Part shown: positions 1-64,000 of the stretch, piece after piece
Layout of the letters: each line of letters begins with the position of its first letter
Position numbering within the stretch: position 1 is the stretch's first letter
Position numbers and translations under genes: made by a program
Source: Bacteroidota bacterium
GTDB taxonomy: Bacteria > Bacteroidota > Bacteroidia > JABEUT01
Direction of reading: 5' to 3'
Assembly (NCBI GenBank): GCA_013288345.1
Contig: JABDCA010000004.1
Coordinates: 1-64,000, forward strand
Length of the DNA stretch: 64,000 nucleotides
Notes under the pieces: generated by a model
Seen by the model: the letters and a program-made list of their open reading frames with translations, nothing else
What the model was told of the DNA's origin: nothing
Databases searched by the model: none

Positions 1-748
1 TATTACTGTTGGCGATTACTACAACCGTAAAGCTTTCCTCGACTACGACACTGTGATACATGCGCTGTATGGCCCAACCATAAACGAAGGAGAACTCACC
101 AATTATTCAGGTGTTGGCCCAACACGCGATGGAAGGATAAAACCTGACATTACTTCTCCGGGCGATTTTTGTATGTCTGTATTACCAACTCCGCTTAAGC
201 AGTTATATATTAACAACGCTCCCGCCAATATTGATACAGGTGGTTTCCACGATTATGATGGAGGAACTTCAACCGCCTGCCCCGGAACTGCTGGAGCCGC
301 AGCGCTGTACCTTGAAATGCACCCCACAGCAACAAATATAGAAGTACGGAATGCGCTTATTTATTGCGCCGACCAGGATAAGTACACAGGTACAACTCCA
401 AACAATTCGTATGGTTATGGCAAGGTAAATGCATTTAAAAGCTTAACAGGTTGTTCATTAGGTGTTCCGCAAATACAACAATTGCCGGCATCTTCGCTTT
501 ATGCCTATCCAAATCCCATGAAGGATGGTACGGTGATAGATTACGATTTTTCAGCTATTAAAGAATATTGCACCGCATCCATAGCCTTTTATGATGTTAT
601 GGGCAGAATGATAAAAAGTGTTGAACTAAAAAACCCTAAAGGAACAGTTTCAGTAAGTTCGTCGGGGATGGCAGCAGGGACTTACTTTTACAGCCTTGTT
701 GTAGACGACAGAAGGATTAACACAGAAAAACTGTCAGTTACAAAGTAA
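1..748 (+). CDS. Subtilisin-like S8 serine peptidase with T9SS sorting domain (3' part)
   Basis: Only the C-terminal ~248 residues are present; the frame is open to the left edge. Seen: the subtilase stretch GPTRDGRIKPDI, then GGTSTACP, matching the family GTSMAAP motif, with the catalytic Ser codon at 269-271. The Asp and His of the triad must lie upstream. After the catalytic domain comes a C-terminal domain of about 75 residues starting at YPNPMKDGT and containing YDVMGRMI and GTYFYSLV, the pattern of a type-A type IX secretion sorting domain. The protein is therefore probably exported by the Sec system, crosses the outer membrane by T9SS and is released or surface-anchored as a protease. 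It ends 2 bp before the next gene, so the two may be co-transcribed. Confidence 0.9.
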   Translation, partial: ITVGDYYNRKAFLDYDTVIHALYGPTINEGELTNYSGVGPTRDGRIKPDITSPGDFCMSVLPTPLKQLYINNAPANIDTGGFHDYDGGTSTACPGTAGAAALYLEMHPTATNIEVRNALIYCADQDKYTGTTPNNSYGYGKVNAFKSLTGCSLGVPQIQQLPASSLYAYPNPMKDGTVIDYDFSAIKEYCTASIAFYDVMGRMIKSVELKNPKGTVSVSSSGMAAGTYFYSLVVDDRRINTEKLSVTK

Positions 749-750
749 GT

Positions 751-1029
751 ATGAAAAATTTCTTAGAGAAGTCATTTAATATATCGCTCATCATGGGCGC
801 CTTTGCAGTATTATTTGTAGTGGCAAGCCTGAGCAAGCCCATACTTATTTTCGGAGCATTGGGTGCAGGGTTTTTAGGTTTCATACTCTGCTGTGCCAAT
901 ATTGTATTTACACAAAAACTCAACCTGAAGGCAAAACCTGCCGGTATGATGATACTGAGCTTATTTTTAAATTCCGTGCCCCTGTTTTATATGATGGTGC
1001 AAATTATGCAACACTCGGGCGGCAAATGA
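751..1029 (+). CDS. Small hydrophobic membrane protein, unknown function
   Basis: A 92-residue protein with three hydrophobic stretches (about residues 10-28, 31-52 and 64-84), a Lys-rich loop between the second and third, and a short polar tail. No family motif that I recognise. It starts 2 bp after the subtilase stop and ends 7 bp before recQ, so translation is probably coupled within a run of three genes. Nothing in the sequence gives a function; it is most likely an inner-membrane protein of the DUF4190-like small-membrane type, but that is only a resemblance. Confidence 0.7.
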   Translation: MKNFLEKSFNISLIMGAFAVLFVVASLSKPILIFGALGAGFLGFILCCANIVFTQKLNLKAKPAGMMILSLFLNSVPLFYMMVQIMQHSGGK

Positions 1030-1036
1030 CCCAGGC

Positions 1037-2944
1037 ATGGAAAACATTAATCAAATACTTACCCGTTATTGGGGGCACACTCACTTTCGCCCCTTACAGG
1101 AAGATATTATAAACTCTGCACTTGAAGGCAAGGATACCCTTGCGCTACTGCCCACTGGCGGTGGTAAATCGTTATGCTTTCAAATACCTGCATTGAGTAA
1201 AGATGGTATTTGCATTGTTGTTTCTCCGCTTATAGCCCTAATGAAAGATCAGGTGGAGTTCCTTGTCAGCAAAGGCATACGTGCCACCATGTTGCATTCG
1301 TTTATGACCAGCAGGGAAATTGACATTACACTCGATAATTGTATTCACGGCAATTACAAGTTCTTGTATGTTTCACCTGAGCGGCTTACTACCGATATTT
1401 TTATTGCCCGTGTTAAGCAAATGAATGTAAACTTTATTGCGGTAGATGAGGCTCACTGCATATCGCAATGGGGGTATGACTTTCGACCTGCTTATTTACA
1501 AATTACCGAATTAAGAAAAATACTTCCAGGCATACCTGTAATAGCCTTAACAGCCAGTGCAACACCTGAGGTAGTCACTGACATTCAAAAGCAGCTTGAC
1601 TTTAAACAGGAGAATGCAATCAGGCTAAGCTTTGAAAGAAAGAACATTGCTTATGTAGTACAAAAAGAAGAAGACAAATCGGCAAGGCTGCTGAAACTTG
1701 TGAATAATGTAAAGGGCTCCGGAATTATATATGTGCGTAACCGTAGGAAAACAGAAGAAGTAGCGTTGTTCTTAAAACAAAACGGAGTATCGGCTGATTT
1801 TTACCATGCTGGCTTAATGCACGATGCGCGCAGCAGTAAACAGGAAGCATGGCTGAATGATAGATTACGTGTGATTGTCTGCACCAATGCTTTTGGCATG
1901 GGAATAAATAAAGCAGCTGTGCGATTTGTAGTACACCTCGATCTGCCCGAAAGCCTTGAAGCTTATTTTCAGGAAGCAGGCCGTGCCGGAAGAGATGAAA
2001 AGAAAGCTTTTGCGGTATTGTTTTACAACGAAGCCGACCGCATTAATCTCGAGAGAAACATAGACCATGCCTACCCGCCTGTAGATGATATAAAAAAGAC
2101 CTACCTGGCGCTTTGCAATTACTTTAATATGGTAATTGGCTCGGGCAAAGGTAGCAGCCACGATTTTGATATTACCGAGTTCTGCCAGCACTTTGCCTTA
2201 GATGCAGGTATTGTAGCCAATAGCATTAAGCTACTAGAGAAGGAAGGCTATATAATGGCTACGGAATCATTCTATAGACCATCAAGGGTACATGTTCTTA
2301 TTTCGAATAAAGATATTTACAAATTTCAGGTAGAACACCCGAATTACGATGCATTTGTAAAGTTGTTACTACGTTCTTACGAAGGCATTTTCACCAACTA
2401 TGTGCCCATTAACGAATACAATCTCGCACGCCGCTCTACATTAAAGGAAGAGGAAGTACGCTCGTTATTGCAGCGCTTAGATAAAATGACAGTGATTTCA
2501 TACATACCGCAGTCGAGCAAGCCACAGATAATATATACCGAAGATGCATTACACCCCGGCAATGTAGAAATAGCGAAGAAGAATTATAGCGAGCGCAAAG
2601 AACGGGCCATACAGCGTATGGAATGGGTTATACATTATGCAACTAATACCCGCAAATGCAGGAGCGAATTGCTCCTCTCCTATTTTGGTGAAGCCGAAGA
2701 AGTGCGATGCGGTATATGTGATGTTTGCCTTGAACGCAATAAGCTTGAATTAAGCGATCTTGAATTTGCAACCATTGCAGCACAGTTAAAAGAGAAGCTT
2801 GGCAAACAACCAATGGAGCTTACTGACCTTGTACATAGCGTTAAGCAAATACGGGAAGACAAAATAATTAAAACCGTGCAGTGGCTAATGGATAACGGCA
2901 AAATAGAAAACGACGAAGAGAATAAATTGGTCTGGAAAAAGTAA
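1037..2944 (+). CDS. recQ: ATP-dependent DNA helicase RecQ, short form
   Basis: 635 residues. Superfamily 2 helicase core: Walker A PTGGGKS (Lys44), DEAH box at 137-140 followed by CISQWG, motif V/VI stretch ending QEAGRAGRD. An RQC zinc site follows, with Cys541, 558, 561 and 564 in the usual C-x16-C-x2-C-x2-C spacing, then a short winged-helix-like end. Only about 70 residues follow the last Cys, so the HRDC domain of E. coli-type RecQ is absent, as in many Bacteroidota RecQ-like proteins. Expected role: 3'-5' unwinding in recombination and fork repair in the cytoplasm. The ATG at 1037 directly precedes the conserved N-terminal helicase sequence. Confidence 0.93.
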   Translation: MENINQILTRYWGHTHFRPLQEDIINSALEGKDTLALLPTGGGKSLCFQIPALSKDGICIVVSPLIALMKDQVEFLVSKGIRATMLHSFMTSREIDITLDNCIHGNYKFLYVSPERLTTDIFIARVKQMNVNFIAVDEAHCISQWGYDFRPAYLQITELRKILPGIPVIALTASATPEVVTDIQKQLDFKQENAIRLSFERKNIAYVVQKEEDKSARLLKLVNNVKGSGIIYVRNRRKTEEVALFLKQNGVSADFYHAGLMHDARSSKQEAWLNDRLRVIVCTNAFGMGINKAAVRFVVHLDLPESLEAYFQEAGRAGRDEKKAFAVLFYNEADRINLERNIDHAYPPVDDIKKTYLALCNYFNMVIGSGKGSSHDFDITEFCQHFALDAGIVANSIKLLEKEGYIMATESFYRPSRVHVLISNKDIYKFQVEHPNYDAFVKLLLRSYEGIFTNYVPINEYNLARRSTLKEEEVRSLLQRLDKMTVISYIPQSSKPQIIYTEDALHPGNVEIAKKNYSERKERAIQRMEWVIHYATNTRKCRSELLLSYFGEAEEVRCGICDVCLERNKLELSDLEFATIAAQLKEKLGKQPMELTDLVHSVKQIREDKIIKTVQWLMDNGKIENDEENKLVWKK

Positions 2945-2956
2945 CCTTTTAATATC

Positions 2957-3094
2957 AGTTTAGGCTAAAGCCTTTTTTTATCACACTCTCTACCCCGGCT
3001 TAAAAGCCGGGGCTATTTTATAGGAATCAAATTCAATTGCCCCGACCTTTAGGTCGGGGATTAAATAGCCAACGTTTATGGGCTTTAGCCCAAA
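2957..3094. repeat. Composite palindromic intergenic repeat (REP-like)
   Basis: Between recQ and the convergent comB. Two perfect 9-bp hairpins with 2-nt loops: CCCCGGCTT/AAGCCGGGG at 2993-3012 and CCCCGACCT/AGGTCGGGG at 3040-3059. Imperfect outer arms, GTTTAGGCTAAAGCC at the left and GGGCTTTAGCCCAAAC at the right, face each other. It can act as a bidirectional terminator for the convergent genes. The layout resembles REP/REPIN elements mobilised by RAYT transposases, but no RAYT gene is in the window. Confidence 0.65.
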
Positions 3095-3101
3095 CAAAAA
3101 A

Positions 3102-3821
3102 CTATTTCTTAAACGGCACCAAGTAATTACCCTCCATAAGTGGCACCACAGGGGCCTGGTCTGGCTTTAAGCAAAACTTTATATCGTCTTGTAAATTCAG
3201 CTTGGCAAGGCGTTTAAAGTGAGATGAGTTCTCCATAAAACCATAAAGATCTTTCTGGGCAATCTCATATAATGATTTCGATGCCATGGTAGAATCGTAA
3301 TTGGTCTCAAACATACCGGTACTATCAAGTTTAGATGCAATAGCACCTGCACAGAGGGTATCCTCGAGGTTAAAAAAGTCTTTCCAACCGGCACAAAGCA
3401 GAATGATATTTTTATGCTGCACCGCCAACCACTGGCATAATGCAGTAAGATTTAAAAACGAACCGATAGCAATTTTATATGCATCGCGTGCAACACGTAT
3501 AGCCTGTGTTCCGTTGGTGGTAGTAAATACTATTACCTTGCCTTTCAGGTTAGGTTGCATGTATTCAAAAGGAGAATTACCTAAATCAAAACCTTCAACC
3601 CTGTGTGCTGAGCGCTCAGCAGCAACCAAAAATCCGCGCGATTGAAAATTCCTTGCTTCAACAACTGAAGCAACCGGCAATATTTTTTCTACACCGTAAT
3701 GCAGAGCAGTACACATGGATGATGTTGCACGTAATACGTCAATTACAACAACGATGCATTCTTCATGAGGGTAAAGAGGGAACGAATGGGGTGAAAAACA
3801 AACTTCAATTGTATTTTTCAT
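3102..3821 (-). CDS. comB: 2-phosphosulfolactate phosphatase (ComB family)
   Basis: 239 residues, the usual ComB length. Conserved family stretches visible: VVIDVLRATSSM near residue 28, LAAERSAH-like VAAERSAHRVEGFDLGNSP, TTTNGT, and LLCAGWKDFFNLEDTLCAGAI. The enzyme removes phosphate from 2-phosphosulfolactate to give sulfolactate, a step first known from coenzyme M synthesis. In Bacteroidota the product more plausibly feeds other sulfonates such as cysteate and sulfonolipids (inference). Last gene of a tight minus-strand run: its ATG directly abuts the gcvT stop, so it is probably translated from the bshB1-gcvT transcript. Confidence 0.88.
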   Translation of the reverse strand: MKNTIEVCFSPHSFPLYPHEECIVVVIDVLRATSSMCTALHYGVEKILPVASVVEARNFQSRGFLVAAERSAHRVEGFDLGNSPFEYMQPNLKGKVIVFTTTNGTQAIRVARDAYKIAIGSFLNLTALCQWLAVQHKNIILLCAGWKDFFNLEDTLCAGAIASKLDSTGMFETNYDSTMASKSLYEIAQKDLYGFMENSSHFKRLAKLNLQDDIKFCLKPDQAPVVPLMEGNYLVPFKK

Positions 3822-4907
3822 CTATGCTTGTTTATAAAATGGAGTCTTAACTATTGCTGCTTTTATAAGCTTATCGCGTATCTTAATATAAATTTCGGTA
3901 CCGGGTTTTGCCAGTTCTGTTTTTACATAACCCATACCTATTGCCTGTTGCAACGATGGCGATTGTGTACCTGATGTTACCACACCAACAATATTCCCCT
4001 GAGCATCGGTAATTTCGTAACCGTGGCGTGGAATACCTTTATCAATCATTGTAAAGCCAGCTAATTTGCGCTTTACACCATTATTCTTTTGCTCCAGCAA
4101 TGCTTTCGAATTGGTGAACTCTTTGGTGAATTTAGTTATCCAACCCAATCCTGCTTCTATTGGAGAAGTGGTATCATCAATATCGTTGCCGTATAAGTTA
4201 AATGCCATTTCGAGTCTTAATGTATCGCGTGCACCCAGGCCAATAGGCTTTAAGCCTTCAGGAGTACCTACCCTCATTATCTCATCCCAAATTTTTGCAG
4301 CATCTTCGTTTTTGCAATAAATTTCAAAGCCACCTGCACCGGTATAACCTGTATTAGAAATAATAACGCCATTTACTCCGCAAAACTGGCCAATGGTAAA
4401 ATTATAATAAGGAATTTTTGTAAGGTCGACATTGGTAAGCTTGCCCAATATGGCTGTTGCCTTAGGGCCCTGTATAGCCATTAATGAATAGTCGTCAGAT
4501 ACGTTTTTCATATCTACACCCATATCGTTATGCGACTTAACCCAGTTCCAATCCTTTTCCATGTTCGAGGCATTCACAACTAGCATATAGGTTTCCTTAT
4601 CCATGCAATAAACAAGCAAGTCATCTACTATACCACCTTTATCGTTAGGGAAACAAGAATACTGCACCTTACCTGACGAAAGAACAGATGCATCATTAGA
4701 TGTTACCTTTTGTATCAGGTCGAGCGCTTTAGGGCCTTTGAGGATAAACTCTCCCATGTGCGATACATCAAACATACCTGCAAGGTTGCGCACAGTAATA
4801 TGTTCGTCGTTAAGCCCGGTATACGAAACAGGCATGTTATAGCCTGCAAATTCAACCATTTTGGCTCCAAGCGCTATATGCTTGTCTGTAAGTGCGGTAG
4901 TCTTCAT
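3822..4907 (-). CDS. gcvT: Aminomethyltransferase, glycine cleavage T protein
   Basis: 361 residues, typical of GcvT. Transfers the aminomethyl carbon from lipoyl-GcvH to tetrahydrofolate, releasing ammonia. Family stretches: the N-terminal [25 protein letters not shown], the Asp in [28 protein letters not shown] and [10 protein letters not shown]. The C-terminal barrel contains PRHGYEI and [19 protein letters not shown]. It overlaps bshB1 by 1 bp (TAATG), showing translational coupling. GcvH and GcvP are not in the window, so the glycine cleavage genes are dispersed in this genome. Confidence 0.95.
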
Positions 4908-5626
4908 TATTTAATATCAAATAAGTTATTTACTCCAAAAATTTTACGTTGAGACAGGAAGCCTTCAGCATATTTAGCCCCGATAGCATAACCCATTTCT
5001 GAATCTCTGTTCTTGATATGTTCAATAAAATGAGGCGCTGTAAGTACCGTTTCGGGCTCTTTTGAATTAGGGTCGTGGAACTGAGAGCTGAAAGCTTTAA
5101 TTGCCTCTATCTTCTGGTCTATTTCGTTGCTTGTATCAACCACAAAGCTAAAATCGTAACTAAAGTGCTGCATATAGTAAAACAAACGGTTAGGGCGAAA
5201 AGCTTCTTGTTTTTTACCTTCCCATTCGGTTTCTATTTTAACCAGGCCGGCATAAAACCACGCCTCAGTAACCATTTGCGATGCACGTCCATGATCGGGA
5301 TGCCTGTCTTGCGGTACGTTAGCAAGAACTATATCGGGCTTGTATTGGCGAATCTTCTGAATGATCTTAATGCGATGTTCCGTATCGTTCGTAAAATAAC
5401 CATCCATCATGCCCAGGTTATCGCGGACCGATACACCCATTATTTTAGCTGAATTGGCGGCCTCTTGTTTACGCAGCTCTGCACTACCACGTGTACCCAA
5501 CTGGCCTTCGGTCATATCTATGATCCCAACCTTTTTCCCTGCTTTTACAGCCTTAATAAGCGTGCCTGCACAAGAAAGCTCTATATCGTCGGGGTGTGCG
5601 CCAAAAGCAAGAATATCAAGTTTCAT
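4907..5626 (-). CDS. bshB1: Bacillithiol biosynthesis deacetylase BshB1
   Basis: 239 residues of the LmbE/PIG-L zinc deacetylase family. The zinc motif AHPDDIE (residues 10-16) and the later HPDHGRAS are both present, along with [10 protein letters not shown], the signature of the BshB1 branch. It hydrolyses N-acetylglucosaminyl-malate to glucosaminyl-malate, the second step to bacillithiol, the low-molecular-weight thiol of many Bacteroidota and Firmicutes. First gene of the bshB1-gcvT-comB operon, with a -7 promoter element on the minus strand at 5651-5658. Confidence 0.93.
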
Positions 5627-5650
5627 ATTTAGCTAAGTTATTACGGCGCA

Positions 5651-5658
5651 CAAAAGTA
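5651..5658 (-). promoter_or_regulatory. Bacteroidota -7 element for bshB1 operon
   Basis: On the minus strand this reads TACTTTTG, a full match to TAnnTTTG. It lies 24 bp before the bshB1 ATG, giving a leader of about 20 nt. It supports bshB1 as the first gene of the operon. Confidence 0.65.
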
Positions 5659-5701
5659 GGAAAATAAAGGAATTTAACATCTCCCTGTTTCTCTATGTCC
5701 T

Positions 5702-6115
5702 CTATGCCTCCGTAGTGAAGATTGCCTCATCCAAAAACCTATCCTTTACATCATCTGTTGGAACAGAGCATTGGTCTTTCTTACCGAAAAGGGCATACCT
5801 GTTTTTTGCAAGCAAATTGTAAATACCGTTGCGAATAAAGCTGGGAATAATTTTAAATATGAGTGCAGCTTTCCAAATACCGTTTAAAGAACTTAATATT
5901 TCGATAGAGGCATCCGATTGCATAAGTATCTTCTCTCCATCGAATAATATGACTGTTTTAAGGTTATCTGATGACACATTGAAGTGAGCAGAGAGCGCCA
6001 TACCATACTTAGATTGCAGAGAAGCAAATTGAAATACCTTATTCTTATCGCGCTTTATTATAAAACGGACGAAGCTATTACACATATTACAAACTCCATC
6101 GAACAGAATAACCAT
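5702..6115 (-). CDS. DCC family protein (DUF393), thiol-disulfide oxidoreductase-like
   Basis: 137 residues. The N-terminal FDGVCNMCNSFVRF carries the family motif DGxCxxC, with Cys residues about 8 and 11, followed by the FQFASLQS stretch that is conserved in DUF393. A redox role with the CxxC pair is often proposed for the family, but no substrate is known. It lies alone between the bshB1 operon and the porin gene; the long hairpin at 6129-6204 separates it from the upstream porin, so it is probably not in the metal-transport operon. Confidence 0.85.
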   Translation of the reverse strand: MVILFDGVCNMCNSFVRFIIKRDKNKVFQFASLQSKYGMALSAHFNVSSDNLKTVILFDGEKILMQSDASIEILSSLNGIWKAALIFKIIPSFIRNGIYNLLAKNRYALFGKKDQCSVPTDDVKDRFLDEAIFTTEA

Positions 6116-6128
6116 GACAAACAGTTAG

Positions 6129-6204
6129 AAAGTTTGTAAAGTTAGAAAGTTCATAAAGTTTATAGAAACTTACCTGTTTTTACTTTATGAACTTTACAAA
6201 CTTT
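6129..6204. terminator. AT-rich inverted repeat, probable terminator of the porin-mntH transcript
   Basis: Two overlapping perfect pairings: 6146-6159 with 6182-6195 (14 bp, AAAGTTCATAAAGT and its complement) and 6129-6143 with 6190-6204 (15 bp). The stem lies just after the porin stop on the minus strand. It may be a terminator or a dispersed AT-rich repeat; there is no strong T tract. Confidence 0.5.
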
Positions 6205-6210
6205 AAGAAC

Positions 6211-7563
6211 TTAAAACTCTATATGCACCCTAACTGAACCAATACTTACTGGCCCCCTATCTGCATTATAGCCGGGATTTTGCACATATTGGTAATCGAG
6301 TGCAAGAAAAAAACGATCGAAGAAAACAGTTTGGTAATAGGTCTCAAAAATTTCTTCAGCAGAATAGTTTGGGAGCTTACCATCACCAATAATAAACTGG
6401 TAGCCACCTTCGTTTTCAAAATCACGATGTTGCTTTGATAAGCCATTAAATATCAGTGCTGCCCCATAGGTGTCTTTTTTCCGGTGCCACATTGCCCCAT
6501 TCAAACTAACGCCCGGAGTAAAAGTCTGGTCGACCTCGGTAAATGCCCATGTGCCTGTTTTGCCATCATTCCACCCTGCACGCACAAATGCGCCAATGTA
6601 TTTACCAATGGGATGATTCCAGTTTATGCCTATACCGTATTTTTTATTTCCGTTATACGCAGAAAGTGAATCTATTCGTAATGCATTCAGATCACCGGCA
6701 TTATAATTAGCGATGGCATTTTCATAATTACCTGCCCGGTTCTGGTTCAGGTAAAGTAAAACACTAAAGCCACCATCTCTGTCATTTACCTTGTAATTGT
6801 AACCCGCCTCAGCAGTAATGCCAAATGTTTTGCCCAGGTTCCAGTCGAAGTCAGGGCCATTGGCATATAGCGGCTCTAGCGCATCTGATAAAGTAAGGAA
6901 CCATTTAGGTGTTATTACCTGGGCTACAAATGCGTAAGTATAACCACGGGTATTGGCAGGGTAATCCCATGCACCGTTATCCATCAACACCCAATTCATA
7001 AACTGGCTGCGAGGGTCATGCGAATAAGTATTGTTATCGTAAAAATCGCCAAGGGAAAATTTACCTACACTGAGAGTAAGTCTCTTATCTGGCAAAAACT
7101 GATTCACCTGGTTTTTATCTTCTGCGCTGAATGGGTCGTGGCTACCTGACAATGCAAACGATTGCTGGAAATAACAACGGGCAATATATGCTGCAGGAGT
7201 TGGATTGCCTACTCTATAAATTTCTCCGTTAGGGAAACCAGCAATACCTGTGGTACTACTAAGCCCTTTGCCACCAGATATTTCCGGGTTAAAGTACAAG
7301 GCTGCATACTTCCATAATCTTCTTCCTATAAAAAGCGTTGATGTAACCGACATATCCTGTTCTGTTGTATCCTGTAAGCTGTTATGCCCCGAGTATGGTG
7401 AATGAAAATAGCCATGGTACTGATCTATAGTTGTTAGCTGAAAATGGAATGACCAGCCGCTGCCTGTATCTTTCTTTATAGAGTCATTTGCAGATGCATA
7501 GGTATAACCAAACACCAATAAGAAGAATGGGGCAAGTAAAAACTTAATAGTATTAGTCTTCAT
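6211..7563 (-). CDS. OprB-like outer-membrane porin, probable divalent-metal channel partner of MntH
   Basis: 450 residues with a signal peptide (charged start, hydrophobic 8-22, cleavage near ASA-ND). The mature part is rich in alternating aromatic strands and ends in F (RVHIEF), the mark of an outer-membrane barrel. Stretches such as LSVGKFSLGDFYDNNTYSHDPRSQFMNW and GYTYAFVAQ recall the carbohydrate-selective porin OprB family as found in Bacteroidota. It begins 2 bp after the mntH stop, so it is in the same transcript. That context suggests metal rather than sugar passage, as for the Mn channel MnoP described in Bradyrhizobium; this is inference. Confidence 0.78.
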   Translation of the reverse strand: MKTNTIKFLLAPFFLLVFGYTYASANDSIKKDTGSGWSFHFQLTTIDQYHGYFHSPYSGHNSLQDTTEQDMSVTSTLFIGRRLWKYAALYFNPEISGGKGLSSTTGIAGFPNGEIYRVGNPTPAAYIARCYFQQSFALSGSHDPFSAEDKNQVNQFLPDKRLTLSVGKFSLGDFYDNNTYSHDPRSQFMNWVLMDNGAWDYPANTRGYTYAFVAQVITPKWFLTLSDALEPLYANGPDFDWNLGKTFGITAEAGYNYKVNDRDGGFSVLLYLNQNRAGNYENAIANYNAGDLNALRIDSLSAYNGNKKYGIGINWNHPIGKYIGAFVRAGWNDGKTGTWAFTEVDQTFTPGVSLNGAMWHRKKDTYGAALIFNGLSKQHRDFENEGGYQFIIGDGKLPNYSAEEIFETYYQTVFFDRFFLALDYQYVQNPGYNADRGPVSIGSVRVHIEF

Positions 7564-7565
7564 TT

Positions 7566-8912
7566 CTAATTAACTATAGTGTCGTAAACCAAATACACAT
7601 TCAGCATCAAAATAATTACTGCAATAGCCCAGGCAGTAATTTTTAACCAAGCCCGATTTGCAAATAAACCCATTTTATGTTTACTATTTGTGAACATTAC
7701 TAAAGGGAAGACTGCAAAGCTTAATTGTAATGATAATATAACCTGGCTCAACACCAACAGATTGGCTGTACCGGTAGCCCCATAAAAAATAGTAACCAAT
7801 AAAGCAGGTACAATAGCTATGGAACGGGTTATTAACCTACGTAACCAGGGTTTTAACCGAATATGCAAAAAGCCTTCCATCACGATCTGACCCGCGAGTG
7901 TACCTGTAAGGGTAGAGTTTTGCCCCGATGCTAAAAGGGCCACAGCAAACAATATAGGTGCAAGTGTTGTACCCAATAAAGGCGTTAATAGTTTGTGCGC
8001 GCTCATAATATCAGCTACATCCTGATGCCCGCTATTATGAAAACTGGCTGCGGCAACTATAAGTATAGCGGCATTAATAAAAAAGGCAGCCATTAAAGCA
8101 ACAGTACTATCTATACGGGCAAATTTAATTGCCATCTTTTTCCCTTGCGTGGTTCGGGGATAATTGCGGGTTTGTACTATACTGGAATGCAGGTAAAGAT
8201 TGTGAGGCATTACCGTAGCGCCTAATATACCAATGGCTATATAGAGCATGTGGGGATTATAAACCACCTCGGCTTTTGGCAATAATCCATTTAACAAAGG
8301 AAAAATATCAGGGCGCGATTTTATCATTTCGAAAATGAAAGAAACCACGATCACAAAGATGAGCGATGCCACCACGCTTTCTATAAACCGGAATCCTTTG
8401 TACTGGAAGAAGAGTATGACCAATACATCTAATGCCGTTATGGCTACCCCCCATGCCAGTGGCAACCCAAATAACAGATTTAAGGCTATTGCGGAACCAA
8501 TAACTTCAGCCAGATCGCATGCGGCTATGGCAATTTCGCAGAGCACCCAAAGTGTAAAGCTAAGTGCAGGGCTATAATGATCGCGGCAGGCCTGGGCAAG
8601 ATCTCGTTCGGTTGCAACGCCAAGTTTTAGGGCAAGATACTGAAGGAGAATAGCAAATATGTTAGAGATGAAAATGACAGACAATAAGGTATAACCGAAT
8701 TTGGCCCCACCTTCTATATCGGTAGCCCAGTTACCAGGGTCCATATAACCAACAGCCACCATTAGCCCCGGACCGGAAAATGCTAACAACTTTCGCCAAA
8801 AGCTACCACTGGTAGGCACCTTAACAGAAGAAAACACCTCCGACAAGGAATGTTCTTTGTTGCCCTTCCGCCAGGCTTTGGTTATTAATTTATCTTTTGC
8901 TTCGGAGAACAC
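7566..8912 (-). CDS. mntH: NRAMP-family Mn2+/divalent metal transporter MntH
   Basis: 448 residues, about 11 membrane segments. The metal-binding motifs of the family are intact: DPGN at 58-61 in TM1 and MPHN at 235-238 in TM6. Proton-driven uptake of Mn2+ or Fe2+ across the inner membrane. No ATG is in frame; the start is taken as GTG at 8912, because an in-frame stop lies 7 bp upstream. An out-of-frame ATG at 8922 lies close to the predicted transcription start (see findings). A -7 element on the minus strand at 8929-8936 and the palindrome at 8966-8981 lie upstream, pointing to control by the divergent MntR-like protein. Confidence 0.92.
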
Positions 8913-8928
8913 AATTATTCATTTTGTG

Positions 8929-8936
8929 CAAATATA
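8929..8936 (-). promoter_or_regulatory. -7 element of mntH promoter
   Basis: Reads TATATTTG on the minus strand, a full match to TAnnTTTG. The transcription start should fall at about 8923-8925, only 10 or so nt before the GTG of mntH. Confidence 0.7.
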
Positions 8937-8965
8937 CTATTAATTTTATACAGCTAACATAATTT

Positions 8966-8981
8966 ATTAGGCATGCCTAAT
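8966..8981. promoter_or_regulatory. Probable MntR/DtxR operator
   Basis: Perfect 16-bp palindrome ATTAGGCATGCCTAAT in the divergent mntH-mntR gap. Its TTAGGC/GCCTAA half-sites match the general form of DtxR/IdeR/MntR boxes. It lies about 40 bp upstream of both predicted transcription starts, so a metal-loaded repressor bound there could control both directions. Confidence 0.8.
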
Positions 8982-9004
8982 TTTTTATATTAGAACAAAA
9001 TAAC

Positions 9005-9012
9005 TATCTTTG
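9005..9012 (+). promoter_or_regulatory. -7 element of mntR promoter
   Basis: TATCTTTG, a full TAnnTTTG match, 18 bp before the ATG at 9031. It overlaps the alternative TTG start at 9010, which argues for the ATG as the true start. Confidence 0.7.
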
Positions 9013-9030
9013 TATCGCCTATCTAAAAAC

Positions 9031-9684
9031 ATGCATACATTTTCAGAAGAGAACTACTTACGGGCCATATATCGCCTCAGCCTTGACGCTAAGGCTAAGA
9101 TAAGCCCGACATCTATTGCAGAGGAGCTTAACAACAACCCTGCATCGGTAGTAGATATGCTCAAAAAGCTTACCGATAAAAAGCTAATCAGTTACGACAA
9201 GAAGAAAGGCGCTAAGCTTACCGATAAAGGCACCAAGACTGCCATTGAGGTAGTCCGTAAGCACCGCCTATGGGAGGTATTTTTACTTGAAAAGCTTGGT
9301 TATGGCTGGGAAGAGATACACGATATAGCCGAACAATTAGAGCATATACATAATGATGAGCTTGCTGACAGGCTTGATAAATTCCTTGGCTTCCCTGATT
9401 ATGACCCGCATGGCGACCCTATACCTAAGGCCAATGGCAAAATTGCCACAACCTACAAAACCATGTTACTTGAAGTAGAACCGGGCAACTCATGCCAGGT
9501 AGCTGCAGTAAAAGATACATCAGTTGCCTTCCTCCATTACCTCGAAAAATTGGGCGTAGGCATTGGCACACGTATTAAGATAGTTGAGAAGATAGCCTTT
9601 GATGGCTCTATGGTGATACAGGTTGGTAAAGCTGACAAGATAAATGTTTCGAAGAAATTTGGGGAGAGTATTTTGGTTGGGTAA
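9031..9684 (+). CDS. mntR: DtxR/MntR family metal-dependent transcriptional regulator
   Basis: 217 residues from the ATG at 9031. Domains: N-terminal winged helix (about 1-65, with SPTSIAEELNNNPASVVDMLKKL as recognition region), a dimerisation and metal-binding domain (about 66-140, with RKHRLWEVFLLEKLGYGWEEIHDIAEQLEHI) and a C-terminal SH3/FeoA-like domain (about 150-217). It represses uptake genes when loaded with Mn2+ or Fe2+. The gene faces mntH across a palindrome of the right type, so I infer that it controls mntH, the porin and itself. Whether it senses Mn or Fe cannot be read from the sequence. Confidence 0.9.
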   Translation: MHTFSEENYLRAIYRLSLDAKAKISPTSIAEELNNNPASVVDMLKKLTDKKLISYDKKKGAKLTDKGTKTAIEVVRKHRLWEVFLLEKLGYGWEEIHDIAEQLEHIHNDELADRLDKFLGFPDYDPHGDPIPKANGKIATTYKTMLLEVEPGNSCQVAAVKDTSVAFLHYLEKLGVGIGTRIKIVEKIAFDGSMVIQVGKADKINVSKKFGESILVG

Positions 9685-9734
9685 AATTCAATTAAGAATT
9701 AAAAATTAGGAATTAGGAATCAAAAACTGCCACT

Positions 9735-10319
9735 TTAACTTTTGTTTTTAAATTTAATAAAGTAAATAAAATCAATCTCAACCATTATTTCGCTACTCTG
9801 CGCATATTTTTCAAAAGTGTAATTTAAACCAGGTCCATTGATTAATTGAATAGAATACCCACTGATATTTTGTGCGTAGCCACAATCAAGTTGAATACTT
9901 GCACTATTTTTGGGAAATAAGCGACCTGTTAGATAGTAATGTAAAAACTGAGTTGCAGACAAGCTATATTCATCTGTAATACTACTATTAACATCTTCCA
10001 CATCATTTCCGGCACTGCGATTTGAATAATTACATGATAGAAGCAATTCAAAATTCTTCAAATTATCATATAATTTATATTTTGCGCCAAAACCATAAAT
10101 CCTTGTTGCACCTGTTGCACCTATACCAAGTCCAGCATTTAACTCAATATGATTATTAAAAAAAACAGGACAATAATTTGCAAAAAATCCCATGCTACCA
10201 AAACAACCTTTTGAGAAACCCATATCAAGCCCAAAACCTAAATTAGAAGCGGTATCTTTTTGACCATACATGGTTAAAGAGCTGAAAATTGTAATAGAAA
10301 TGATTACATATCTTTTCAT
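9735..10319 (-). CDS. Small outer-membrane beta-barrel protein, unknown
   Basis: 194 residues with a signal peptide (hydrophobic 4-17, cleavage near MYG-QK). The rest has alternating hydrophobic and aromatic strands with Gly-rich turns (GLGIGATGATRIYGFGAKY), as in small outer-membrane barrels of the Bacteroidota OmpA/DUF-type. It starts 3 bp after the stop of the multiheme cytochrome gene, so it is the last gene of that operon and could be its outer-membrane partner. I do not recognise a specific family. Confidence 0.6.
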   Translation of the reverse strand: MKRYVIISITIFSSLTMYGQKDTASNLGFGLDMGFSKGCFGSMGFFANYCPVFFNNHIELNAGLGIGATGATRIYGFGAKYKLYDNLKNFELLLSCNYSNRSAGNDVEDVNSSITDEYSLSATQFLHYYLTGRLFPKNSASIQLDCGYAQNISGYSIQLINGPGLNYTFEKYAQSSEIMVEIDFIYFIKFKNKS

Positions 10320-10322
10320 AAC

Positions 10323-12395
10323 CTAGTTAGCTTTTTTATGTCCCATCCCTTTTAGCTGCTGCAACAAAGTCTTAGCCTGTTCTTCATCAGGATATTTTTT
10401 CAATACAGCTTTTAAACCTTCTTCAGCCTTATCGAATTGTTTATCGTTGATATACCAGCCAGCCATATTCAGCATAGCCTGCTTATCATCGGGGCTTAGG
10501 GCAAGGGCTTTATCGTAATACGTTTTTGCTTGTTGGCTATTTCCATTACGTAATAAAATGTAGCCTTTATTGGTAAGGGCAGAAATAAACTCAGGGTCCT
10601 GGGTTAAGATAAAGTCGTAGGATTTTTCTGCTTCATCTAATTTATTCAACGCTACTAGTGCTGCACCCAGCTTATTATTGAACTCAAGCACGTAGGGGGC
10701 TAATTTTACTGCTTTCCGGTAAAAGGCTTCTGCACCACGCATATTATTGACCTGGTAAAAGGCCTCTCCTATTCGGTAAGCTGTCCATGCATCGGTATTG
10801 GCGTAATCTTTATGCACAAGCATACTATCTAATACAAATTGAGGCTGCATTACACCTACATAATAAAGCAGGTGCTTATAATCCTGCTTGTAAAAATAAA
10901 TATCGATAAGCGGAGAGAAGCTCTTCTTGACCAGTGCAGGAGTATTATCAGGAAAGTAATGTTTGGCTGAATCTAACAGCAAAGGAAAATCAGATTCGAA
11001 ATGCGCATATTGCTGAATAAAAGCAATACCACGTGTTTCAGCAGAGGGATGATCGTTGCTCACATCATACAGCGTTATGAACTCTTTCACTTTCTTCTTG
11101 TCCTCTTTTTTAATAGGAATGCGTATATAGTGGTCAGTAGTAATAACGTGAGGTATATCAATGGTATTGCCTTTGGGCATATGGCAGCCAATACAATTGG
11201 TGTCTCTTGCAAAAGCAGGAACTGTATTGCATTCTTCTATTTCAAGAGTAATTTGTTTACACGATCCTTTCGTGTGACAACTCATGCACTTTTGATTAAA
11301 ATAATTATCACTCACATTTCTAACATCAACATGTGGATTATGGCAGGTAACGCAGGTCATAGAACCCTGATAAGGCTTTAACGGGTTCTTGCTCGGGGCA
11401 TTAAGGCTACTCAAATAACACTTGCTCATCTTCATACGCGCCATGTGCGACGCCATAATATATTCGTCCTCCATGCCTGTATATTTGGGCATAAACACAT
11501 CTTCCACATCCGATAACTTCATACCGGGCCTGAAATCATAAAATGACTTACCCGGCTTTAATACTGCATTACCCTGTAAATGGCAGCGCTCACATAAATC
11601 GACCTGCAGGTTAACGGGTAGCTTAGCGGGGTTAACAATAGTATAATCAATGGCTTTTGTTGTATCCACTTTATAGCCGAGTTGTATTGCTCGCACATGC
11701 ACCTCGCCTGCTCCATGGCAACGCTCGCATGCAATTCCGTTAGGTACACTCTTGTATTTATTGGTTGAACCCATTGTAAAATCAGGGTATGAGTTGTGGC
11801 ATGACATACATTCTAAACCAACTTCTCTGCTAAAGCGGGAATTATATCCATCGGAAAAACCGGGAGCCAGATCCCACTTACCCGATTGGGTATAAAAAGT
11901 TATAGGTGCCTGATACAAATAGCCATTCACCCTATATATATGCGAATTGGTATGCATGCCCGAACCAATAATGTAATTTATCTGTTGCTCATGTCTGTAT
12001 ATAGTATCTCGGCCTTTTAGTCGGTATTCCAGCACATAAAGACTGTCATCTTTCCAGAACGGATGGTAATAGAAGTCTTTGAATTTATCATATACCACTT
12101 CGTGTGAGTCAAACCTTGCAGAGCTCTTCTTTTTGGTAGCAATATCAAACGATTCGCCCATACCGGTATGCATAAAGGAATCGTAGATACTTTGGTGGCA
12201 AAGCATGCAAGTGTGTGCACCCACATATTTAACGGTATCGTTTATGTTAAGGTACAAATGTGCGCTATCAACTTTCGCCAGAAAAGATTCTTTTGAAGAG
12301 ATAGTGGAAGTATGGCAATAGGTGGCAGAAAAAATAACGAAAGAAAGGAACAGCCCGGCAAATAAGTATTTCAACAGGTTTTTACTCTTATTCAT
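10323..12395 (-). CDS. Multiheme (seven CxxCH) c-type cytochrome with C-terminal TPR repeats
   Basis: 690 residues. An N-terminal hydrophobic segment (about 8-26) gives export or anchoring. Seven CxxCH heme sites are visible: CMLCH (Cys63), CMSCH, CERCH twice, CVTCH, CMSCH and CIGCH, all in the first ~420 residues. From about residue 540 the protein is a set of TPR repeats (for example AFYRKAVKLAP, AKTYYDKALALSPDDKQAMLNMAGWY). Cytochrome-TPR fusions of this sort occur in Bacteroidota and Planctomycetes near respiratory or decaheme systems; redox partner unknown. Probably periplasmic and needing the cytochrome c maturation pathway. Transcribed with the overlapping upstream gene and the barrel protein downstream. 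Confidence 0.88.
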   Translation of the reverse strand: MNKSKNLLKYLFAGLFLSFVIFSATYCHTSTISSKESFLAKVDSAHLYLNINDTVKYVGAHTCMLCHQSIYDSFMHTGMGESFDIATKKKSSARFDSHEVVYDKFKDFYYHPFWKDDSLYVLEYRLKGRDTIYRHEQQINYIIGSGMHTNSHIYRVNGYLYQAPITFYTQSGKWDLAPGFSDGYNSRFSREVGLECMSCHNSYPDFTMGSTNKYKSVPNGIACERCHGAGEVHVRAIQLGYKVDTTKAIDYTIVNPAKLPVNLQVDLCERCHLQGNAVLKPGKSFYDFRPGMKLSDVEDVFMPKYTGMEDEYIMASHMARMKMSKCYLSSLNAPSKNPLKPYQGSMTCVTCHNPHVDVRNVSDNYFNQKCMSCHTKGSCKQITLEIEECNTVPAFARDTNCIGCHMPKGNTIDIPHVITTDHYIRIPIKKEDKKKVKEFITLYDVSNDHPSAETRGIAFIQQYAHFESDFPLLLDSAKHYFPDNTPALVKKSFSPLIDIYFYKQDYKHLLYYVGVMQPQFVLDSMLVHKDYANTDAWTAYRIGEAFYQVNNMRGAEAFYRKAVKLAPYVLEFNNKLGAALVALNKLDEAEKSYDFILTQDPEFISALTNKGYILLRNGNSQQAKTYYDKALALSPDDKQAMLNMAGWYINDKQFDKAEEGLKAVLKKYPDEEQAKTLLQQLKGMGHKKAN

Positions 12396-12990
12396 TTATT
12401 TTCAGAATAGAGTTTATTCTTTCTTTTATCTGTTCGTTGGTATATTTAGGTAGAGTAATAACAGAGCTATTTGATTTAACATATAGCGATTTGCATTCTG
12501 TAAGTAAGCCTTGCTTTTGAGCAATGGCAAGCAATTCAAAAACAAGATCACCTGAAGCAAACTCAGGCGAAAACGTTTCCACAAAAAAATCGCGTATTGG
12601 CCAGTGGCAGGTATGGTCGCCGTTGCCAAGAACAGGATACCGTTGGAAAGCCGCCTCGGCCCCCCTTAGTCCCCCCATCTGGGGGGATTGGTTTCCTTGC
12701 TTTATACCGACAAATAGAGTCGGTAGGGAATTCCTCCCGATAGCTTTAAGAAATTTATCTACCGGTTCAGCCACCTTAACCTTGCGTGCCGAAACAGAAT
12801 AATATTTACCATCATCTATTAAAGCAATGTGAGGTGGAATATCATTGACACCGGCTATAACAAGCCATAGTCCTTTATTCAATTCTTCGGTAGAAGAAAG
12901 AGAATTTACCTGGAGGGAGTAGCTTCTATTATTTTCTGTAAAAATCACCTGAATATCAATTAATTTATTGCCACTAAAACACAAAGCCAC
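12388..12990 (-). CDS. Conserved-looking protein of unknown function carrying an internal repeat
   Basis: 200 residues, no signal peptide, and no family that I recognise. It overlaps the cytochrome gene by 8 bp, so they are co-transcribed. Visible stretches: GLWLVIAGVNDIPPHIALIDDGKYYSVSARK and NSLPTLFVGI, then a segment translated from the palindromic repeat at 12655-12700, then GNGDHTCHWPIRDFFVETFSP with possible metal ligands (His, Cys, His) and a C-terminal helix. The start is uncertain: there is no ATG, GTG at 12990 is used, and the first residues come from the inverted repeat at 12970-13046. The gene may have been altered at both places by repeat insertion. Confidence 0.6.
   Translation of the reverse strand: MALCFSGNKLIDIQVIFTENNRSYSLQVNSLSSTEELNKGLWLVIAGVNDIPPHIALIDDGKYYSVSARKVKVAEPVDKFLKAIGRNSLPTLFVGIKQGNQSPQMGGLRGAEAAFQRYPVLGNGDHTCHWPIRDFFVETFSPEFASGDLVFELLAIAQKQGLLTECKSLYVKSNSSVITLPKYTNEQIKERINSILKINE
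12655..12700. repeat. Palindromic repeat copy inside a reading frame
   Basis: GGCCCCCCTTAGTCC then CCCCCCATCTGGGGGG (12671-12686). The pattern GGCCC-CCTTA-TCC-CCC-GGG-GGA matches the repeat copies at 16513-16544 and 17107-17140. Here it keeps the reading frame open and adds about 15 residues (QSPQMGGLRGAEAAF). Confidence 0.7.
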
Positions 12991-13046
12991 AAAATCGCAC
13001 CAAAAATTTAGTGTGTAGTTTATTAGTGATTTCGTGTTTTAGTGGC
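12970..13046. repeat. Inverted repeat upstream of dapF-distal gene
   Basis: GCCACTAAAACAC at 12970-12982 and its perfect complement GTGTTTTAGTGGC at 13034-13046 frame a 51-bp spacer. It lies between dapF and the downstream minus-strand gene; it may end the dapF transcript. The left arm encodes the first residues of the proposed downstream protein. Confidence 0.6.
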
Positions 13047-13056
13047 ATGTTTTATT

Positions 13057-13854
13057 TTAAATTTCTATTATCCCTGAATAGACCATTTTCACTGGCCCTT
13101 CGAGGTACACATCTTTAAAACCATTTTTGCTTTTGCTGAACCAAACCTTAAGCTTGCCCCCCATAGTCTGTAAATCGCAATGGTCCTTAGCGGTTGATTT
13201 ATCTTTCTCAGCTAACACCAAAGCAGTTGCCACAGTGCCCGTACCGCAAGACAAAGTTTCGTCCTCAACACCACGTTCGTAAGTTCGAAGCAGCGGAATA
13301 TCTTTCTTTCTTAATTCAACAAAATTCACATTAATGCCTTCTTTTTTAAAATCTTTACTGTTGCGTATTGCCCTACCCTGCTCTACTATATCGGACTGCA
13401 TTACATTTTCAGCAAAAGTTACGTAGTGAGGAGAACCCGTATTAAGAATGAACTGTTCTTTCTTAGCCTCAACCTTAATCTTAACCTCATCAACATCTTT
13501 CATTTTCAGTTTAACCACTTCACCTTTTATCAATGCTTCATGGTCACCATCAATAGCAAGGAAGTGTGCCTTGTTGCCCTTTATAACACCCATCTTTTTT
13601 GCAAAATGAGTTATGCATCTGCCGCCGTTACCACACATAGATGTAGGTTTGCCGTCGGCATTCACATAATACATTTCGAAATCATAGCCTTTCTTATTCT
13701 GTAATAACATAAGTCCATCGGCGCCAATACCAAAACGACGGTCGCATAACTTCTCCCAAAGCTTGTAGTTGTTTGCCTTTAGCTTACCGTTGCGGTTATC
13801 TATAATAACGAAATCGTTACCGGTGCCCTCGTATTTATAAAACTTCAGTTTCAT
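13057..13854 (-). CDS. dapF: Diaminopimelate epimerase
   Basis: 265 residues. PLP-independent epimerase that converts LL- to meso-diaminopimelate for lysine and peptidoglycan. Both catalytic cysteines are present: Cys74 in MCGNGGRC and Cys201 in LSCGTGTVAT. The N-terminal YEGTGNDFVIID and the two-fold DapF architecture are complete. Its start overlaps the stop of the upstream membrane-anchored protein by 4 bp (ATGA), so the two are translationally coupled. Confidence 0.96.
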   Translation of the reverse strand: MKLKFYKYEGTGNDFVIIDNRNGKLKANNYKLWEKLCDRRFGIGADGLMLLQNKKGYDFEMYYVNADGKPTSMCGNGGRCITHFAKKMGVIKGNKAHFLAIDGDHEALIKGEVVKLKMKDVDEVKIKVEAKKEQFILNTGSPHYVTFAENVMQSDIVEQGRAIRNSKDFKKEGINVNFVELRKKDIPLLRTYERGVEDETLSCGTGTVATALVLAEKDKSTAKDHCDLQTMGGKLKVWFSKSKNGFKDVYLEGPVKMVYSGIIEI

Positions 13855-14588
13855 AGGGTTATCTTTTTCAAAACTGTTTTATCCATCACCTTTTCAAATG
13901 GCTTGTAATCGTCGGTATACTCCACTTTATATACAATTTGATTCGACATCAGGTAGTACTCATCATCCCACTTTACCAATCGCAGAGCAGAGTTTGAATT
14001 CAAACCATACAATATTATTTTGCCCTTGCTCATTTTATATCCCTTGAAATTCAAAGGCGATTGCCAAAACTCTATGCGATAAAAGTGCGGGTCACGTTCT
14101 TCTTCCACATCACTCATAGCTGCAATAACAGAATCTGATTTACGGTTCACCTTATCGGTTTTACTTACAGAATCAACCGTATTAAGTGGAAGCGATTTTA
14201 CGCTTACCAATTGGTTCGTCATTACTACAATGTTACTATCACGCCCTTCAAATACTACAGATGAGTCTATGTTATTGCCCAGGCTATCATCAGCTTCCTT
14301 TTTCTTTGCAGCAATAGAGTCGGCTTTTATGGCAGCAACAGGGGCTATAACAGGAGTCTTAAAAAAGCCTTTAGAAGCAAGAGGGGCGGTTTTCTTATCA
14401 TCCTTCAACTTGCCCTGTATACTATCCAGCCGTTGCGATATTTTATCCTGTGTGCTATTGATCTTGCGGATACTTGAATACAAGTCGCGGACAGGTTGCA
14501 GTATTTTCTGAATACCCACATCGAATACCACCACAATAGCTATACCAGCCAGTAATCCAACAATAAATATGGCAATCTTGTTTTTCAT
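13851..14588 (-). CDS. Membrane-anchored protein of unknown function upstream of dapF
   Basis: 245 residues: one N-terminal membrane helix (about 5-26), a short coiled-coil-like stretch (30-60, with SIRKINSTQDKISQRLDSIQGKL), a low-complexity Ala/Lys/Asp/Ser linker (65-165), and a C-terminal globular part (170-245, HFYRIEFWQSPLNFKGYKMSKGKIILYGL). The C-terminal part has the look of a small conserved Bacteroidota domain that I cannot name. It is coupled to dapF by a 4-bp overlap. A -7 element lies upstream on the minus strand at 14620-14627. Confidence 0.75.
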   Translation of the reverse strand: MKNKIAIFIVGLLAGIAIVVVFDVGIQKILQPVRDLYSSIRKINSTQDKISQRLDSIQGKLKDDKKTAPLASKGFFKTPVIAPVAAIKADSIAAKKKEADDSLGNNIDSSVVFEGRDSNIVVMTNQLVSVKSLPLNTVDSVSKTDKVNRKSDSVIAAMSDVEEERDPHFYRIEFWQSPLNFKGYKMSKGKIILYGLNSNSALRLVKWDDEYYLMSNQIVYKVEYTDDYKPFEKVMDKTVLKKITL

Positions 14589-14619
14589 TCTACTTAGCTA
14601 CACAATAAATTTCCGGTTG

Positions 14620-14627
14620 CAAAGTTA
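14620..14627 (-). promoter_or_regulatory. -7 element for the dapF operon
   Basis: Reads TAACTTTG on the minus strand, a full TAnnTTTG match, about 30 bp before the start of the membrane-anchored protein. Confidence 0.65.
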
Positions 14628-14765
14628 GCAAAGTCCCGCTGTTAATTATTGTTAAATATTTCAATGTTTAAAGGCTTCTTAGCGATATTTGCATCATGAA
14701 CTTTATATGAAAGCGTAATGAATTACGAAGTAATCACGAATTCAAACAATAAAACAAAAAGCGCC

Positions 14766-16238
14766 ATGAGTAAAACATTCAAAAAAATCATTTCAGTCTT
14801 CTCTATAGCATTGCTTGGAGGAGTTGCAGCAGTTGGAGTTGATCATTTTTACATTCTGAAAGAGAACAAATGGGCAGCGGAATCTAATATTCGTAACCCC
14901 TTACCGGTAAAATTTGCAGGCCTTACTACTCCTGTTGCTGAAAGCGCAATAAACTTTGTTTCGGCAGCACAAAAAACGGTGCCGGCTGTAGTAAATATCA
15001 AATCGAAGGTTGAAGTGCAGGACACACGAGGTAACTCTATGTGGGATTATATGTACGGCAACCAACGCCAGAATATGATACAGGGCATGGTGACAGGTTC
15101 GGGCGTGGTAGTATCGAATGATGGATATATTGTAACCAACAACCACGTTATTGAAGATGCAGGTAGTATTGAAGTTACGCTTAGCGACAGACATACCTAT
15201 ACAGCCAAGGTTATAGGCAAAGACCCTGAAACCGATCTTGCTTTATTGAAGATAGATGCCACCAACCTGCCTTATATAGAATATGGCAATTCAGATGAAA
15301 CACAAGTAGGCCAATGGGTGTTAGCAGTGGGCAACCCATACAACCTTACATCTACCGTTACAGCCGGTATTATAAGCGCCAAAGGCCGCAATATTGATAT
15401 TTTGCCTAATAATCCTTCAAAGAATATTTACCCTATAGAATCGTACCTGCAGACTGATGCTGCCGTTAACCCGGGTAACAGCGGTGGTGCTTTGGTAAAT
15501 ACCGACGGCCAACTGGTCGGTATTAACTCTGCCATTGCATCTAACACAGGTTCTTATACCGGTTATTCGTTTGCTATTCCGGTAAACCTTGTCCGCAAGG
15601 TAGTAGCCGATCTATTACAATACGGTACTGTACAACGTGCCTTTTTAGGTGTAACAATACGCACCGTTGATGCTGACATAGCCAAAACTGCCGGCTTAAG
15701 TAGCACCAGTGGTATTTATGTTGATGCACTTACTCCTAATGGTGCAGCAGAAAATGCAGGTATTAAGGAAGGCGATGTGATTATGAAGGTTGGCGACCAG
15801 GATGTGAACGATGTGGCTAGCCTTGAAGAGCAAATTGCCCGTATGAGGCCTGGTGATAAAGTGAATATAAGTGTAATACGCGATAACAAATCAGTTGAAA
15901 TACCTGTATTGCTTCGTAATGTTGATGGCAATACCAATAAGGTAGCAGCAGCAGAAAGCCCTACCTCACTAAATGCGCTGGGAGCATCCTTCTCGGAAGC
16001 CAGCAAAGAAGAACTTCAAAAACTAGGACTCAATAACGGCGTTAAGGTGGTGGAACTGCAACAAGGTAAGCTCAGACAGATTGGTATACAGGAAGGCTTT
16101 ATCATTACCAAGGTCGACCATCAGTCCGTAAGCAGTGCAACCGATATTGAGAAGATATTGAAGAACAAAACGGGCGGTATTTTGGTTGAGGGTATTTACC
16201 CGAATGGCACCAGGGCATACTATGCTTTTGGGGCTTAA
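14766..16238 (+). CDS. HtrA/DegP-type periplasmic serine protease
   Basis: 490 residues from the ATG at 14766; an earlier in-frame ATG at 14718 would add 16 polar residues before the hydrophobic anchor and is less likely. N-terminal hydrophobic segment (about 7-25). Trypsin-like domain with the complete triad: His127 (TNNHVI), Asp157 (ETDLALLK) and Ser239 (NPGNSGGAL). PDZ1 (about 290-375, starting RAFLGVTIR) and a second, more divergent PDZ (about 400-485) follow. It degrades or refolds misfolded envelope proteins. Single gene followed by a long palindromic region. Confidence 0.93.
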   Translation: MSKTFKKIISVFSIALLGGVAAVGVDHFYILKENKWAAESNIRNPLPVKFAGLTTPVAESAINFVSAAQKTVPAVVNIKSKVEVQDTRGNSMWDYMYGNQRQNMIQGMVTGSGVVVSNDGYIVTNNHVIEDAGSIEVTLSDRHTYTAKVIGKDPETDLALLKIDATNLPYIEYGNSDETQVGQWVLAVGNPYNLTSTVTAGIISAKGRNIDILPNNPSKNIYPIESYLQTDAAVNPGNSGGALVNTDGQLVGINSAIASNTGSYTGYSFAIPVNLVRKVVADLLQYGTVQRAFLGVTIRTVDADIAKTAGLSSTSGIYVDALTPNGAAENAGIKEGDVIMKVGDQDVNDVASLEEQIARMRPGDKVNISVIRDNKSVEIPVLLRNVDGNTNKVAAAESPTSLNALGASFSEASKEELQKLGLNNGVKVVELQQGKLRQIGIQEGFIITKVDHQSVSSATDIEKILKNKTGGILVEGIYPNGTRAYYAFGA

Positions 16239-16245
16239 TGCAAAT

Positions 16246-16326
16246 AGAGCGCTTATAACACTTATATATCTGATAATCAGATATTAATTATAATTAATCT
16301 TAATTATTAGGTATTATAAGCGCTCT
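16246..16326. repeat. Nested palindrome able to form a three-way junction
   Basis: Outer arms AGAGCGCTTATAA (16246-16258) and TTATAAGCGCTCT (16314-16326) are perfect 13-bp complements. Inside are two further perfect palindromes: ATATCTGAT-A-ATCAGATAT (16266-16284) and ATTAATTATAATTAAT (16283-16298). It may end htrA transcription, though there is no T tract. Confidence 0.7.
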
Positions 16327-16409
16327 GCTTGTTAATCATTAAATAGCCTGATACTAAGCCACTTAAAATTTAGCCTCAAAAAAACCTATCAAAAGAGCCT
16401 TTTTTCGTA

Positions 16410-16417
16410 TAAGTTTG
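16410..16417 (+). promoter_or_regulatory. -7 element of candidate small RNA
   Basis: TAAGTTTG, a full match to TAnnTTTG, in an intergenic stretch and about 65 bp before a strong hairpin. No start codon with a credible reading frame follows before the terminator. Confidence 0.6.
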
Positions 16418-16422
16418 CCGCC

Positions 16423-16510
16423 CCAAAAGAATTAAAGTATTGTGATTGCGAAATTTAGGTTTTGCTGTCATATGTTGAAGGCCCCCGGTTTTGCCACCGG
16501 GGGTTTCTTA
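16423..16510 (+). ncRNA. Candidate small RNA, about 85 nt, promoter to terminator
   Basis: Bounded by the -7 element at 16410-16417 and a GC-rich hairpin CCCCCGGT/ACCGGGGG (16482-16489 and 16496-16503) with a 6-nt loop and a moderate T-rich tail. There is no open reading frame of note. The region between htrA and the TonB-domain gene is 359 bp long and is otherwise filled by the nested palindrome and a repeat copy. I cannot assign an RNA family. It could instead be an attenuated leader for the downstream gene, but that gene has its own promoter at 16586. Confidence 0.45.
16482..16507 (+). terminator. Intrinsic terminator of the candidate small RNA
   Basis: 8-bp perfect stem CCCCCGGT/ACCGGGGG, 6-nt loop, then TTTCTT. 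Confidence 0.65.
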
Positions 16511-16512
16511 TT

Positions 16513-16544
16513 GGCCCACCTTTATCCTCCCAAAGGGAGGACTC
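16513..16544. repeat. Dispersed palindromic repeat, copy 1 flanking the TonB-domain gene
   Basis: GGCCCACCTTTATCCTCCC then AAAGGGAGGACT. It is the inverted counterpart of the copy at 17107-17140, so the TonB-domain gene is flanked by oppositely oriented copies. Confidence 0.7.
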
Positions 16545-16585
16545 TATATTAAAACATAGTTAATTTCAATTTACAAGAATTAAAA

Positions 16586-16593
16586 TAACTTTG
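16586..16593 (+). promoter_or_regulatory. -7 element at the start of the TonB-domain gene
   Basis: TAACTTTG (full TAnnTTTG match) ends 4 bp before the ATG at 16598, so transcription should begin on or next to the start codon, giving a leaderless or nearly leaderless mRNA. Confidence 0.65.
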
Positions 16594-16597
16594 TCAC

Positions 16598-17068
16598 ATG
16601 ACCAACCACTTCAAATATTTTTTGTGCCTACAGGCAATCCTCATTTACAATATTACCGCCTTTGCACAGGCAAGTTCAACCAGTACTATAAAAGCAAAAA
16701 AGGACACTGTACTTGTGCCTACAACAACCGAAGTTCGTCCTACTTCTAACCCAAACCAGATTTATACTTTAGTCGAAAAAATGCCTGCTTTTTCAGGCGA
16801 TCTAAATAAATATCTATCAGAGAACCTTCAGTACCCTGATTCGGAAAAGAATGAAACGATACAAGGCACAGTTTATGTTAATTTCATTGTTGAAATGGAT
16901 GGTTCTATTACTAACATAAAAATCTTAAAGGGCATTCCTCATGGCCGGAGGCTTGATAATGAAGCTGTTCGAGTTATATCCGCCATGCCTAAATGGTCAG
17001 CGGGTATTCAAAATGGCCAACCTGTAAGAGTATCTTATAACCTGCTAATTCGTTTCTCTCTAAATTAG
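16598..17068 (+). CDS. TonB C-terminal-domain protein with signal peptide
   Basis: 156 residues. Signal peptide (hydrophobic 7-22, cleavage near AFA-QA), then about 40 linker residues and a TonB C-terminal domain (about 65-155): VYVNFIVEMDGSITNIKILKG, LDNEAVRVISAMPKWSAG and VSYNLLIRF follow the family pattern VxFxVxxDGxIxxxxVxxG..LDxEAxRVxxxMPxWxPGxxxGxxVxVxxxxPI. There is no transmembrane anchor, so this is a secreted stand-alone domain rather than a classical energy transducer. Such proteins are common in Bacteroidota and their role is unsettled. Confidence 0.85.
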   Translation: MTNHFKYFLCLQAILIYNITAFAQASSTSTIKAKKDTVLVPTTTEVRPTSNPNQIYTLVEKMPAFSGDLNKYLSENLQYPDSEKNETIQGTVYVNFIVEMDGSITNIKILKGIPHGRRLDNEAVRVISAMPKWSAGIQNGQPVRVSYNLLIRFSLN

Positions 17069-17106
17069 CCCTTGTAAAAGGGAACTCTCATTGACGTTAG
17101 TGGCTT

Positions 17107-17140
17107 TAAGTCCTCCCTTTGGGAGGATTTAGGTGGGCTT
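17107..17140. repeat. Dispersed palindromic repeat, copy 2 flanking the TonB-domain gene
   Basis: AGTCCTCCCTTTGGGAGG followed by ATTTAGGTGGGC, the reverse complement (with few changes) of the copy at 16513-16544. It sits between convergent genes and may act as a terminator for both. Confidence 0.7.
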
Positions 17141-17869
17141 CTACTTTTTCTTCTTCACCTGAATACGAACAAACTCCACTAAAAATACTGCAAAGAATAC
17201 TATGTAAATGTACTTCTTTGGTAGCTCAATATGGAAGGCAGAGAATACGAGTAATAAGCCTACCATAATAATAAAGCTAAGTGCAAGTATTTTTATAGAA
17301 GGGTATTTATTTATAAAGCTACTTATTTTGCCCGATAACCACAGCATAAACACCATACCTATAACAATAGCCAGAGCCATTATCACAAAGTTTTGCAATA
17401 AGCCTATTGCTGTAAATATCGAATCGAATGAAAAAAGCACATCAACCATTACAATTTGCGCTATAGCATTGCGGAACTTCAATGCTGTTTTGGCTGCAGG
17501 TTTATCACTCACGCCGCCCTTAAGGTGTTCCCGCAATTCAGTCATGGTACTCCATGCCAGGTAGCCACCGCCAACAAAAAACAAAACATCTCTTACTGAA
17601 AGGTCGAAACCCGAAAAACTCCAAAGGGTATTGGTACTTCGTGCTAACCATACCAGCCCGAAAAGCATAATAAGGCGCATAACCAGGGCAAGTGTTAAAC
17701 CGATAGTCCTTGCAGCTAATCTGTTCCGTTCAGGCAATTTGGCAATAACCAACGAAATGAATATTATGTTATCAATACCCAATACCAATTCAAGCACTGC
17801 AAGCACCAACAGGCTTGCAAGTCCGTGCAATGTAAATAAAGCTTGAAATTGTTCTGCTGCATTCATCAT
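17141..17869 (-). CDS. TerC-family integral membrane protein
   Basis: 242 residues from the ATG at 17869; an upstream start would add five residues only. Seven or so membrane helices. The family acidic motifs in membrane segments are intact: ELVLGIDNIIFISL (about 28-41) and DVLFSFDSIFTAIGL (about 145-159). TerC/Alx proteins are thought to export Mn2+ or other metals and to help metalation of exported proteins. Separate from the mntH locus, but it would complement it in manganese balance (inference). Confidence 0.88.
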   Translation of the reverse strand: MMNAAEQFQALFTLHGLASLLVLAVLELVLGIDNIIFISLVIAKLPERNRLAARTIGLTLALVMRLIMLFGLVWLARSTNTLWSFSGFDLSVRDVLFFVGGGYLAWSTMTELREHLKGGVSDKPAAKTALKFRNAIAQIVMVDVLFSFDSIFTAIGLLQNFVIMALAIVIGMVFMLWLSGKISSFINKYPSIKILALSFIIMVGLLLVFSAFHIELPKKYIYIVFFAVFLVEFVRIQVKKKK

Positions 17870-17929
17870 TACACAAAAGTACATTAATTAGGAGTTATGA
17901 ATTATGAGCCATAAGTTATGAGTAAAAGC

Positions 17930-18011
17930 TTTGCGAACTTTGCGTGTTTTTAGCTTTGCGCTCTTTGCGTGAAAATGAATTAATAAAGTCTTCGACAGGC
18001 TCAGACCGACA
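17930..18011. repeat. Short direct repeats and a dispersed-repeat remnant
   Basis: The motif CTTTGCG occurs four times between 17930 and 17970, followed at 17989-18011 by GTCTTCGACAGGCTCAGACC, a sequence type that recurs as an intergenic repeat in many bacterial genomes. No gene here. Confidence 0.5.
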
Positions 18012-18074
18012 AGTGTGGTAAAAAACAAATAAAGTAATCTCAAATCTCTTCCGTCCTACTTCATAATTCTACTA

Positions 18075-18082
18075 TACATTTG
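18075..18082 (+). promoter_or_regulatory. -7 element of the TonB-receptor gene
   Basis: TACATTTG, a full TAnnTTTG match, ending 15 bp before the ATG at 18098. It makes the TTG at 18080 an unlikely start because that codon lies inside the promoter. Confidence 0.65.
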
Positions 18083-18097
18083 CAGCAATCTACTATT

Positions 18098-20467
18098 ATG
18101 AGGAAAGCTACCGTATTAACAACTCTTGCCCTACTCCTCTCTCTTATTGTTTCAGCGCAAAACGGCTTTCAAAAAATACACGGTGTTGTTACCGATGGCC
18201 AATCACAATCGCCATTACCGGGCGTTACAGTGCAGGTACTTAACTCCGATTCAATAATAGGCACATCTACCGATGGCGATGGAAGGTTTGTTTTAACCCA
18301 TGTGCCCATAGGGCACGTTAGCCTTGGTTTTTCGTTTATGGGCTATAAGCCCGTTATGCTTAACAATATTGTTTTAGACATTGGCAAAGAAGGCAGCGTG
18401 AACGTGAGTATGGAAGAGTATGTTGATTCGCTGAAAGAAGTAGTGATACACTCTTCTGCCGGAAAAGACAAACAAAACCCTTTGAACGAAATGAGTACGG
18501 TGAGTGCCCGACAATTTTCTCCCGATGATGCCAGTCGCTATGCCGGTGCATTATTTGATCCATCGCGCATGGCGACAAACTTTGCAGGTGTTGGTGCTGC
18601 AAATGATACCCGCAACGATATTGTAATACGCGGCAATTCGCCATTGGGCCTGTTGTGGAGGCTAGACGGAGTGAATATTCCTAACCCTAATCACTTCGGC
18701 ACACAAGGCTCTACAGGCGGGCCAGTAAGCATATTGAACAACAACCTGCTCGACCAGAGTGATTTCATGACCGGCGCATTCCCTGCTGAATATGGCAATG
18801 CCATGGCAGGTGTATTCGACTTAAAGCTACGCAATGGCAATAGCGAAAGGAGTGAGTTTACAGGCCAATTTGGCTTTAATGGCGCTGAGCTGGAAGCTGA
18901 AGGGCCATTCTCTAAAAATTCTGCAGCCTCCTATATTGTCGATTACCGCTATTCAACCCTTGCTGTATTTAATTTACTAGGCATTAATTTTGGTTATGCC
19001 GAAATTCCGCAATACCAGGATCTGTCGTTTAAAGTGAATATACCTATGGGCATTAAATACGGAACCATATCTATATTCGGCCTTGGCGGCCCTAGCTTTG
19101 CTGATGTATTGGCTAAAGACCAGGGTAAAAATTCATTTAACCTTACCCCTTTTAACGAAGACACTTACTTCAACTCGAACATGGGTGCAGTTGGTATTTC
19201 ATACAAACTGTTCTTTAATGAAAACACATCGCAAACCATATCCTATGCTGTATCGGGTATTCAGAACACGATTAAGATAGATACTAATTACAACAACACG
19301 CAAAAAATTACTTACGGCGAAGACAATGTAGATATTGTTTCATCCCTTTCATACATCATCAATAAAAAAATCAATCCGAAGAATACGTTGAAGCTGGGCT
19401 TAATGGCAGATATATACAATTCGAATTACATGGATAGCGCTTTAATAGATAGTGTTTACAAGTTTGGCAGCAAGTTTAAAGCAACCAACACACTTATACA
19501 GACTTATTTAGAGTGGCAACATAAATTCACCGATAATGTGGTGTTAAATGCAGGCATACACTACCAGGACTTTTTGATAAATAAAAACAGCCAGGCTTTT
19601 GAACCGCGAGTTGGTATACGATGGAACTTTGCACCCAAACAGTCTATTGCACTTGCAACCGGCTTGCACAGCGAAATATTACCTATTAGCGTTTACTATT
19701 ATCAAAGCCAGTTAAGCAATGGCGATTATGCTTTAACCAATAAAGGCCTTGGCTTTGAAAAGAGCGCCCATATTGTACTTGCCTACGATTACGCCTTTTT
19801 GCCGGGCTGGCGCATGAAGGTTGAAACCTATTATCAGCAATTATACAACATTCCGGTAGAGACAAAACCAAGCTCCTACTCTACGCTGAACATAGGTGCA
19901 TCATACTACGATGCACCCTACGACAGCCTTGTAAATAATGGCACAGGCCAAAACTACGGCGCTGAATTAACGATTGAAAAATTCTTTAATAAAACATATT
20001 ACGTATTGCTTACGGCTTCGTTGTACGAATCGAAATACAAAGGCAGCGATGGTATTGAAAGGAACACAGCATTTAACGGCAACTATACATTCAATGCATT
20101 GAGCGGAGGCGATATTAATTTGGGCCACTCTAAACGCAATGCCATATCTGTAAGCGCTAAAATAAACTATGCAGGCGGCAAACGCTACGTGTCATTAGAT
20201 GCAAATGCAAGTGAGATTGAGCATATACCCATTTATGATTACTCAAATGCTTATGCAAACCAGTACCCGGCCTATTCGCGCGTCGATTTTAAAGTAGGAT
20301 TTAAGCACAATGGTAAAAAAGTAACTCAGGAATGGTCATTTGAAGCACAAAATATATTCAACCAAAAAAATATTTACCAGCAAGTTTATAATCCTAATAC
20401 TAACTCGCTAGAAACTGATTATCAATTAGGTTTTTTTCCCATAGGTTCCTACAAAATAACGTTTTAG
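18098..20467 (+). CDS. TonB-dependent outer-membrane receptor with CarboxypepD_reg-like domain
   Basis: 789 residues. Signal peptide (about 1-21, cleavage near VSA-QN); a CarboxypepD_reg-like beta-sandwich (about 25-110: IHGVVTDGQSQSPLPGVTVQ, GDGRFVLTHVPIG); a plug (about 150-250: NDIVIRGNSPLGLLWRLDGVNIPNPNHFG, GAFPAEYGNAMAGVFDLKLR); then a beta-barrel to the end, with the last strand SYKITF. No SusD partner, oxidoreductase or transporter gene is next to it, so the substrate cannot be inferred. It has its own promoter and is a single-gene unit. Confidence 0.9.
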   Translation: MRKATVLTTLALLLSLIVSAQNGFQKIHGVVTDGQSQSPLPGVTVQVLNSDSIIGTSTDGDGRFVLTHVPIGHVSLGFSFMGYKPVMLNNIVLDIGKEGSVNVSMEEYVDSLKEVVIHSSAGKDKQNPLNEMSTVSARQFSPDDASRYAGALFDPSRMATNFAGVGAANDTRNDIVIRGNSPLGLLWRLDGVNIPNPNHFGTQGSTGGPVSILNNNLLDQSDFMTGAFPAEYGNAMAGVFDLKLRNGNSERSEFTGQFGFNGAELEAEGPFSKNSAASYIVDYRYSTLAVFNLLGINFGYAEIPQYQDLSFKVNIPMGIKYGTISIFGLGGPSFADVLAKDQGKNSFNLTPFNEDTYFNSNMGAVGISYKLFFNENTSQTISYAVSGIQNTIKIDTNYNNTQKITYGEDNVDIVSSLSYIINKKINPKNTLKLGLMADIYNSNYMDSALIDSVYKFGSKFKATNTLIQTYLEWQHKFTDNVVLNAGIHYQDFLINKNSQAFEPRVGIRWNFAPKQSIALATGLHSEILPISVYYYQSQLSNGDYALTNKGLGFEKSAHIVLAYDYAFLPGWRMKVETYYQQLYNIPVETKPSSYSTLNIGASYYDAPYDSLVNNGTGQNYGAELTIEKFFNKTYYVLLTASLYESKYKGSDGIERNTAFNGNYTFNALSGGDINLGHSKRNAISVSAKINYAGGKRYVSLDANASEIEHIPIYDYSNAYANQYPAYSRVDFKVGFKHNGKKVTQEWSFEAQNIFNQKNIYQQVYNPNTNSLETDYQLGFFPIGSYKITF

Positions 20468-20510
20468 GTTATTTTAACACTTAGCTCTTTTTTTGTATTA
20501 AAATAATTCA

Positions 20511-20518
20511 TAGCTTTG
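20511..20518 (+). promoter_or_regulatory. -7 element of candidate small RNA
   Basis: TAGCTTTG, a full TAnnTTTG match, 44 bp after the receptor gene and about 115 bp before a strong terminator, with no credible reading frame between. Confidence 0.65.
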
Positions 20519-20523
20519 TTTTA

Positions 20524-20640
20524 GAATGTTAATCTGATAGCTTTTACAGCATTAAATAATGCTCTTCTTTGAGTGGTGGAAGAGCAAGAATGGCCGGAGA
20601 CCCAGAAAACGAACTTTTCTACTCCGGCCTATTTTTTTTT
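20524..20640 (+). ncRNA. Candidate structured small RNA, about 115 nt
   Basis: Starts about 6 nt after the -7 element and ends at a strong intrinsic terminator. Internal hairpins: AGCATT-AAAT-AATGCT (20548-20563) and GCTCTTC/GAAGAGC (20561-20567 with 20579-20585). The two share nucleotides 20561-20563 and so are alternatives. The terminator stem has an inner AGAAAA/TTTTCT pairing. The unit lies in the 492-bp gap between the TonB receptor and padR. I cannot assign it to a known family; a Rfam search would decide. Confidence 0.6.
20592..20640 (+). terminator. Strong intrinsic terminator
   Basis: GGCCGGAG (20592-20599) pairs perfectly with CTCCGGCC (20622-20629), followed by TA and nine or more T. 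Confidence 0.85.
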
Positions 20641-20670
20641 GAAAACATTGCCACTAATTCACAACAGCCT

Positions 20671-20764
20671 GCCACAGATTCACAGATTACTTTCTTCTTA
20701 TTGTTAATGACAAGATTTTAAAAGACATTCTATTTAAATCATAAATAATCTGCGAATCTGTGGC
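20671..20764. repeat. Inverted repeat, 19-bp arms
   Basis: Arms at 20671-20689 (GCCACAGATTCACAGATTA) and 20746-20764 are complementary with one G-T mismatch. The sequence type (CACAGATT...AATCTGTGG) is a common dispersed intergenic repeat. The rest of the gap up to the padR operator is AT-rich with nothing recognisable. Confidence 0.65.
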
Positions 20765-20891
20765 TATTTTTTCTTTAATTTCTTGTCTTTTTATCATTTA
20801 ATCTCTGAGGCGATTCGATTCGAATTTCATTAATAGCTTCTTTTAATAAAAATTTATTGTTTGATTATCAATGAATTACAATTTATTTTAG

Positions 20892-20910
20892 TACTATGTA
20901 TTGCATAGTA
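20892..20910. promoter_or_regulatory. Probable PadR operator
   Basis: Inverted repeat TACTATGtattgCATAGTA, centred about 30 bp upstream of the padR -7 element (TATCTTTG at 20925-20932), covering the -33 region. Position and symmetry fit autorepression by the downstream PadR protein. Confidence 0.7.
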
Positions 20911-20924
20911 TTAAAATATCCACA

Positions 20925-20932
20925 TATCTTTG
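20925..20932 (+). promoter_or_regulatory. -7 element of padR-pspC
   Basis: TATCTTTG, full TAnnTTTG match. It overlaps the alternative start codon at 20930, supporting the ATG at 20960. Confidence 0.65.
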
Positions 20933-20959
20933 CAATGTCAAATACTAAAATATACTCCT

Positions 20960-21304
20960 ATGGAAATAGAAAACACAAAAGCGCAAATGAGAAAGGGAGT
21001 TCTCGAGTTTTGCATACTCTGCATATTATCCGAAAAAGATGCTTACCCATCGGAGATAATAGAAGCCATGAAAAATGCAAAGCTCATTGTTGTAGAAGGA
21101 ACCCTCTACCCTCTTTTAATGCGTTTAAAAAACGAAGGCCAATTAGGTTACGAATGGAAAGAATCTACTTCGGGGCCGCCACGTAAGTACTACAAGCTTA
21201 CACCAGCCGGGAAAGAGTTTTTAAACGGACTGCATACATCGTGGCAGGAACTGGTAGACTCGGTAAACCAAATTGCAAAACAATATTCACCTAACACCCT
21301 ATAA
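20960..21304 (+). CDS. PadR-family transcriptional regulator
   Basis: 114 residues from the ATG at 20960. Winged-helix PadR fold: MRKGVLEFCILCILSEKDAYPSEIIEAM, then VVEGTLYPLLMRLKNEGQLGYEW and GPPRKYYKLTPAGKEFL, all family-typical. Short subfamily with a reduced C-terminal dimerisation helix. It is followed 9 bp later by a PspC-domain gene, a pairing common in Bacteroidota, so it probably represses itself and pspC through the inverted repeat at 20892-20910, with release by an unknown envelope signal. Confidence 0.92.
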   Translation: MEIENTKAQMRKGVLEFCILCILSEKDAYPSEIIEAMKNAKLIVVEGTLYPLLMRLKNEGQLGYEWKESTSGPPRKYYKLTPAGKEFLNGLHTSWQELVDSVNQIAKQYSPNTL

Positions 21305-21313
21305 CCAACAACC

Positions 21314-22936
21314 ATGAAAAAGACAATAAACATAAGCCTTGGCGGTATAGTTTTCCATATTGAGGAAGATGCCCACCAAAAACTATCAGACTACCTTACT
21401 GCCATCAGCAATTCGATGCAGGGTTCTGAAGGGCAAAGCGAAATTATGGCTGATATAGAGGCGCGTATAGCAGAACTGCTTCAGCCGAAGGTGAACGACT
21501 TTAAACAGGTAATTACCATTACCGAAGTACAGGAAGTAATTGGCATTATGGGCGATCCGCAGGAATTTGCCACCGGAACTTCCGATGCAAAAAAAGAAGA
21601 ACCAATAAACACATCTGAAAAAGGCCGCTACCAATATGGCCAGAGGCGCATATTCCGTGACCCTGATGATAAGGTATTGGGCGGTGTGTGCTCGGGTATA
21701 GCTTACCATTTCGGAATAGACCCTATATGGATACGCCTTGGTTTTGGGTTATCCTTCTTCCTGGGTGGATTCAGCATGTTGCTTTATATACTGTTGCTTA
21801 TTATTATTCCTAAAGCACGCACCGCTGCCGAAAAGCTTGAAATGCGCGGCCAGCCGGTAGATATAAACAACATACGCAAGATCATTGAAGAGGATATGCA
21901 GGACTTCAAAAAGAAAGCCAAAGATTTTGGTGATGATATGAAGAACTGGAAAACACGTTCGCGTACTCAGCAGTTCGAAAAGAATGTTGGTGACTTTTTC
22001 TCTTCGTTGGGTCATGGCATTGGTGGCCTTGTAGGAGGGATAGTTAAAGGTATTGTGACTTTTATTGGAATAATACTCGTAATAATATTCTCCTGCATGT
22101 TCATTGCACTTGTTGCTTCATTGTGGACAGGCATGAACGTGGTACACATACAAACTCACGATGGCCACATGATGGCCTATTCAGTGCACAGCCTGTTTAC
22201 TATGCTGGCTATACATGGCAGAGAAAAGATGATGCTTCTAGTTGGCTTCTTTCTCTTTTTAGGTGTGCCGCTTATTGCCTTAATACTACGTTTTGGCAGA
22301 GCCATAATGGGTGTTCGTCAAAGTCCGCGTTGGATAAACATGTCGCTGTTTTTTGTGTGGTTCGCAGGCCTGATTATATTACTTGGAGGTACTATGTTTG
22401 CTGCAAAGCATTTCTCAATAAATGGACACACAACCGACGAGGCAAAATTCACCCTGCCATCGCATTCAAATACACTATACCTTAAAATGCCCGACCGCAA
22501 CGACGATGAAGATGTATCCGTACGTATTGATTCCTTGAATTTTTATGTATCCGATAATGACCTGTTCCGAGGCAACCCTTCACTTTGCATTGTTACAAGC
22601 CCCGATAGCAATTTCCATTTTGTATTAAACAAATGGGCACGTGGCACCAATGCCGAAGAAGCTAAAGATGCGGCAAACAGCATCGAGTATTCGTTCACGC
22701 AACGCGATTCGAGCTTACAACTTTCGCCCTATTACCAAATTAGCGATGGCGCACCATGGAGAACTCAGAAGCTGGAAGGAGTACTTGAAATACCATTGAA
22801 CAAAGCCATTGACATGCCTATAGGTATCGACCATATTATCTGCTCAACCGTGCACCACCAACATAAGCACTTAGGTGGACATAAGTGGATGATGAGCCAG
22901 CAAGGCTTAGTAGCAGATAGCACAAAGAACAATTAA
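21314..22936 (+). CDS. PspC-domain envelope-stress membrane protein
   Basis: 540 residues. Cytoplasmic N-terminal part (about 1-95, related to the HAAS-like region that accompanies PadR genes), a PspC domain (about 113-170: RIFRDPDDKVLGGVCSGIAYHFGIDPIWIRLGF and a membrane pair), a linker, then further membrane segments near 240, 290-330 and 345-365, and a C-terminal extracytoplasmic beta-rich domain (about 375-540). Probably an inner-membrane sensor or stabiliser. It is co-transcribed with padR. Confidence 0.88.
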   Translation: MKKTINISLGGIVFHIEEDAHQKLSDYLTAISNSMQGSEGQSEIMADIEARIAELLQPKVNDFKQVITITEVQEVIGIMGDPQEFATGTSDAKKEEPINTSEKGRYQYGQRRIFRDPDDKVLGGVCSGIAYHFGIDPIWIRLGFGLSFFLGGFSMLLYILLLIIIPKARTAAEKLEMRGQPVDINNIRKIIEEDMQDFKKKAKDFGDDMKNWKTRSRTQQFEKNVGDFFSSLGHGIGGLVGGIVKGIVTFIGIILVIIFSCMFIALVASLWTGMNVVHIQTHDGHMMAYSVHSLFTMLAIHGREKMMLLVGFFLFLGVPLIALILRFGRAIMGVRQSPRWINMSLFFVWFAGLIILLGGTMFAAKHFSINGHTTDEAKFTLPSHSNTLYLKMPDRNDDEDVSVRIDSLNFYVSDNDLFRGNPSLCIVTSPDSNFHFVLNKWARGTNAEEAKDAANSIEYSFTQRDSSLQLSPYYQISDGAPWRTQKLEGVLEIPLNKAIDMPIGIDHIICSTVHHQHKHLGGHKWMMSQQGLVADSTKNN

Positions 22937-22984
22937 AACAATTTGATGATTTGATAATTTGATGATTAATAAAAACCAAACACT

Positions 22985-23380
22985 ATGAAAAACATAATTC
23001 TACTATCTGTTATTCTCTTTAGCTTTTGCTTATCGGCAAAAGCGCAATCGAACGGCAAGGCCGACCTCAGAATAGTTAATCCGAAACAAAAGCCTTTATC
23101 AGAAACATTTGTTGAATTACTGAATGCAAAAGACTCGAGCCTGGTACAGTTTGCCATAACCGACAAAATGGGACTAGTTGAATTTAAAGGCCTGCAAAAA
23201 GGCAGCTACATGGCCTTTATCCCTGAAATTGGCAGCAAAAACTATGTTGCATACTTGTTCAACATTAGTAACTATGATGAAGCATACGACATAACTCTGT
23301 TATGTAAACTGTGCACTGAGATTACCATTGTCGCTCAAAACCAAGGCACTGGTAGTAAAAGGGATGGCAAAATAGGCTAA
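22985..23380 (+). CDS. Small secreted protein with CarboxypepD_reg-like fold
   Basis: 131 residues. Signal peptide (about 1-19, cleavage near AKA-QS) followed by a short beta-sandwich resembling CarboxypepD_reg or TonB-receptor N-terminal domains: ADLRIVNPKQKPLSETFVELLNAKDSSLVQFAITDKMGLVEFKGLQKGSYMAFI. It ends in a polar tail with two Cys (LLCKLCTEI). Follows pspC by 48 bp and may be in the same transcript. Function unknown. Confidence 0.75.
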   Translation: MKNIILLSVILFSFCLSAKAQSNGKADLRIVNPKQKPLSETFVELLNAKDSSLVQFAITDKMGLVEFKGLQKGSYMAFIPEIGSKNYVAYLFNISNYDEAYDITLLCKLCTEITIVAQNQGTGSKRDGKIG

Positions 23381-23522
23381 GTAATACTACTCATAGCGAA
23401 CCCTTCTCTACAAAATAGAGAGGGGTTCTGTATTGTAAAAAAGCCCTCTATATCAGGTCTGAAAAGCGGAAATCCATAAATAATCAGTAAATTCGTCGGA
23501 ATAGTGGTATTACCCTTTATCG

Positions 23523-26500
23523 ATGAATCATAACTACTCAAAACATTTTTATTTATCCAGGTTATGGTTCTGGCTGCTTTTATTATTTCCATATACATTA
23601 ATTGGGCAGACTTATTGGGTGCAAGATGCAGGTGGTTCAACCATTGATGAGGCATACAGCATTTCATCTGATGCAGGTGGAAATACCTATACTACAGGAT
23701 ATTTTTCAGGCACAGCTTCTTTTGGCTCATTATCATTAACAACTTTAGGGGTTTCAGATATTTTCGTTACAAAAACTGATAACAATGGAAATTTTTTATG
23801 GGCTGTACAAGCCGGAGGAGCAGGCTCTTGCAGAGGGTTGGCTATAAAAGCCGATGCGGCAGGCAATAGCTATATTACAGGGTTCTATTACGGTGCAGCA
23901 ACATTTGGTGTTAAAACAATTATCTCAACCGGATCACAGGACGTCTTTATTGCCAAGTACGATAACAATGGAAATTTTTTATGGGTAGCAACTGCAGGTG
24001 GCCCTTTAGCCGATATAGGTAACGCTATTACGGTAGATAATGCTGGAAATGTTTTAGTTACAGGCGAGTTTGCAGGAACCGCCAAGTTTGGCCCATTAAC
24101 ACTAACCAGTACAAACAGCAATATAAATATATTCACCACCAAGCTTGACGGGAATGGAAATTTTTTATGGGCACAAATGGGTTCTGGCCCGCATACTGAT
24201 AAGGGCCTGGGTGTTGGATGCGACCCAGCAGGAAATGTATATGTAACCGGGCAATTTACCGATACGGTTACCTTTAATAATGTACATGCAACAAATCTTT
24301 ATAACGCAATTTTTTTAATAAAATACAACAGCGCCGGGCTGGAACAGTGGTTTACATTTGCAGGCGGTGGCACTTTGAATATTGCCAATGGTATAGCGGT
24401 TGACAACAATTCAAATATTTATTTAACCGGAAATTTTACCGGAACACTGAGCTTTTTTGCATCACCCACTGTTACACTTACCAATAAGTATAACAACCGC
24501 ATTTTTGTTGCAAAATATAATAAGAATGGAAATTTACTGTGGGATGTCTCCGATGGCTCTTCAAGTTCAGTTTCAGCCAATGCCATATCATTAGATGGTG
24601 CCGGCAATCCATATATTATCGGCAATTTCGATTGCCGCTTTAACAGTTATGCTGACCAGTATGGCCAGGGTACATTTAATACAGTTGGCTACTGGGATAT
24701 TTTTGTAGCAGAGTATGCTACAACAACCGGAGCATGGCAATTCAGCAGGCAGATAGGAGGCCATAGAGATGACCTGGGTTATGGTATTTCGGTAGATCCG
24801 GCTGGAGATATTTATACTGCCGGAAGCTTTAACCAGGATATAATTTTCACGAGCGATCCGAGCTTTATTGGTTATGATTATTACCCTGCAACATGCAATT
24901 CTGCCTATTGTGCCGATAACAACTATGGCAGCTTTGAATATCTTTTAACTCAAGGCAGTAGTGATATTTTTATTGCAAAACCTATCGACCTTACCAGACA
25001 GCCTTATGATTTTTATATTCGTAGCGGAGGTGGATGCACAAGGCCGGTTGTAGGCGTATGTATTGATACCACATGCCCCGACACTGTACAATTTTGCGTA
25101 TCGGGCACAATAAATGCAATTCCAAAAACCTGCGCAGTTGCAGGACCAGATTATACTTATAAATGGTCGAACGGAGGCGCATCACAGGCAATTACTGTAT
25201 CCAGCACCGGTTGGTATTCGGTTATTCAAACTTCGGCAGATGGCTGTTTTCAGAGCCATGATAGTATTTATGTCATTATACACCCCGGGCCTCCAATACC
25301 TACTATTACAGATAATCTGGGAATAAACATAAACTCACAAAATCCCCAACCAATTATAGTATGCGAGAAAAAGGTAAACTTAACCGGAGGCAATTTCGGA
25401 ACTAATATCTATTACTGGTCGAGCGGTCCACATAATGATTCAACAAGTTTTTATGCCGTTGACTCGAATGGAATGTATTGTTTTCATGTAACAGATACGT
25501 TGGGGTGTAAAAACTCCGTATGTGTTAACGTAACCATCGAAGACTCATTACCAATTATTAAACCCGCTTTGACTTGCCTTGGGTGTAAACATGATTCCAT
25601 TGCATTTTGCAAAGGAAGTTCCTTTACTATGTTTGCTTACGATTCAATATCAAATCCCGGAGTGATTCAAACACTATGTATTCCTCCAGGTTCAACTTAC
25701 ATTAAAAATACCTGGTCAGTAACCCCTAATGATAGTGTAACATTCAGCCCGACTACAAATTGTCCTTCTTCAAATTCTTTTACGCCTAAAGATTCAGGCT
25801 GGTACACCATTATAGATACTATTAAGCGAAAGAACCTTTGCGATTCTGATGTTTACGTTGTTACCGATTCAATATTTGTAAGAATATACCCTATACCTAT
25901 TGATAGTAGCTTAAGCATAAAAGGTATTTCACAAATATGCCCGGGCGATTCAGTATTACTTATTGCTTCAGGAATAAATTTCGTTTGGTCGACCGGCAGT
26001 ACTCAAGACAGCATATGGGCAGGCATAGGCAGCTATAGTATTCAATCGTCCGTCACCAACCAATATGGGTGCTCGGCATCTGCCGGAGCCAGTACCAGTG
26101 TCTCATTAAAAACTGCACCTACGGTTAATGTAAGTGCAAACAATACTACAATCTGCCCTGGCGATTCGGTATTACTGACATGTTCAGGGACCGGGGCCTT
26201 TCAATGGCAGGGAGCAACAGGTACATTAGGGACAGATTCAAATTTATACGTTACAACGGCAGGTGCTTATTATTGTGTGTTGACAGACACTAATTATTGT
26301 GTTCCCGTATTATCGAACACTGCAAATATTCTTTCCTACTCCACCCCATTCCTCGCTACAAGTAGCGTAATTATTTGCCCGGGCGATTCGGCACAACTGG
26401 TTGTTGTAGCATCTGCCGGAAGCACAATTCAATGGCAAGCGCCATTCAGCGGAAGTGATAGCATAAAATATGCCAGTAATCCGGGCACCTATAGTTGTGA

Positions 26501-28715
26501 AATATCAAGCTGCGGTATAATTACTATTTGCAACATTACAATTTCCATTTCAAGTCCGGTGGCAGGTATTACCGCTTCACCATTAGTAATATATTGTACC
26601 GGCGATTCCGTTGTTCTTACAGGCAATAATGGCCAAGCCCTTTATGAATGGTATCCTGGTAACAGTAGCAACCAATCAATTGCCGTTAAAAATGCAGGCA
26701 CCTATACATTGGTTACCACAAATGCAGATGGGTGTACCGCTTCAGACACTTTAACTGTAGCCGAGTTGCCGGCAATTGTTCCCGGTTTTATTATCGCAAA
26801 CGCGCCATGCTTTGGCGATAGCGGCACAATACAAATGGGTACAACAGGCGGATCGCCGCCATACCACTACTTATGGAGTACAGGCTCAACAACATCAGCA
26901 ATACGCGATACGATAGGTTTTTATAAAGTTATTATTATCGATGCACAAGGCTGTATTGATAGTGCCAGTGCAACAATAACAGAACCTGCAAAATTAATAG
27001 CTATGGCTAAGGGAACAAATCCACTTTGTTACGATAGCACCGGAAACATTACAACACAGGGTACATCAGGAGGAACCGCTCCTTACTACTACCTCTGGAA
27101 TAATGGAGCTACAAGTTCAGCCATTGCTGCTACTGCAGGCGCATACACAGTAATTATAAAAGACACAAATGGCTGTGCTGATACAACCAGCGTAACATTA
27201 ACCCAACCAACACAAATAAAAGATTCCATTACAATACTTGCAAATGAAATATGCAATGGAGACAGTATTGGCAGCGCTGCAATACTTGTATCAGGTGGTA
27301 TATTACCCTACACATATTCATGGAATTCGACACCAGCCCAAACAACAACCATAGCAACAGGCCTATTTGCCGGAGTATATAATGCAACTGTTACAGATTC
27401 CAATGGTTGCATTACCACCATTACAGCAACTATAACACAACCTGCATTGGTTAAAACTTCAGCAAGCGCTGCAACTATATGCATCGGGCAAAAAGATACA
27501 GCCTTTGCAACATCGACCGGCGGAACACCGCCATATACTTATTTATGGAGCACAGGCGCTACTACTTCAAGCATTATTATTAATCCCACTATTACAACAA
27601 CCTACATAGTTAAATCAACCCTCGACTCGAATAAATGTAAAGGAGCACCGGATACTATTGTTGTTAAGGTAAATCCGCCATTAACTATAGTAACCATAAG
27701 CCCCGATACAATTTGCCCCGGTAGTACCGCCACCCTTAAAGCCACAGGAAGTGGCGGAGACGGAACGTATACCTATACCTGGCAACCGGGAAATATGTCG
27801 GGGCCATCAGTGACTGCATCGCCCACTAGCGATACTACTTATACTGTTATATTAACTGATGGCTGCAACACACCACCCGATACAGGAAAGGTAAAAGTTA
27901 TTATTATCCCTTTACCGCTAGTCAAGTTTAAAGCAGATTCGCTAAGTGGCTGTACTCCACTGTGCGTAACCTTTACCAATAAAAGCATAGTTACAGACGG
28001 AACTATTGCATCATTAGTATGGACATTTGGCAATGGCGACAGTTCATCTATTAATCCGGGTAAAACATGTTATGACAGTGCAGGCTCGTTTACGGTCGGG
28101 TTAACAATTACCTCAAGTATAGGATGCTCGGCCACACTAACAATGCCAAATATGATAACTTCCTATAGTCATCCTATAGCAGCTTTTACATACGGCCCAA
28201 CACCAACAACCACAGCAGATTTGCTGATTTATTTTAACAATGAGAGTACCGATGCCTACGGAATACAGAAAAACCTATGGCAATTCAATGAATTACCTTA
28301 CGATTCAATTACAACTATAAATAACCCAAGTTACCTTTATCATGATGCAGGCAATTTCTGTCCGGAACTTACAGTAACCAATATTCACGGCTGCGTTAAT
28401 TCAGTAACCGAGTGCATGAATATAGCGCCCTTCTTTACTATTTATATACCCAATGCATTTACGCCAAACGGGGACAAAATAAATGGAACATTTGAGCCCA
28501 AAGGCGATTTTATTTGCGACTTTAGCATGTCGATTTATGACCGTTGGGGCATGTTGTTGTATTACACAAAGGATATAAACCACGGTTGGGATGGAACTGT
28601 ACAGGGAGGTTCGACACCTGTACAGGAAGATACTTATCTTTATTTAATACAAGTAACCAACTGTATTGATCAAACAAAGCATAAGTTTTTAGGCAAAGTA
28701 ACTGTTATAGAATAG
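23523..28715 (+). CDS. Giant T9SS-exported adhesin: SBBP propeller, Ig/SprB-like repeats, PKD, CHU_C domain
   Basis: 1730 residues. Signal peptide (about 1-28, cleavage near LIG-QT). Residues ~35-490: about seven SBBP-type beta-propeller repeats (pattern GGxxxDxxxxIxxDxxGNxYxTGxFxGTxxFG...NNGNFLW). Residues ~520-1080: Ig-like modules with recurrent CPGDSVLL and YxWSTG. Residues ~1090-1320: SprB-like repeats (PCFGDSGTIQMGTTGGSPPYHYLWSTG type). Then two PKD-like modules and a C-terminal type-B sorting domain (IYIPNAFTPNGDKINGTF ... YDRWGMLLY ... DTYLYLIQV), as in gliding-motility-associated CHU_C proteins. Probably secreted by T9SS and attached to the surface, with an adhesive role. Confidence 0.9.
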   Translation: MNHNYSKHFYLSRLWFWLLLLFPYTLIGQTYWVQDAGGSTIDEAYSISSDAGGNTYTTGYFSGTASFGSLSLTTLGVSDIFVTKTDNNGNFLWAVQAGGAGSCRGLAIKADAAGNSYITGFYYGAATFGVKTIISTGSQDVFIAKYDNNGNFLWVATAGGPLADIGNAITVDNAGNVLVTGEFAGTAKFGPLTLTSTNSNINIFTTKLDGNGNFLWAQMGSGPHTDKGLGVGCDPAGNVYVTGQFTDTVTFNNVHATNLYNAIFLIKYNSAGLEQWFTFAGGGTLNIANGIAVDNNSNIYLTGNFTGTLSFFASPTVTLTNKYNNRIFVAKYNKNGNLLWDVSDGSSSSVSANAISLDGAGNPYIIGNFDCRFNSYADQYGQGTFNTVGYWDIFVAEYATTTGAWQFSRQIGGHRDDLGYGISVDPAGDIYTAGSFNQDIIFTSDPSFIGYDYYPATCNSAYCADNNYGSFEYLLTQGSSDIFIAKPIDLTRQPYDFYIRSGGGCTRPVVGVCIDTTCPDTVQFCVSGTINAIPKTCAVAGPDYTYKWSNGGASQAITVSSTGWYSVIQTSADGCFQSHDSIYVIIHPGPPIPTITDNLGININSQNPQPIIVCEKKVNLTGGNFGTNIYYWSSGPHNDSTSFYAVDSNGMYCFHVTDTLGCKNSVCVNVTIEDSLPIIKPALTCLGCKHDSIAFCKGSSFTMFAYDSISNPGVIQTLCIPPGSTYIKNTWSVTPNDSVTFSPTTNCPSSNSFTPKDSGWYTIIDTIKRKNLCDSDVYVVTDSIFVRIYPIPIDSSLSIKGISQICPGDSVLLIASGINFVWSTGSTQDSIWAGIGSYSIQSSVTNQYGCSASAGASTSVSLKTAPTVNVSANNTTICPGDSVLLTCSGTGAFQWQGATGTLGTDSNLYVTTAGAYYCVLTDTNYCVPVLSNTANILSYSTPFLATSSVIICPGDSAQLVVVASAGSTIQWQAPFSGSDSIKYASNPGTYSCEISSCGIITICNITISISSPVAGITASPLVIYCTGDSVVLTGNNGQALYEWYPGNSSNQSIAVKNAGTYTLVTTNADGCTASDTLTVAELPAIVPGFIIANAPCFGDSGTIQMGTTGGSPPYHYLWSTGSTTSAIRDTIGFYKVIIIDAQGCIDSASATITEPAKLIAMAKGTNPLCYDSTGNITTQGTSGGTAPYYYLWNNGATSSAIAATAGAYTVIIKDTNGCADTTSVTLTQPTQIKDSITILANEICNGDSIGSAAILVSGGILPYTYSWNSTPAQTTTIATGLFAGVYNATVTDSNGCITTITATITQPALVKTSASAATICIGQKDTAFATSTGGTPPYTYLWSTGATTSSIIINPTITTTYIVKSTLDSNKCKGAPDTIVVKVNPPLTIVTISPDTICPGSTATLKATGSGGDGTYTYTWQPGNMSGPSVTASPTSDTTYTVILTDGCNTPPDTGKVKVIIIPLPLVKFKADSLSGCTPLCVTFTNKSIVTDGTIASLVWTFGNGDSSSINPGKTCYDSAGSFTVGLTITSSIGCSATLTMPNMITSYSHPIAAFTYGPTPTTTADLLIYFNNESTDAYGIQKNLWQFNELPYDSITTINNPSYLYHDAGNFCPELTVTNIHGCVNSVTECMNIAPFFTIYIPNAFTPNGDKINGTFEPKGDFICDFSMSIYDRWGMLLYYTKDINHGWDGTVQGGSTPVQEDTYLYLIQVTNCIDQTKHKFLGKVTVIE

Positions 28716-28743
28716 CACTTAATCAATAAGACCGTTAATCTCA

Positions 28744-28751
28744 TATCTTTA
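28744..28751 (+). promoter_or_regulatory. Probable -7 element of tRNA-Ser
   Basis: TATCTTTA, one mismatch from TAnnTTTG, 19 bp before the tRNA 5' end. Confidence 0.5.
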
Positions 28752-28769
28752 CGCCCTCAAATTGCTCAA

Positions 28770-28856
28770 GGAGAGTTGTCCGAGTGGCTTAAGGAGCACG
28801 CCTGGAAAGCGTGTGTACTCGAAAGGGTCCCGAGGGTTCGAATCCCCCACTCTCCG
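28770..28856 (+). tRNA. tRNA-Ser(GGA)
   Basis: 87 nt with the acceptor stem GGAGAGT/ACTCTCC, an anticodon stem CACGC/GCGTG with loop CTGGAAA (anticodon GGA, reading UCC and UCU), a long variable arm as expected for a class II tRNA, and the T-loop GGTTCGAATCC. The CCA end is not encoded (GCAA follows the stem). Its last 16 nt plus one more are repeated at 29001-29017. Confidence 0.97.
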
Positions 28857-29017
28857 CAAATAAAAAAGCAACCCCACATTTGTGGGGTTTGTCTTTTATG
28901 AGAGAAAGAAGAAAACTTGTTTTCGAAATGAAACGAATAAAAGACAAAAACCGATAGGTTGCTTTTTTATTTAAGCCACCTAAAAGAGATCACCGCAGGT
29001 AATCCCCCACTCTCCGC
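28841..29017. repeat. 17-bp direct repeat of the tRNA-Ser 3' end framing a palindromic element
   Basis: AATCCCCCACTCTCCGC occurs at 28841-28857 (T arm and acceptor 3' strand of the tRNA) and again exactly at 29001-29017, 160 bp downstream. This is the arrangement left by site-specific integration at a tRNA gene (attL/attR). The interval contains only the nested palindrome at 28858-28972 and no gene. Confidence 0.85.
28858..28972. repeat. Nested palindromic element behind tRNA-Ser
   Basis: Perfect 16-bp outer arms: AAATAAAAAAGCAACC (28858-28873) and GGTTGCTTTTTTATTT (28957-28972). Inside: hairpin CCCCAC-ATTT-GTGGGG (28872-28887), which also serves as a plausible tRNA terminator; 12-bp arms TTTGTCTTTTAT (28888-28899) and ATAAAAGACAAA (28937-28948); and a central GAAAACTTGTTTTC (28911-28924). 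No reading frame of note. The rest of the 440-bp gap to 29155 shows nothing that I recognise. Confidence 0.8.
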
Positions 29018-29155
29018 CTTCGGTCGTCATATCGATCATACTTTGCCAATTTATTATGGTTCATTATATGAAATTTTTATGCGTTCGACTAAAATCTTAA
29101 ATAAAGGAACATATTGAATATTATCTTAGTGCCACTAAAGCTATAACTAAACATC

Positions 29156-29749
29156 ATGAGAAAAATAATTGTCCTAACATTTATAACATTAGACGGTGTA
29201 ATGCAAGCACCCGGTGGGCCTGGGGAAGACACATCAGGCGGATTCAAATATGGTGGTTGGAGTGCTCCGTATGGTGGTGAAGTTGGTGGTAAGATCATGC
29301 AAAAGCAGATGAAACCAGCAGATATGCTTTTGGGCAGAAAAACATTTGAGATCTTTGCCGGCTACTGGCCTGAACATGCGGATTATTGGCCCGGTATCAA
29401 TGATGTCAAAAAATATGTCCTGTCAAAGACCATGAAAAAGTCTGATTGGAAAAACTCTGTTTTCCTAAAAAGCCTGGCAGATATAAAAAAACTAAGGAAC
29501 TCAAAAGGCTCTGAAATTAAAGTTTGGGGCAGCGGTGAGTTAACGCAGTTGCTCCTTAAGAATGACCTGGTAGACGAACTTTGGCTCAAAATTTACCCGG
29601 TGACTCTTGGAAAAGGGAAAAAATTGTTTGACAAGGGCACTATTCCGGCAGCATTTACATTAACAGAGAGTACAGTTACACCCAATGGTGTGATTTTTGT
29701 CAATTACAGGCGGGCCGGAAAAGTGAAGACAGGTACTATGGGAGCTTGA
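29156..29749 (+). CDS. Dihydrofolate reductase-family (RibD C-terminal domain) protein, copy 1
   Basis: 197 residues of the YyaP/YwjB group: MRKIIVLTFITLDGVMQAPGG at the N-terminus, LLGRKTFEIFAGYWP, and ELWLKIYPVTLGKGKKLF near the C-terminus follow the family. It has the NADPH-binding DHFR-like fold, but this group does not normally replace FolA or RibD and the substrate is unknown. Its paralogue follows 52 bp later. Proteins of this kind often sit near YCII/ECF42 genes, as here. Confidence 0.88.
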   Translation: MRKIIVLTFITLDGVMQAPGGPGEDTSGGFKYGGWSAPYGGEVGGKIMQKQMKPADMLLGRKTFEIFAGYWPEHADYWPGINDVKKYVLSKTMKKSDWKNSVFLKSLADIKKLRNSKGSEIKVWGSGELTQLLLKNDLVDELWLKIYPVTLGKGKKLFDKGTIPAAFTLTESTVTPNGVIFVNYRRAGKVKTGTMGA

Positions 29750-29801
29750 GGCTGTTAATCTGCCAAAAAAATCTAAGAAGAATAACAATTAGAAATAAAA
29801 C

Positions 29802-30365
29802 ATGAGAAAACTAATTGCAGGAATAAATATGACATTGGACGGCTTTTGCGACCACAACGCAATGATTGCAGACGATGAAACACATCAACACTTTAATGAG
29901 ATATTACTTACCGCAGATACTATTTTATGGGGAAGGACAACGTATCAACTAATGGAGAGTTACTGGCCGGCGATACTAAAAAGCCCTACCGGTAACAAAC
30001 CGGAAGATGAATTTGCAGCATTAGTAGACAATATTTCAAAGATCGTTTTTTCACGCACGCTTAAACATATTGATTGGAAAAATACGGAATTGAAAAAGTA
30101 TATCATTAAAGAAGACATTTTAAAACTCAAGCAGCAAGCGGGTAAAAACATTTTAGTGGGCAGTCCAAGTTTAATAGTAGCCTTAACGCAAATGAGTTTA
30201 ATTGATGAATATTGGCTTGTGGTTCATCCGGTTATTTCAGGAAGCGGATTACCTTTATTTAAAAACATGAGAGAAAGAGTTGATCTTAAACTCTTAAAAA
30301 CAAAACCATTGGATAGTGGTGCAGTAGCTCTTTACTATGAGCCGACGAAAAGAAACACTCATTGA
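29802..30365 (+). CDS. Dihydrofolate reductase-family (RibD C-terminal domain) protein, copy 2
   Basis: 187 residues, same family as the gene before it, but clearly diverged: MRKLIAGINMTLDGFCDH, LWGRTTYQLMESYWP, KIVFSRTLKHIDWKNTEL, VGSPSLIVALTQMSLIDEYWLVVHPVISGSGLPLF. The pair probably arose by an old duplication. Substrate unknown; probable NAD(P)H-dependent reductase in the cytoplasm. Confidence 0.88.
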   Translation: MRKLIAGINMTLDGFCDHNAMIADDETHQHFNEILLTADTILWGRTTYQLMESYWPAILKSPTGNKPEDEFAALVDNISKIVFSRTLKHIDWKNTELKKYIIKEDILKLKQQAGKNILVGSPSLIVALTQMSLIDEYWLVVHPVISGSGLPLFKNMRERVDLKLLKTKPLDSGAVALYYEPTKRNTH

Positions 30366-30394
30366 CTCTTTGTAAAAGCCACATGGAGTATCAT

Positions 30395-31234
30395 TTACTC
30401 CCAACCCATCAATTCAGTTGAACTGAAAGTCCATTGTGGAGTAGCTAATTCATTCGATATAGCTGCAACACAATACCATGGACTTAAGTCAGAATTATTA
30501 TAGTTCTTCAATATCTGGGTATCCTGTGCAGGCATATAACCCTGTGCAAGCAAAAACACTTTTCCTCCACTCGAATTTTCGGCTACGTCAATAACAATCT
30601 CTGCATGCCCGGGAGAACCACCATGTATAAAAACATCGCCAATAGCAATGTTCTTAATATCTTTATGCTTAAGGCTTTTCGAAAGCGATAATGTACCTGC
30701 ATAAGCAAAAACCATATCCATATAGCTCCTGAAAATTTTATATGTATTTGCAGATTCAGCAGATTTCACCCATGAAACCTTATTGCCATTTACTACAATC
30801 CTATTGCCTTTCATCCACTCAGAATAATCAGCTTTAAAGCCATTGGTAAAGTTGAATGAAATTTTATCGAACTGTTTTTGCGCATAAAAATACTCAGCCC
30901 TTAATCTCATAATAGCATCGGCACACTGTTGCAAGTCTTTATTTTCCAAATCCATATTTACAACAGCCTCATACACATCCTCCGACTTATCATAACCATT
31001 AAAGTATTTTACTTTAGTGCCAACCGGCTTCAACGGAACATTACGCAGATATGCAGCAAATGAAGTAGAATCTGCTTGCTTACGTGTGAATCCTGTAGGG
31101 GTATTAAATCGCGATTGAACAGTCATCCCCTGCGGGTTTATAATACCTGCATTAACAGGTTGCTTAACTGCAATTATAAATGAGCAAAAGCAAATAATCG
31201 AAATAAGAAGTAGTGGTATACTTAATCGCCTCAT
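30395..31234 (-). CDS. DUF4846 protein, exported
   Basis: 279 residues from the ATG at 31234. An upstream start at 31270 is rejected because a -7 element (31240-31247, TAGATTTG on the minus strand) lies between the two. Signal or anchor helix (about 4-22). DUF4846 features: FAAYLRNVPLKPVGTKVKYFNG, CADAIMRLRAEYFYAQKQFDKISFNFTNGF, DVFIHGGSPGHAEIVIDVAEN and LLAQGYMPAQDTQILKN. The conserved HGG-PGHA stretch recalls NlpC/P60-like or amidase cores, but the activity is not established. Convergent with the DHFR-family genes. Confidence 0.82.
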   Translation of the reverse strand: MRRLSIPLLLISIICFCSFIIAVKQPVNAGIINPQGMTVQSRFNTPTGFTRKQADSTSFAAYLRNVPLKPVGTKVKYFNGYDKSEDVYEAVVNMDLENKDLQQCADAIMRLRAEYFYAQKQFDKISFNFTNGFKADYSEWMKGNRIVVNGNKVSWVKSAESANTYKIFRSYMDMVFAYAGTLSLSKSLKHKDIKNIAIGDVFIHGGSPGHAEIVIDVAENSSGGKVFLLAQGYMPAQDTQILKNYNNSDLSPWYCVAAISNELATPQWTFSSTELMGWE

Positions 31235-31239
31235 ACATA

Positions 31240-31247
31240 CAAATCTA
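31240..31247 (-). promoter_or_regulatory. -7 element of the DUF4846 gene
   Basis: TAGATTTG on the minus strand, 5 bp before the ATG at 31234; predicts a leaderless or very short leader transcript. Confidence 0.6.
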
Positions 31248-31332
31248 TGAAATCCATCACTAAAAAACAATGCATACTTGCAAAGTTTCGCATTTAATAT
31301 ACTTTTAATGAATTATTTGTGATACTCAATCG

Positions 31333-32580
31333 ATGAAGCTTCCCTCTTCCCTAAAGGCTATATTATTATTCTTTTTAGTCTTCTTGTCGGCTTATATACT
31401 GTTTAGTAAGGGTATAACAAACGATCATATCCATTTGTTTAATGCCGGTTACCGAATACCTTTTATACAGGAATGTTATAAGGGGCTTGAACTTTCGCAT
31501 CAACACCTTCTATCTTATAGAAATGAAGTACCCAATTACTATCCTGTTGAAAACCTGGGCGATGATATGGGTATTTACTATTTCGTGCCATTGATAATGC
31601 ACCTGTTTCATTCAGATACCTATTTGGCATACCTCTACCTGTTTTGCACTATTGTCTTTATCAGTTATTGTCTATCGGTAATAGGCATAAGCTTGCTATT
31701 TGAGAATACTTACATCAAGCTATTTGCCTACTTCTATATGGCAGTGTTTGCTTTTGCCTCTCTTTTTATATTAGACAACTACATCTTTGCATACTTCATT
31801 ACATCTTTAATACCCTTGCTATACTGGCTATGGAAAAAACACAGCGAAGGCGATATTAAAACCATTTATCTGATCCTTGCTTTATTAGCAACCGGGCTGT
31901 TAGCAGGTATTGCCAATCAGTTCAGGCTGTATTCTGGCATGGGCGTTATACTTATTGTAATAGCCTTTATTGCATTGCAAAAAAACACTTCAATTCTTCG
32001 TAAGCTTATCTTCATAGGAGTATTACTATCTACTCTGCCCCTATGCAAAATGTATTTCAATCATGAGATAAGCCAACGCGATAAATGGATAGAGGCCAAT
32101 GGCAATTGCCTGCCGAGCAGCAAAATGTCGGGCCATATAACATGGCACAATATATACCTAGGGCTAGGCATTGTAGATAACAAGTATGGTATTTTATGGA
32201 GAGATACGGTAGCATTCAATAAGGCAAAGCAATACAACCCTAATCTTTATAATATGACGCCTGAGTATATAAGCGCTATAAAGAATGAATATCTATCTAT
32301 TGTAAAGAATGACCTATTATTTGTATTAAAGACCTTCGTTTATAAATCATTCTATATACTTCTGTTTGTTATTATATTCTTTAACTACGGGTTTTCCCTT
32401 ATCAGGAAAGTAAAGTTTAACTACAGAATATTTTTGCCATTACTATTAGGGATTCTGTTTTACATTTTACCGGCCTTGCTTACATTCCCGCTTCCGCATT
32501 ATTTATTGGGGGCGCTTAACATATTAGTATTGAGTGAGTTATTCCTTATTAACGAGGTCTATTTCAAGCATAAGAGTTAA
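31333..32580 (+). CDS. Polytopic membrane protein, possibly GT-C-like
   Basis: 415 residues with about nine membrane helices and a large loop between residues 240 and 335. The loop contains HITWHNIYLGLGIVDNKYGI, and the N-terminal loop contains GDDMGIYYFVPLI, both of the sort seen in uncharacterised multi-pass proteins related to GT-C glycosyltransferases. No DxD-type catalytic motif can be named with confidence. Monocistronic, divergent from the DUF4846 gene. Function unknown. Confidence 0.7.
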   Translation: MKLPSSLKAILLFFLVFLSAYILFSKGITNDHIHLFNAGYRIPFIQECYKGLELSHQHLLSYRNEVPNYYPVENLGDDMGIYYFVPLIMHLFHSDTYLAYLYLFCTIVFISYCLSVIGISLLFENTYIKLFAYFYMAVFAFASLFILDNYIFAYFITSLIPLLYWLWKKHSEGDIKTIYLILALLATGLLAGIANQFRLYSGMGVILIVIAFIALQKNTSILRKLIFIGVLLSTLPLCKMYFNHEISQRDKWIEANGNCLPSSKMSGHITWHNIYLGLGIVDNKYGILWRDTVAFNKAKQYNPNLYNMTPEYISAIKNEYLSIVKNDLLFVLKTFVYKSFYILLFVIIFFNYGFSLIRKVKFNYRIFLPLLLGILFYILPALLTFPLPHYLLGALNILVLSELFLINEVYFKHKS

Positions 32581-32628
32581 CGCCAACTTAACCCTCAGGT
32601 ATTATATTCAACTTATTTTCGTCTGGCT

Positions 32629-32656
32629 TGTCCGGTTTAAGCCAATTGGTTCGTTA
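32629..32656 (+). promoter_or_regulatory. Candidate ECF42 promoter, distal copy
   Basis: TGTCCGG (32629-32635), 16-nt spacer, CGTTA (32652-32656). The same two boxes with the same spacing recur at 32707-32734. The form (TGTC at -35, CG at -10) resembles the ECF42 target motif reported in Streptomyces, as I recall it. It is upstream of the YCII genes of the ECF42 module. Confidence 0.55.
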
Positions 32657-32706
32657 CTATAATGTATTGCGAAAAGAACTACATTGAAAAAATATTTTTA
32701 TCGCAA

Positions 32707-32734
32707 TGTCCGGTTTAAAAAAGGTCATTCGTTA
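32707..32734 (+). promoter_or_regulatory. Candidate ECF42 promoter, proximal copy
   Basis: TGTCCGG (32707-32713), 16-nt spacer, CGTTA (32730-32734), 45 bp before the first YCII gene. The 12-mer TGTCCGGTTTAA is shared exactly with the distal copy 78 bp upstream. Predicted to be read by the sigma factor encoded at 33961. Confidence 0.6.
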
Positions 32735-32779
32735 TTGAAGTATAAACACATTAACTAACAATTTAAAACAAACCCTATC

Positions 32780-33121
32780 ATGGAAAAATTCATATTACTA
32801 TTCAGAGGCGGAGACGAACATAAACCCGGCCAGTCTCCGGAAGCATTACAGGCCCTTGTACAAAAAATGATGAGCTGGATCGGCGGCCTTGCTGCTAAAG
32901 GCCAGCATGTAGGTGGTGAACCGCTGCAACGTACAGGCAAGCAGGTAAGCGGCACAAACAAAACTGTTACCGATGGCCCTTTTGTGGAAGCCAAAGAAAT
33001 TATAGGTGGCTACACTATTGTGCTGGCTAAGGATATTAACGAAGCGGTTGAACTGGCTAAGGCCTGCCCTATTTTAGACTCAAACGGAAGTGTTGAGGTA
33101 CGTCTACTTCAAAAAATGTAA
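32780..33121 (+). CDS. YCII-related (DGPF) protein, copy 1
   Basis: 113 residues. Dimeric alpha-beta barrel YCII/DGPF fold: MEKFILLFRGG at the N-terminus, the eponymous TDGPF (residues ~68-72), EAKEIIGGYTIVLAKDINEAVELAKACPIL and a short basic-hydrophobic end. These proteins form part of the ECF42 module. Their biochemical activity is unknown; in other bacteria they are the main target of the cognate sigma factor. 47 bp before its paralogue. Confidence 0.92.
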   Translation: MEKFILLFRGGDEHKPGQSPEALQALVQKMMSWIGGLAAKGQHVGGEPLQRTGKQVSGTNKTVTDGPFVEAKEIIGGYTIVLAKDINEAVELAKACPILDSNGSVEVRLLQKM

Positions 33122-33168
33122 TATCACAATAAATTCAATTAATAATCAATAAAAACAAAAAAAACATC

Positions 33169-33519
33169 ATGGAAAAATTCATGTATTTATTCAGAGGTGG
33201 CGTAAATCACGCTCACAACGCAGCAGATTCAGAAGCAGCAGCAAAAAACATGCAAGCTTGGGCAGCCTGGATGGGCGACCTTGCTAAAAAAGGAATTATG
33301 GTTGGAGCAGACCCACTACAGCCTACCGGCAAAGTAGTTACCGGCACCAAAAAAGTAGTAACCGATGGCCCTTTTGCAGAAGTAAAAGAAATGGTTGGCG
33401 GCTACCTTATTGTTAATGCAAAGGACATTAACGAAGCTGTTGAATTTTCTAAAGGATGCCCTATTTTTGCTGAAGATGGCAATGTAGAGGTTCGCCCGAT
33501 TCAGAAAATGGAAATGTAA
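33169..33519 (+). CDS. YCII-related (DGPF) protein, copy 2
   Basis: 116 residues, same fold and close to the previous gene (MEKFMYLFRGG, GADPLQPTGKVVTGTKKVVTDGPFAEVKEMVGGYLIVNAKDINEAVEF). Tandem duplication, the usual state in Bacteroidota ECF42 clusters. Probably co-transcribed with its neighbours from the TGTCCGG/CGTTA promoters. Confidence 0.92.
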   Translation: MEKFMYLFRGGVNHAHNAADSEAAAKNMQAWAAWMGDLAKKGIMVGADPLQPTGKVVTGTKKVVTDGPFAEVKEMVGGYLIVNAKDINEAVEFSKGCPIFAEDGNVEVRPIQKMEM

Positions 33520-33549
33520 AATTTAATAACAACATTAATATTAAGAATC

Positions 33550-33924
33550 ATGACAACAACACAAAAAACAATGACGGTGAAAGAAGTAGCCAACAGGCTG
33601 ATTGAAATGTGTCGCAAAGGACAAATACTGGAGGCACAACAAGAACTTTTTTCGGAAGATGTAACCAGCACTGAACCCGCACATGCACCAATGCCATTTG
33701 CTAAAGACAAAACTGCAGTATTGGAAAAGGGAAAAGGCTTTGCTTCAATGATCGAACAACAGCACAGTGTTTATTTTTCTGACCCGATTTTTGGCGGCAA
33801 TTATTTCAGCATTACCTGCAAATTAGATGCAACCATGAAAGGACAAGGAAGAATGGTACTAGAGGAAATATGCGTTTTTGGAGTAAAAGATGGCGAGATA
33901 ATTTCAGAACAGTTTTTCTACTAA
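33550..33924 (+). CDS. SnoaL-like (NTF2 fold) protein
   Basis: 124 residues. NTF2-like cone: an N-terminal helix pair (VKEVANRLIEMCRKGQILEAQQELFSEDVTSTEPAHAPMP) and a beta-sheet ending LEEICVFGVKDGEIISEQFFY, typical of SnoaL-like stress proteins. No catalytic role can be assigned. Its place between the DGPF genes and the sigma gene makes it part of the ECF42 regulon. Confidence 0.85.
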   Translation: MTTTQKTMTVKEVANRLIEMCRKGQILEAQQELFSEDVTSTEPAHAPMPFAKDKTAVLEKGKGFASMIEQQHSVYFSDPIFGGNYFSITCKLDATMKGQGRMVLEEICVFGVKDGEIISEQFFY

Positions 33925-33926
33925 GC

Positions 33927-33934
33927 TATCTTTG
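33927..33934 (+). promoter_or_regulatory. -7 element upstream of the ECF42 sigma gene
   Basis: TATCTTTG, a full TAnnTTTG match, 27 bp before the sigma gene start. It suggests that the sigma factor also has a housekeeping promoter besides readthrough from the DGPF genes. Confidence 0.6.
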
Positions 33935-33960
33935 CTTGATCAGAAAACTGAAATGTAACC

Positions 33961-35226
33961 TTGTCAGAACCTAACGACAAAGAAGTAAACAAACTGGTCG
34001 ACCATCTTTTCCGGCACGAATCGGGGAAGATGGTCGCCGTTTTAACACGTGTATTTGGCTTCAGTAATATTGAACAGGCCGAAGACATAGTGCAGGATAC
34101 CCTTATACGCGCACTGGAAACCTGGCGGTTTGGCAAAATGCCTCAAAACCCACAAGCATGGCTTTACCGCACAGCAAAAAACAAGGCTATTGACCTGATA
34201 CGACGCGAACAGGTAAAGCACAAAATAGTTAACGACATTGCCCCGCTTTTAAAATCGGAATATACCCTCGCACCCAAGATGACCGAAATGTTTACCGAGA
34301 ACGAAGTACGCGACAGCGAATTGCGTATGATGTTCGCCTGTTGCCATCCATCTATTTCATATGAGGCACAACTAACACTCATACTTAAAACCCTTTGTGG
34401 ACTTAGTGTAAAAGAAATTGGCAGCGCATTCCTTACCAACGAAGAAACTATCCAGAAGCGATTATACAGGACAAAGGAAAAAATAAAAACCGAGCACATT
34501 ACCCTCGACTACCCGGGGGCTGATGCTATGCAAGCCCGGACTGATACTGTATTAAAAGCTTTATACCTGCTATTTAACGAAGGCTACAACTCATCGCACC
34601 CTGAAAAACTAATACGCGAAGACCTTTGCGAAGAGGCCATACGCCTAACCATTTTACTTACCGAAAACCCAAAGACCAATTATCCGCATACCAATGCTTT
34701 GCTTGCCCTTATGTGTTACCACACATCGCGTTTCGAATCGAGGCTTGACGATAAAGGGTTTATTGTTTTATTAAAAGACCAGGACAGAACAAAATGGAAC
34801 CGTTTTCTTATCAAGAAAGGGAATGACTATTTAAACCAATCTGCCACCGGAGATACCATACACGATTACCATATTGAAGCTGCTATTGCATCGGAACACG
34901 CCAATGCCGAACTATATGAGGCCACTAACTGGCAAATGATATTGCAGCTTTACAATACACTGTTAAGCCGGGGCAATAACCCCATTGTGCAAATTAACCG
35001 CTGCCTTGTATTGGCAGAAGTTGAAGGTTACGAAAAAGCCATTAACGAGTTATTGCAAATTAAAGGCTTCGATGAAAACTGCTATTACAATACATCATTG
35101 GGAGAAATGTATATGAAGAATGCCAACAAAGAAAGGGCAAAGCACTATTTCCAAAAGGCGCTTATGCTCACATCTTCCAGCGCTGAAATAGAGTTGATAC
35201 GCAGGAAATTGGCTGATTGCAATTAA
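33961..35226 (+). CDS. ECF42-type RNA polymerase sigma factor with TPR-like C-terminal extension
   Basis: 421 residues, far longer than a basic ECF sigma factor. Sigma2 region: HESGKMVAVLTRVFGFSNIEQAEDIVQDTLIRALETW and PQAWLYRTAKNKAIDLIRRE (about 18-80). Sigma4 region: LTLILKTLCGLSVKEIGSAFLTNEETIQKRLYRTKEKIK (about 140-180). A long helical C-terminal domain (about 185-421) with SNLE/TPR-like helices replaces a separate anti-sigma factor and is needed for activity in studied ECF42 proteins. Start taken as TTG at 33961, since an in-frame stop lies just upstream and the next ATG would cut into the sigma2 domain. Confidence 0.93.
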   Translation: MSEPNDKEVNKLVDHLFRHESGKMVAVLTRVFGFSNIEQAEDIVQDTLIRALETWRFGKMPQNPQAWLYRTAKNKAIDLIRREQVKHKIVNDIAPLLKSEYTLAPKMTEMFTENEVRDSELRMMFACCHPSISYEAQLTLILKTLCGLSVKEIGSAFLTNEETIQKRLYRTKEKIKTEHITLDYPGADAMQARTDTVLKALYLLFNEGYNSSHPEKLIREDLCEEAIRLTILLTENPKTNYPHTNALLALMCYHTSRFESRLDDKGFIVLLKDQDRTKWNRFLIKKGNDYLNQSATGDTIHDYHIEAAIASEHANAELYEATNWQMILQLYNTLLSRGNNPIVQINRCLVLAEVEGYEKAINELLQIKGFDENCYYNTSLGEMYMKNANKERAKHYFQKALMLTSSSAEIELIRRKLADCN

Positions 35227-35231
35227 ATGCA

Positions 35232-35321
35232 ATGGAACACGGACTTTACGGATGCTGCTGATAAACACGGATTAAAAAATCTGTGAAAATCTATTAAATC
35301 AGCGTCATCTGTGTTCCAATG
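35232..35321. repeat. Imperfect inverted repeat
   Basis: GGAACACGGAC...GCTGAT on the left faces ATCAGCG...ATCTGTGTTCC on the right. Dispersed-repeat type; may end transcription of the sigma gene. The remaining bases to 35350 hold nothing recognisable. Confidence 0.5.
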
Positions 35322-35350
35322 GTAAACTTGTTTTCCTCACAAATCTTTAT

Positions 35351-35358
35351 TACATTTG
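35351..35358 (+). promoter_or_regulatory. -7 element of the Cys-module gene cluster
   Basis: TACATTTG, full TAnnTTTG match, 19 bp before the ATG at 35378. The two following paralogues begin 20 and 11 bp after the preceding stops, so one promoter may serve all three. Confidence 0.6.
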
Positions 35359-35377
35359 GGTATCTATCTTCACCACT

Positions 35378-36232
35378 ATGGGAAAGAAACACATCATTAA
35401 ATTAGAAATCCCTACTCCCTGCCATGAGAACTGGGATAACATGACTCCAAACGAGCGTGGAAGGCATTGTGATAGCTGCAACAAAACAGTTATTGATTTT
35501 TCGCTTTTCAATGACAGACAACTTATTGAGTTTCTTACTAAGACAAAAGGCAGTATTTGCGGCAGGTTAAATAAATTTCAATTAGAAAACCAATTGGTTT
35601 ATGTGGAACCGGCTAAGAATCATTTTTTATACAAATTACTTTTTGGAACAGCCTTAGTAACCGGAATAGCCAGCGCAAATGCTAACTACAACCCAAACAG
35701 CAAGCCATTAATAGAAAACTTAGGCTTCCGGCAGGCACTGGAAAAAGCAGAACAACCACCGGCAGGAGATACTACACACTTTATAAGCGGAATGGTTTTT
35801 GATACAGTTAATCATGTTCTTGTACCATTTGCAATTGTAGCCATTAAAGGAACCTTACAATCGGTACAGACTGACATGAATGGACGCTTTAAACTCTTTG
35901 TGCCGCTTAAATACCGTAAAAAGACAATTAAGCTGGAATGCATCTATTCAGGTTACGTGCAAGAAATAACTGTAGTAACAACTAAATTACCCTTAACTAC
36001 TTTTATAAAACTTGAGCATCCACAATTAAATATAGAAGCGAAAATAGAAACCACTTCTATTACTAAGCATTCTTTTACTTGCGTAGAAACAGAATCATCA
36101 AGCATAGGCCTTATAGGTATTAGAATTGAGGAAACATCAAAGAACAAATATGAACCAGAATTTCCTTACGAAACAGAGTATCCAAACCCCGATAAGCAAA
36201 CTTTGCACAAGGGAGATACGCCGTATTGGTAA
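35378..36232 (+). CDS. Cys-module / CarboxypepD_reg-like membrane protein, paralogue 1 of 3
   Basis: 284 residues. N-terminal module (about 8-75) with a conserved pattern: PTPCHENWDNMTPNERGRHCDSCNKTVIDFS and ICGRLNKFQLENQLVY; four Cys (C-x16-C-x2-C and a distant CGR) could bind zinc or be redox-active. A hydrophobic segment follows (NHFLYKLLFGTALVTGIASA, about 85-105), then a linker and a CarboxypepD_reg-like beta-sandwich (about 130-230), and a tail ending KQTLHKGDTPYW. If the hydrophobic segment is a membrane helix, the Cys module would be cytoplasmic and the sandwich periplasmic. No known function. Confidence 0.8.
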   Translation: MGKKHIIKLEIPTPCHENWDNMTPNERGRHCDSCNKTVIDFSLFNDRQLIEFLTKTKGSICGRLNKFQLENQLVYVEPAKNHFLYKLLFGTALVTGIASANANYNPNSKPLIENLGFRQALEKAEQPPAGDTTHFISGMVFDTVNHVLVPFAIVAIKGTLQSVQTDMNGRFKLFVPLKYRKKTIKLECIYSGYVQEITVVTTKLPLTTFIKLEHPQLNIEAKIETTSITKHSFTCVETESSSIGLIGIRIEETSKNKYEPEFPYETEYPNPDKQTLHKGDTPYW

Positions 36233-36252
36233 GCCAATTCAACCCATAAAGC

Positions 36253-37005
36253 ATGAAAAAGACCAAACTATTCAAACTAAGCATCCCTGCCCCTTGCCAT
36301 GAGAACTGGGAGAACATGACACCCAACGAGCATGGCAGGCATTGCACCAACTGCAATAAAACCGTTATTGATTTTTCATTGTATACTGACAAGCAATTGG
36401 TTGAGTTCTTTGAAAAAATTAAAGACAATGTTTGTGGCAGACTTAACAGGTTTCAATTAGACAGGGAATTAGTATACATAGAACCTAAAAATCATTTTTT
36501 ATATAAGCTTTTATTTGGAGTTACTTTTACTGCTGGCCTTGCAGGAAGCGCCAATGGGAACAACAATTATCCCGACAGGCATTTAACCGGGCAATCACGG
36601 TCCGTGGTTCATAATGAACTTTATGATAAGGAATCGGACAATATTACTGGAGGTGATACTACTCATTATATTAAAGGCAGGTTGTTAAACACTGCAAACG
36701 GGCATATGCTACCCAATGCCACAGTATTTATTAAAGGCTCGTCCGAATCGACCCAATCTGATTCACTGGGGTATTTTAAACTTCCCATTCCTGCTTCATA
36801 TGATTTCCCAGAAATCACACTTATAGTTGATGCATTCAATTCTCCGGCTGCTGTAACCACAATAAAAATATTAGGTGAAAAATTCCCGATCATTAAAAAT
36901 GTTTGGGTGCACTGTGAAGAAAACATGTCGGTAACCAATATAGTTGCCGGAAATATCATCCCAAATCCATTACCAACTACACATGATACTGCAAAAAGAA
37001 AATAA
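36253..37005 (+). CDS. Cys-module / CarboxypepD_reg-like membrane protein, paralogue 2 of 3
   Basis: 250 residues, same layout as its neighbours: PAPCHENWENMTPNEHGRHCTNCNKTVIDFSLYTDKQLVEFFEK, VCGRLNRFQLDRELVYIEPKNHFLYKLLFG, a hydrophobic segment, then a sandwich-like domain (HYIKGRLLNTANGHMLPNATVFIKGSSESTQSDSLGYFKL). The N-terminal 95 residues are far closer to paralogues 1 and 3 than the rest. It lacks the KGDTP tail and ends PLPTTHDTAKRK. Function unknown. Confidence 0.8.
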   Translation: MKKTKLFKLSIPAPCHENWENMTPNEHGRHCTNCNKTVIDFSLYTDKQLVEFFEKIKDNVCGRLNRFQLDRELVYIEPKNHFLYKLLFGVTFTAGLAGSANGNNNYPDRHLTGQSRSVVHNELYDKESDNITGGDTTHYIKGRLLNTANGHMLPNATVFIKGSSESTQSDSLGYFKLPIPASYDFPEITLIVDAFNSPAAVTTIKILGEKFPIIKNVWVHCEENMSVTNIVAGNIIPNPLPTTHDTAKRK

Positions 37006-37016
37006 CATTACCTATA

Positions 37017-37760
37017 ATGCAACGTAAACTAAGTCTAAATTTATCTATCCCCACTCCTTGCTCTGAGAACTGGGAGAACATGACGCCCAATGAGCGAGGC
37101 AGGCATTGTGCAAGTTGCGATAAAACAGTTATTGATTTTTCATTGTATACAGACAAGCAATTGGTTGAGTTTTTCAATAAAACCACAAACAAAGTTTGCG
37201 GGCGTTTATCTAACTGGCAGTTAGAAAGGCAGGTGGTTTATGCTGAACCACAAAACCATTTCTTATACAAACTATTATTTGGCTCAGTACTAACAATTGG
37301 TTTGGCAGGCAGTGCAAATGCAAATTACAACCCAAACCAAAGGCCATTGCTCGAATTATACAACTACAACACAAATAAAGAAAAACAGAAATCTGCCGGC
37401 GACTCTGTTTCACATTTGATCATTAAGATAATTGATGACTCATCAAAACAAGCATTACCATTTGTTAGTGTTATAGTAACAAAAAATGGGGAACAGCTAG
37501 GTCAAGGAAATACTGATATAGATGGTAATTTAGACATCTATCCTCTTGACCCAGGCATATATGATGTATTAGCTGTGAATATTGGGTATCACGATTATAA
37601 AATGACTTCTGTTAAAATAAACAAAAGCAATACAAGGATTAATATTAACATGAAAAGTATGGCTGAACTAATTCTTCATACTGTTGGCATGATGATATAT
37701 CAACCTCTGCCTGACCCTACCAAACAAACCATTCGCAAAGGCGATACGCCATTCAGGTAA
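37017..37760 (+). CDS. Cys-module / CarboxypepD_reg-like membrane protein, paralogue 3 of 3
   Basis: 247 residues: PTPCSENWENMTPNERGRHCASCDKTVIDFSLYTDKQLVEFF, VCGRLSNWQLERQVVY, hydrophobic segment (about 80-105), then a sandwich domain (LIIKIIDDSSKQALPFVSVIVTKNGEQLGQGNTDIDGNLDIY) and the tail KQTIRKGDTPFR, which closely matches the end of paralogue 1. Starts 11 bp after paralogue 2. Function unknown. Confidence 0.8.
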   Translation: MQRKLSLNLSIPTPCSENWENMTPNERGRHCASCDKTVIDFSLYTDKQLVEFFNKTTNKVCGRLSNWQLERQVVYAEPQNHFLYKLLFGSVLTIGLAGSANANYNPNQRPLLELYNYNTNKEKQKSAGDSVSHLIIKIIDDSSKQALPFVSVIVTKNGEQLGQGNTDIDGNLDIYPLDPGIYDVLAVNIGYHDYKMTSVKINKSNTRININMKSMAELILHTVGMMIYQPLPDPTKQTIRKGDTPFR

Positions 37761-37772
37761 GCTGCCTCCGTC

Positions 37773-38058
37773 CCTGTCTGCCGACAGGCAGGCTATTTCC
37801 TTCAAGCGGAGGAAGCGCTACAACTTATTATCTATTAACCCTTCCTAATTGGCAACTCCAATTACGCCCTGAAGGGGCATAATATATTAATGCAGGGTGA
37901 AGCCCTGCCGTGTAGCAAAACCTCTAACTATTAAGCCCTGAAAGGGCGTTATACAGATGTACAGGATTAATAATAACACCCTTTCAGGGTTTATCTATTT
38001 CTTGTTCCTTTAGCGATGGGCTAACACCCATCGTTGTCAGATACTGCCCTTTCAGGGC
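37773..38058. repeat. Cluster of seven short palindromes (REP-like array)
   Basis: In the 641-bp gap after the paralogue cluster: CCTGTC-TGCC-GACAGG (about 37773-37790), CGCCCTGAAGGGGC (37865-37878), GCAGGGTGAAGCCCTGC (37892-37908), GCCCTGAAAGGGC (37935-37947), CCCTTTCAGGG (37979-37989), GATGGGCTAACACCCATC (38015-38032) and GCCCTTTCAGGGC (38046-38058). The GCCCTGAAAGGGC core recurs in both orientations. No gene; a -7-like TATTTTTG lies at 38122-38129. Confidence 0.75.
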
Positions 38059-38175
38059 TTTAAATTTTGGGGTTGTTGAAAACTCAATTCCACTTTTTAT
38101 TACCATAATAAACATAATGTTTATTTTTGTAGAGCCAATAAAACCACAATAACTATATCTAAAACATACTTTGTA

Positions 38176-38331
38176 GGATTCCTCACTCGCCGACTATCGT
38201 CAGGCTCATTCGGAATGACAGAGGGGCATCTGTTTTGAGAGAGAGAGGGGGAGGTGGCGCGGGCTTCGCCCGCGCCACCTCCCCCTCCAAAACCACGCGC
38301 ATGTTGTCATTCCGAGCGAAGAGAGGAATCT
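38176..38331. repeat. Large inverted repeat of REPIN/MITE type with a GC-rich central hairpin
   Basis: Outer arms: GATTCCTC (38177-38184) with GAGGAATC (38323-38330) and TCGGAATGACA (38210-38220) with TGTCATTCCGA (38305-38315). In the centre is a 20-bp perfect stem at 38245-38264 and 38268-38287 (left arm includes GGGGGAGGTGGCGCGGGC) closed by the loop TTC. This type (GGAATGACA...TGTCATTCC) is widespread as an intergenic element. It lies 70 bp before the HTH gene. Confidence 0.8.
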
Positions 38332-38401
38332 CTACATCAACATTACTAATACAATAGATAACAACATACGAAGCTGAATCTCAACCACAAAAAAAAACAT
38401 T

Positions 38402-38968
38402 ATGGAACAGACAAACACCAATGAACAACTGCCTGAAGAGCTAACCGAACTGGAACGAAAAGAGCTTATTTGGGAGCAAAACCATGAAAAAATAGCTAAT
38501 GCAATCCGTTATTTGCAACGCGACGAAATAAATGTAAGCGTAAGCAATATTGCAAAGGTTACCAAACTAAGCCGCAAAACAGTTTACAAGCATTTTACTG
38601 AGGAAGACATGAATCCTGCACAAAGCGCTGACCTTATAAACAAATTCATCCTTGAAGATGTTATTAAGCGCGTTAGCCGTAAGGCTTGCTTTGGCGACAT
38701 GAAAGCAGCCAAACTTTACTTAGAGCTTATGGGCCTTATAAAACGTGGTGGCAATACTCTAAACGCAAGCCTGACAAATGGCAACAGGTCCATTATGGTA
38801 AACGGCCATACATTTAGTGAGGATATGGTACAAAATTTATCGGCCGAAAATTTAAACGAGTTGACGGAATTTGTAAAATCTGCTGCACAGAGCACCCGCG
38901 GACACGGGTTACAAAATGCAAAAAAATCCTCAAACAATTTTACTGATAACCAACACGTTGATGGGTAA
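38402..38968 (+). CDS. Helix-turn-helix protein, terminase-small-subunit-like or regulator
   Basis: 188 residues. A helix-turn-helix is visible at about 38-65 (INVSVSNIAKVTKLSRKTVYKHFTEED), followed by a helical segment GDMKAAKLYLELMGLIKRGG (about 100-118) of the type found in phage terminase small subunits and phBC6A51-like proteins. The C-terminus is Asn/Ser-rich. No phage genes are adjacent, so a chromosomal DNA-binding role is more likely. It is a single gene between two repeat-rich gaps. Confidence 0.6.
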   Translation: MEQTNTNEQLPEELTELERKELIWEQNHEKIANAIRYLQRDEINVSVSNIAKVTKLSRKTVYKHFTEEDMNPAQSADLINKFILEDVIKRVSRKACFGDMKAAKLYLELMGLIKRGGNTLNASLTNGNRSIMVNGHTFSEDMVQNLSAENLNELTEFVKSAAQSTRGHGLQNAKKSSNNFTDNQHVDG

Positions 38969-39106
38969 CAAAGTATCAAAAGTGTAACCCGTGTTCAGAG
39001 GTTTTACATCACTCAAAAAGTAATTAACAGATTGTTCAAAAAAAAATCAAAAAAGGGTCAATAATCTGCTTGGTTGGTAGTAAATTCGCCAACAAGTAAA
39101 AAGCAC

Positions 39107-39790
39107 ATGAAGGTAACGTATTACGGGCATTCTAGTTTTGGAGTTGAAATAGCAGGCAAGCACCTGGTATTTGATCCGTTTATAAGCCCTAACCCACTCG
39201 CCGCCTCTATAAAGCTCGATTCGATAAAGGCTGATTACATCCTTATATCTCATGCCCATCAGGACCACACTGCCGATGTGCCTTTTTTAGCAGAACATAC
39301 AGGGGCAACCCTGGTAGCATGCCACGAAGTGGGTGTTGATCTTCATAAAAAAGGCTTTGAGAACTGCGTACGAATGAATGTAGGCGGTGCTTTTTCGGCA
39401 AACGGAATTACTATTAAAGCAGTTAATGCCATACACAGCAGCAGCTTTGCTGATGGTTCGTACGGAGGAATACCGATGGGATTTGTGGTAACAGCTAAAG
39501 AAGGCAGTTTTTACTATGCCGGCGATACAGGACTTACCTACGATATGAAACTTATTGGCGAAAGCGGCACACCGCTTAAGTTTGCCTTATTGCCTGTAGG
39601 CGATGTTTTTACAATGGGCATTGATGATGCCATTAAGTGCACAGACTTTATTAAGTGCAACAACGTTATAGGAATGCATTACGATACGTTTGAACCGATA
39701 AAAGTGAATAAAGAAGAAGCAAGTAAGAAGTTTGAGAAGGCCGGAAAGAAGATAACGTTTATGGCGATTGGAGAAACCAGAGAATTTTAG
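39107..39790 (+). CDS. UPF0173-family metal-dependent hydrolase
   Basis: 227 residues from the ATG at 39107; an upstream in-frame codon adds 11 unrelated residues. Metallo-beta-lactamase fold with the zinc motif HAHQDHTAD (about 48-56), the N-terminal YYGHSSFGVEIAG, and later FYYAGDTGLTYDM and CTDFIKCNNVIGMHYDTFEPI, which match the UPF0173/UlaG-like group. Probable hydrolase of unknown substrate. It precedes parA by 15 bp and may be co-transcribed. Confidence 0.9.
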   Translation: MKVTYYGHSSFGVEIAGKHLVFDPFISPNPLAASIKLDSIKADYILISHAHQDHTADVPFLAEHTGATLVACHEVGVDLHKKGFENCVRMNVGGAFSANGITIKAVNAIHSSSFADGSYGGIPMGFVVTAKEGSFYYAGDTGLTYDMKLIGESGTPLKFALLPVGDVFTMGIDDAIKCTDFIKCNNVIGMHYDTFEPIKVNKEEASKKFEKAGKKITFMAIGETREF

Positions 39791-39805
39791 TTAAAAAAAA
39801 GAAAC

Positions 39806-40618
39806 ATGGGAAAAATTATTGCAGTAGCAAACCAAAAAGGCGGAGTAGGAAAAACAACTACCGCTATAAATCTGGCAGCAGCGCTTGCTGTGTTGGAACA
39901 TAAAACATTGCTGGTAGATGCCGATCCGCAGGCAAATGCCACATCGGGCGTGGGCTACGACCCTAAAAAAATAAAGACCAGTGTATATGAGTGTATCATC
40001 GACAATGTGGATGTAAAGAACACTATACTCACCACTGAAACACCTAACCTTGACCTGTTGCCTGCCCACATTGATTTGGTAGGCGCCGAAATAGAAATGA
40101 TAAACCTGCCCAGCCGCGAAAAGATGATGCGTGCTGCATTGGCTAAGGTAAAAGAGGAATACGAATTTATTATTCTCGACTGTTCTCCATCGCTTGGGTT
40201 AATTACACTCAATGCCCTTTCGGCAGCCGATTCAGTTATTATACCTATACAGTGTGAATACTTTGCATTAGAAGGTTTAGGCAAACTGTTACAAACCATT
40301 AAAATTGTGCAGGAGCGCCTTAATCCTGAACTGGAAATTGAAGGAATTTTGCTTACCATGTACGATGGCCGCCTTAACCTGTGCAACCAGGTTGTGGAAG
40401 AAGTAAAGACACACTTTCAGCAAATAGTATTTGATACCATAGTACACCGCAACATTAAGCTTAGCGAGGCGCCAAGCTTTGGCAAGACCATTATTATGCA
40501 CGATGCAGCATCGCGAGGTGCGCTGAATTACCTGCACCTTGCCCGCGAAGTGCTGCAAAAGAACAAGATGACCCGCATGAAACAAAGCGATAAAATTATT
40601 AATGTAGAAGAAAACTAA
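39806..40618 (+). CDS. parA: Chromosome partitioning ATPase ParA (Soj)
   Basis: 270 residues. Deviant Walker A KGGVGKTTT (residues 11-19), LLVDADPQANAT and DCSPSLGLITLNAL as in Soj-type ParA, without the N-terminal DNA-binding domain of plasmid types. Works with ParB bound at parS near the origin to segregate chromosomes. It starts 2 bp before parB. I saw no parS palindrome (TGTTTCACGTGAAACA type) in the window. Confidence 0.95.
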   Translation: MGKIIAVANQKGGVGKTTTAINLAAALAVLEHKTLLVDADPQANATSGVGYDPKKIKTSVYECIIDNVDVKNTILTTETPNLDLLPAHIDLVGAEIEMINLPSREKMMRAALAKVKEEYEFIILDCSPSLGLITLNALSAADSVIIPIQCEYFALEGLGKLLQTIKIVQERLNPELEIEGILLTMYDGRLNLCNQVVEEVKTHFQQIVFDTIVHRNIKLSEAPSFGKTIIMHDAASRGALNYLHLAREVLQKNKMTRMKQSDKIINVEEN

Positions 40619-40620
40619 TC

Positions 40621-41511
40621 ATGAGTGATAACACTAAAAAAAGGGCTTTAGGAAGAGGCTTAAGCGCACTACTGGAGTCAGATACTACGGACAGCGTACT
40701 TGCATCTAAATCAACTTCAACACTTCAGGCAACAGGTGGTAATGCGTTAATACTCATTTCGCAAATTGAGGCTAACCCATTTCAGCCCCGCAGCCGCTTT
40801 GAAGAAGTACCTTTAAAAGAACTTACTGATTCTATACGCCAGCATGGCGTAATACAACCTATTACAGTACGCAGGGTAAGCAAAGACAAGTACCAGCTTA
40901 TATCGGGCGAAAGAAGGTTGAAAGCTTCTACACTGGCAGGCCTGGAAGAAATTCCGGCTTACATACGCGTTGCCAATGATCAGTCGATGCTTGAAATGGC
41001 ATTGATAGAAAATACTCACCGCGAAGATTTAGACGCTATTGAAATAGCAATAGGCTACCAACGCCTTATTGAAGAATGTAATTTAACCCAGGAGGACCTT
41101 TCGGAAAAAGTAGGCAAAGACCGCACTACCGTAACCAACTATTTGCGCCTGTTAAGGTTGCCACCTGTAATTCAGTTAGCCATACGCGAAAGAAAGATAA
41201 CCATGGGCCATGCAAGGGCACTTATCAATATCGATAACCCTGCAGGACAGCTAAGTGTATTCGATAAGATACTCGATGATGCATTAAGCGTACGTGAAAC
41301 AGAAAGTGTAGCCAAGGCTGCCAAAACAAGTTTCCCTAAAGCAAAAAATAAAAGCAAAAGCTTTGAAGATGGCAAGTTGGAAAGGGATTTATCTGTAGCA
41401 CTCGACACTAAGGTAAAGCTAAGCAGAGTTGGCCCTAATAAAGGCAAGCTTATCATATCTTTCAACTCAGAAGAAGCACTTAAGGATATCATTAAATTAT
41501 TTCATGCCTGA
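40621..41511 (+). CDS. parB: Chromosome partitioning protein ParB
   Basis: 296 residues. ParB N-terminal CTP-binding domain with NPFQPRSRFEEVPLKELTDSIRQHGVIQPITVR and YQLISGERRLKAS (about 52-105), then the helix-turn-helix domain (EDLSEKVGKDRTTVTNYLRLLRLPPVIQLAI, about 160-190) and a basic linker plus C-terminal dimerisation domain. The stop overlaps the start of the next gene by 8 bp. The order parA-parB-DUF5683 is the typical Bacteroidota arrangement. Confidence 0.95.
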   Translation: MSDNTKKRALGRGLSALLESDTTDSVLASKSTSTLQATGGNALILISQIEANPFQPRSRFEEVPLKELTDSIRQHGVIQPITVRRVSKDKYQLISGERRLKASTLAGLEEIPAYIRVANDQSMLEMALIENTHREDLDAIEIAIGYQRLIEECNLTQEDLSEKVGKDRTTVTNYLRLLRLPPVIQLAIRERKITMGHARALINIDNPAGQLSVFDKILDDALSVRETESVAKAAKTSFPKAKNKSKSFEDGKLERDLSVALDTKVKLSRVGPNKGKLIISFNSEEALKDIIKLFHA

Positions 41512-42100
41512 TAAGCTTTTGCAAAAAACTTTGATAGTTTCTTTGTTGTGCCTGTTTGCAGTATTTAATAATGCAACAGCACAAAAAAAGGATTCAGCAA
41601 AACCTGCTAAACCTAAAGATACATTAACATTCCGGCAGAAGTACGCCTACCCCAATGCTAAAGTGGCAATGCTCTGTTCGGTTGTAATACCGGGGCTTGG
41701 GCAAGCATACAACCATAAGTATTGGAAAATACCTATTGTTTATGCAGGCTTGGGTACTGCGGCATATTTTATTATCACCAATCAGCAGCAGTATCTTTCA
41801 TTTAATACTGCTTTAAAACAGCGCACTTCAAATCCTGTTATAAAAGACCAGTACTTTGGCATATACACAATTGATGATCTTGTAAATAATGAGAACACCT
41901 GTGCCCGATACAGGAACATTTCAATTTTTGCCGCTGCGTTTGTTTACCTGCTGAACATAGTAGATGCCAATGTAGATGGCCAGCTTCGTAAGTTTGATGT
42001 GAGCGATGACATCTCTTTACATTTCAGCCCACAGTTAAGCCCTGACCAGTTTGGCAAGTTTACCATTCAGCCGGGGTTTTCGCTTGTAAAAAGGTTTTAA
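41504..42100 (+). CDS. DUF5683 membrane-associated protein
   Basis: 198 residues from the ATG at 41504, which overlaps the parB stop. Signal-like hydrophobic N-terminus (about 7-22, cleavage near ATA-QK). DUF5683 stretch PNAKVAMLCSVVIPGLGQAYNHKYWKIPIVYAGLGTAAYFI with two membrane helices and a third near 150. Conserved beside parAB in the phylum; its role is not established, perhaps envelope related. Ends one base before the convergent methyltransferase gene. Confidence 0.88.
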   Translation: MPDKLLQKTLIVSLLCLFAVFNNATAQKKDSAKPAKPKDTLTFRQKYAYPNAKVAMLCSVVIPGLGQAYNHKYWKIPIVYAGLGTAAYFIITNQQQYLSFNTALKQRTSNPVIKDQYFGIYTIDDLVNNENTCARYRNISIFAAAFVYLLNIVDANVDGQLRKFDVSDDISLHFSPQLSPDQFGKFTIQPGFSLVKRF

Positions 42101-42101
42101 T

Positions 42102-42899
42102 TTATTTAACCGGTTGGCTTGTAACCAACACACTGAATTTCTTGTTGGGTATCCGTGCAGCACTTAACTCCATAGTAGTAAGCTTCCTGTTGGTATAGAT
42201 AGCACACATGGTGTTCGATACATGGTAAATGTTCTTGCGGCATTGCTCAGGCGCACCATCTAATATAGCGGACATAACCTCAGGCCTTGGCGTAACAGGA
42301 TCATAACCATAATCGTGCCAGATGACAATAGTATTATCATGAACCAAATGCTTGAAAACATTAGCCGTATCACTCTTCACCGATTCGTAATGATGGTCGC
42401 CATCTATAAATATAACATCGAACTTTTTGTTCAAGCCCGCATAGTTAAAGGTGAGCGAGTTATCGTATATCTGCACTATCTTTTTATTGTCCTTAGAGAA
42501 AAAGCCTACCAAATCGCCTTCTGTGGTGTCAGCTATTTGCTTAGGGTCAAGGTCCATGGTATAACACTCAGCACATACATCGGCAACATTAACAACGCTT
42601 TCTCCACGGCATGTTCCAATCTCAAAATACTTGCAATTGGGGATAGTCTTGCATAAGCCACGTATCAAACTTAAATCGGTAGGCAATGAACCACCTTCTA
42701 AAAAAGCAAACGTATTTAGTTCTTCTTTAAAGTTAGGCAACAATACATTTATATCAACAACCGGCAAACTTTTTATATGATGATGCTTTACGACATACTT
42801 CTGCCATACGGTATCATCAGCAAGCACATGGTTAAGCAACCAGGGATTCCTGGCTATTTCGAATATGGCTTTAAAAGTTTTGCGTACCTGCTTCAACAT
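42102..42899 (-). CDS. Class I SAM-dependent methyltransferase
   Basis: 265 residues. Rossmann-like methyltransferase core with YFEIGTCRGESVVNVAD (motif I), CYTMDLDP, and FDVIFIDGDHHYESVKSD (motif post II), as in Methyltransf_24-type enzymes. The first ~70 residues are a helical cap. Substrate unknown; such enzymes often act on sugars or lipids of surface polysaccharides. It follows queE 11 bp downstream on the minus strand. Confidence 0.82.
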   Translation of the reverse strand: MLKQVRKTFKAIFEIARNPWLLNHVLADDTVWQKYVVKHHHIKSLPVVDINVLLPNFKEELNTFAFLEGGSLPTDLSLIRGLCKTIPNCKYFEIGTCRGESVVNVADVCAECYTMDLDPKQIADTTEGDLVGFFSKDNKKIVQIYDNSLTFNYAGLNKKFDVIFIDGDHHYESVKSDTANVFKHLVHDNTIVIWHDYGYDPVTPRPEVMSAILDGAPEQCRKNIYHVSNTMCAIYTNRKLTTMELSAARIPNKKFSVLVTSQPVK

Positions 42900-42910
42900 T
42901 GCATTAGCGC

Positions 42911-43534
42911 TTATGGTACGTTCATGTATTTATGCGTCTGCAATGAAACCTGCCAGCGGGGATGCTTTTTAACATACTCCACAATAAGGGGAGTCATCTT
43001 CTCTGCTTTACTCCACTCGGGTTGCAACAGCAGTTGGCATTTCTTCGAAACCAGTGCAGCGTTCTTCTCTGCCCAGTCAAAATCATCTTTATTATATATG
43101 ATAACCTTTAGTTCATCAGCCAATTTAAAAGAGCTACTCAACGGAGCCTTACGCTTTTTAGGCGACAAGCATACCCAGTCAAAGTCTCCAATAATAGCAG
43201 ATGAACCGGATGTTTCAATGTGCGTTGAAATGCTATTCTTTTTCAGCAATGCAGTAAGCGTTTTTAAGTTGTGCATGGCAGGCTCGCCACCTGTAATAAC
43301 TGCAATGGATGCACCGGCTTTCTTTACTTCACCAACTAACTTTTTCAGTTCAATTAAAGGATGTGCGTTTACATCCCAACTTTCCTTCACATCGCACCAA
43401 TGACAACCCACATCGCATCCACCAAGGCGAATGAAATAGGCAGCGCTGCCGCTATGTATACCCTCACCCTGTATGGTATAAAAATGCTCCATTACAGGAA
43501 GGGAATTAGTCTTTCTATCTTTAACTTTTGCCAT
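42911..43534 (-). CDS. queE: 7-carboxy-7-deazaguanine synthase QueE
   Basis: 207 residues. Radical-SAM enzyme with the iron-sulfur ligands Cys40, Cys44 and Cys47 (GGCDVGCHWCD; CX3CX2C), HFYTIQGEGIHSG at the N-terminus and the ITGGEPAMH motif. Converts 6-carboxytetrahydropterin to CDG in the synthesis of queuosine and other 7-deazaguanines. The other que genes are not in the window. The short CDGS-type length fits the family. Confidence 0.92.
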   Translation of the reverse strand: MAKVKDRKTNSLPVMEHFYTIQGEGIHSGSAAYFIRLGGCDVGCHWCDVKESWDVNAHPLIELKKLVGEVKKAGASIAVITGGEPAMHNLKTLTALLKKNSISTHIETSGSSAIIGDFDWVCLSPKKRKAPLSSSFKLADELKVIIYNKDDFDWAEKNAALVSKKCQLLLQPEWSKAEKMTPLIVEYVKKHPRWQVSLQTHKYMNVP

Positions 43535-43554
43535 AGATACTATATTCCAAAACA

Positions 43555-43690
43555 GAATATCGAATATCCAACAAGGAATGATGAACTCCGAACTCCTATT
43601 AGGCTGCTTATTTCAATGCTGTTCATATATCGCTTTTCAGTTTTAGTATTTATCAGAACTTCGTTATTGGATATTCCGTGTTCGATATTC
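43555..43690. repeat. Imperfect AT-rich inverted repeat between queE and the next gene
   Basis: GAATATCGAATATCCAA (from 43555) faces TTGGATATTC...TTCGATATTC (43665-43690), with a short insertion in the right arm. Dispersed intergenic type. It may terminate the minus-strand transcript of the upstream gene. Confidence 0.6.
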
Positions 43691-43707
43691 ATTATTTAAA
43701 GACGATT

Positions 43708-44865
43708 CTAAAAATTAAAGTCTCCGGTTTCGCCCGATAACTCTCTGCCCTTTATTATAGCCTCTTTCCACTCTTCCAGCTCTTCATTTACCTCGGTAGA
43801 ATCTTCAGTCTCGTATGATATGCCAAGCTCTTGTTTTTGCAGATAGTCTTCGTAAACCAATGGCAATAGCCTCAATATTTGTTTGCTGCGGTAGTCTTCC
43901 CAGGCCTCTATAAGTGCATCCCTCCAATCGGAGCTTGCACTAATAGGAATAACCTCGCTAAGTTCTTTCAATTCTTTAAAAGCCATTTCAGCAAGCTCAT
44001 CGGCAAAGTCCATAGGCTTGTGGCTCTTCTCATACGAAAGGAAGTACTTGAGAATATCCTTATCCTCATAACTACGTACAAACTTCTCAACTATGTTCGG
44101 GTTATATACCGAAAGGTATTCATTGCCTTCTTTCTTTGTAGATGCCACATCGGCTTTCTCCTCGGGCGCTACTTTATGTATATGGTCATAATATATCTTC
44201 AGGTACTTGCTTTCCTTCTCACCACGAAGGTCACTTAGGTTCATCAGCTTATCGGTTCCCATGCGGTTGTCGTAGAACTGGTACCACAGCGGAATGATAA
44301 GCTCTTCGCCTTCTTTCGCGTTATTGTACTCTTCGGTGAACCTTAAAAAATCCTGCCATTCAAATTCATAATCAGCTTCAGCAGGGTCAATCTCTGCATC
44401 ATCATTCTGAAAGTACTCAACATACAGATCGAACTCCCATTGTGTAATAGGCGGAACGAAGTTGCACTGCTTAATGTTATACTCCCAGTAATGGAAATCC
44501 ATAGTGGTCGATATGCCCGGTATCTTTATCTTCTCTGCTCGCCACTGGCACTGCAGGTTAAACAGCTTCTTCTGCTGTATCTGCCACAGGCAGCTCTGGG
44601 CCATGTTATAAAACCTAAGCTGGTGGTCTTCGTTATGCTCGTAATAGAACTTGCCCCAGTTTACCCAGGTTACCTTGCGGCGTGCATAGGCCTTAATAAA
44701 CTCCTCTATATCATCGGGGTGATAATTGACAAAAAAATCCTTATAGCGTTCATTGTTGCGAAGCTCGTATTCAATTTCCATACGGGCAACGGCCTCTTTT
44801 TCGGCTTCATCAACCTCCTGTCTTAAGTGCTCCGGAAGGTTTTCTTTATTCTCGTTTTCCATCAC
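43708..44865 (-). CDS. Large acidic cytoplasmic protein, unknown function
   Basis: 385 residues, no signal peptide or membrane helix, acidic and rich in Glu, Asp, Tyr and Trp (YHPDDIEEFIKAYARRKVTWVNWGKFYYEHNEDHQLRFYNMAQSCLWQIQQKKLFNLQCQWRAEKI is split here as two stretches: 48-66 and 68-110). It looks like a helical-repeat protein of a family limited to Bacteroidota. It starts 4 bp before the next gene on the minus strand (44870), so the two are coupled. No function can be inferred. Confidence 0.65.
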   Translation of the reverse strand: MMENENKENLPEHLRQEVDEAEKEAVARMEIEYELRNNERYKDFFVNYHPDDIEEFIKAYARRKVTWVNWGKFYYEHNEDHQLRFYNMAQSCLWQIQQKKLFNLQCQWRAEKIKIPGISTTMDFHYWEYNIKQCNFVPPITQWEFDLYVEYFQNDDAEIDPAEADYEFEWQDFLRFTEEYNNAKEGEELIIPLWYQFYDNRMGTDKLMNLSDLRGEKESKYLKIYYDHIHKVAPEEKADVASTKKEGNEYLSVYNPNIVEKFVRSYEDKDILKYFLSYEKSHKPMDFADELAEMAFKELKELSEVIPISASSDWRDALIEAWEDYRSKQILRLLPLVYEDYLQKQELGISYETEDSTEVNEELEEWKEAIIKGRELSGETGDFNF

Positions 44866-44869
44866 TAAC

Positions 44870-45439
44870 TTATTTAACCGTATTCACACTGGCCTTCTTA
44901 TTCAGCATCTCCATATATGTGTCAACGTTCTGTAAAAAATACTTTAAGGTTTTCTGGTCATCAGTTTCAATCATCACATCGTACAGGCTCATGTACTTAT
45001 CTGAATACCTGCCCACCTTACACTTTGCCTTCGATAAAGCTGCAACAAATACAAGTGGCAATTGGGTCGTAATATTCAGGTCGAGCAATAAGTCATACTC
45101 CTCTTTTACAAAGCTACCAATAAAATCAATTGCAGGTTTATAGTACAAGTTAACATTTTTAAGGGTAAAGCATTGGTGGTCTATCGAGGTGGTTATATTG
45201 CCCGGAAGTTCCTTTAATGGCACATAGCCCATCGACCTGACCTTTTTGCCATTATCGCGCAAATAGGTAATGTATTTCTTAACCAGTTCAACTTCATTTA
45301 TGTCGCTGGCATTAAATATCACTCCTACTGTCTTCGCATCTTTCAGGTTCATTATAGCACGCGACCTCTTAGCATTTGCGCTTTCTTTACGCAAAAAGTA
45401 CCCACCTATTCTTATTTTAATATCCTGTATAAACCCCAC
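44870..45439 (-). CDS. DUF6913-like protein, unknown function
   Basis: 189 residues, no signal peptide. Visible conserved-looking stretches: VGVIFNASDINEVELVKKYITYLRDNGKKVRSMGYVPLKELPG and LLLDLNITTQLPLVFVAALSKAKCKVGRYS. The fold looks alpha/beta and Rossmann-like, without a recognisable nucleotide motif. First gene of a two-gene minus-strand unit with the acidic protein downstream. The name DUF6913 is from memory and unsure. Confidence 0.65.
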   Translation of the reverse strand: MGFIQDIKIRIGGYFLRKESANAKRSRAIMNLKDAKTVGVIFNASDINEVELVKKYITYLRDNGKKVRSMGYVPLKELPGNITTSIDHQCFTLKNVNLYYKPAIDFIGSFVKEEYDLLLDLNITTQLPLVFVAALSKAKCKVGRYSDKYMSLYDVMIETDDQKTLKYFLQNVDTYMEMLNKKASVNTVK

Positions 45440-45649
45440 GATTCAATAAACTTTCATTCAAAGGTAAAATATCCTTTAACATGGGAAACTTTTCACCCCT
45501 ATATACGCATTCACACTCCTACCTAAATCGTTCAGTCACTATAATTCACCAGTCTTAAGATACTTCAAAAACAGTAATATGAACATGTGTTACAGTTAAT
45601 ATTCAAGTCATGGCATAGTGCAATACTTGCACAACCAAAATAATGAGTT

Positions 45650-46489
45650 ATGTTTTTAGAACCCGCGGCTGAAAACTTATCGGAACTGCTGATAGATAAG
45701 ACAGGAATATACTCGAGGAAAGACCTTGATGATAGTATAATATATGCCAAGCGGATACAGGATGGCATGATGCTTAAAGAAAAGCACTTGCAGCGCATTT
45801 ACCCTGAATCGTTTATTTACATGCAACCACGCAATATAGTAAGTGGCGACTTTTACTGGTTTACGCGCTTTAACAATAAGACGATAATTGCTGCTGCCGA
45901 TTGTACCGGACATGGCATACCAGGTGCACTTATGTCGATATTAGGCATTAATCTGCTTAACCAGATAATAATTGAAGAGAAGAATACCAACCCATCCTTT
46001 ATACTACACCGCCTCGATCATAAGGTTAAAAAGGCATTTAGCTATACATCCGATATATTAGATGAAAATTTTAAGCAGGAACATAATGATGGTATGGACA
46101 TTGCGCTTTGCTGTATAGACAGCAATACCAATGTAATGCAATTTGCCGGCGCCTACAGGCCTGTGTATTATGTACGCGATGGCGAATTGAACGAAATGCG
46201 TGGAAGTAGACACCCAATTGGTGGCAGTGGCAGCGAACCACTATTTACCAACTTTACCCTGCACCTTCAAAAGGAAGATAAAATATACATGAGCAGTGAT
46301 GGGTTTGCTTCTCAGTTTGGATACCTTGAAGACAAGAAATTCTCTACCCGGAGAATGAAGGATATGCTGTTGCATATAAGTAACGCTCCTTTTAATACAC
46401 AGAAAGCCGAATTAGACAAAGTATTTATGGACTGGAAACTGAACCAAGAACAAACCGACGATGTGCTCGTAATGGGGTTCGAGGTATAA
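45650..46489 (+). CDS. Stand-alone SpoIIE-type PP2C phosphatase
   Basis: 279 residues. The PPM phosphatase core is complete: SGDFYWF, AADCTGHGIPGALMSILG (metal-binding Asp), NDGMDIALCCID, and YMSSDGFASQFG with TDDVLVMGFE at the end. The first ~35 residues (LLIDKTGIYSRKDLDDSIIYAKRIQDGMML) are the linker helix that in most relatives connects a long sensor or TPR domain to the phosphatase. Here the frame is closed just upstream by a stop, so the sensor part is missing. Likely acts on phosphoserine in an anti-sigma-factor antagonist or similar partner (inference). Confidence 0.88.
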   Translation: MFLEPAAENLSELLIDKTGIYSRKDLDDSIIYAKRIQDGMMLKEKHLQRIYPESFIYMQPRNIVSGDFYWFTRFNNKTIIAAADCTGHGIPGALMSILGINLLNQIIIEEKNTNPSFILHRLDHKVKKAFSYTSDILDENFKQEHNDGMDIALCCIDSNTNVMQFAGAYRPVYYVRDGELNEMRGSRHPIGGSGSEPLFTNFTLHLQKEDKIYMSSDGFASQFGYLEDKKFSTRRMKDMLLHISNAPFNTQKAELDKVFMDWKLNQEQTDDVLVMGFEV

Positions 46490-46555
46490 GCATTGTCTCA
46501 GATACTTAGTCTTTACTGAATATGTAATAAAAGATTATGATTGGCATAATAATAG

Positions 46556-46571
46556 CTTCATACGTATGAAG
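46556..46571. promoter_or_regulatory. 16-bp perfect palindrome upstream of pstS
   Basis: CTTCATACGTATGAAG, 28 bp before the pstS start, in an AT-rich region. Position and symmetry suggest an operator, but not the direct-repeat Pho box, and the regulator is unknown. Confidence 0.5.
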
Positions 46572-46598
46572 TAACATTGTTATATAAAACTTATCTTC

Positions 46599-47720
46599 AT
46601 GATCAAAAACTATTCTCAAACCAATAACCACTTACTTAGTCCATCTTTCCTGATCACTATCTTATCTATTGCAAGCTTTGCAATAGGTTTTGTATCGTGC
46701 ACATTAGATGGTAAGCCGGGTAACGAAAGCCCGGTTAAATCACATTCTGTTATTACGGGTGCGGGATCTACATTTGCAAACCCTATATACAGCAAAATGC
46801 AAAGCGAATATTGTACCAAAACAGGCTTACCTTCTTCTTACCTGGCAATCGGTTCAAGTGGTGGAATAAAGAAGATTATGAGCAAGACGGTTGATTTTGG
46901 AGCATCAGATAGCTATTTGAGTAATGATGACATGTCGTTATTTACTTCTAACGTAGTAGAATTCCCTACTTGTCTCGGCGCTGTTGTAATATCGTATAAT
47001 CTGAAGGGAGACAGCCTTCTTAAACTAACACCTGATATTATAGCCGATATTTTTTTAGGGAAAATAACCAAATGGAATGACCCCAGGATTGCAGCAGAAA
47101 ACAAAGGAGCAATACTCTCGGACCAAAACATAACTGTAGTTCACAGAGCTGACGGAAGTGGTACCACCTATGTTTTTACAGATTACCTATCGAAAGTAAA
47201 TGAAGAATGGAGAAATAGAGTTGGTGTTACCAGAATGGCAACATGGCCGGTAGGTGTTGAAGGTGACGGGAATGAAGGAGTAGCATCAGTTATAAAAGCC
47301 ATACCAGGCGCTATTGGTTATGTTGAATTAACCTATGCCATGCAAAAGCATATTGCTTTCGCTCTCATTAAAAACTCTTCCGGCAAATACATTAAAGCTT
47401 CTTTAGAGTCGACAAGCCTTGCCGCCAATGTCGACATACCTGCCGATACCCGCATTAGTATTACCAATTCTAACGTTGCAGATGCCTACCCCATCTCTAG
47501 CTTTACCTGGATAATTATATATAAGGAGCAATCCTACAATAGCAGGACGAAACTGGATGCAATTGACTTGTTAAAAGAATTATCGTGGATGATTACTGAA
47601 GGGCAACAGTACACTAAAGATTTGTACTATGCCCCATTGCCTGGAAAAGCCTTAGCAGCCGCACAAAATGTGCTTCAATCGGTAACATATGCTGGTACGC
47701 CTGTTTTAAAACAAGAATAA
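46599..47720 (+). CDS. pstS: Phosphate ABC transporter substrate-binding lipoprotein PstS
   Basis: 373 residues. Hydrophobic N-terminus with a lipobox-like VSC at about residue 32-34 (GFVSCTLDG). PstS core: ITGAGSTFANPIYSKMQSEY, YLAIGSSGGIKKIMSKTVDFGASDSYL, WNDPRI, VVHRADGSGTTYVFTDYLS and PGAIGYVELTYA; all phosphate-binding loops are recognisable. It binds phosphate outside the inner membrane for PstCAB, which is not encoded here. The only nearby regulator is the PhoB-like protein at 47959, on the opposite strand. Confidence 0.92.
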   Translation: MIKNYSQTNNHLLSPSFLITILSIASFAIGFVSCTLDGKPGNESPVKSHSVITGAGSTFANPIYSKMQSEYCTKTGLPSSYLAIGSSGGIKKIMSKTVDFGASDSYLSNDDMSLFTSNVVEFPTCLGAVVISYNLKGDSLLKLTPDIIADIFLGKITKWNDPRIAAENKGAILSDQNITVVHRADGSGTTYVFTDYLSKVNEEWRNRVGVTRMATWPVGVEGDGNEGVASVIKAIPGAIGYVELTYAMQKHIAFALIKNSSGKYIKASLESTSLAANVDIPADTRISITNSNVADAYPISSFTWIIIYKEQSYNSRTKLDAIDLLKELSWMITEGQQYTKDLYYAPLPGKALAAAQNVLQSVTYAGTPVLKQE

Positions 47721-47727
47721 ACCGGAA

Positions 47728-47931
47728 TTAGCTCTTGCTACTATTAACGAGGTTTAACTTAATATCATTAAGTCTTTTTTGCTCATCAGTAGATAAGTTA
47801 CCTTCCCATTCAATTAACTGAATACCTCTTTCTACAAAAACCCTGTTCTTATCGGTATCTAATGGCAAGCCTGAAAGCTTGTCTAAGAATTCCTGTGTTT
47901 TCATTTTAGTTAACTCGCTTGTTTGATTCAT
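47728..47931 (-). CDS. Short protein, unknown; may be real
   Basis: 67 residues, charged and helical (MKTQEFLDKLSGLPLDTDKNRVFVERGIQLIEWEGNLSTDEQKRL). It fills the space between pstS and the PhoB-like gene, is on the same strand as the latter and starts 28 bp after its stop. No signal peptide and no family. Codon use looks ordinary and it has no long overlap with another gene, which favours a real gene. Confidence 0.45.
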   Translation of the reverse strand: MNQTSELTKMKTQEFLDKLSGLPLDTDKNRVFVERGIQLIEWEGNLSTDEQKRLNDIKLNLVNSSKS

Positions 47932-47958
47932 AGTAATGCTTATAAAACTATTATTGGC

Positions 47959-48642
47959 TTAAAACTCAAACTTATAACCTATTCCTTTAAATGTCTTTAT
48001 TCTGTCATCGCCAAGTTTTTGGCGAAGCTTACGGATGTGTACATCAATAGTTCTATCTCCTACCACAACATCTTTACCCCAAATTTCATGGAGTATATCT
48101 TCCCTCCTAAAAACCTTACCGGGCTTAGATGTAAGCAGCGTTATTATTTCAAACTCTTTTTTAGGAAGATATATCTGTTCACCTCCAACCGTAATACTAT
48201 AATTATCATTATTAATACTAATGCCGTTACCCACATTAACAATATTCATTGCACCAGTATGTGTTGGCCTGCGCCTTAATAAGGCATTTAAGCGGCTTAT
48301 TAAAACCCTTGGGTTTAAAGGCTTTGAAAGGTAGTCATCAGCACCTGCTTCAAATCCTGCAATTTGAGAGTAATCTTCTGTACGAGCAGTTAAAAAAACA
48401 ATGAGAGTGTTTTTTGTTTCAGGCAGTTCCCTCATTCTTCTACATGCCTCAATGCCATCCATACCTGGCATCATTATATCTAACACAATAAGGTTCGGCA
48501 ACACTTCTATCGCCTTTTTTATTGCACTCTTTCCATCTAAAGCGGTAAAAACCTCTGAACCTTCCTTCCTCAGATTATAGGATAAAAAATCAAGTACATC
48601 CGGTTCATCATCCACTAATAGTATTCTCGCGTTCTTCATCAT
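47959..48642 (-). CDS. OmpR/PhoB-family response regulator
   Basis: 227 residues. Receiver domain with LVDDEPDVLDFL, the phosphoacceptor Asp55 in IVLDIMMPGMDG and the conserved Lys in YLSKPLNP. A winged-helix effector domain follows (about 130-227: LPKKEFEIITLLTSKPGKVFRREDILHEIW ... VDVHIRKLRQKLGD ... GIGYKFEF; the first part reads in the usual PhoB manner). No histidine kinase gene is adjacent. Nearness to pstS suggests a PhoB role, but this is inference. Confidence 0.9.
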   Translation of the reverse strand: MMKNARILLVDDEPDVLDFLSYNLRKEGSEVFTALDGKSAIKKAIEVLPNLIVLDIMMPGMDGIEACRRMRELPETKNTLIVFLTARTEDYSQIAGFEAGADDYLSKPLNPRVLISRLNALLRRRPTHTGAMNIVNVGNGISINNDNYSITVGGEQIYLPKKEFEIITLLTSKPGKVFRREDILHEIWGKDVVVGDRTIDVHIRKLRQKLGDDRIKTFKGIGYKFEF

Positions 48643-48835
48643 GCAGGGGTCACTTTGTAGTTACGCAATTTACTCAAAGCAATTTTATTTTTTGGGGGCT
48701 TAACAAATACTTAACGTATATTTATGAGTAAATTAACAAATAGCGGTATAGAATCGTAAACTCCCAGAAATGGGCTACAATAAAGCCGTATAAGTTGATG
48801 CTCAAAGGAAAAAGGTATCATATTTCAATACTTTA

Positions 48836-48843
48836 TATTTTTG
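48836..48843 (+). promoter_or_regulatory. -7 element of dprA
   Basis: TATTTTTG, full TAnnTTTG match, 6 bp before the dprA ATG; predicts a leaderless or near-leaderless transcript. Confidence 0.55.
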
Positions 48844-48849
48844 CACTGA

Positions 48850-49947
48850 ATGGACAACGAATTGAAATATAAAATTGGCATTACACTTATTCCGGGTGTA
48901 GGGCACGTTATAGCCAAAACACTCATATCTTACTGTGGCAGTGTCGAAGCTGTATTTAAAGAAAAAGCGAAAACACTGCTCAAAATACCTGACATTGGCC
49001 CGCTTACATCAGAATCGATAATAAACCAGAGCGTACTTGATCGGGCAGAAAAAGAGATTGAGTTCATCGAGAAGAATGATGTCACTCCCTTATTCTATTT
49101 AGATAAGGCTTACCCACTTCGCTTAAAACAATGTTCCGATGGGCCTGTGATGCTCTACTATAAGGGAAATGCCGACCTGAATACAAACAGAATAATAGCG
49201 ATTGTTGGAACTAGAGCAGCAACTATTTATGGCAAAAAACTTACGGAAGACCTGGTAAATGGACTACAACCTTCGGGGGCATTAATTGTTAGCGGCTTAG
49301 CATACGGTATAGATGTATGCAGCCATAAAGCTGCAGTTGATGCAGGTCTGCCAACTCTGGGTGTTGTAGCACATGGCATAGATAAACTTTATCCGCCCGA
49401 CCATTATAACTTGTCACGTAAAATGTTGGAGAATGGTGGCATAATTACAGAATTCCTTAGTGGCGCAGAACCAGATCGTGAGAACTTTCCTAAACGCAAC
49501 CGTATTATTGCCGGCCTTGCCGATGCAGTGGTAGTAGTAGAATCAAAAATATCGGGCGGAGCCATGATAACTGCTGATATAGCTTTTTCATATAGTCGCG
49601 AGGTAATGGCATTCCCTGGAAAAGTGGATGATACTGCTTCACAAGGATGTAATAGACTAATACAACAAAACAAGGCATATCTTATACGTAATGCAGCCGA
49701 TGTAACTGAATACCTTGGCTGGAAAGATGATAAGAAACAGGCCAAACAGCAAAAGGAATTATTATTTGACCTCAGTCCAGAGGAGGAATCAATAGTTAAT
49801 ACGATAAAAGGTAACGATGGCCCTATGTATATAGATGATATAGCCATTTCATCAAAACTGGCTCCGGGCCTTCTTTCTTCGCACCTTTTAACCCTCGAAT
49901 TTGCAGGCGTGCTTAAATCGCTTCCCGGTAAAATGTATAGTCTCTAA
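48850..49947 (+). CDS. dprA: DNA-processing protein DprA (Smf)
   Basis: 365 residues. An N-terminal helix-hairpin-helix-like region (ITLIPGVGHVIAKTLISYCG) precedes the Rossmann-like core (about 110-290), with IVGTRAATIYG, SGLAYGIDVCSHKAAVDAG, GVVAHGIDKLYPPDHYNLSRKM, FPKRNRIIAGLADAVVVVESKISGGAMITADIAF and FPGKVDDTASQGCNRLI. A C-terminal winged-helix-like domain follows (about 310-365). DprA loads RecA on incoming single-stranded DNA in natural transformation; its presence is widespread and does not itself prove competence. Confidence 0.95.
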   Translation: MDNELKYKIGITLIPGVGHVIAKTLISYCGSVEAVFKEKAKTLLKIPDIGPLTSESIINQSVLDRAEKEIEFIEKNDVTPLFYLDKAYPLRLKQCSDGPVMLYYKGNADLNTNRIIAIVGTRAATIYGKKLTEDLVNGLQPSGALIVSGLAYGIDVCSHKAAVDAGLPTLGVVAHGIDKLYPPDHYNLSRKMLENGGIITEFLSGAEPDRENFPKRNRIIAGLADAVVVVESKISGGAMITADIAFSYSREVMAFPGKVDDTASQGCNRLIQQNKAYLIRNAADVTEYLGWKDDKKQAKQQKELLFDLSPEEESIVNTIKGNDGPMYIDDIAISSKLAPGLLSSHLLTLEFAGVLKSLPGKMYSL

Positions 49948-50005
49948 CTCTCAGAAAGACAGCGATTATTTTTACTATCTTCGCACCTCGTTTGCAAAAA
50001 CATAC

Positions 50006-50584
50006 ATGAAACTCCAGAATATAAAACAGCTACATATTGTCCTTTTACTTGCAATCACCACATTCTGTATTGCTTTCTTTTCCTGCAAAAGCAACAACAA
50101 CAAAATCACTCCCACCCAAATAAGCCTTGTACAATTATTGGTAGGTGATGGCACTAATCAGTTCAGGCATGTATCATTAGCCATGGATACTAAATCGGTT
50201 ATAAATACCGAGAAAAAGATACCCGACGAAAAGGATACTAATTATGTGTTCTATTCTTTACCAATGGATACACTTTACCCTGATTCGGTTAACGAAGGAG
50301 TAGATACACTTAACTACTTTACCGTTGCTTATAATTTCGATACCCAAAAGTTAAACGAGATAGATGAAGATGTTTACTTAGCTACCGACTCTTCTGCAGC
50401 AGCATTAAAACTGAGACTGGTTGACTATTTCACTTCGAAATATGGTGATGGAACAACAGATGGTGATAATATTTTATGGAAAATAAAGAAAATCAATGGT
50501 AAAACAGCCAAAGTATCATTAAGCGACGAAAGTGAGGAATACGACTACGGAAAACTATCGTTAGTATATTATATCGAAGATTAG
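50006..50584 (+). CDS. Lipoprotein, unknown function
   Basis: 192 residues from the ATG at 50006; the frame extends upstream into the dprA gene but the hydrophobic leader starts here. Leader MKLQNIKQLHIVLLLAITTF ends in a lipobox (AFFSC, Cys about 24). The rest is polar with many Asp/Thr (DTKSVINTEKKIPDEKDTNY; FTVAYNFDTQKLNEIDEDVYLATDSSAA) and ends DYGKLSLVYYIED. Possibly a beta-rich surface or periplasmic domain. A -7-like TATCTTCG lies about 25 bp upstream. No family recognised. Confidence 0.75.
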   Translation: MKLQNIKQLHIVLLLAITTFCIAFFSCKSNNNKITPTQISLVQLLVGDGTNQFRHVSLAMDTKSVINTEKKIPDEKDTNYVFYSLPMDTLYPDSVNEGVDTLNYFTVAYNFDTQKLNEIDEDVYLATDSSAAALKLRLVDYFTSKYGDGTTDGDNILWKIKKINGKTAKVSLSDESEEYDYGKLSLVYYIED

Positions 50585-50651
50585 TATCGTTTTAGCATTG
50601 AGGGTTCACCAAAATTCCGTACCTTTATGTTTTATAAAACTGTGAATCCTT

Positions 50652-52457
50652 ATGAGCGAAGCTCTACTGGAAGTTAAAAATCTGACGGTCGATTTTAAAA
50701 GTGAGGACGATACAGTTCGTGCCGTTGATGGTATTAGCTTTACACTTAACAGGGGCGAATCACTTGGCATAGTCGGAGAATCCGGTTCCGGAAAAACAGT
50801 CAGTTCACTTGCACTTATGCGCCTTATCCCCCGTTCGGGTAAGGTAGTTAACGGAGAATTACTATTTAACTCTCGCACTAACGGCCTGGTAGATGTTACC
50901 AAGCTTAGCGAAAAGGATATGCGCAACTTCAGGGGGAATGAAATTGCCATGGTGTTTCAGGAGCCTATGACATCACTAAACCCCGTATATACATGCGGCG
51001 ATCAGGTTATGGAGGCTATTATACTCCACCAAAAAGTATCGAAAGCAGAAAGCAGAAATCGTACGTTAGAACTATTTAAACAGGTAAAACTACCCCGCCC
51101 AGAAATTATACTGGACTCATACCCACACCAACTTTCCGGAGGTCAAAAACAAAGGGTAATGATTGCCATGGCCATGTCATGCCAACCATCTATACTTATT
51201 GCTGACGAACCAACTACCGCACTCGATGTTACTGTGCAGGCTGCCATTCTTGATTTAATGAAGGAACTGCAGGCTGAACATAATATGAGCATCATATTCA
51301 TATCGCACGATTTGGGTGTAATTGCCGAAATTGCTGAGAAGGTATTGGTAATGTATAAAGGAAAGATTGTGGAACAGGGTAATATATTAGATGTATATGC
51401 AAACCCACAGCATCCTTATACAAAAGGGCTATTAGCATGTCGCCCTCCACTCGATAAACGCCTTTATGTGTTGCCAACTGTTGCGGATTTTATGAAACCG
51501 GCACACGAGGGTGGCATTAATAAAGCTAACACCAAATTGAGTGATGTAGTTGATAAATACATTATTACTCCTGAGGTCCGTAAAAAAGCACATGAAAAAC
51601 TGTACCAGCAAGAACCGATATTGCAGGTAAAGAACTTAAAGACATATTTCCCTATAAAAAAAGGCTTGTTTGGCAAAACAACCGACCATGTAAAAGCAGT
51701 TGATGACCTTACTTTTGACATTTACCCTGGAGAAACACTAGGTATAGTTGGAGAATCAGGCTCGGGAAAAACCACCCTTGGAAGAACTATATTAAGACTT
51801 ATAGAACCCACCTCGGGCAGTATTGTATATAAAGGAGTGGATCTGTTAAAGCTTTCAGATAAAGAAATGAGAAGCTATCGTAAAAAGATGCAGATCATTT
51901 TCCAGGATCCCTACTCTTCGTTAAATCCGCGTATTACTATAGGCGAAGCTATTATGGAGCCCATGCAGGTTCATAATATTATGAATTCAGATAAAGAACG
52001 AAAAGATAGAGCCATTGAATTACTCGAAAGGGTAAATATGAACGCGTCACACTTTCAGCGTTACCCTCACGAATTTTCGGGTGGGCAACGCCAGCGTATA
52101 TGCATAGCACGTGCAGTGGCGCTTAACCCTGAGTTTATTATTTGCGATGAGAGTGTTTCATCACTCGATGTATCGGTTCAGGCGCAAGCGCTTAACCTAC
52201 TTGCTGAGCTGCGTAAAGATTTTGGCTTCTCATACATATTTATTTCTCATGATATTTCAGTGGTAAAATTCATATCGGACAGGATGCTGGTTTTATACAA
52301 CGGGCAGATTGAAGAGATGGGCGATGCCGATGATATTTATTTTAACCCGCAAAAAGATTACACCAAACGGTTGATAAACGCCATTCCCAAAGGCCGTATT
52401 GAAGACATCCGTGCTTCGATGGAAGAAAGGAAAAACCGCAACCACACACTAGCTTAA
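50652..52457 (+). CDS. Fused two-domain oligopeptide/dipeptide ABC transporter ATPase
   Basis: 601 residues: two complete ABC nucleotide-binding domains joined, like DppD fused to DppF (YejF type). Domain 1 (about 5-260): Walker A GESGSGKT (42-49), signature LSGGQKQR, Walker [12 protein letters not shown]. Domain 2 (about 325-590): [11 protein letters not shown], signature [19 protein letters not shown]. Each has the C-terminal oligopeptide-type extension ([15 protein letters not shown]). It energises uptake of peptides or related compounds, but no permease or binding-protein gene is adjacent. 2 bp before cysS. Confidence 0.93.
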
Positions 52458-52459
52458 CA

Positions 52460-53956
52460 ATGTCAAACAATTCGTTTCAGGTTTATAATACGCTAACGCG
52501 CAAAAAAGAAGTCTTTGCTCCTATTAACCCTCCATTTGTAGGAATGTACCTATGCGGGCCAACAGTATACGGCGATGCCCACCTTGGCCATGCAAGGCCT
52601 GCTATTACATTCGATATTCTGTTCCGTTACTTAAAACACCTGGGTTATAAAGTGCGTTATGTACGTAATATAACTGACGTAGGACACTTAGAAAATGACA
52701 GTGACGAAGGCGAAGATAAGATTGGCAAAAAAGCCCGCCTCGAAAAACTTGAACCAATGGAAGTGGTGCAACACTATACATTAGGTTATCATCGCAATAT
52801 GGATGCCCTTAATGTAATTCCTCCTTCTATAGAGCCTCATGCTTCGGGCCATATCATTGAACAAATTGAAATGATAAAGCGCATTATTGCTCATGGCTTT
52901 GCATACGAATCGAACGGATCGGTATATTTTGATATAAACAGTTATCAGAAAGAACATAATTACGGGCAACTATCAGGCAGGATTACCGAGGACCTTATTA
53001 ATAACACCCGCGAACTTGACGGACAAAGTGAAAAGAGAAGCCCTATAGATTTCGCACTTTGGAAAAAAGCAGCGCCTGAGCATATTATGCACTGGCCATC
53101 GCCATGGGGCGAAGGTTTTCCGGGCTGGCATATAGAATGTTCTGCTATGAGTCGTAAATACCTGGGCGAAACATTCGATATACACGGAGGTGGAATGGAC
53201 TTGCTTTTCCCACACCACGAATGTGAGATAGCACAATCAATAGGTAGTAGTGGCAAACAACCTGTTCGTTATTGGCTGCATAATAATATGCTTACCATAA
53301 ACGGGCAAAAAATGGGCAAATCACTTAATAACTTTATTAACCTTGATGAGTTATTTACCGGGAGTCACAAATTACTGGAACAAGCCTATACCCCAATGAC
53401 CCTACGCTTTTGCATGTTGCAAAGCCATTACCGTAACCCTATAGATTTTTCTAATAAGGGCTTGCAGGATGCAGAAAAAGGCTTAGCCAGACTCAGCGAA
53501 ACATATTTAATGCTTCGCGATATGAAGTGGGTTAGTACCCCTGTTAATGCTGAGATAGAAAAAGACCTTTCTTCATTTGAAAAGGAATGTACTGATGCCA
53601 TGAATGATGATTTGAATACGGCCATTGTTATATCGCATATGTTTCAGTCTTCGGCCCACGTAAACCGCTTTCATGCATCGGGCAAGACAGAAGGCGTTAG
53701 TGAAAAGGCATTTGAGAGCTACAGAAAAGCCTTCATGCTTTACTTTACTGATATACTCGGACTAGTTACAGAAGAGAAGAACACAAGCAATGAGGATTTC
53801 GATAATTTGGTAAACAACCTGATTGAAGTGCGTACAGAGGCTAAGCAGAAAAAAGACTTTGCGTTATCAGATACAATAAGGAACATACTATCTAAATTTG
53901 TAGTATTGCAAGATTCAGCCACAACAACTGTTTGGAAACATGAGCGCAAGAAATAA
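52460..53956 (+). CDS. cysS: Cysteine--tRNA ligase
   Basis: 498 residues. Class I aminoacyl-tRNA synthetase with the zinc-site Cys32 in [17 protein letters not shown], the HIGH-type HLGH (41-44), [14 protein letters not shown] and the KMSKS-type KMGKS (about 284-288), then the DALR-like and C-terminal anticodon region. The start follows the ABC ATPase stop closely and the stop overlaps the peptidase start by 17 bp, so the three genes are probably co-transcribed. Confidence 0.97.
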
Positions 53957-54998
53957 AAACATATCTGACACTTTAGAAGTACTATCATTTGTACTAATGC
54001 TTGCTTTTATATTTCTTGAAGGATGTAACAGTGGCTGCAACCACCCTACCCCAAGCCATGCTGATACAACCAAAGTTCAGACCGCACAAAACATCAATAT
54101 ACCTTCATTCAGTGCAGATACAGCTTACAAATACACCAAAGAACAGGTTGATTTTGGTCCGCGTATTGTAGGCACTAAAGCCCATGAAAAATGCCTTCAG
54201 TTCATTATTTCGAAACTGAAACAAGACAGTATTACTTATTCAGTACAAAAATCCAGCACGAAGACTTTCGACGGCAAAACATTTGATTTTGAAAACGTAA
54301 TTGCTTCTTTACAACCCAACAATCCTGTGCGCATATTATTATGTACCCACTGGGACACCAGGCCATTTGCCGATGCTGATAGTGTTGACCCGAAAGGAAC
54401 CTTTGACGGAGCAGATGACGGAGCCAGTGGTGTAGCAATGCTGCTTGAGCTTGCACGTGACCTGAAAAAGACACACCCGACAGTAGGTATAGACCTTGTG
54501 TTTTTCGATATTGAAGATTATGGACAAGAAGCGGGTAACCCTGTTGATGGAAACTATCCTGATATGGAAGATAGTTGGTGTCTTGGTTCTCAGTATTGGG
54601 CAAGAAATATTCCTGCAAACTATGCTCCGCGTTATGGTATATTGTTAGATATGGTAGGTGGCAAGAACCCTGAATTTCCAATGGAGGGCACATCTATGCA
54701 CTTCGCATCTGAGATAGTTAAGAAGGTTTGGAATATAGCCGACAACCTTGGTTATGGTGGCTTTTTTACACGCAATACTACTGTTGAGACCATTGATGAC
54801 CATCGTTACATAAACAAAATAGCCAACATACCTACCATTGATATTGTACATTATGATATGCCACGCAGGGATTACCCATACTGGCATCATACACATAGTG
54901 ATAATATGAGTATTATTGATACAGCCACCATGCATATGGTTGGCCGTGTATTAATGAATGTTATCTACCAGGAGAAGAGCTCAGCACCGCAACCATAG
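53940..54998 (+). CDS. M28-family peptidase / glutaminyl-peptide cyclotransferase-like lipoprotein
   Basis: 352 residues. N-terminal hydrophobic stretch with a lipobox-like LEGC (about residue 29-32). M28 zinc core resembling glutaminyl cyclases: [35 protein letters not shown], and [19 protein letters not shown] near the end; the Zn ligands (His, Asp, Glu, Asp, His pattern) seem intact. Possible activities: aminopeptidase or N-terminal pyroglutamate formation on exported proteins. The latter is interesting because many T9SS proteins carry N-terminal Gln after signal cleavage (inference). Confidence 0.85.
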
Positions 54999-55000
54999 TT

Positions 55001-55567
55001 TTATTTCTTGGCTTTCTTCCAGCACTCATCAATATGATCATCGACCATACCTACAGCCTGCATAAAGGCATAACATATTGTTGAACCACGGAATTTAAAA
55101 CCACGTTTGCCCATATCCTTGCTCATGGCATCACTTATAGCAGTAGTTGGTGGCACATCGCTTAATGACTTGCGCTTGTTTACAATTGGCTTACCGCCTA
55201 CAAAGCCCCAAACGTACTTATCAAATGAACCAAACTCTTTTTGAATAGCAAGGAAGCATTTAGCATTATTAATGGCAGCAGCAATTTTAAGTCCGTTACG
55301 TATTATACCTGCATCCTGCATCAAAGTATCAACCTTCTTAGCATCGAACTTTGCAACCTTTTTAACATCAAATTGAGCAAATGCCTTGCGAAAGTTTTCT
55401 CGCTTTTTCAATACGGTTAACCAGCTAAGCCCCGCCTGAAAGCTTTCTAACACCAGGAACTCAAATAGCTTTTGGTCGTCATGTACGGGTGTACCCCACT
55501 CTTTATCGTGGTATTCGATATATATAGCTTCTTTAATGCTCCAGCCACAACGAACTTTCTCTTTCAT
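55001..55567 (-). CDS. tag: DNA-3-methyladenine glycosylase I
   Basis: 188 residues. Removes 3-methyladenine from alkylated DNA. Family features: RCGWSIKEAIYIEYHDKEWGTPVHDDQKLFEFLVLE, GLSWLTVLKKRENFRKAF, WGFVGGKPI and the C-terminal zinc ligands in HIDECW, together with Cys7 and His17-equivalent in YHDKEWG. Ends 2 bp after the convergent peptidase gene and begins 3 bp after the antiporter stop. Confidence 0.95.
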   Translation of the reverse strand: MKEKVRCGWSIKEAIYIEYHDKEWGTPVHDDQKLFEFLVLESFQAGLSWLTVLKKRENFRKAFAQFDVKKVAKFDAKKVDTLMQDAGIIRNGLKIAAAINNAKCFLAIQKEFGSFDKYVWGFVGGKPIVNKRKSLSDVPPTTAISDAMSKDMGKRGFKFRGSTICYAFMQAVGMVDDHIDECWKKAKK

Positions 55568-55570
55568 AAA

Positions 55571-57001
55571 TTAAGCAGGTTTCTTTTTATTATTTACCCA
55601 GTTTACCAGATTAAGCAATGGCCCTGTCATAAATGTAGTTGCCAAAGCCATTAATACCATCATAGCAAATATTTCAGGTGATAATATTCCAAGGTCATAT
55701 CCAATATTCAACACGATAAGTTCCATAAGTCCACGTGTATTCATTAGTGCACCAAGTGTTAGCGAATTGCCCCAGTTTTGCCCTACGATCTTCGCAGATA
55801 TTGCTGTTCCAATAAACTTACCCGATACAGCAACAACCATTATAAGTCCGAATGCCGACCATGCAGCAGACTGGTTCAATAAGCCCATTTGAGTACGCAA
55901 CCCGGTAAAAGCAAAGAATATCGGAAGCAAAACAAGTACACTTACATCTTCAATCTTTTCAGTTATCTTCTTCCTGAAATCAAGATTATGTGGCATAATA
56001 ACGCCCGCAAGGAAAGCGCCAAAGAGAGCATGCACACCTATTAATTCAGTAAAGTAAGCCGAAGAAAGCAAGATAAAGAATGCAATAGATATTACAACCT
56101 TTCCTGGTTCGTGTTTCTTTAATTGGTCAGCTGATAATTTCTGAAGTAATGGCCTTACAATGTAAAGCATACCAACTACAAACAATACTGCAAGTACAAT
56201 AGTGAACATGGCGCTGGTTAAATTACCTGCCTTAGCAATTGCAATTACGGCAGCCAGCATGCACCATGCCATAAGGTCGTTAGTGGCTGCACACATAATG
56301 GCCATTGAACCGATTGGAGTTTTTGTCATGCCTCGTTCTTGTAAAATGCGGGCCAATACCGGGAACGCAGTAATACTTACCGATATACCAATAAACAAAC
56401 TGAATGGGAGAAAACCAATTCCATCAGGACCAAAGGATGGATATAAATAATAAGCAAGACATACACCTAACACAAACGGAACTATAATACTCGCTATACT
56501 AACAGTTAAGGCATCACCGGCTTTACTTATAATAACATCAATATCCAGGTCCATACCAATTATAAACATGAAAAAAGCCAGTCCTATTTGACTTAAAAAC
56601 AAAAGTGTATTAAGCGAATCAGACGGGAACAGAAACAGAAAGAAATGCGGAAAGAATACCTTAAGTACCGATGGCCCTAATACTATACCGGCAATAATTT
56701 CGCCAATAACTGTTTGCTGGCCAAGCATACTAAGCAAAGCGCTGAATATGCGTGATGCACCTATAATAACAAGTATTTGCAGCAATAGAAGGCTAAGTGG
56801 GTGTTTTATGTTTTCTTTAAACTGTTTTATAGCCTGTGAGACGCCGGTTATAGGTTCTGAAACATTTTGACTGACCAGTACTGGTTGCACTTTTTCTACC
56901 TTTTGCTTTATAGGTAATAAGGCACCCATCGTAGAAACCTTCCAAAGGCTTCCAATAAATAATGCAATTAAAACAATAGTAAAGAGGAAGGATTTCTTCA
57001 T
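55571..57001 (-). CDS. CPA2-family cation/proton antiporter
   Basis: 476 residues, about 13 membrane helices. Core with [45 protein letters not shown] (the usual Asp in the ion site), [16 protein letters not shown] and [11 protein letters not shown]. The N-terminal ~80 residues contain an extra hydrophobic segment and a polar loop, as in Bacteroidota Kef-type antiporters. No regulatory RCK domain. Ion (K+ or Na+) not determined. Confidence 0.9.
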
Positions 57002-57055
57002 ATAAACATCAGCAATCTACATTTAACCATAGCAGAATATGAAAAGTTAAATCTA

Positions 57056-58246
57056 CTAATTTTTTTGAGAATCATACTTACCATTAAACAACAGGTAAAC
57101 TGCAACCAGCAATGCTGCCGCTCCACCAATATAGAATACATATACCGAACCGAACTTATACCAAACTAAGCCTGCAAGACTACTTGCCAACAATGTGCAA
57201 ATACTTTGTAGTCCTGAAAAAACACCTAAAGCTGTACCTGTATCTTTTTTATCGCATGTCTTACTTATCCATGCCTTTGATATACCATCAGTAAAAGCAT
57301 AATAGAGCCCATAAAGGAAGAAAAGAATAATAAAAGCTATTCTGCTTTGCGAATATGCCATGCCAAAATAAACTCCAGCAAAAAGCATCAAGCCTATTAA
57401 CAGCATTGGTTTCAAACCCATCTTATCGCCTATTATACCGATAGGGAATGCAGATAGTGCAAAAACAAGGTTATAGAAAACATAAACTACAATTACGGTT
57501 ATATCACCCATTCCAGACTCTTTCATTTTAAGTATCAGGAAAGCATCGGCACTATTGAATAAAGCAAAGAACAACAGGCCGGAAACCAGTGCTTTGTATG
57601 AAGCATTACTAGCCTTCCAATATTTGAATTGAGAGAAGAAACCTACTCTTTCTTTTGTAGATAGGACTTCTGCGGGCTTTGGTTTATCCTTTAACCATAA
57701 GGTAAGAATAACTGCAATTATTCCCGGAAAGAAAGAAATGTAAAACAGGGAAACATACTTACCCTGATTATAGTAAAGGAACACGAGAGCAATAGACGGG
57801 CCTATTGCAGCACCCACCGTATCCATTGCCCTATGAAAACCGAATACCTTACCCCTATCACCGTGTTTTGATTCATCAGCAAGTATAGCATCACGCGGCG
57901 CAGTCCGTATGCCTTTACCAAGCCGTTCTAATGACCGTGTAAAAAGCACCCATATTGAGTTTTTTGCAAACAACACCAGCAAAGGTTTTGAAACAGCGCT
58001 TAAGGTATAGCCCCATTTAACAAATGAGGCTCGTTTTCCTGTTTTGTCAGATATTTTGCCAAAATACCCTTTACTTAAACTAGCGGTTGCTTCAGCAAGG
58101 CCCTCTAAAACACCTATAAACAAAACGGAGTAACCTATTGACTTCAGGTAAATAGGCATGATAGGCAATAGCATTTCACTTGCTATGTCATTAACCAGAC
58201 TTACAAGTGACAGTATAAGTATCGTTCTTGTGATTGCTTTCATCAA
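57056..58246 (-). CDS. Major facilitator superfamily transporter
   Basis: 396 residues, 12 membrane helices. The first loop GYFGKISDKTGKRASFVKWGY and ERLGKGIRTAPRDAILADESKHGDRGKVFGFHRAMDTVGA, and the middle loop PIGIIGDKMGLKPML, are typical of MFS with the DKxGxR motif. It resembles the group annotated as MFS transporters near drug or nickel/cobalt resistance genes, but the substrate is not determinable. It is separated by 54 bp from the antiporter gene and may be in the same transcript. Confidence 0.88.
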   Translation of the reverse strand: MMKAITRTILILSLVSLVNDIASEMLLPIMPIYLKSIGYSVLFIGVLEGLAEATASLSKGYFGKISDKTGKRASFVKWGYTLSAVSKPLLVLFAKNSIWVLFTRSLERLGKGIRTAPRDAILADESKHGDRGKVFGFHRAMDTVGAAIGPSIALVFLYYNQGKYVSLFYISFFPGIIAVILTLWLKDKPKPAEVLSTKERVGFFSQFKYWKASNASYKALVSGLLFFALFNSADAFLILKMKESGMGDITVIVVYVFYNLVFALSAFPIGIIGDKMGLKPMLLIGLMLFAGVYFGMAYSQSRIAFIILFFLYGLYYAFTDGISKAWISKTCDKKDTGTALGVFSGLQSICTLLASSLAGLVWYKFGSVYVFYIGGAAALLVAVYLLFNGKYDSQKN

Positions 58247-58270
58247 AAAGAACGGATGCTAAGCATATTA

Positions 58271-59341
58271 TTATGGCTTAATAATCGTATTCCAGTTATT
58301 CTTATCGGGAGCATTGCCAAGGCGTATATCAAGCAGGCGTTGCTTTATCTTAAGTGCAACATTGCTATCTTTTACAGTCGGCAGTGTATAATCTTTGCCT
58401 TTAATATTAATGACTTGAATAGGAGCAACCACTGCTGCAGTACCTGTACCAAATGCTTCCTGCAATATTCCCTTTTCGTGAGCGCTGATTAATTCAGGCG
58501 CACCTATTTTCCTCTCCTCTATTTTAATACCCATATCCTTAGCAATGGTAATAAACGAATCGCGGGTAACACCATCGAGTATTGAATCGGATAAAGGCGG
58601 AGTAACAAACACATCGTTGATCATGAACATTACATTCATGGTACCCGATTCTTCAATATTCAAATCAGCAGAGCCATCGGTCCATAATACCTGATCGAAG
58701 CCTTCTTTACGGGCCAAGCTAGACGGATAAAAAGCACCGCCATAGTTACCTGCACATTTGGCTGATCCTGTTCCGCCTCTTGCAGCACGCCTGTACTTAT
58801 CCTCTACCTTTACTTTAAGCGGATTTGAATAATATGGGCCAACAGGGCCACTGAATATGATAAACTTATATTCTTCAGCTACCTTAACACCAAAACGTTC
58901 TTCCGATGCGAATACAAATGGCCTTATATAAAGTGATGAACCTTCGGTACCGGGTACCCAGGCTGCATCAAGCTTAATAAGAGTTTTTAATGCTTCATTA
59001 AAATGGTCGAATGACATTGCAGGGATACACATACGCTCCATTGACTTGCAAAATCGGTCGTAATGTTTCTCAACTCTGAATATCGAAATACTGCCATCTT
59101 TCATTTTAAAGGCTTTCATACCTTCAAACACTATTTGCCCGTAATGCAGGGCAAGCATAGTAGGTGACATGGCTATATTACCAAATGGTATAATTGACGA
59201 TGAACCCCACTCTCCATCTATGTAATCTGAAACCAACATGTGGTCAGACATAATACTTCCAAAAGGAAGATGGTTAAAATCTACTTCTCCAAGGCGGCTA
59301 TTCTTAGTCTTTTCTATCATTATCTTCTCGGTAGCAATCAT
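58271..59341 (-). CDS. ilvE: Branched-chain amino-acid aminotransferase
   Basis: 356 residues, fold-type IV PLP aminotransferase. Key stretches: FGSIMSDHMLVSDYIDGEWGS, ALHYGQIVFEGMKAF, SLYIRPFVFASE, GSAKCAGNYGGAFYPS (PLP Lys), NIEESGTMNVMFM, TRDSFITIAKDMG and FGTGTAAVVAPI. It catalyses the last transamination for Leu, Ile and Val. Upstream, a near-match -7 element (TATCCTTG) is on the minus strand at about 59386. Confidence 0.94.
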   Translation of the reverse strand: MIATEKIMIEKTKNSRLGEVDFNHLPFGSIMSDHMLVSDYIDGEWGSSSIIPFGNIAMSPTMLALHYGQIVFEGMKAFKMKDGSISIFRVEKHYDRFCKSMERMCIPAMSFDHFNEALKTLIKLDAAWVPGTEGSSLYIRPFVFASEERFGVKVAEEYKFIIFSGPVGPYYSNPLKVKVEDKYRRAARGGTGSAKCAGNYGGAFYPSSLARKEGFDQVLWTDGSADLNIEESGTMNVMFMINDVFVTPPLSDSILDGVTRDSFITIAKDMGIKIEERKIGAPELISAHEKGILQEAFGTGTAAVVAPIQVINIKGKDYTLPTVKDSNVALKIKQRLLDIRLGNAPDKNNWNTIIKP

Positions 59342-59486
59342 AATTCAGGGTTAAATTGATTCTTATACTCTATACCTATACTACAAGGATAGGAATTTTT
59401 GTTGTAATAAGTATAAAGGCAAGGTAAAATTTGCTTAGAGCCCCATTTTATATGTATCTTTACTCTATTAATCAAAAAATATTACT

Positions 59487-59978
59487 ATGATTTGTATCGC
59501 TATCCCTCTGGCCCTGCTCGTAATTGTAGCAGGTATGAAATTAATGGCCCAAACACAAAAAGATGGCCTCGGAAACCTGTACAAATATGTATCGTGGTTT
59601 GTGGTAGTTATGGGTTTTTTATTCCTTATGTGCGCTGGGTTGCATTGCGCTATGAAGTGCTGCCACCGTCATGAACAACGTTGCATGATGATGGAACGTA
59701 GGTGCGAAATGAATGAGGGCTGTGGCGGTGATGAAATGATGCATTGCAATCATGGCAACATGATGGGTGGATGCATGATGCACAGAGGTGCTTGTGATGA
59801 AATGATGGGTAACGGAGGATCTTGTAATATGGGTGGTAGCTGTAAAGAAGGTTCAGAATGCAAAGAACGCATGGGTTCTAACTGCAATATGGGAGACGGC
59901 GGAAGCTGCCCAATGATGAAAAATGGTCATTGCGAAGAGAAAGATACCGTTGTAGTAAAAAAGGAGATTAAAAAGTAA
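59487..59978 (+). CDS. Met/Cys-rich membrane protein, putative metal-binding
   Basis: 163 residues. Two membrane helices (about 1-20 and 37-55), then a hydrophilic tail of about 107 residues with 14 Cys, about 18 Met, several His and Gly-rich spacing (for example CCHRHEQRCMMMERRC, MMHCNHGNMMGGCMMHRG, CNMGGSCKEGSECKERMG). With both helices crossing the membrane, the tail and N-terminus are on the same side. The composition resembles copper- or silver-binding proteins, but no known family motif fits. TATCTTTA about 25 bp upstream is a likely -7 element. It is followed by a good terminator and so is monocistronic. Confidence 0.8.
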   Translation: MICIAIPLALLVIVAGMKLMAQTQKDGLGNLYKYVSWFVVVMGFLFLMCAGLHCAMKCCHRHEQRCMMMERRCEMNEGCGGDEMMHCNHGNMMGGCMMHRGACDEMMGNGGSCNMGGSCKEGSECKERMGSNCNMGDGGSCPMMKNGHCEEKDTVVVKKEIKK

Positions 59979-59996
59979 TATTTATATACTATTATT

Positions 59997-60029
59997 GAAA
60001 GCCCTGCAGCAATGCGGGGCTTTCTTATT
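59997..60029. terminator. Bidirectional terminator between convergent genes
   Basis: GAAAGCCC (59997-60004) pairs with GGGCTTTC (60017-60024) around a 12-nt loop, with T-rich sequence on both sides. It serves the Met/Cys-rich gene and the convergent TetR gene. Confidence 0.8.
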
Positions 60030-60642
60030 TAATTTTTGGAGCATCATAATACCGTTGTTTACCTTTTAATGTAAGGTAAGGCAGAAGCAGTTTATTCACA
60101 TACTCTATATATGCAGCCTTCATTTCACTTTTCTTAAAGTCGCTATTCGAATGGCTAAGAAAGAAAAACGCTCTTATTGCGCCACTAAGTTCCATTAAGT
60201 AATCAAGACCATCGTCATCCAGATCATCACGGAGCAACCCGCGGTTTTGTAGAGCAACTAACAGTTGTTTTAATTGACTTTTTCTTAATGCATTACTTGT
60301 ATCAACTAATGCTGCAATTTTTGGATAGCTCCTTTTAATCTCGACAAAATCCTTGAAAAGAAACAGGTATTTTACTGACAGATCATAAGTGTGGGCAGGT
60401 ACATTGATCATATTATTAAACATATCTCCATCACCCATCATTTTTACTGAAATTGTTTTTAATTCATTAACCATGTCTGTATATAGCTCCGCTACAACAT
60501 GCTCCTTTGTTTTATAATGATATGTAATGTTCCCATAGCTCTTACCAAGCTTTGCCCCTACTTCCCTCAGGGTAACATTAAGCATTCCTTTGTCATTAAA
60601 TAGCTCAAGCGCTTTTTGTTTTATAATGTTTTTAGTATTCAT
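60025..60642 (-). CDS. TetR/AcrR-family transcriptional regulator
   Basis: 205 residues. TetR helix-turn-helix at the N-terminus: IKQKALELFNDKGMLNVTLREVGAKLGKSYGNITYHYKTKEHVVAELY (about 7-55, given here as a region), then a helical ligand-binding domain. It faces the hydrolase gene across a 24-bp palindrome and probably represses both. Ligand unknown; the neighbouring alpha/beta hydrolase could act on it. Confidence 0.9.
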   Translation of the reverse strand: MNTKNIIKQKALELFNDKGMLNVTLREVGAKLGKSYGNITYHYKTKEHVVAELYTDMVNELKTISVKMMGDGDMFNNMINVPAHTYDLSVKYLFLFKDFVEIKRSYPKIAALVDTSNALRKSQLKQLLVALQNRGLLRDDLDDDGLDYLMELSGAIRAFFFLSHSNSDFKKSEMKAAYIEYVNKLLLPYLTLKGKQRYYDAPKIK

Positions 60643-60646
60643 GTTA

Positions 60647-60654
60647 CAAAAATA
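60647..60654 (-). promoter_or_regulatory. -7 element of the TetR gene
   Basis: TATTTTTG on the minus strand, 5 bp before the TetR ATG; very short leader. Confidence 0.6.
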
Positions 60655-60657
60655 CGC

Positions 60658-60681
60658 AAATTAGTCCAAATGGACTAATTT
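60658..60681. promoter_or_regulatory. Probable TetR operator
   Basis: Perfect palindrome AAATTAGTCCA-AA-TGGACTAATTT with 11-bp arms between the divergent TetR and hydrolase genes. It overlaps the expected -33 regions of both promoters. Confidence 0.85.
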
Positions 60682-60693
60682 AAGAAAAAAGAT

Positions 60694-60701
60694 TATATTT
60701 G
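60694..60701 (+). promoter_or_regulatory. -7 element of the hydrolase gene
   Basis: TATATTTG, full TAnnTTTG match, 25 bp before the ATG at 60726. Confidence 0.65.
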
Positions 60702-60725
60702 CCTTAAAATATAAAACACCAATTT

Positions 60726-61595
60726 ATGGAAACCTCTATTTATAAATCATCGGAATATAAAGCAGAAATAATGGAGCTTTATGAAAAAAGGCTGGCAGCC
60801 TGTAACCTCAATTATGAAGATATTTATGTAGATACATTTGCAGGGAAAACACATGTAATAGCAACCGGAGACGCATCCAATCCACCACTTATAATACTTC
60901 ATGGAATAAATGCGGGGGCTCCAATGGCGCTTGAATCTATAAAAGGACTCAGCAACTATTACAGGCTATATGCTATTGATACAGTAGGCCAGGCAACAAA
61001 AAGCAGCGAGACCCGCCTACCTATGAATGATGATAGTTATGCAAGATGGATAAATGAAACAATGGATAAGCTGGCACTTAAAACAGCTTCATTTATTGGG
61101 GTTTCTTACGGAGCCTTTCTTCTGCAAAAGCTAATGACCTTTTACCCAACCCGGATTACAAAAAGCATTTTCGTTGTACCATCAGGATTTGTAAACGGTT
61201 CATTTTTTAAATCAATGCAAAAATTATCATTCCCACTACTTCGGTTTCTATCTACCAAAAAAGAAAATGATTTAGTGCGATTCATGGATGCTTTTTATAC
61301 CCAGATCGATGAAACCGGTGTTTCGTTTCAGAAAAATGTTTTGCTAGGTGTAAAGGTTGACTATAGAAGGCCCACATTACTTACAGCCAAAGATGTAAAT
61401 CAAATGCACTCACCGGTCTATGTTATGGTTGCCGACAACGACATATTTTTCCCCGGAGATAAAGCCCTTAAAAAATGCAAAGCTCTATTTATAAACTTCA
61501 AAGGTTCTTATATACTTAAAAACACCAAGCATATTCCGGCTCCGAATACCTACCCTGAAATTGAAAATCAGATAAAAAAATGGCTTGATGAATAA
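60726..61595 (+). CDS. Alpha/beta hydrolase under TetR control
   Basis: 289 residues. Fold features: oxyanion-region HGINAGAPM (about 58-66), YAIDTVGQATKS, nucleophile elbow GVSYGAF (Ser about 126), an acid at VADNDIFFPGD and catalytic His near NTKHIPAP. No lipase-specific motif. Divergent from the TetR gene, with the palindrome between; likely induced by the TetR ligand and may degrade it (inference). Confidence 0.88.
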   Translation: METSIYKSSEYKAEIMELYEKRLAACNLNYEDIYVDTFAGKTHVIATGDASNPPLIILHGINAGAPMALESIKGLSNYYRLYAIDTVGQATKSSETRLPMNDDSYARWINETMDKLALKTASFIGVSYGAFLLQKLMTFYPTRITKSIFVVPSGFVNGSFFKSMQKLSFPLLRFLSTKKENDLVRFMDAFYTQIDETGVSFQKNVLLGVKVDYRRPTLLTAKDVNQMHSPVYVMVADNDIFFPGDKALKKCKALFINFKGSYILKNTKHIPAPNTYPEIENQIKKWLDE

Positions 61596-61614
61596 TTTGA
61601 GGGGATAATCTTAT

Positions 61615-62376
61615 TTAATTCAATCTCTCAACCCAGTTTGCAATATAGCCGGCAACTTCTTCCCAGCCCTTTTGCCCGCATATAAAGTGACATCGGCCTA
61701 GGAATACCTTTAAGTCAGTTTGGCTGCTTTTATCAGAGTATTTACCATAATTGCTCTCAACTAACGACTGAGGGATTATATTATCATCACTTCCGCCAAT
61801 CATAAGTAACGGAGGGTGCGGCTTTGCAAAATCAATTTTACCATGCTTCATAACTGAACGCGGAATGTTCCGACTCTCGGGTGTTACCAGTTCATCATAC
61901 GCCTTATCTGAATCAGCCTGCGACATTACATTACAAAAAGCGTAGTGAAATTGTGCCTTTGTGAGTACACAAGGAGAAAGTCCTTTAAATGGATTAATAA
62001 CAGGCAGATTACTTTTAAGAAAGCTCCATTTAAATGAAAACACACCTGCAGGTGGTGCACTGTCAATACATATACCTGCTTTAGCCAAATCCCTGTTTAC
62101 CAGTATTTGGGTAATTAAACCGCCCATAGAATGCCCTATAACAATAGGCTTTTCATCGAGTTTGCTTATTACTTGTGCAACTGAATCTACTACTCTATCA
62201 AGGGTAAGTTTGCTTAATTCAGCAGGAATATTTCCCCTTAATTCTGCCGGTTCTCCTTCATGGTAAGGGTATGCGGGAGTATGACATTTATATCCTTTGG
62301 CTTCAAAATATTTAACCCACTCGTTCCAGCTTTTTGGGTTCTGAAACATACCATGAACAAAAACGATATTCTTCAT
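61615..62376 (-). CDS. Alpha/beta hydrolase
   Basis: 253 residues. FVHGMFQNPKSWNEW (about 4-18), HTPAYPYHEGEP, nucleophile elbow GHSMGGLI (Ser about 87), DDNIIP (catalytic Asp region) and a C-terminal GRCHFICGQKGWEEVA (catalytic His). The size and cap type fit esterases of the Pfam abhydrolase_6 group. Convergent with the preceding hydrolase gene, 11 bp from the LiaF-like gene on the same strand. Substrate unknown. Confidence 0.88.
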   Translation of the reverse strand: MKNIVFVHGMFQNPKSWNEWVKYFEAKGYKCHTPAYPYHEGEPAELRGNIPAELSKLTLDRVVDSVAQVISKLDEKPIVIGHSMGGLITQILVNRDLAKAGICIDSAPPAGVFSFKWSFLKSNLPVINPFKGLSPCVLTKAQFHYAFCNVMSQADSDKAYDELVTPESRNIPRSVMKHGKIDFAKPHPPLLMIGGSDDNIIPQSLVESNYGKYSDKSSQTDLKVFLGRCHFICGQKGWEEVAGYIANWVERLN

Positions 62377-62387
62377 TTCAATGGGGA

Positions 62388-63095
62388 TTAGTAACTGATT
62401 ATATCGATACCGCCAAATATGGCAGTACCATTAACAAGTAATACTTTTTTAGATGCAGCTGCATTATGAAACTGCCTTTTATCATCGGTGCCGGCAAAAA
62501 CATGAACCACGTTTACCCGCACATCCCAGTCAGATGGGACAATAAGTTTTACGCCGCCAAATACAACAACAAGGTCGAGCACAGCAGTATTATCAATATC
62601 TGCCTGCATAAAGTTAATTTCTGTTCCACCAAATACATTTACAATCTCTCCTTTCGAAAAGCTTTTAGAAAGAATAGTTTTACGGGCGCCCCAGAAAATT
62701 GCAACAGAATTAAATACATTGCTTCCATCGGCATCATTATCACCACCATAAGCATTAGTTAATGGATTGGTACGTGGGCGAAAAATAACCGACAACCCAA
62801 TTACTATAATTACAATAGGCCAGAAATATGCACCAATTGAAAAACTTATCCACCCCTGATGCCTGGCAAGGAAATAGCAGCCTATAACTACCAACCATAA
62901 AGAAGCAAGGCTGCGGAATCTTCGTTTAACAGCAATATAACCCCCCAACCCAATCATAAAAGCAGGCCAGGTAAAAAGCCAACCATAAATAGGGTACCCC
63001 ATTCTGCGGAGCAATAACAATATACCTGCAACAAGTATAGCAAAGCCTGCTACTGCCCTACCGGAACTATTTCTTTGTTGAGGGTAGTTTTCCAT
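62388..63095 (-). CDS. LiaF-like (YvqF) transmembrane protein
   Basis: 235 residues: four membrane helices in the first ~105 residues (VAGFAILVAGILLLLRRMGYPIYGWLFTWPAFMIGLGGY is the first part, about 14-55), then a beta-rich domain with EIVNVFGGTEINFMQADID, VVVFGGVKLIVPSDW and VFAGTDDKRQF, as in LiaF/DUF2154 toastrack-like proteins. Probable inner-membrane sensor or modulator of envelope stress. It lies 12 bp upstream of the hydrolase and 17 bp downstream of the lipoprotein, so the three may form an operon. Confidence 0.85.
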   Translation of the reverse strand: MENYPQQRNSSGRAVAGFAILVAGILLLLRRMGYPIYGWLFTWPAFMIGLGGYIAVKRRFRSLASLWLVVIGCYFLARHQGWISFSIGAYFWPIVIIVIGLSVIFRPRTNPLTNAYGGDNDADGSNVFNSVAIFWGARKTILSKSFSKGEIVNVFGGTEINFMQADIDNTAVLDLVVVFGGVKLIVPSDWDVRVNVVHVFAGTDDKRQFHNAAASKKVLLVNGTAIFGGIDIISY

Positions 63096-63112
63096 TACTA
63101 TTAAAGTAAGTC

Positions 63113-63622
63113 TTAATAACCGAGTATAAACTCGAGTTTCACGTCATCAATATAAAAATCGCCTTTGCTTACATTCCAAGGGTAAACAGCAAGTGAATTT
63201 TCAGGTTTATTTATAGTATCATTAAAGGTAAAGTCAGTTTCAACCTTTTGCCATTCGCCACGTTTTGGAACAAGATCGCTCAGGTTTCTGGCTGTCCATA
63301 ATGCATCGGTCTTATCGGGTCTCTTTATATTCACAACAAGCTTACCTTGTGCATTTGGGTTAAGGTATGCCCAAAAACTTAGCTTCACTTTTATTACCTT
63401 ATCATCAGATATTTCCCTAAAAAGCTGACTAAATGTCAATCCGAATACATGAACGGAATCAAACTTATTGGAGTAAATACCTGAATGGGCATACTTTTTA
63501 CTAAGGTTTATAGGTGTCCAACCTTTAATGGACTCCAAATCATTATAATAAACCAATCCTTTTTGCTTAGGCACATTGCATGCACAAAGCAGTATTAAAC
63601 AAAAACAAGCAATTTTTCTCAT
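63113..63622 (-). CDS. Lipoprotein with jelly-roll-like domain
   Basis: 169 residues. Short leader with a lipobox-like LCAC (Cys about 15; Cys also at 6, 13). The rest is beta-rich: LVYYNDLESIKGWTPINLSKKYAHSGIYSNKF, KVKLSFWAYLNPNAQGKLVVNIKRPDKT, YPWNVSKGDFYIDDVKLEF, typical of carbohydrate-binding-like jelly rolls found in Bacteroidota surface proteins. Function unknown. Confidence 0.75.
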   Translation of the reverse strand: MRKIACFCLILLCACNVPKQKGLVYYNDLESIKGWTPINLSKKYAHSGIYSNKFDSVHVFGLTFSQLFREISDDKVIKVKLSFWAYLNPNAQGKLVVNIKRPDKTDALWTARNLSDLVPKRGEWQKVETDFTFNDTINKPENSLAVYPWNVSKGDFYIDDVKLEFILGY

Positions 63623-63642
63623 AAAGCAAAAGTATAATTATA

Positions 63643-64000
63643 TCAGGTATATATCCAAACATTGCTAAGATACATATTGAATAAATAGGTATGCCATATA
63701 ATGGCAGGAATGATATAAAGCAATAAGGCAACATATTTCAGTTTTGCAGGCAGATACTTTTCGAACAATATGAGTGGCACAAACAAAACAAGTAAATAAA
63801 GGCCAACATATTCGAACCTTATTAAGTTGCCTGCGTAATGCACCGTAATAAGAAACAATACCAAACATATAAGAGACAAAAGCACTGCACTTAGTTTATA
63901 TGTAAATGCAACCTTCTCCAGCTTTTCAGGTAATTGAAAAAGAATTATATAAAAGAACGGCACAGCCATGGTATAGCGGAAGAAGCCGTTAATAACATTG
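63643..64000 (-). CDS. Polytopic membrane protein, C-terminal part only
   Basis: The frame is open to the right edge of the window; residues upstream of the apparent ATG at 63969 (VINGFFRYT) are in frame, so the start is outside. Visible are four membrane helices (for example VPFFYIILF, LSAVLLSLICLVLFLITVHY, YVGLYLLVLFVPLILF and ALLLYIIPAIIWHTY). It resembles the C-terminal part of EpsG- or O-antigen polymerase-like proteins, but this is weak. Confidence 0.55.
   Translation of the reverse strand, partial: NVINGFFRYTMAVPFFYIILFQLPEKLEKVAFTYKLSAVLLSLICLVLFLITVHYAGNLIRFEYVGLYLLVLFVPLILFEKYLPAKLKYVALLLYIIPAIIWHTYLFNMYLSNVWIYT

Follow-up and report, generated by a model that had tools for sequence, protein, structure and literature searches.

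The window, a stretch of 64,000 nucleotides of a Bacteroidota genome (G000), carries on its forward strand a gene for tRNA-Ser with the anticodon GGA (28770–28857; ARAGORN; Rfam tRNA, 48.9 bits). Its final 17 nucleotides (28841–28857, tRNA nt 58–74) begin in the second half of the T-loop and run to the base that follows the discriminator, and direct-repeat comparison revealed an exact second copy of this 17-mer, AATCCCCCACTCTCCGC, at 29001–29017 on the same strand. No further match with two or fewer mismatches is present in the 64 kb; 0.01 would be expected by chance. The element between the gene and the copy begins at 28858 with the 5′ arm (28858–28873) of an outer stem, P1, which is 100% complementary to the 3′ arm at 28957–28972. 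According to sequence and MFE fold, there follow a terminator-like hairpin with a T-rich run behind it (P2, CCCCAC-ATTT-GTGGGG, 28871–28888), a long stem (P3, 28889–28947, in which 28889–28899 pair with 28937–28947) with the apical hairpin GAAAA-CTTG-TTTTC (28911–28924), and a small hairpin that closes a three-armed junction (P4, 28949–28960). The linker AAGCCACCTAAAA (28973–28985), which two family alignments identify as the C-rich linker of the family described below, leads to a conserved terminal hairpin, P5 (GAGATCACCGCAGGTAATCCC, 28986–29006), whose 3′-terminal six bases also open the downstream 17-mer. All of these features lie on the forward strand, as does CTTCGGTCGTCATATCGATC (29018–29037), which is what the window retains, in decayed form, of the beginning of another short palindromic repeat. 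This second repeat (CTTCGGTCGCCATAGCGACC, in many cases continued by TTCGGCGGAC...GTCCGC) is found directly 3′ of tRNA-Ser in several element-free relatives (L020, L025, L026, L028, L021, L051 and L263). A coding frame at 29159–29500, dihydrofolate-reductase-like by eye, starts about 140 bp beyond the tRNA-end copy.

An earlier note on this DNA had pointed out the exact 17-bp repeat of the tRNA 3′ end, the 16-bp outer arms (28858–28873 and 28957–28972), the 12-bp inner arms (28888–28899 and 28937–28948) and the lack of a gene in the unit. All of this is indeed found at the locus; P5 had been overlooked. As RNA, the window element folds with −41.3 kcal/mol (z = −5.1), a value that none of 200 shuffles equals.

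A whole-genome search revealed that all four tRNA-Ser genes found in the source genome of the window (GGA, TGA, GCT and CGA) bear an element of the same plan, and each element terminates in P5 and a copy of the end of its own tRNA, with a 2-nt deletion at TGA and one mismatch at GCT. The bodies of the GGA and TGA elements are 90% alike, partial second units lie behind the first at GCT and CGA, and the P5 motif matches four times in this genome, always at a tRNA-Ser gene.

Scanning 84,980 genomes with the P5 pattern GRGATCAYYGVARRTAATCCC gave at least 110 P5 stretches, nearly all from Bacteroidota, compared to about 11 expected by chance according to our own estimate. Most of the listed stretches lie about 130–155 nt behind a tRNA gene. 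Matches outside the Bacteroidota whose flanks were read look like chance matches in coding sequence, except for one in a Chlorobiota MAG (L090). A rescan of 35 carrier genomes together with a class-wide sample, using a search pattern that selected for an intact P5, yielded 90 tRNA-linked elements, 79 at tRNA-Ser and the others at tRNAs for Val, Arg, Pro, Leu, Lys and Phe; one further element lies behind a probable tmRNA end (L130). The earlier note had considered that the palindrome might turn up at many loci unrelated to tRNA. In its complete form, the motif followed a tRNA or the remnant of one, apart from chance matches in coding sequence and remnants a few kb downstream. Within the class, the pattern is present in 13 of 246 genomes, several of which have only chance matches in coding sequence; such a patchy distribution is as for a mobile element. 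Carriers include uncultured as well as cultured Bacteroidota, among them Chryseolinea serpens, in which the isolate DSM 24574 has five P5 matches (at Ser, Lys and other sites). Clustering of the neighbouring genes gave nothing but chromosomal genes that are conserved beside tRNA-Ser, for example tatD- and ansA-like ones (names judged from sequence). A literature search revealed no description of the family, Rfam 15 is without such elements, and Rfam scans of elements and loci gave only tRNA, chance matches and, in other parts of the loci, two riboswitches. The family is real, widespread and previously unlisted, and its fixed entry point is the 3′ end of tRNAs.

Family members are small (about 140–165 nt) and gene-free. 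They have a common anatomy in which P1 encloses the terminator-like P2, the long P3 and P4, followed by the linker and by P5 (GGGATCAYYGNARRTAATCCC), whose last bases are the start of the copy of tRNA nt 58–74. Nearly all relatives have P2, the apical loop of P3 most often reads CTTG, and in 79 of 89 elements the first 25 nt pair with the 45 nt preceding P5 to form P1. The sequences diverge widely but the fold is kept, with a median z of −6.6 (89 elements). Of the 41 pairs in a Bacteroidales group that could be aligned, 17 show double compensatory changes, and the inner YY/RR pairs of P5 covary in an alignment of 44 sequences. A covariance model of these 44 elements was based on a poor MAFFT alignment with only 10 pairs and was replaced by smaller alignable groups.

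The fold also reveals which strand is under selection. When G·T pairs were forbidden in folding and single mismatches inside helices were counted per strand, the tRNA-sense strand had 48 G·T versus 10 A·C mismatches (18 versus 1 in 26 non-redundant elements), and folding of the opposite strand gave the mirror-image counts. Since such a bias is not expected of inverted repeats that act only as double strands, the selected form is the tRNA-sense single strand. RNA is the simplest choice for it; an excess of G·T over A·C also suits single-stranded DNA.

Insertion is demonstrated at an orthologous empty site, the tRNA-Ser(TGA) locus of the source genome and of a relative (G005), where the proteins of the upstream peptidase gene are 84.5% identical. 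In G005 the element is absent and the terminator GGCTACAGA...TCTGTAGCC is directly behind the tRNA; in the source genome the same terminator is placed beyond the element and the copy. The flank behind the copy and the sequence behind the G005 tRNA are identical in 52 of 75 positions with a score of 25, compared to a maximum of 9 in 500 shuffles, none of which was as good. This is one strong empty site, not many. The extra downstream 17-mer, which the earlier note had thought might persist in relatives without the element, is absent from the element-free relative. Of the seven species compared at the orthologous uvrC/tRNA-Ser(CGA) locus, two have an element (G000 and G010; none in G009, G001, G002, G006 and G007), and these two elements are strongly different. 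For the window's own locus, an empty site in G006 is only suggestive: the sequence that follows the copy is directly behind the G006 tRNA, but it is that of the other repeat family and upstream synteny is missing.

The copies behind the elements follow the resident tRNA. Of 89 elements, 21 have an exact 17-nt copy of the tRNA end. When the 25 long copies were compared with 32 distinct tRNA ends, 23 were closest to the end of their own tRNA. In most elements the full copy is missing and agreement mostly stops after AATCC(C). The family spreads within genomes, as the 15 most similar element pairs are mostly from one genome and nearly always from different tRNA genes, a similarity to which gene conversion between tRNA-Ser loci could contribute. 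In one genome (G129), four units in the order A, A, B, A are stacked behind a single tRNA-Ser with tRNA-end copies between them, and the third unit is unrelated in sequence to the other three; synteny with a congener is broken there. The empty site, the copies of the own tRNA, the pairs within genomes and this stack together fit insertions that duplicate the target and have stacked repeatedly; they do not fit tandem duplication alone.

In stacks, downstream units are often truncated at the 5′ end, commonly at the apical hairpin of P3, and joined straight to the AATCCC of the preceding unit; at one locus (L228) a 5′-truncated copy lies directly behind a tRNA remnant. Such truncations look like the products of a reverse transcriptase that stops early and jumps between templates, but hairpin slippage would give similar joints. 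Tandem arrays of four to seven truncated units with a period of 90–116 bp, each unit extending from the P3 apical hairpin, or from close to it, to P5, were seen behind tRNA-Ser or tRNA-Leu at L080, L243, L098, L220 and L178. Truncated or decayed copies are also found 2–16 kb downstream of an element-bearing tRNA (L233, at G281:C19:25527, L226, L252 and L266), as if displaced by later insertions.

P5 is fitted to its target. Where the tRNA end reads AATCC-C (Ser, Lys, Val, Phe), the element's arm of P5 is GGGAT; with AATCC-T (three Pro elements) it is AGGAT and with AATCC-A (two Leu elements) TGGAT. Since the outer base follows the tRNA, the GGAT(N) arm of the element pairs with the tRNA-derived (N′)ATCC arm. 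This pairing either helps to choose the target or is restored after insertion.

Taken together, the window unit is best explained, and in our judgement probably so, as one copy of a new family of gene-free, non-autonomous mobile elements that target tRNA ends. A minimal non-autonomous element mobilised in trans was one of the readings offered in the earlier note, and it proved to be the right branch, given that all four tRNA-Ser genes are occupied, that an orthologous empty site exists and that relatives occur throughout the Bacteroidota. The elements insert directly behind tRNA nt 74 and leave the 17-nt duplication of nt 58–74 on their far side. In the proposed model, they would move as the tRNA-sense single strand with P5 as its 3′ end; the simplest candidate is a read-through RNA that starts at the tRNA promoter. 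The GGAT(N) arm would pair with (N′)ATCC in the T-stem of the tRNA, and the strand would be integrated at the end of the tRNA, with a staggered duplication of 17 nt, by an enzyme acting in trans. Downstream units that are truncated but keep P5 would be incomplete copies. P2 may re-terminate the tRNA transcript, and insertion would therefore be harmless to the host.

RNA is a plausible, though so far hypothetical, intermediate. It is tempting to speculate that the family is a bacterial, SINE-like retroelement whose read-through RNA picks a tRNA by P5–T-stem pairing and is reverse transcribed in trans into the 3′ end with a 17-nt duplication, but this specific scheme is offered tentatively, as a possibility only. 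Reverse transcriptases of the RVT_1 type are encoded in 15 of 37 carriers as against 11 of 43 non-carriers; none was detected in the 100% complete genome with the stacked units (G129), to which the enzyme could still have been supplied transiently. In these genomes, the co-occurrence of RVT_1, Y1_Tnp and Cas1 with the elements indicates no mobiliser. With regard to the mechanism, we place RNA-templated insertion before accretion by a recombinase, and the latter before a route via single-stranded DNA.

It is unlikely, but deserves serious consideration, that a tyrosine recombinase, the mobiliser named in the earlier note, is at work. A circle of 160 bp with an attP core AATCC(C) would then recombine with the T-loop/T-stem of the tRNA, the stacks would arise by site-specific accretion, and a phage or conjugative element would provide the integrase. 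The stretch from the tRNA T-loop to the 3′ end is a classical identity block of integrases, the stacked units have 17-bp tRNA-end copies between them, and integrase-bearing elements do use the same tRNA-Ser. However, none of the roughly 100 P5 ends that were read bounds a gene-bearing element, and no autonomous version was found among them; this also leaves the scar of an integrative element, another suggestion of the earlier note, unsupported, and we reject it. A scan of viral contigs gave chance matches and one true element, which is at the end of an integrated island. On this contig (L293, IMGVR_UViG_3300025298_000065) a 587-aa protein resembling phage-type integrases is encoded beside the 3′ half of a tRNA-Ser, followed by the full element. 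Apparently, an island whose att end is seen here had integrated into the anticodon/variable region and displaced the small element together with the tRNA 3′ half. The same probably explains elements beside tRNA remnants elsewhere (L066, L069, L086, L137, L229 and L236), and it follows that true islands use another crossover than the small elements. At three loci in genus relatives (L048, L049 and L022), tRNA-Ser is followed by TGAAAGGGACT...AAAAAGGGG and the apparent end of a coding frame; these sequences are probably the ends of other elements integrated at the same tRNAs. Further points against a tyrosine recombinase come from the elements themselves. Exchange at AATCC would transfer the acceptor strand as well and create mismatches in other isoacceptors, but all seven acceptor pairs form in 78 of 89 cases and near-identical bodies are found at tRNAs with different ends. 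In addition, P5 and the T-arm differ in arm spacing, and the G·T pairs are strand-biased.

More doubtful is a structured RNA in the tRNA-Ser precursor that serves the host, as in the case of the rtT RNA of E. coli, inherited vertically and made uniform by gene conversion, with the tRNA-end copy being incidental or a processing decoy. The strong covariation and the likeness of P2 to a tRNA terminator would fit, as would the retention of P5 where the 17-nt copy is lost, although here the search pattern selected for an intact P5. On the other hand, presence is patchy, the element is absent from most orthologous loci in the genus and from the empty tRNA-Ser(TGA) site, such elements are found at seven tRNA families as well as at a probable tmRNA, and one stack behind a single tRNA contains unlike units.

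We regard as equally doubtful an element that moves as single-stranded DNA with hairpin ends, by means of an HUH/Y1 transposase as in REP/RAYT systems. Hairpins with a conserved mismatch and a strand-specific structure would be expected of it, C-GNA-G loops are very stable in DNA, and Y1 transposases are found in 33 of 37 carriers, but also in 33 of 43 non-carriers. In the source genome, P5 is confined to the four tRNA-Ser genes, and the Y1 genes are on other contigs. To our knowledge, the IS200/IS605 mechanism yields no target duplication. An ordinary terminator with a chance 17-bp repeat, for which only the shape of P2 would speak, is refuted for practical purposes by the negligible chance expectation, by the same architecture in 90 elements and by copies that track the tRNA.

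The family behaves like a miniature non-autonomous transposon, and as in target-duplicating mobile elements in general, an empty orthologous site and a direct repeat of the target are found; every named family with which it was compared failed in at least one defining feature. The tyrT repeats of E. coli, from which the small rtT RNA is made, are directly behind a tRNA gene and contain the tRNA 3′ end, as do the elements described here. However, Rfam (RtT) does not match the latter, their fold is different, and they occur at many tRNA families with P5 fitted to each. Integron attC cassettes share the stacked units, the terminal hairpin and the fixed entry site, but here the entry site is a tRNA gene and the cassette gene is absent; by eye, 28858–29017 of the window is free of GTTRRRY and RYYYAAC cores. 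REP/REPIN sequences with RAYT and PATE/MITE-like miniature transposons are likewise short, palindromic, gene-free, patchy and moved in trans, whereas in the source genome P5 is not beside Y1 genes, the duplication is 17 nt and the target is fixed to tRNA ends. Casposons of family 2, which use Cas1 as integrase, insert at tRNA 3′ ends. The casposase of A. boonei makes a target duplication of 14–15 bp and needs the T-loop-like motif TCAAATC upstream (PMC6614799). In the family described here the duplication has 17 nt, no gene is carried and the right arm of the inverted repeat is not terminal; Cas1 is encoded in 14 of 37 carriers and absent from 23, including the complete G129. Islands and tycheposons that integrate at tRNA genes also stack at tRNA 3′ ends, but they carry integrases and replace the tRNA end. 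The structured tRNA-sense strand, the conserved 3′ end, the 5′-truncated copies and the long target duplication are reminiscent of eukaryotic SINEs and other non-autonomous retroelements; the family differs in being bacterial and in that its RNA intermediate is hypothetical, and no reverse transcriptase was identified for it by RVT_1.

Overall, the interpretation given in the earlier note is partly supported. The family accounts for enigmatic repeats and remnants of tRNAs at tRNA loci, which would otherwise be taken as scars of islands. Since Chryseolinea serpens and other carriers are in culture, both the transcript and the movement are open to direct test. If base pairing between P5 and the T-stem selects the target, the family would be a natural guided insertion system that acts at essential genes and is harmless to them.
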